Of a stretch of 13,950 bases of DNA, positions 1 to 13,950 are shown in pieces. Each line of letters opens with the position of its first letter. The first letter of the stretch is position 1. Where the stretch lies: assembly GCA_003599475.1 (NCBI GenBank), contig QZKK01000111.1, positions 1 to 13,950 on the forward strand, read 5' to 3'. The notes under the pieces are model-generated. The model did no database searches and had not been told where the DNA came from. It saw only the letters and a program-made list of their open reading frames with translations. The position numbers and the translations under genes are program-made. This DNA is from Desulfobacteraceae bacterium. GTDB taxonomy: Bacteria > Desulfobacterota > Desulfobacteria > Desulfobacterales > SURF-15.

Positions 1-1004
1 TGAACATCGAGTGCGATCAATGCGGCCTGCGGCGCGGAAGCGTCGATCCCTTTCTTTCTCATGCGGTCTTCGAGCTGCAAAAGCCCTTCGGCCACCGCCT
101 CTTCGGCCGCCTCCTGCATGCGGTAGGAAAGTGAGGTCGTCACCGCAAGCCCCTCGCGATAAAGCGGGGCCGATCCGATGACCGACTCAAGCTCCGGTTT
201 GATGTATTCCACGAAATAAGGGGCTTTGACCGGGCTTTTCCGCCGGTCCGCCGGCTGGACCGGTTCTTCCAAGGCATTCCGGTATGCATTTTCATCGATG
301 AGATCGTTTTTTCGCATCTGAAGCAGAACGGTGTTTCTGCGCTTCATCGCCAGGTCCGGATTGACAAGCGGCGAATACCGGGAAGGGGCCTTGGGCGTTC
401 CGGAAATCAGCGCGCACTCGGAAAGCGTCAACTCCCTGACCGTTTTTCCGAAAAAGATGCGGGCGGCCGACTCCACCCCGTATGCACCGCTTCCGAAGTA
501 GACCTGGTTCAAATAGAACTCAAGGATCTCCTTTTTCGTGTATCGCCTCTCCAACTGGAAAGATAAGAAAGCTTCCTTGAGCTTCCTTGCCAATGTCTTT
601 TGCGGGGTGAGAAAAAAAGTCTTGGCCAACTGCTGCGTGATGGTGCTCGCCCCCTCGGCATATCCTCCGGCCAATAAATTTTTGACCACGGCCCGGACGA
701 TGCCTCTGACGTCGACGCCGCTGTGGCTGTAAAAACTCTGGTCTTCGGTTGCGACGATTCCGGCTTTGAGAAACTCCGGAATCTCATCGAGCGGGACCGG
801 ATCCCGTTTCTCGGCGAAAAGCTCGGCAAGGAGCACTCTGTCCGCCGAATAGATCCGGCTGATGGCAGAGGGTTTGAAGTTCTCCAGCGCCTGGATTTCC
901 GGCAAATCGGAAGTCAGGGCGATAAAAACACCCGCCCCCGCCCCCACGATAACAGCGGCCATGAGCAGAACCGCGGTTAGAATCATTTTTCGGCTTCGGA
1001 TCAT
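1..1004 (-). CDS. mrcA: Penicillin-binding protein 1A-type peptidoglycan glycosyltransferase/transpeptidase, N-terminal part
   Basis: Bifunctional cell-wall synthase anchored in the inner membrane; only the first 334 codons are in the window and the gene continues past base 1. Seen: a short basic N-terminus, one membrane anchor at about residues 7-30, then a GT51 transglycosylase domain with EDQSFYSHSG (catalytic Glu87), GASTITQQLAK (118-128) and EFYLNQVYFG (162-171). The link toward the transpeptidase domain reaches ALIALDV at the window edge; the transpeptidase SxxK motif is not in view. The ATG at 1004 gives a standard anchor and the right distance to the GT51 motifs. No Shine-Dalgarno sequence precedes it, because the 20-30 bases upstream are a heptanucleotide repeat array. 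An internal ATG at 986 is an alternative start, also without a clear ribosome site. The gene lies 135 bp downstream of ggt on the same strand and may be cotranscribed with it. The family call is firm; 1A rather than another class A PBP is inferred from motif style. Confidence 0.9.
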   Translation of the reverse strand, partial: MIRSRKMILTAVLLMAAVIVGAGAGVFIALTSDLPEIQALENFKPSAISRIYSADRVLLAELFAEKRDPVPLDEIPEFLKAGIVATEDQSFYSHSGVDVRGIVRAVVKNLLAGGYAEGASTITQQLAKTFFLTPQKTLARKLKEAFLSFQLERRYTKKEILEFYLNQVYFGSGAYGVESAARIFFGKTVRELTLSECALISGTPKAPSRYSPLVNPDLAMKRRNTVLLQMRKNDLIDENAYRNALEEPVQPADRRKSPVKAPYFVEYIKPELESVIGSAPLYREGLAVTTSLSYRMQEAAEEAVAEGLLQLEDRMRKKGIDASAPQAALIALDV

Positions 1005-1044
1005 GAGAATGTCCAATGCAGAATGTAGAATTTCCAATGATCAA
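1003..1044 (-). repeat. Heptanucleotide tandem array, TTGGACA/TTCTACA type, copy 1
   Basis: Read on the minus strand, about six consecutive 7-bp units begin with TT or an obvious variant; units include TTGGAAA, TTCTACA, TTCTGCA and TTGGACA. The array touches the start codon of the penicillin-binding protein gene and occupies the place where its ribosome-binding site should be. The same family occurs on the opposite strand at 1221-1262 inside ggt, so the two copies are inverted relative to each other. Confidence 0.8.
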
Positions 1045-1110
1045 GTGTCGGGGGCATAGGGCGTAGCGTAGAGGGAAAGAAGATTAGAAGTTGAGAAGAT
1101 TTGAGGGTAT

Positions 1111-1131
1111 CTGACTTCCGACCTCCGACCT
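1111..1131. repeat. Short heptanucleotide array, CCGACCT type
   Basis: Three consecutive 7-bp units are present: one CTGACTT and two exact CCGACCT. The array lies just downstream of the ggt stop codon, in the gap before the penicillin-binding protein gene. The unit is unrelated in sequence to the TTGGACA family next to it but has the same 7-bp period. Confidence 0.6.
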
Positions 1132-1139
1132 CTTGCTCT

Positions 1140-2774
1140 TCAATACCCGACCGCGCATCCGTCTTTCCGATGATCGGAACCCGAAACGTAGAAACCGCCT
1201 CCCCCCCCAGTCTCTTTTCCTTGGAAATTGGACATTGGACATTCTACATTGGACATTCTATAGATGAGCTGTGCGCCCCCGAAGAGCGATTCCGACTGGC
1301 CGGTGACGATGATGTGACCGCGCTCGGAGAGCCCCTGCAGAACTTCCGGCGCAAAGCCGGGCTCCACCGCGACCCGGTTGTCCTCCGTCATCAGATGCCA
1401 TCTCGGGGCATCGGAGGCGGTCTGTGGGTTTTGGCCATAGTCGAAAATGCGAACCATCATTTGAACATGCCCCTGGGCCTGCATATGCCCCCCCATCACC
1501 CCGAAGCTCATGACCGGAGATCCGTTGCGGCTGACAAACCCCGGTATGATGGTATGGTATGGACGCTTGCCGCCTTCGACCTGGTTGGGATGTCCCTTTT
1601 CCAAGGTGAATCCGTAGCCGCGGTTTTGCATGCTGATCCCCGTTCCGGGGACAACAACCCCGGAGCCGAATCCCATGTAATTAGACTGGATGAAGGAAAC
1701 CATCACGCCATCCGCATCGGCGGCCGTAAGGTAGACGGTACCCCCGTCCGCCGCAATACCGGTGTCCGGAAACTGTGCTCTTTTCATGTCGATCGTTTCG
1801 GCACGGCGCTTCAGATAATCGGTATTCAGCAGCTCCGCAGCGTCGAGTCGCATATGGTCGGGGTCTGCAAGGTGCCGTTTGATGTCGGCAAACGCAAGCT
1901 TCATGGCCTCGATCTGAAGGTGCAGCGAATCGACCGAATCGACCGGGTAAGCCGAAAGATCGAAATTCGAAAGCATCGACAGCGTCATCAGAGAGGCGAT
2001 CCCCTGTCCGTTTGGCGGGATCTCATGCAGCGTGTAGCCCCGGTAATCCTGGGATAAAAGATCGACCCAGTCCAGTCGGTGATTCGCCAGATCATCGGCA
2101 GTCATTGCCCCACCCTGCCCCTCTGCGGACGCTGCAATCCTTTCAGCCAGTTCTCCGAGGTAAAAAGATTCGCCCTTGGATGCGGCGATCTTTTCCAGCG
2201 TCTTTGCCTGATCGGGGCAGCGAAACCACTGGCCAGGCTCCGGTGCACGGCCGGAGGGGAGAAATGTTTTGTGAAAATCGAAAAAATCCTTGTAGACTCT
2301 CTGGGCGGCCGCCCACCGGATGGCGGTGATCGGGGAGACGGCAAAACCGTCTGAAGCGTATTCGATCGCCGGGGCAAACAGCGCATCGAACGGAAGGCGT
2401 CCGAAACTCCGGGATAACTCCACCCATACGGATACCGCCCCAGGCACCGTCACGCTTTCCCAACCGTACATCGGCATCGTCGCACGGTCAGAAAACCGTT
2501 CCAAGGACCATCGCCGGGGAGAGCGGCCGGAACCGTTTACTCCATGCAGCCGCTTGCCGTCCCAGACGATGGCAAACCCATCGCTGCCGATGCCGTTGCT
2601 GGTAGGCTCTACCACTGTCAAGGCAATGGCGGAGGCGATTGCGGCGTCGACGGCGTTGCCCCCTTTCAACAGCATCCGGATGCCCGCAAGCGTCGCAAGG
2701 GGCTGAGATGCAGCAACCACGTTTTTTGCCATCACAGGCATCCGCTGCGATCGATAGGGAAAATCCCACTTCAT
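1140..2774 (-). CDS. ggt: Gamma-glutamyltransferase, cytoplasmic YwrD-like type, with a repeat-derived insertion near its C-terminus
   Basis: N-terminal-nucleophile hydrolase/transferase that cleaves gamma-glutamyl bonds, for example in glutathione. The 544 residues show GGNAVDAAIA (38-47), EPTSNGIGSDGFA (56-68), the processing-site region GGTVYLTAADADG (344-356) with Thr346 as the expected nucleophile exposed by self-cleavage after Gly345, QSNYMGFGSG (363-372), GGKRPYHTIIPGF (401-413) and a C-terminal GSDHRKDGCAVGY. No signal peptide is visible, so a cytoplasmic location is likely, as in the YwrD branch. The start at 2774 has an AGGAG ribosome site at 2782-2786, seven bases upstream. Odd: between GGAQLIYR and FYVSGSDHRK lie about 20 residues (507-527) encoded by a TTGGACA-type heptad array and a G-rich tract. 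In relatives I expect only a few residues there. The frame stays open to the normal end, so the protein is probably still made; its activity is unknown. Confidence 0.93.
   Translation of the reverse strand: MKWDFPYRSQRMPVMAKNVVAASQPLATLAGIRMLLKGGNAVDAAIASAIALTVVEPTSNGIGSDGFAIVWDGKRLHGVNGSGRSPRRWSLERFSDRATMPMYGWESVTVPGAVSVWVELSRSFGRLPFDALFAPAIEYASDGFAVSPITAIRWAAAQRVYKDFFDFHKTFLPSGRAPEPGQWFRCPDQAKTLEKIAASKGESFYLGELAERIAASAEGQGGAMTADDLANHRLDWVDLLSQDYRGYTLHEIPPNGQGIASLMTLSMLSNFDLSAYPVDSVDSLHLQIEAMKLAFADIKRHLADPDHMRLDAAELLNTDYLKRRAETIDMKRAQFPDTGIAADGGTVYLTAADADGVMVSFIQSNYMGFGSGVVVPGTGISMQNRGYGFTLEKGHPNQVEGGKRPYHTIIPGFVSRNGSPVMSFGVMGGHMQAQGHVQMMVRIFDYGQNPQTASDAPRWHLMTEDNRVAVEPGFAPEVLQGLSERGHIIVTGQSESLFGGAQLIYRMSNVECPMSNFQGKETGGGGGFYVSGSDHRKDGCAVGY
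1194..1262 (-). repeat. Heptanucleotide array, copy 2, plus a G-tract, inside the ggt reading frame
   Basis: On the plus strand at 1221-1262 six perfect 7-bp steps occur; distinct units are TTGGAAA, TTGGACA (three times), TTCTACA and TTCTATA. The 42-bp array is a multiple of three, so it does not shift the ggt frame and is translated on the minus strand as MSNVECPMSNFQ-like sequence. It is followed in the coding direction by a run of eight G (1201-1208) encoding a glycine stretch. The inserted block separates two well-conserved parts of the gamma-glutamyltransferase C-terminus. Confidence 0.85.
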
Positions 2775-2793
2775 GACCGGTCTCCTAATTCGA

Positions 2794-2828
2794 GTGTTCA
2801 GTGTTCAGCGTTTCCCGCCTCCGGCGGG
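2794..2828. repeat. GTGTTCA heptad pair plus GC hairpin in the ggt leader
   Basis: Two exact tandem GTGTTCA units (2794-2807) are followed by a perfect inverted repeat, CCCGCC (2814-2819) and GGCGGG (2823-2828), with a three-base loop. There is no T-run after the stem on either strand, so it does not look like an intrinsic terminator. It lies within the predicted ggt leader RNA. Confidence 0.55.
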
Positions 2829-2867
2829 ATTCAGGAGCGCCGATAGACGGCGGTGAACTCTGTTGAA

Positions 2868-2895
2868 CTTATAAAAAGCGGGTCTTGGTTGTCAA
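2868..2895 (-). promoter_or_regulatory. Sigma-70-type promoter for ggt
   Basis: On the minus strand a perfect TTGACA (2895-2890) is followed after 16 bases by TATAAG (2873-2868). Transcription would start near 2861, leaving an untranslated leader of about 87 bases that carries the 2794-2828 repeat and hairpin before the ggt ribosome site at 2782-2786. Confidence 0.6.
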
Positions 2896-2903
2896 TGGAA
2901 ATA

Positions 2904-3024
2904 GCGCGAAGCTGAAAGCTCAAAGCGCGAAGACATCGAAAATTCGTTTCTCTTTGCGTCTTGGCGGCTTTGCGTGAGAAGAGCGTATGAAGATCCGGTT
3001 TTCTTTCAGCTTCGCACTTTCAGC
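2904..3024. repeat. Cluster of three heptanucleotide arrays downstream of the sigma-54 activator gene
   Basis: Four 7-bp units at 2904-2931 (GCGCGAA twice, GCTGAAA, GCTCAAA); a second array at 2952-2979 containing CTTTGCG, TCTTGGC, GGCTTTG and CGTGAGA; and a third at 3004-3024 with TTTCAGC twice around TTCGCAC. The first and third are reverse complements over 14 bp with one mismatch (2904-2917 against 3004-3017), so the RNA could form a long-range stem with the middle array in the loop. The third array reaches to within a few bases of the stop codon of the leftward sigma-54 activator gene. No other gene is seen between 2775 and 3028. Confidence 0.65.
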
Positions 3025-3028
3025 TTCT

Positions 3029-4525
3029 TCAATTCAACTGGTACTTCGAAATGAGGCTGGAAAGATACGTCCGTTGAATGCCGAGGATTTTGGCCGCCTG
3101 GCTGCGGCTTCCGCTGGTGTGCTCCAGATTCATCCGGATGAAGGCTTTCTTGAAGGTATCGATGGCTTCGTGAAGAGAAAGACCGACCTGAAGACCCGGA
3201 TACTTCCGGTCCGAAACGAAGATGGGAAGATCATCGGGCAGGATTTCGCTTCCGTTGCCCAGAACGACGGCACGCTCGATGGCATTTCTGAGTTCCCGGA
3301 CATTGCCGGGCCAGTGGTAGTCGATCATCTTTTCCATGGCGGCTCGTGAGATGATCAGCCGCGAGAGCCCCCTTTCCTTCCGGAATATATCCAAAAAATA
3401 TTCCGCCAGGAGAACGATGTCCTCCTTGCGCTCCCGGAGGGTCGGCATCTGGATCTGAACGACATTGAGCCGATAATAGAGGTCTTCACGGAATCGGCCT
3501 TCGGAAACCTCCTTTGCGATTTCCCTGTTTGTTGCTGCAATCACCCGCACATCGACGTAGATGGGGGTGTTCCCGCCGAGGCGGTAGAATACTCCCTCCT
3601 GCAGGACTCTGAGCAGCCTCGCCTGCATCCCGGGGCTCATCTCGGCGATTTCATCCAGGAAAATTGTCCCTTTGTCCGCCAGTTCGAATTTTCCGATTTT
3701 TCGATCGAAGGCCCCCGTATACGCCCCCTTTTCATGACCGAACAGCTCCCCCTCCAGCAGAGTTTCCGGGAGTGCCGCGCAGTTCAAGACGATCAACGGC
3801 TCGTCTTTCCGGATACCGGCCCGATGGATGAGCCTCGCCAGAAGCTCTTTTCCGGTACCGCTTTCCCCCACGATCAATGTGCTTGTCTTGGAATTTGCGA
3901 CCTTGAAGGCGTCCGAAATCACCTTGTGCAGCGCGTTGCTCTCACCGATGATCTGATGCTGAAGGCCCAGTTCTTCTTTCAAATCCCGGATCTCTCGTTT
4001 CACGTGGGCAAATTTCCGGGCGCTTCCGATTGTCATGGCAGCCAGTTCGGCAAAGACCGTGAGCAGTTTGATATCCTCTTTTTGAATCGGATTTCCGTCG
4101 GTCTTATCGATAATTTCGACCACCCCGATGATCTCGTCTTTGATCTTCATGGGAACGCAGACGATCGAGCGCGTTTGGAATCCGATCGATTCGCTGATCT
4201 CTTTGTACCAGCGGGAATCCTTTCGGACATCCGGAATCAGGAGCGGCTCCCCCGTCGCTGCCACATGGCCTGCAATCCCCTGCCCGAGCGGCACTTCGAA
4301 TTTCTTGACATCTTCACTCTTGTCACCCGTGGCCACCTTGAAAAAAAGCCGCTTGGTCTTGCGATCGACCAAGAGGAGAGAGCTGGCTTTTGCCTTCATC
4401 ATCTTCGTTGCGGTTTCGATGATAAGCTCCAGCACCTGGTCGACGTCTTCGACCGAAGAGACCCAGTTCGAGATCTCCTTGAGCTGGTTTATGGAAAAAT
4501 CGGATGCGGGCTGTCTATCGTCCAT
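3029..4525 (-). CDS. Sigma-54-dependent transcriptional activator with an N-terminal GAF domain
   Basis: AAA+ enhancer-binding protein that remodels RNA polymerase holding sigma-54. The 498 residues form a GAF sensor domain (about 25-170), a short coiled linker (about 170-190), a central ATPase domain with Walker A GESGTGKE (220-227), the sigma-54 contact loop GAYTGA (267-272; the usual motif is GAFTGA, and Tyr is a recognised natural variant), Walker B IFLDE (288-292) and WPGNVREL (405-412), and a Fis-type helix-turn-helix (about 473-495). There is no receiver domain, so the input is probably a ligand, redox state or NO bound by the GAF domain, as in the NifA, FhlA and NorR architecture, rather than phosphorylation. 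The GAF ligand cannot be read from sequence. The ATG at 4525 is preceded by purine-rich GGGGATGGAGA. The gene starts 39 bp after the PilZ-like gene, and the pair probably shares the sigma-54 promoter at 5207-5222, which would make control at least partly autogenous. Confidence 0.93.
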   Translation of the reverse strand: MDDRQPASDFSINQLKEISNWVSSVEDVDQVLELIIETATKMMKAKASSLLLVDRKTKRLFFKVATGDKSEDVKKFEVPLGQGIAGHVAATGEPLLIPDVRKDSRWYKEISESIGFQTRSIVCVPMKIKDEIIGVVEIIDKTDGNPIQKEDIKLLTVFAELAAMTIGSARKFAHVKREIRDLKEELGLQHQIIGESNALHKVISDAFKVANSKTSTLIVGESGTGKELLARLIHRAGIRKDEPLIVLNCAALPETLLEGELFGHEKGAYTGAFDRKIGKFELADKGTIFLDEIAEMSPGMQARLLRVLQEGVFYRLGGNTPIYVDVRVIAATNREIAKEVSEGRFREDLYYRLNVVQIQMPTLRERKEDIVLLAEYFLDIFRKERGLSRLIISRAAMEKMIDYHWPGNVRELRNAIERAVVLGNGSEILPDDLPIFVSDRKYPGLQVGLSLHEAIDTFKKAFIRMNLEHTSGSRSQAAKILGIQRTYLSSLISKYQLN

Positions 4526-4564
4526 TCTCCATCCCCATGATATATTTTATTCGTGTGATATGTT

Positions 4565-5068
4565 CTAGAAAGTGACGCGAGCGTCCGTTTCAAATACGGG
4601 CATCGTCCGGTTTTCATCTTTTTCACGAACGCCATGCCCCCACTCGACTCTCTGCGGCCCGGTCTCAAGGGGTTGCCGGGCCCGATCCACCTGGGTCAGG
4701 ATTTCGAGCCCCACCAGATAATGCCCCTTGAAACGCCCGTTTTGATCTCGCGTGATGTACTCGATTTTGGTATCGAAGTTTCTCGTAGGACACATCGAAT
4801 CATTCGAGTAGTACTTCATGTTCAGCACGTCTCCGACTTGCAGCCAATCCAAGATGTTCGAATTTTCCTTCACCAGGGCAAACATCGAAGCCGCTGCATT
4901 GCTCCAGGCCCTGCCCATCCAGATCCTGGATTGATAGAGCAGATTCAACCCGTGGATTGAAAATTCGACGCTGTAGAAGCGATCCAACGGGTTTTCCATC
5001 TCTTTCGTCGATTCCTCCATCGTCTCTTCACGCCGATCCGTCCGGTTCGTCATCCGTGATTGTCGCAT
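4565..5068 (-). CDS. Small hypothetical protein, possibly PilZ-like
   Basis: Unrecognised 167-residue soluble protein with no signal peptide or membrane segment. A charged N-terminus (1-28) precedes a compact domain (about 30-127), and a polar tail follows. The stretch from LQVGDV (76-81) to GHYLVGLEIL (115-124) reads like the second half of a PilZ beta-barrel, the c-di-GMP-binding fold. The PilZ signature residues RxxxR and D/NxSxxG are not visible, so any nucleotide binding is doubtful and the assignment is tentative. The start at 5068 is well supported by GGAGG at 5075-5079, six bases upstream. The gene is first in a likely two-gene operon with the sigma-54 activator and sits divergently from narG. 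It could be a partner or effector of the regulator, but nothing in the sequence proves this. Confidence 0.75.
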   Translation of the reverse strand: MRQSRMTNRTDRREETMEESTKEMENPLDRFYSVEFSIHGLNLLYQSRIWMGRAWSNAAASMFALVKENSNILDWLQVGDVLNMKYYSNDSMCPTRNFDTKIEYITRDQNGRFKGHYLVGLEILTQVDRARQPLETGPQRVEWGHGVREKDENRTMPVFETDARVTF

Positions 5069-5206
5069 TCAAATCCTCCGCTGCACAGGCAGCGACTCCC
5101 GATCGTCGGGATTCCGACACATGTGCTCTATTCGATGCCGCTGTTCACTTTAAAGAAAGCCGCTTTTCGAAATTTTGAATACTTCGTTTTCTTAAGGGAA
5201 ATCGAA

Positions 5207-5222
5207 AGCAAATAATGTGCCC
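5207..5222 (-). promoter_or_regulatory. Sigma-54 (-24/-12) promoter for the PilZ-like gene and activator gene
   Basis: The minus strand reads GGGCAC (5222-5217), five bases, then TTGCT (5211-5207). This matches the TGGCAC-N5-TTGCA/T consensus except for the first base, with exactly ten bases between the invariant GG and GC. The predicted start is near 5196, giving a leader of about 128 bases. The promoter faces a gene for a sigma-54 activator, which adds weight to the call. No clear activator-binding palindrome was found just upstream. Confidence 0.72.
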
Positions 5223-5512
5223 AGCTTTCAAACTGTGTCTAATTCTTTACGAAACCCCTGTCAAGAGATGTCTCCTCACCATTCGAGCCGGTAAAAAGGA
5301 AAAGCATCCCGTCGATATTTTCAGACGCTGCTTTATGAGGATCTTATAAAAAACTGATCCATTTCGGAAAAATTTGCCTCTGGAGGTGTTCAATTTTTCC
5401 CACAGAGATATCTATAAGCGATGGCGCGCCGATTCGGCCTGCATCTTTAACTTACCGGCAAATAATATCATCACCCTATTTATTTTTTCCGTTTTCCGTG
5501 GCAGTGTATTTT
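5223..5512. other. Divergent intergenic region between the regulator operon and narG
   Basis: About 290 bp of AT-rich sequence without a credible gene. It should hold the nar promoter and the upstream sites of the sigma-54 promoter. Checking each GG in the rightward direction, I found no GG-N10-GC sigma-54 promoter facing narG. No TTGAT-N4-ATCAA (FNR) site is visible. A weak sigma-70-like pair, TTCAAT (5389-5394) and TATAAG (5413-5418) with an 18-base spacer, is the only rightward candidate I saw. An AGATATCT palindrome (5406-5413) overlaps its -10 box. Confidence 0.5.
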
Positions 5513-5581
5513 AGGTGGAGGCCGTCTTTCCACCCCGATGCGCAGCCAATGAATCTCCCATCCAGGTTGAAAAACAGATGA
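5513..5581 (+). promoter_or_regulatory. narG translation-initiation region with hairpin and two overlapping mini-ORFs
   Basis: A strong ribosome-binding sequence AGGTGGAGG (5513-5521) is not placed for narG. Its GGTGGA (5514-5519) can pair with TCCACC (5529-5534) across a nine-base loop. It is followed by ATG at 5538 opening a four-codon ORF (MRSQ) whose TGA overlaps the ATG at 5549. That ATG opens a ten-codon ORF (MNLPSRLKNR) whose TGA overlaps the ATG of narG at 5578. The result is a chain of two ATGA junctions in three different frames. Translation of the mini-ORFs is unproven; the 16-base gap from the strong site to the first ATG is longer than usual. Confidence 0.4.
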
Positions 5582-8500
5582 ACCCTATCCGATATTTGAA
5601 TCGTGATTCGCTTCGATTTTTCGAGCGGCGGCCGGAAAAGAACGGCTGCCGCCCCGAAAAGATTTCCCAAGACTGGGCGGAGATCCGCTGCGGCGGAAGG
5701 AGCTGGGAGGATTACTACCGCAGAAGGTGGCAATTCGACAAAGTCGTCCGCTCCACACATGGGGTCAACTGCACCGGATCCTGCTCATGGGATGTTTATG
5801 TCAAGGATGGAATCATCGTCTTCGACACGCAGAAGACCGACTATCCGGGACTCGGTCCTGACATGCCGGATCATGAGCCCCGCGGTTGTCCGAGGGGCGC
5901 CTCCTACACCTGGTACACCTACAGCCCGATCCGGGTCAGATTTCCCTATATCCGCTCGGTGCTCCTGAAGTTGTGGAGAGAGGCGCTCGCAGCGCATGCA
6001 GACCCGGTCGAAGCCTGGAAAAGCATCGCGGAGGATCCCGAAAAGGTGAAACGTTATCGCCGGGCCCGGGGAAAAGGCGGCCTGGTCCGTACCACCTGGG
6101 AAGAATCATCCACCCTGATTGCCGCCTCACTGGTCTACACCATTAAAAGATACGGACCGGACCGCGTCTTCGGTTTCACCCCCATTCCCGCCATGTCCAT
6201 GGTCTGCTACGCCTCGGGTGCGCGGTTCCTCTCCCTGATCGGCGCTTCGATGATCAGCTTCTACGACTGGTACTGCGATCTGCCTCCGGCCTCTCCCCAG
6301 ATCTGGGGAGAACAGACCGACGTCCCGGAGAGTGCGGATTGGTACAATGCTTCTTACATGATCGTCTGGGGTACCAATCTGCCGATGACCCGCAGCCCCG
6401 ATGCGCACTTTTATACCGAATCGCGCTACCGGGGGGCGAGGGTGACCGCCGTCGCACCGGATTACGCCGAATATGTCAAATTCGCCGACACCTGGCTGCC
6501 GGCAAAAGCCGGAACCGATGCCGCTCTCGCCATGGCTATGACCCGGGTGGTGCTTAAGGAGTATTATATCGAGCGAAAGGTCGATTATTTTACCGGGTAT
6601 GCGAAAAAGTTCACCGATCTTCCTTTTCTCGTGATCCTGGACCGCAACGGCGACCGGTATGTGCCCGGAAGATTTCTGAGGGCCTCCGATCTTTCCTTCG
6701 AGATCAACAATTCCCAATGGAAAACGGCGGTATACGATACGCTTTCGAAAAAACCGGCAATTCCGAACGGGAGCATCGGCTTCCGATGGAACGAAAAGGG
6801 TAGATGGAACCTGAACCCGGAAGACGCAATCGGCGGGAAAACGATCGACCCGCTGCTCAGCTTCGCAGACGAGGCTGACACATGGGTGAGGACGGACTTC
6901 CCCCTGTTCGAGGTGCAGGGACCCGCCGTCAAATCCGGGCATGTTCCCGCCAAACGAATCCGGTCAAACGGCGGCGACTTCCTGGTTGCCACCGTCTTCG
7001 ATCTGATGGCGGCCAACCTCGGCTTATCGAACGGGCCGGAGGCTTTCGCCCGAGACCTTCCGGAAAGCGATGCGGAGTCGACCCCCTACACTCCCGCCTG
7101 GCAGGAGAGAATCACCGGTGTCCCGGCCGAAGACTGCATCCGTGTCGCCCGGGAGTTTGCGGACAACGCGGAAAAGACCCGGGGGAAATCGATGATTTTT
7201 CTCGGGGCGGGCACCAATCATTGGTACCACAGCGACATGACCTACCGCGCCATTTTGAACCTGACGACGCTGTGCGGCTGCCAGGGGGTAAACGGCGGCG
7301 GCTGGGCCCACTACGTCGGTCAGGAGAAAGTCCGGCCGCTTGCCGGGTGGGCGGCCCTGGCTTTCGGACTGGACTGGCTCCGTCCTCCCCGGCAGCAGAA
7401 CGGGACTTCCTTCTACTATTTTGCAAGCGACCAGTGGAGATACGAATCGTTCAGCGCAAAGCATATCGCCTCCCCGGTTTCCCCCTCCTTTGAAGACAGG
7501 CACCTTGCCGATTACAACGTCATCGCGGCGCGGCTCGGATGGCTGCCGTTCTATCCACAATTCGACCGGAACCCGCTTTCGCTCTGCCGGGAGGCGGTTA
7601 CGGCAGGCGCTGCATCCGATGCCGAGATCGTCTCCAATACCCTGAATCGGGTAAAGGACGGCGAGGTTTCCTTTGCCGTCGAAGACCCGGACAGCCCCGA
7701 AAACTACCCCCGGGTTCTGTTTCTGTGGCGCGCCAATCTGCTGGGAGCAAGCGGCAAGGGTCATGAGTATTTCCTGAAGCATCTGCTGGGGGTGGAAAGT
7801 GCCTCCTTCAATGGAGACGGGACGCTCCGCCCCGGCGAGATCCGGTGGCGGGAGGCACCGGAAGGAAAGCTCGATCTGCTGGTAACCTCGGAACTGCGCA
7901 TGTCGACCAGCGCCTTGTATGCGGATGTCGTTCTTCCGGCCGCAGGCTGGTATGAAATGCACGATATCAGCAGCACCGACATGCACACCTTCATCCACCC
8001 CTTCAACCCGGCGATCGACCCCCCCTGGGAGACCAGAACCAACTGGGATCAATTCAAAGCCGTCGCTGAAAAGTTTTCGATCCTTGCCGAAGGGCATCTC
8101 GGAAAGGAAAAGGATCTCGTTTCGGTACCGCTGTACCACGACACCCCGGCAGAAATCGCGCAGCCGACGGTGCTGGACTGGAAGAAGGGGGAAACCGAAC
8201 CGATACCCGGCAAAACGTTTCCGAACCTGATCGTCGTCGAGCGGGACTATCCCCATGTCTATGAGATGATGACGGCTTTGGGGCCGCTGCTTTCAAAATC
8301 AGGAATCGGCGCCAAGGGGATCTCCTGGAAGGCGGAAGAAGAATACGAGGAACTGAAAAAACGCCTGGGAACGGTCACAGAGCCCGGTTTGACCCGGGGG
8401 ATGCCTTCGATCGCATCGGGGAGGCAGGCGGCCGAGGCCATCCTTGCGCTCTCTCCGGAAACCAACTCGGAAACCGCGCGCAAATCCTGGCGGGGACTGG

Positions 8501-9282
8501 AGGAGCTGACGGGAATCGACCTTTCCGAGCTGAGAAGGCTTGCCGGAACCGAGAAGATGACCTTTGCATCGATTACGGCACGGCCGCAGAGAGCGGTTAC
8601 CTCCCCCATCTGGAGCGGCATCGAATCCGAACATCTGCCGTATGCCCCTTTTGTCATCAATACCAAGTACAACATCCCATTCCGCACCCTGACCGGAAGA
8701 GCCCAGTTCTACCAGGACCATGAATGGATGCGGATGTTCGGAGAAAGTCTTCCGGTCTACCGCCCGCCCCTCGATATGCAGGCGCTCGGCTCGACCGAGG
8801 TCTCCCGCGAGCCCGGAAGGGAGCTGATCTTAAACTACCTGACCCCCCATTCGAAATGGTCGATCCACAGCTCTTATTCGGATACGCTGATCATGCTGAC
8901 CCTCTTTCGGGGCGGCGAGGCCATCTGGCTAAACGATCGGGACGCATCAAGCATCGGAATCCTGGATAACGACTGGGTGGAATGCTTCAATGTAAACGGC
9001 CTGGTGATGGCCAAAGCGGTCGTCAGTCATCGGATCCCCCCGGGCAAGGCTTTTATGTACCATGCCCAGGAGCGGCTGATCAACACTCCGGGTTCGAAGC
9101 GCTCCGGCCAGCGGGGCGGAACTCACAACAGCGTTACCCGGATCTGGGTCAAACCCACCCAGATGATCGGCGGCTACGCGCAGTTGAGCTACGGATTCAA
9201 CTACTACGGGCCTATCGGCGCACAGCGCGATGAGGTGGTCATCGTGCGGAAGGCGGGTGAGGTGGACTGGTATGAGGATTAA
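5578..9282 (+). CDS. narG: Respiratory nitrate reductase alpha subunit NarG
   Basis: Catalytic subunit of the membrane-bound, cytoplasm-facing nitrate reductase: reduces nitrate to nitrite at a molybdenum bis-guanine-dinucleotide centre. From the ATG at 5578 the protein has 1234 residues, close to the roughly 1247 of the E. coli protein, and aligns along its whole length. The FS0 cluster ligands are intact: His61, Cys65 and Cys69 in HGVNCTGSC, and Cys104 in HEPRGCPRGASY. The molybdenum ligand Asp234 is present in FYDWYCDLPPASPQ. The C-terminal cofactor-binding half is conserved (GGIHNSVTR-like GGTHNSVTR, then GGYAQLSYGFNYYG). No Tat signal is visible, which fits the cytoplasmic NarG class rather than the outward-facing archaeal type. 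An upstream in-frame GTG at 5515 exists but has no ribosome site and would add 21 poorly conserved residues. The 3' end overlaps narH by 11 bp. Confidence 0.97.
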   Translation: MNPIRYLNRDSLRFFERRPEKNGCRPEKISQDWAEIRCGGRSWEDYYRRRWQFDKVVRSTHGVNCTGSCSWDVYVKDGIIVFDTQKTDYPGLGPDMPDHEPRGCPRGASYTWYTYSPIRVRFPYIRSVLLKLWREALAAHADPVEAWKSIAEDPEKVKRYRRARGKGGLVRTTWEESSTLIAASLVYTIKRYGPDRVFGFTPIPAMSMVCYASGARFLSLIGASMISFYDWYCDLPPASPQIWGEQTDVPESADWYNASYMIVWGTNLPMTRSPDAHFYTESRYRGARVTAVAPDYAEYVKFADTWLPAKAGTDAALAMAMTRVVLKEYYIERKVDYFTGYAKKFTDLPFLVILDRNGDRYVPGRFLRASDLSFEINNSQWKTAVYDTLSKKPAIPNGSIGFRWNEKGRWNLNPEDAIGGKTIDPLLSFADEADTWVRTDFPLFEVQGPAVKSGHVPAKRIRSNGGDFLVATVFDLMAANLGLSNGPEAFARDLPESDAESTPYTPAWQERITGVPAEDCIRVAREFADNAEKTRGKSMIFLGAGTNHWYHSDMTYRAILNLTTLCGCQGVNGGGWAHYVGQEKVRPLAGWAALAFGLDWLRPPRQQNGTSFYYFASDQWRYESFSAKHIASPVSPSFEDRHLADYNVIAARLGWLPFYPQFDRNPLSLCREAVTAGAASDAEIVSNTLNRVKDGEVSFAVEDPDSPENYPRVLFLWRANLLGASGKGHEYFLKHLLGVESASFNGDGTLRPGEIRWREAPEGKLDLLVTSELRMSTSALYADVVLPAAGWYEMHDISSTDMHTFIHPFNPAIDPPWETRTNWDQFKAVAEKFSILAEGHLGKEKDLVSVPLYHDTPAEIAQPTVLDWKKGETEPIPGKTFPNLIVVERDYPHVYEMMTALGPLLSKSGIGAKGISWKAEEEYEELKKRLGTVTEPGLTRGMPSIASGRQAAEAILALSPETNSETARKSWRGLEELTGIDLSELRRLAGTEKMTFASITARPQRAVTSPIWSGIESEHLPYAPFVINTKYNIPFRTLTGRAQFYQDHEWMRMFGESLPVYRPPLDMQALGSTEVSREPGRELILNYLTPHSKWSIHSSYSDTLIMLTLFRGGEAIWLNDRDASSIGILDNDWVECFNVNGLVMAKAVVSHRIPPGKAFMYHAQERLINTPGSKRSGQRGGTHNSVTRIWVKPTQMIGGYAQLSYGFNYYGPIGAQRDEVVIVRKAGEVDWYED

Positions 9283-10705
9283 GCTGCAAACGGCAATGGT
9301 GATGAATCTCGACAAATGCATCGGGTGCCACACCTGCAGCATTCCGTGCAAGAACGTATGGACCAATCGTGCAGGCGCAGAGTACATATGGTACAACAAC
9401 GTGGAGAGCAAACCGGGCATCGGATATCCCAAGCGCTGGGAAAACCAGGAAGTCCACCGGGGAGGATGGAGCGGGGAAAACGGGCGTCTTTCCTTGAAGG
9501 CCGGGGGGAGGATGCACAAACTTCTCAACATCTTCCACAACCCCGATCAGACGGCCATAGACGATTACTACGAACCCTGGACCTACGACTATAAAAAGCT
9601 TTTTACCAGCTCGCCCAGAAAACACCAGCCCTCCATCCGCCCGATCTCCCAGATCACGGGAAAAAACATGCGCGTCACCTGGGGGCCGAACTGGGAGGAC
9701 GATCTGGCCGGCGTCAGCGAGACCGGAAGCCAGGACGTCAACTTCGAGGGTCTCGACCCGACCGCCCTTCTCCAGTTTCAAAAAGTCTTCCTGTTCTATC
9801 TTCCCCGCATCTGCGAGCACTGCTTAAACCCGGCCTGTGTGGCGTCATGCCCCTCCGGAGCCCTCTATAAAAGAGACGAGGACGGCATCGTGCTCGTGGA
9901 TCAGGAGCGGTGCCGGGGATGGCGATTCTGCACATCCGGCTGCCCGTACAAAAAAGTCTACTACAACTGGAAGACCGGAAGGTCGGAAAAATGCCTGATG
10001 TGCTATCCCCGGGTGGAAGCCGGAATGCCCACACTCTGCTCGCTGTCCTGCGTCGGCAGGATCCGGTACATCGGGGTCCTGCTCTACGATGCCGAGCGCA
10101 TCCGGTCGGCCGCCTCCGTATCCGATAACCGGCAGGTGTATGCCGCCCATTGCGACATCCTGCTCAACCCGCATGACCCGGAAGTCGCCCGGGAAGCCCG
10201 GATGGCAGGAATTTCCGATCGTCATATCGCAGCCGCCAAGGCATCCCCGGTATATAGGCTGATCAAGGAATGGAGGCTTGCCCTTCCACCGCATCCGGAG
10301 TTTAGAACGCTTCCCATGGTATGGTACATACCTCCGTTGAGCCCGGTCACACAGGCGGCAGATGGGGAGGAGCCTCTCGATCGGACGATCGACCGCATGC
10401 GGATTCCGGTCAGATACCTCGCCAACCTTTTTTCGGCAGGCGATGAGGCGCCGGTTCGATTCGCCCTCAGGCGGCTTGCGGCCCTTCGTACGTATATGCG
10501 TTCGGTGCGGGTCGATGGGAGTCCGGACTTGAAAGCGCTCGATGAGGCGGAGATGACCGAGCCGATGGCCGAGCAGATGTACCGGCTCCTTGCCGTGGCC
10601 AAGTATCCGGACCGGTATGTGATTCCTACCGTGAGCAGGGAAGCGGCAAGCGATCACCAGACCGACCGGGGGACGGTCGGCTACCCCTTGAGAGATCCCA
10701 AATGA
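9272..10705 (+). CDS. narH: Respiratory nitrate reductase beta subunit NarH (iron-sulphur)
   Basis: Electron-transfer subunit that wires NarI haem to NarG through four Fe-S clusters. The 477 residues carry the expected cysteine groups: Cys16/19/22/26 (CIGCHTCSIPC), Cys181/184/189/193 (CEHCLNPACVASC), Cys214/220/224 with Trp217 in place of a cysteine (CRGWRFCTSGC), and Cys241/244/256/260 (CLMCYPRV...LCSLSC). The Trp substitution is the known mark of the [3Fe-4S] cluster in NarH. The start at 9272 matches family N-termini (MRIKLQTAMVMNLDKC) and is preceded by GAGGTGG; the longer frame opening at 9230 is not conserved. The C-terminal tail is about 35 residues shorter than in E. coli NarH (512), in a region without cluster ligands. 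Confidence 0.97.
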   Translation: MRIKLQTAMVMNLDKCIGCHTCSIPCKNVWTNRAGAEYIWYNNVESKPGIGYPKRWENQEVHRGGWSGENGRLSLKAGGRMHKLLNIFHNPDQTAIDDYYEPWTYDYKKLFTSSPRKHQPSIRPISQITGKNMRVTWGPNWEDDLAGVSETGSQDVNFEGLDPTALLQFQKVFLFYLPRICEHCLNPACVASCPSGALYKRDEDGIVLVDQERCRGWRFCTSGCPYKKVYYNWKTGRSEKCLMCYPRVEAGMPTLCSLSCVGRIRYIGVLLYDAERIRSAASVSDNRQVYAAHCDILLNPHDPEVAREARMAGISDRHIAAAKASPVYRLIKEWRLALPPHPEFRTLPMVWYIPPLSPVTQAADGEEPLDRTIDRMRIPVRYLANLFSAGDEAPVRFALRRLAALRTYMRSVRVDGSPDLKALDEAEMTEPMAEQMYRLLAVAKYPDRYVIPTVSREAASDHQTDRGTVGYPLRDPK

Positions 10706-10715
10706 TAAAAGCAAA

Positions 10716-11261
10716 ATGATGAAAAAAGGATGGATGGAAGAAAACCGCCGGACACTTCAGATCGTATCGATTCTGCTTCAGTACCCCGATGACGCGCTCG
10801 GGAGCCCGCTGCGGGAAATCGAACGGAGCGTCTCTACCCTGGACGATGCGGTTCTGCGGGAAAAAATCGAACTCTTCCTGCGCTTTGCCCGGGGTGCCCC
10901 GCTGCTTGATCTCCAGGAGGCTTATACGGCCGCTTTCGATCTGGACCCTAAAGCCGGTCTCTACATGACCTATCCTCTTTTTGAAAAGGAGGTGGAGCGG
11001 TCTCAGGCGCTGGTCGGACTCTGCCGTTTTTACCGCAGCGAGGGGTACGAGCCGTACCCTGGGGAGCTGCCCGACTTTCTTCCGCTGATCCTGGAGTTTC
11101 TCTCCGTCTGCAGCCCTCCGGCGTTCGATTCGCTCGTCGGTTTGTGCAGGACTCCGGTCGAGGCTTTGACAGCGCATTTGAAAGAAATCGAGCACCCGTA
11201 TGCCGGTCTCCTCGAAATCGTCTCGAAACTGTTCAACGAACCATCCGATGGGGGTTCATAG
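10716..11261 (+). CDS. narJ: Nitrate reductase molybdenum-cofactor assembly chaperone NarJ
   Basis: Cytoplasmic TorD/NarJ-family chaperone that binds NarG during cofactor insertion and membrane attachment; not part of the final enzyme. The 181 residues keep the family core: LLQYPDD (20-26), LQEAYTAAFDL (about 66-76) and ELPDFLPLILEFLS (about 117-130). It is shorter than E. coli NarJ (about 236), mostly at the C-terminus, as in many non-enteric forms. The start is uncertain: ATG at 10716 or 10719 has no clear ribosome site, whereas ATG at 10734 (residue 7) follows AAAAAAGGA closely. It lies 10 bp after narH and 3 bp before narI, in the standard narGHJI order. Confidence 0.93.
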   Translation: MMKKGWMEENRRTLQIVSILLQYPDDALGSPLREIERSVSTLDDAVLREKIELFLRFARGAPLLDLQEAYTAAFDLDPKAGLYMTYPLFEKEVERSQALVGLCRFYRSEGYEPYPGELPDFLPLILEFLSVCSPPAFDSLVGLCRTPVEALTAHLKEIEHPYAGLLEIVSKLFNEPSDGGS

Positions 11262-11264
11262 TCG

Positions 11265-11957
11265 ATGCAGACTTGGAACACATTGGCCTATCTCGTATTC
11301 CCGTATATCGCACTGACGATTTTTGTAGTCGGACACATCTACCGGTATCGGAAAGATCCCTTCAGATGGAACGCCAAGTCGAGCGAGCTTCTGGAGAAAG
11401 AAAGCCTCCGGTACGGCTCGACCATATTCCATTGGGGGATTCTTCTGACCCTGCTCGGCCATGCGGGCGGTCTTCTGATCCCGCAGAGCATCTTTGATGT
11501 CTTCGGCATCGATGCCGGCGCACATACCCTGATCGCCTTCTATTCAGGAATTTTTATCGGCTTTGCCGCATTCATCGGATCCGCTCTCCTCCTTTATCGA
11601 CGCTACAGGTTGCCGAGAATACGGGTGACGACCTCCACAAGCGACTTTATCGCCCTGGCGCTTCTCTTCTTTACGGCCGGAATCGGTTTGTTCAATGTCT
11701 TCAGACACTATAATGTCCTCTACACCATCGCCCCCTGGATCCGAAGCATCGTCTTCCTCCATCCGGAACCCGAATTGATGACCGAAGTGCCGAGCGGCTT
11801 CAAAATCCATATCCTCAGTGCGTTTCTCCTTTTCGCCTATTCTCCCTTCAGCCGTCTGATCCATATCTGGAGCGCCCCTTTCGGGTACATGGTCCGGAAC
11901 TACATCGTTTTTAGAAAATACGGCGGCGTTTCAAGCGAAAACTATGGAAAAGAATAG
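11265..11957 (+). CDS. narI: Nitrate reductase gamma subunit NarI (cytochrome b)
   Basis: Integral membrane di-haem cytochrome b that oxidises quinol and passes electrons to NarH. The 230 residues contain five membrane helices (about 6-26, 52-72, 88-111, 124-147, 180-202). All four haem-ligand histidines are found: His56 and His66 in FHWGILLTLLGH, the same numbers as in E. coli, and His182 and His200 in KIHILSAFLLFAYSPFSRLIH. The C-terminal FSRLIHIWSAP is a strong family signature. The stop lies inside the first codons of the downstream transporter gene (14-bp overlap), which points to translational coupling. Confidence 0.96.
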   Translation: MQTWNTLAYLVFPYIALTIFVVGHIYRYRKDPFRWNAKSSELLEKESLRYGSTIFHWGILLTLLGHAGGLLIPQSIFDVFGIDAGAHTLIAFYSGIFIGFAAFIGSALLLYRRYRLPRIRVTTSTSDFIALALLFFTAGIGLFNVFRHYNVLYTIAPWIRSIVFLHPEPELMTEVPSGFKIHILSAFLLFAYSPFSRLIHIWSAPFGYMVRNYIVFRKYGGVSSENYGKE

Positions 11958-13044
11958 ACCGAATATTGCCGATTCCATTTCTTCGGCTGTCGCCGGTCTG
12001 CCGCCCGCCTATTTTGCGCTGGTGATGGCAACCGGCATCGTCTCCATCGCATCGCATCTTTTCGGCTACGCCTTCATTGCCATACCGCTTTTCTGGATGA
12101 ACGTCGTCTTCTATCTCCTCCTGTGGGCGATGACCCTGGCAAGGGTTCTGCTGCATACCGGCCGGTTTTTCGACGACTTGAGCAATCACTCGGTCGGCGT
12201 CGGTTTTTTTACGGTGGTGGCAGGCTCCTGCGTGCTCGGCAACCAATTCGTCCTGATCCTCCATTCATTCGGCATCGCCGGGATCCTGTTGGGAATCGGA
12301 TTTTTCCTGTGGGCTTTTCTGATCTATTTCATTTTCACCCTGTTTACGGTCAAATCCGTGAAACCGCCGCTTGAAACCGGAATCAACGGCGTCTGGCTGG
12401 TTTCCATCGTGGCCACGCAGTCGGTATCGATTCTGGCCGGCCTGGTGGTGCCGGGTTTCAGCGCCTATGGAGATCTGCTGCTCTTTTTTTCCTTCTGCAT
12501 GTTTCTGATCGGAGGCATGCTCTATCTTCTGGTCATCATGCTGATTTTCTACCGTTTCATGTTCTTTACACTCAAGCCGGAAGCACTCGGCCCCCCCTAC
12601 TGGATCAACATGGGAGCCGTTGCCATATCGACCCTTGCGGGCGCGACCCTGATTCTCAACAGCCAAAGATTCGCTCTGCTGGAGACCCTGTCCTCGTTTA
12701 TCCTGGGGGTGACCCTTTTCTTCTGGTCGGCTGCGACCTGGTGGATCCCCTTTCTTCTTCTGCTGGGGGCATGGCGCTATCTGGTGCGGAGAGTCAAGTT
12801 CGTATACGAACCCCAATACTGGGGCATGGTCTTTCCGCTCGGCATGTATACGGTATGCACGTTTCGACTTGCACAGGTGGTCGATTTGAATCTTCTGGTG
12901 GAAATACCGAGATATTTTATCTTCGCGGCCCTTGCGGCATGGGGATTTACCTTTGCCGGTCTGCTCAGGCACATATTGGGACCCGTTTTTGGAACCCGCG
13001 GCGCAGGCGATCGGGAGTCGAATCGAAAGGATGCCGGCGGGTAA
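11944..13044 (+). CDS. TehA/SLAC1 (TDT) family anion channel or transporter, candidate nitrate/nitrite conduit
   Basis: Membrane protein of 366 residues with about ten hydrophobic helices (roughly 19-39, 44-66, 86-107, 110-134, 148-168, 176-205, 221-240, 250-278, 290-312, 321-345), the number known for the TehA/SLAC1 fold. Typical stretches are PPAYFALVMATGIVSIA (20-36), PPYWINMGAVAISTLAG (217-233) and YWGMVFPLGMYTVCTF (292-307). Family members are usually annotated tellurite-resistance/C4-dicarboxylate transporters; plant SLAC1 relatives conduct nitrate and chloride. The start codon lies within the end of narI with a 14-bp overlap, so it is the fifth gene of the nar operon. No narK-type carrier is in the window. 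A role in nitrate uptake or nitrite export is my inference from context; substrate and direction cannot be read from sequence. Confidence 0.88.
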   Translation: MEKNRPNIADSISSAVAGLPPAYFALVMATGIVSIASHLFGYAFIAIPLFWMNVVFYLLLWAMTLARVLLHTGRFFDDLSNHSVGVGFFTVVAGSCVLGNQFVLILHSFGIAGILLGIGFFLWAFLIYFIFTLFTVKSVKPPLETGINGVWLVSIVATQSVSILAGLVVPGFSAYGDLLLFFSFCMFLIGGMLYLLVIMLIFYRFMFFTLKPEALGPPYWINMGAVAISTLAGATLILNSQRFALLETLSSFILGVTLFFWSAATWWIPFLLLLGAWRYLVRRVKFVYEPQYWGMVFPLGMYTVCTFRLAQVVDLNLLVEIPRYFIFAALAAWGFTFAGLLRHILGPVFGTRGAGDRESNRKDAGG

Positions 13045-13053
13045 TCTTGGAAT

Positions 13054-13077
13054 TCGATGAGATTTCATCTTCATCGA
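13054..13077. terminator. Possible bidirectional terminator between convergent genes
   Basis: A 7-bp inverted repeat, TCGATGA (13054-13060) and TCATCGA (13071-13077), with a ten-base loop lies in the 58-bp gap between the convergent transporter and phytochelatin-synthase-like genes. The stem is AT-rich and has no long T-run, so function is uncertain; the position is the main argument. Confidence 0.3.
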
Positions 13078-13102
13078 GAACTGCTGATTCCGAGCCGGCG
13101 GA

Positions 13103-13849
13103 TCAATGCAGCTTTATGTACACATACCCGCCGCTTCGGTATCCAAACGGCCTGAAAACATGATTGTAGTCGCTTGCAAGTCCTTTGTAAAAAGTATCGA
13201 AACGGACTCTGTACGGCTTTTCCTGCTGCGGATCCACATCCAGAAGGATGACTTCTCCGGTATGCGGATCGAATCCTCCTACGGGTGAAATGTGCGGGAT
13301 ATTCAAGGTCGGAACGTATGCCCCCTGGTCGAAGTGGGCGATGATCAGGCAGTTTCCCTTTTTTTCAAAGTCATTGAGCCTCCGCCGGAGCACTTCTTTG
13401 ATCGTTTTCGAGTGGCGCGGGTCTTTTTGTGCCTGGACTGTTTCAACGGCTGCATAACCGATTCCGTATTGATCGAGACTGCTTGTAACCACCTCTCCAA
13501 GGACCGGAAGCGGAAGCCCGCGTCTTCCTTTATGCCCTTTTTCGCTCATTCTCTCCTTCCAGAAGGCGGTCCTTACCGTCTCGAGAATATCCATCTGGGT
13601 GATCGGTGCGGCATCGGCGCCCCGGAGGGCGTTTACCACCGAAACCACGGTGGCGACCGAGCAGGACGATTCGTGAAACTGCTTCACGTGGTGCTTCCAA
13701 AGACCCGCTTTGAGCGGATTGCCGCCTGCCGGAACCGGCCCGTCCACGTCCTCGGCCCTGCAGGGGCCGAATGAACCGCTTCGGGTCACCTTATGGAAGA
13801 CAAACGGAAGGTAAAGAATTGTATGAATGAAAACTCTCCGAAGATTCAT
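13103..13849 (-). CDS. Phytochelatin synthase-like papain-fold peptidase/transferase
   Basis: Protein of 248 residues resembling the catalytic domain of phytochelatin synthase (a papain-fold gamma-glutamylcysteine dipeptidyl transpeptidase). The expected catalytic set is visible: Cys63 in QFHESSCSVATVVSVVNAL, His186 in PHISPVGGFD and Asp204 in VILLDVDP. The His-Asp spacing of 18 equals that of the Arabidopsis enzyme (His162, Asp180), and VNALRG after the cysteine and SPVGGF after the histidine are family features. Bacterial members are single-domain and mostly remove glycine from glutathione, making little phytochelatin, so hydrolase activity is more likely than metal-chelator synthesis. The N-terminus has a short hydrophobic stretch (about 7-18) after MNLRR, which may be a weak membrane anchor or signal. 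The start at 13849 has GGAGA ten bases upstream, and there is no in-frame ATG further up. The gene is convergent with the nar operon. Confidence 0.8.
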   Translation of the reverse strand: MNLRRVFIHTILYLPFVFHKVTRSGSFGPCRAEDVDGPVPAGGNPLKAGLWKHHVKQFHESSCSVATVVSVVNALRGADAAPITQMDILETVRTAFWKERMSEKGHKGRRGLPLPVLGEVVTSSLDQYGIGYAAVETVQAQKDPRHSKTIKEVLRRRLNDFEKKGNCLIIAHFDQGAYVPTLNIPHISPVGGFDPHTGEVILLDVDPQQEKPYRVRFDTFYKGLASDYNHVFRPFGYRSGGYVYIKLH

Positions 13850-13950
13850 CCTGGTGTCTTCTCCGTGCCGTCGACATCGCGCAGCCGCTAGGACAACGCG
13901 ATTGTTTTTTGATTGATCATAGAGCCTGTTTGAAAACTCCTTAATGTCAT
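13850..13950. other. Upstream region of the phytochelatin synthase-like gene; possible edge of a repeat or IS
   Basis: About 100 bp without a gene. The last part (about 13920-13945), containing AGAGCCTGTTTGAAAACTCC, has the look of an insertion-sequence terminal repeat, but only one end is in view and no transposase is present. No convincing -35/-10 pair for the leftward gene was found. Confidence 0.25.

Follow-up and report, generated by a model that had tools for sequence, protein, structure and literature searches.

How does a tandem repeat with a seven-base unit come to be read as part of a conserved enzyme? The question is raised by a gene for a gamma-glutamyltransferase family protein in the stretch of DNA analysed here (the window, 13,950 nucleotides), where three features matter first.

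Positions 1140 to 2774, minus strand: ggt, gamma-glutamyltransferase family protein, an open reading frame of 544 amino acids in which residues 507-527 are the insert.
Positions 1221 to 1262, plus strand: heptad array of six consecutive units, TTGGAAA-TTGGACA-TTGGACA-TTCTACA-TTGGACA-TTCTATA.
Positions 1197 to 1220, minus strand: purine/G-rich stretch GGAAAAGAGACTGGGGGGGGAGGC, read as GKETGGGG, the remainder of the insert.

The ggt product matches PF01019 with an E-value of 1.4e-148 (496.4 bits against a gathering score of 27) and falls just under the cut-off of the NCBIfam equivalog TIGR00066 (349.6 bits, cut-off 357.85). The threonine of its G-T-V-Y-L block, T346, is invariant across 100 aligned sequences and is presumably the nucleophile. 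Elsewhere in the window, respiratory nitrate reductase genes (narGHJI) lie at 5515-11957, followed by a SLAC1/Tdt-type transporter at 11944-13044 and a phytochelatin-synthase-like protein at 13103-13849 (PF05023, E 3.2e-9).

Residues 507-527 of the ggt product (MSNVECPMSNFQGKETGGGGG) stand in place of a turn that is usually three residues long (MDD and similar). Linker lengths were counted in the best 120 of 8000 scored homologues, where the spacing from GGAQ to [ST]DxRKDG was 12 residues in 107, 13 in nine and 17 in three; it is 30 in the window protein and 28 in P0001, the longest among those 120. The sequence-only reading had expected the flanking blocks to be nearly adjacent in the family, as the spacing of 12-13 in 116 of the best 120 of 8000 bears out, and had predicted a gap of about 20 residues at 507-527, to which the measured gain of 18 over the usual 12 comes close. 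P0001 is the only one of these 120 homologues with an insert of comparable length at the turn; the other 119 have none. A slightly different linker distance, taken at 85 genome loci (80 + 4 + 1, with L085 and L002 both from genome G001), was 15 at 66 loci, 16 at four and 19 at six, with eight mis-scored by the motif and one not found; on this scale the window protein would sit at about 33 (15 + 18). A search with ggt residues 494-544 returned P0001 as the sole match among 96 candidates, a search of limited reach in that it required shared five-residue words.

The fold around the insert is predicted well (mean pLDDT 91, pTM 0.92), and the best solved structure matched by the model is the cephalosporin acylase 2nlz (Foldseek TM 0.91, 48% identity). 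Strands 501-507 and 528-533 of the model flank the insert, which sits at the turn linking the last two long beta strands. Within it the model has a short helix at 513-516, and residues 517-523 fall below pLDDT 50. Mapping 507-527 on a structure had been proposed as a check for a surface loop; it gives a low-confidence loop in the hairpin turn of an otherwise well-predicted fold, and the turn would presumably lie on the protein surface.

The array accounts for part of the insert. Read on the minus strand, 1221-1262 is ggt codons 505-518 (YRMSNVECPMSNFQ), and its 42 bp begin exactly at codon 505 and keep the ggt frame, just as had been claimed for six 7-bp units plus a G-rich tract inside the gene. 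Period-7 self-identity from position 1221 is 27 over 35 positions, the maximum of the whole window and a score reached by none of 1000 first-order Markov sequences, the largest of which scored 24. The pattern TTGGACATTGGACA has nine matches in the window at up to three mismatches (five in the ggt array, three in a second array at 1010-1044 and one elsewhere); across 200 shuffles the average was 1.06 and the count always stayed below nine. At the protein level a period-7 test picks out the insert peptide, with a score of 41 that 0 of 40 shuffles equalled. In gene sense the array opens with the heptad TATAGAA, which coincides in part with the conserved Y-R codons, and the array is therefore only partly new sequence; the new residues beyond its share are supplied by the purine/G-rich stretch at 1197-1220. 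On the plus strand that stretch is a pyrimidine leader ending in TTTTCC ahead of the first TTGG. No Rfam family matched at gathering scores, and the viral contigs searched had no exact match to a 23-bp heptad pattern. Two other short heptad runs, GACCTCC at 1113-1132 just 3' of ggt and AGTGTTC at 2793-2812 just 5' of it, place heptads in both flanking intergenic regions.

Arrays of the same kind are dispersed in other genomes. Relatives of the regulator neighbouring ggt led to the order of G403, in which 85 genomes were scanned; of these, 33 encode a strong match to the regulator and 27 have at least one match to a 21-bp heptad pattern (up to three mismatches). Several genomes, G446 (28 vs 11) and G441 (15 vs 11) among them, also match a reversed control, and for this reason the clear excesses alone were counted: 52 matches vs 1 for the control in G465, 66 vs 0 in G473 and 20 vs 2 in G458. 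Among 16 genomes of more distant ggt relatives, an 18-bp pattern had one match in each of four, which is the control level. Arrays in G473 are mostly of TTGAACA variants. Those of G465, an assumed relative only, whose regulator is 70% identical to that of the window, carry the window variants TTGGACA, TTCTACA and TTGGAAA, often with a pyrimidine leader before the first TTGG. Units and leader of the window array thus match a dispersed TTGGACA family that is defined from G465, and the excess of this family over the reversed pattern is the one counted in G465.

Placement in G465 was read from codon-usage gene calls at 24 loci around pattern matches, with 27 arrays; three of the loci (L187, L188 and L193) have no array by a stricter rule. 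These loci were used for the orientation count because an unbiased sample of G465, three whole contigs (753,604 bases), contained only nine arrays. The arrays lie mostly between genes, which agrees with the earlier claim that a repeat of intergenic type has entered a coding region. They are also strongly oriented. On the side that matches the ggt body, a gene 3' end lies within 60 bp of 11 arrays and is overlapped by three more; on the opposite side the numbers are one and zero, a bias of 14 vs 1 among the 27 arrays (binomial p 0.001). Of the 14 genes concerned, ten have Pfam support, two have no hit and two fell outside the test. Near 5' ends there are three arrays on one side and one on the other, and four arrays overlap genes in other ways, one of these being also among the 11. 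The ggt array has the usual orientation of the family, yet 81 bp of gene, stop included, still follow it. Two G465 arrays read in frame as the C-terminal tails of Pfam-supported genes:

L201, positions 5751-5785: array forming the tail of a glycosyltransferase ending INVQCPITNVQYPREEGK.
L198, positions 5802-5829: array forming the tail of a DUF1848 protein ending MSNIQCRMSK.

Not one of the 27 arrays in G465 has conserved blocks of a gene on both sides, which makes the position of the ggt array unusual even by the standard of this family. An open reading frame of 844 amino acids over the L199 arrays (P0241) is probably spurious, having been dropped by the codon-usage gene calls. By eye, an octamer-based palindrome, GCCACCAAGACACAAAG...CTTTGTGTCTTCGTGGC, stands directly or slightly upstream of nine of the 23 displayed G465 arrays (L186-L209); where such arrays adjoin gene 3' ends, the result is a composite of two repeat kinds.

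We consider it probable that ggt acquired a dispersed heptad array at a turn that tolerates it, and that the array is translated there as filler. A mostly intergenic element of the TTGGACA family, which occurs as single arrays or divergent inverted pairs, would have reached the 3' end of ggt, and its translation would lengthen the turn in the last beta hairpin by 18 residues. The DNA may have arrived by insertion, or by template switching primed by array-like native sequence at the Y-R-M codons. Three features would explain why it was kept: a unit free of stops, an added length divisible by three, and a turn that can vary in length. Whichever of the three frames is used, the pure heptad gives LDIGHWT from one strand and CPMSNVQ from the other, and no frame contains a stop. 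The TTCTACA variant holds a TAG on the gene strand, and frame therefore still matters for real arrays. Adding or removing one or two units in silico replaced the conserved ggt C-terminus, and three units restored it. On this reading the insert-bearing protein would be made and active, tolerance of the insert near the C-terminus is plausible, and the insert would have no function of its own.

The nearest relative complicates this account. Outside the insert, P0001 is 97% identical to the window ggt product (17 differences in 523), and the C-terminal block past the insert differs by one residue, which indicates that translation crosses the insert and that this block seems still to be under selection. 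The regulators are closer still, with 496 of 498 residues (99.6%) identical between the window and P0121, which probably shares one contig of 42,598 bases with P0001. At the same turn P0001 has TDGRGDGRSGSHPKGGSEV, a non-heptad segment 16 residues above the usual length that has no sequence in common with the window version. A heptad origin for it was considered at the protein level and rejected: its best possible period-7 score was 26 of 50, which 54 of 60 shuffled peptides matched. Periods 5, 6 and 8-12 did not stand out either (matched by 11 to 60 of 60 shuffles). The presence of the same segment in close relatives had been named as evidence against an inserted repeat. P0001 does have an insert at the same point, but its sequence differs and is not built of heptads. 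Different inserts in ggt products 97% identical mean that the turn was rewritten or hit twice: either a common ancestor already had the longer turn, whose sequence was later replaced, or the turn was hit on two occasions.

P0001 thus counts against a landed array to the extent that the ggt turn may have been long before the heptads. Local growth, in which the array was built by slippage within an already lengthened turn, starting from a native stretch that resembles an array (TATAGAATG, at the Y-R-M codons), would draw on just this, P0001 having a long turn without heptads, and on the overlap of the first heptad with the conserved Y-R codons. We think it unlikely, since a shared source is indicated both by the agreement of four unit variants and the pyrimidine leader with the dispersed G465 arrays and by a second array of this family 176 bp away.

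This second array and the gene that it adjoins are the following.

Positions 1006 to 1045, minus strand: inverted partner array, 83% complementary to 1220-1259 over 40 nt, with 174 nt between the two.
Positions 3 to 1004, minus strand: penicillin-binding-protein (transglycosylase) gene, cut off by the window edge; translated from the ATG at 1004, it matches PF00912 with an E-value of 6.7e-67.

A listed open reading frame, 3-1037, starts at a TTG at 1037 and reads through the partner array; the ATG at 1004 is the likelier start of the gene, and the partner arm stops one nucleotide short of it. This arrangement raises cis-regulatory pairing: in a shared transcript the two arrays would base-pair into a stem, which the ribosomes on ggt would open, coupling the two genes. 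The complementarity of the arms, the position of the second arm just before the likely start codon and the fold of the 286-nt sense RNA (z -2.99, two of 200 shuffles as good, both arms paired) speak for it, and MacGregor (PMC4679880) suggests that heptamers near start codons have a role in translation. Pairing alone is no sign of function, however, as any two oppositely oriented arrays of a family will pair by construction. Taken singly, the arrays show no folding (z -0.80 and 0.77), the P0001 insert has no heptad signal, and the coupling presupposes a putative co-transcription of ggt and the penicillin-binding-protein gene. We hold this coupling to be highly improbable. Inverted pairs also recur in the family: eight of 12 arrays at five G458 loci make four divergent pairs with spacers of 17-22 bp, those in G465 are spaced 20 and 170 bp apart, and tight pairs, one from each genome, fold strongly (z -4.08 and -5.28). 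A further inverted pair in the window, 2908-2933 with 3002-3027 (26 nt, 77% complementary, 68 nt apart), occupies the intergenic region that separates ggt from the sigma-54 regulator, and 8-base repeats resembling CTTTGCGT stand between its arms.

An assembly artefact (a misjoin at repeats) or a decaying ggt pseudogene is a shade more improbable again. Repeats are prone to misassembly and the segment lies near the C-terminus, but the 42-bp array is in frame with conserved sequence on either side, the reading frame is intact across 544 codons, and the same position in P0001, on its contig of 42.6 kb, is likewise occupied by an in-frame insert. That the insert is a conserved functional part of the fold is scarcely credible, given that nothing was found for it except the insert of P0001, that the two versions share no sequence, that 119 of the best 120 of 8000 homologues do without it and that model confidence there is low.

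The array landed in the ggt turn can be set beside known systems, each compared here from excerpts of the published description. Geobacter metallireducens has heptanucleotide (GGACCGG) elements and paired tandem octa- and heptanucleotide sites on opposite strands (PMC2700814). Both have short heptamers in tandem, inside genes as well as between them, and array pairs on opposite strands at variable distance; the units differ, the Geobacter repeats are interpreted as regulatory elements or regulator binding sites, and an enzyme loop is not among the features described in those excerpts. The window pair shows the layout of such opposite-strand tandem arrays, a likeness of layout only, as the units differ. 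The TAACTGA direct repeats of marine Beggiatoaceae (PMC4679880) are also mostly intergenic, with some in open reading frames, mainly near protein ends, and are translatable in one orientation. The window unit is TTGGACA with its variants, however, and its pure form has no stop in any frame, whereas the forward reading of TAACTGA has stops; in addition, the Beggiatoaceae repeats are mostly upstream of start codons, in contrast to the bias of G465 arrays to gene 3' ends.

Kinship with Rickettsia palindromic elements, suggested by the sequence-only reading, found no support when the two were compared by description. These elements are likewise dispersed repeats placed in frame within protein-coding genes, but they are about 150 bp long with an open reading frame for a conserved peptide (PMC10969869, in excerpt), whereas the ggt insert is a 42-bp tandem array whose peptide is merely the heptad reading, and a single array does not fold. 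Xanthomonas GGGAATC and Nostoc G-rich heptamers are also mostly intergenic (89% and 93% in two Xanthomonas) with a minority inside open reading frames, but their unit is of the G-quadruplex type (PMC4692102, in excerpt). Repeats within open reading frames of Borgs similarly add disordered segments without breaking the frame; all their units are divisible by three, whereas the window array has a 7-bp unit and reaches a multiple of three only over its full length (PMC9879509, in excerpt). Literature searches with 14-15-base strings did not find a TTGGACA-type unit, such sequences being seldom given in running text. The inverted partner at 1006-1045, the different insert of P0001, the 3'-end orientation of the family and the unit free of stops in all frames go beyond what had been noticed from the sequence alone.

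A bolder idea is that the last hairpin turn of GGT is a recurrent site of landing or rewriting, where repeat-derived DNA diversifies one enzyme loop. Its basis is that two organisms with regulators 99.6% identical have entirely different in-frame inserts there, almost the same in length. Gain or loss of one heptad would then switch the C-terminal reading frame, because the unit is 7 bp, and would perhaps alter pairing with the leader of the next gene. This we rate as distinctly unlikely, below local growth and above pairing.

With precedents in Geobacter, Beggiatoaceae and Rickettsia, the translated heptad in ggt is a new example of a known phenomenon, not a new system. It illustrates clearly how a tandem repeat that usually lies between genes, and whose unit is not a triplet, can be read as part of a conserved enzyme. 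A pure unit that is free of stops and gives the same peptide cycle in every frame is a possible reason why such heptads are tolerated, and the bias of orientation that G465 arrays show towards gene 3' ends gives a way into the question of how the arrays spread.
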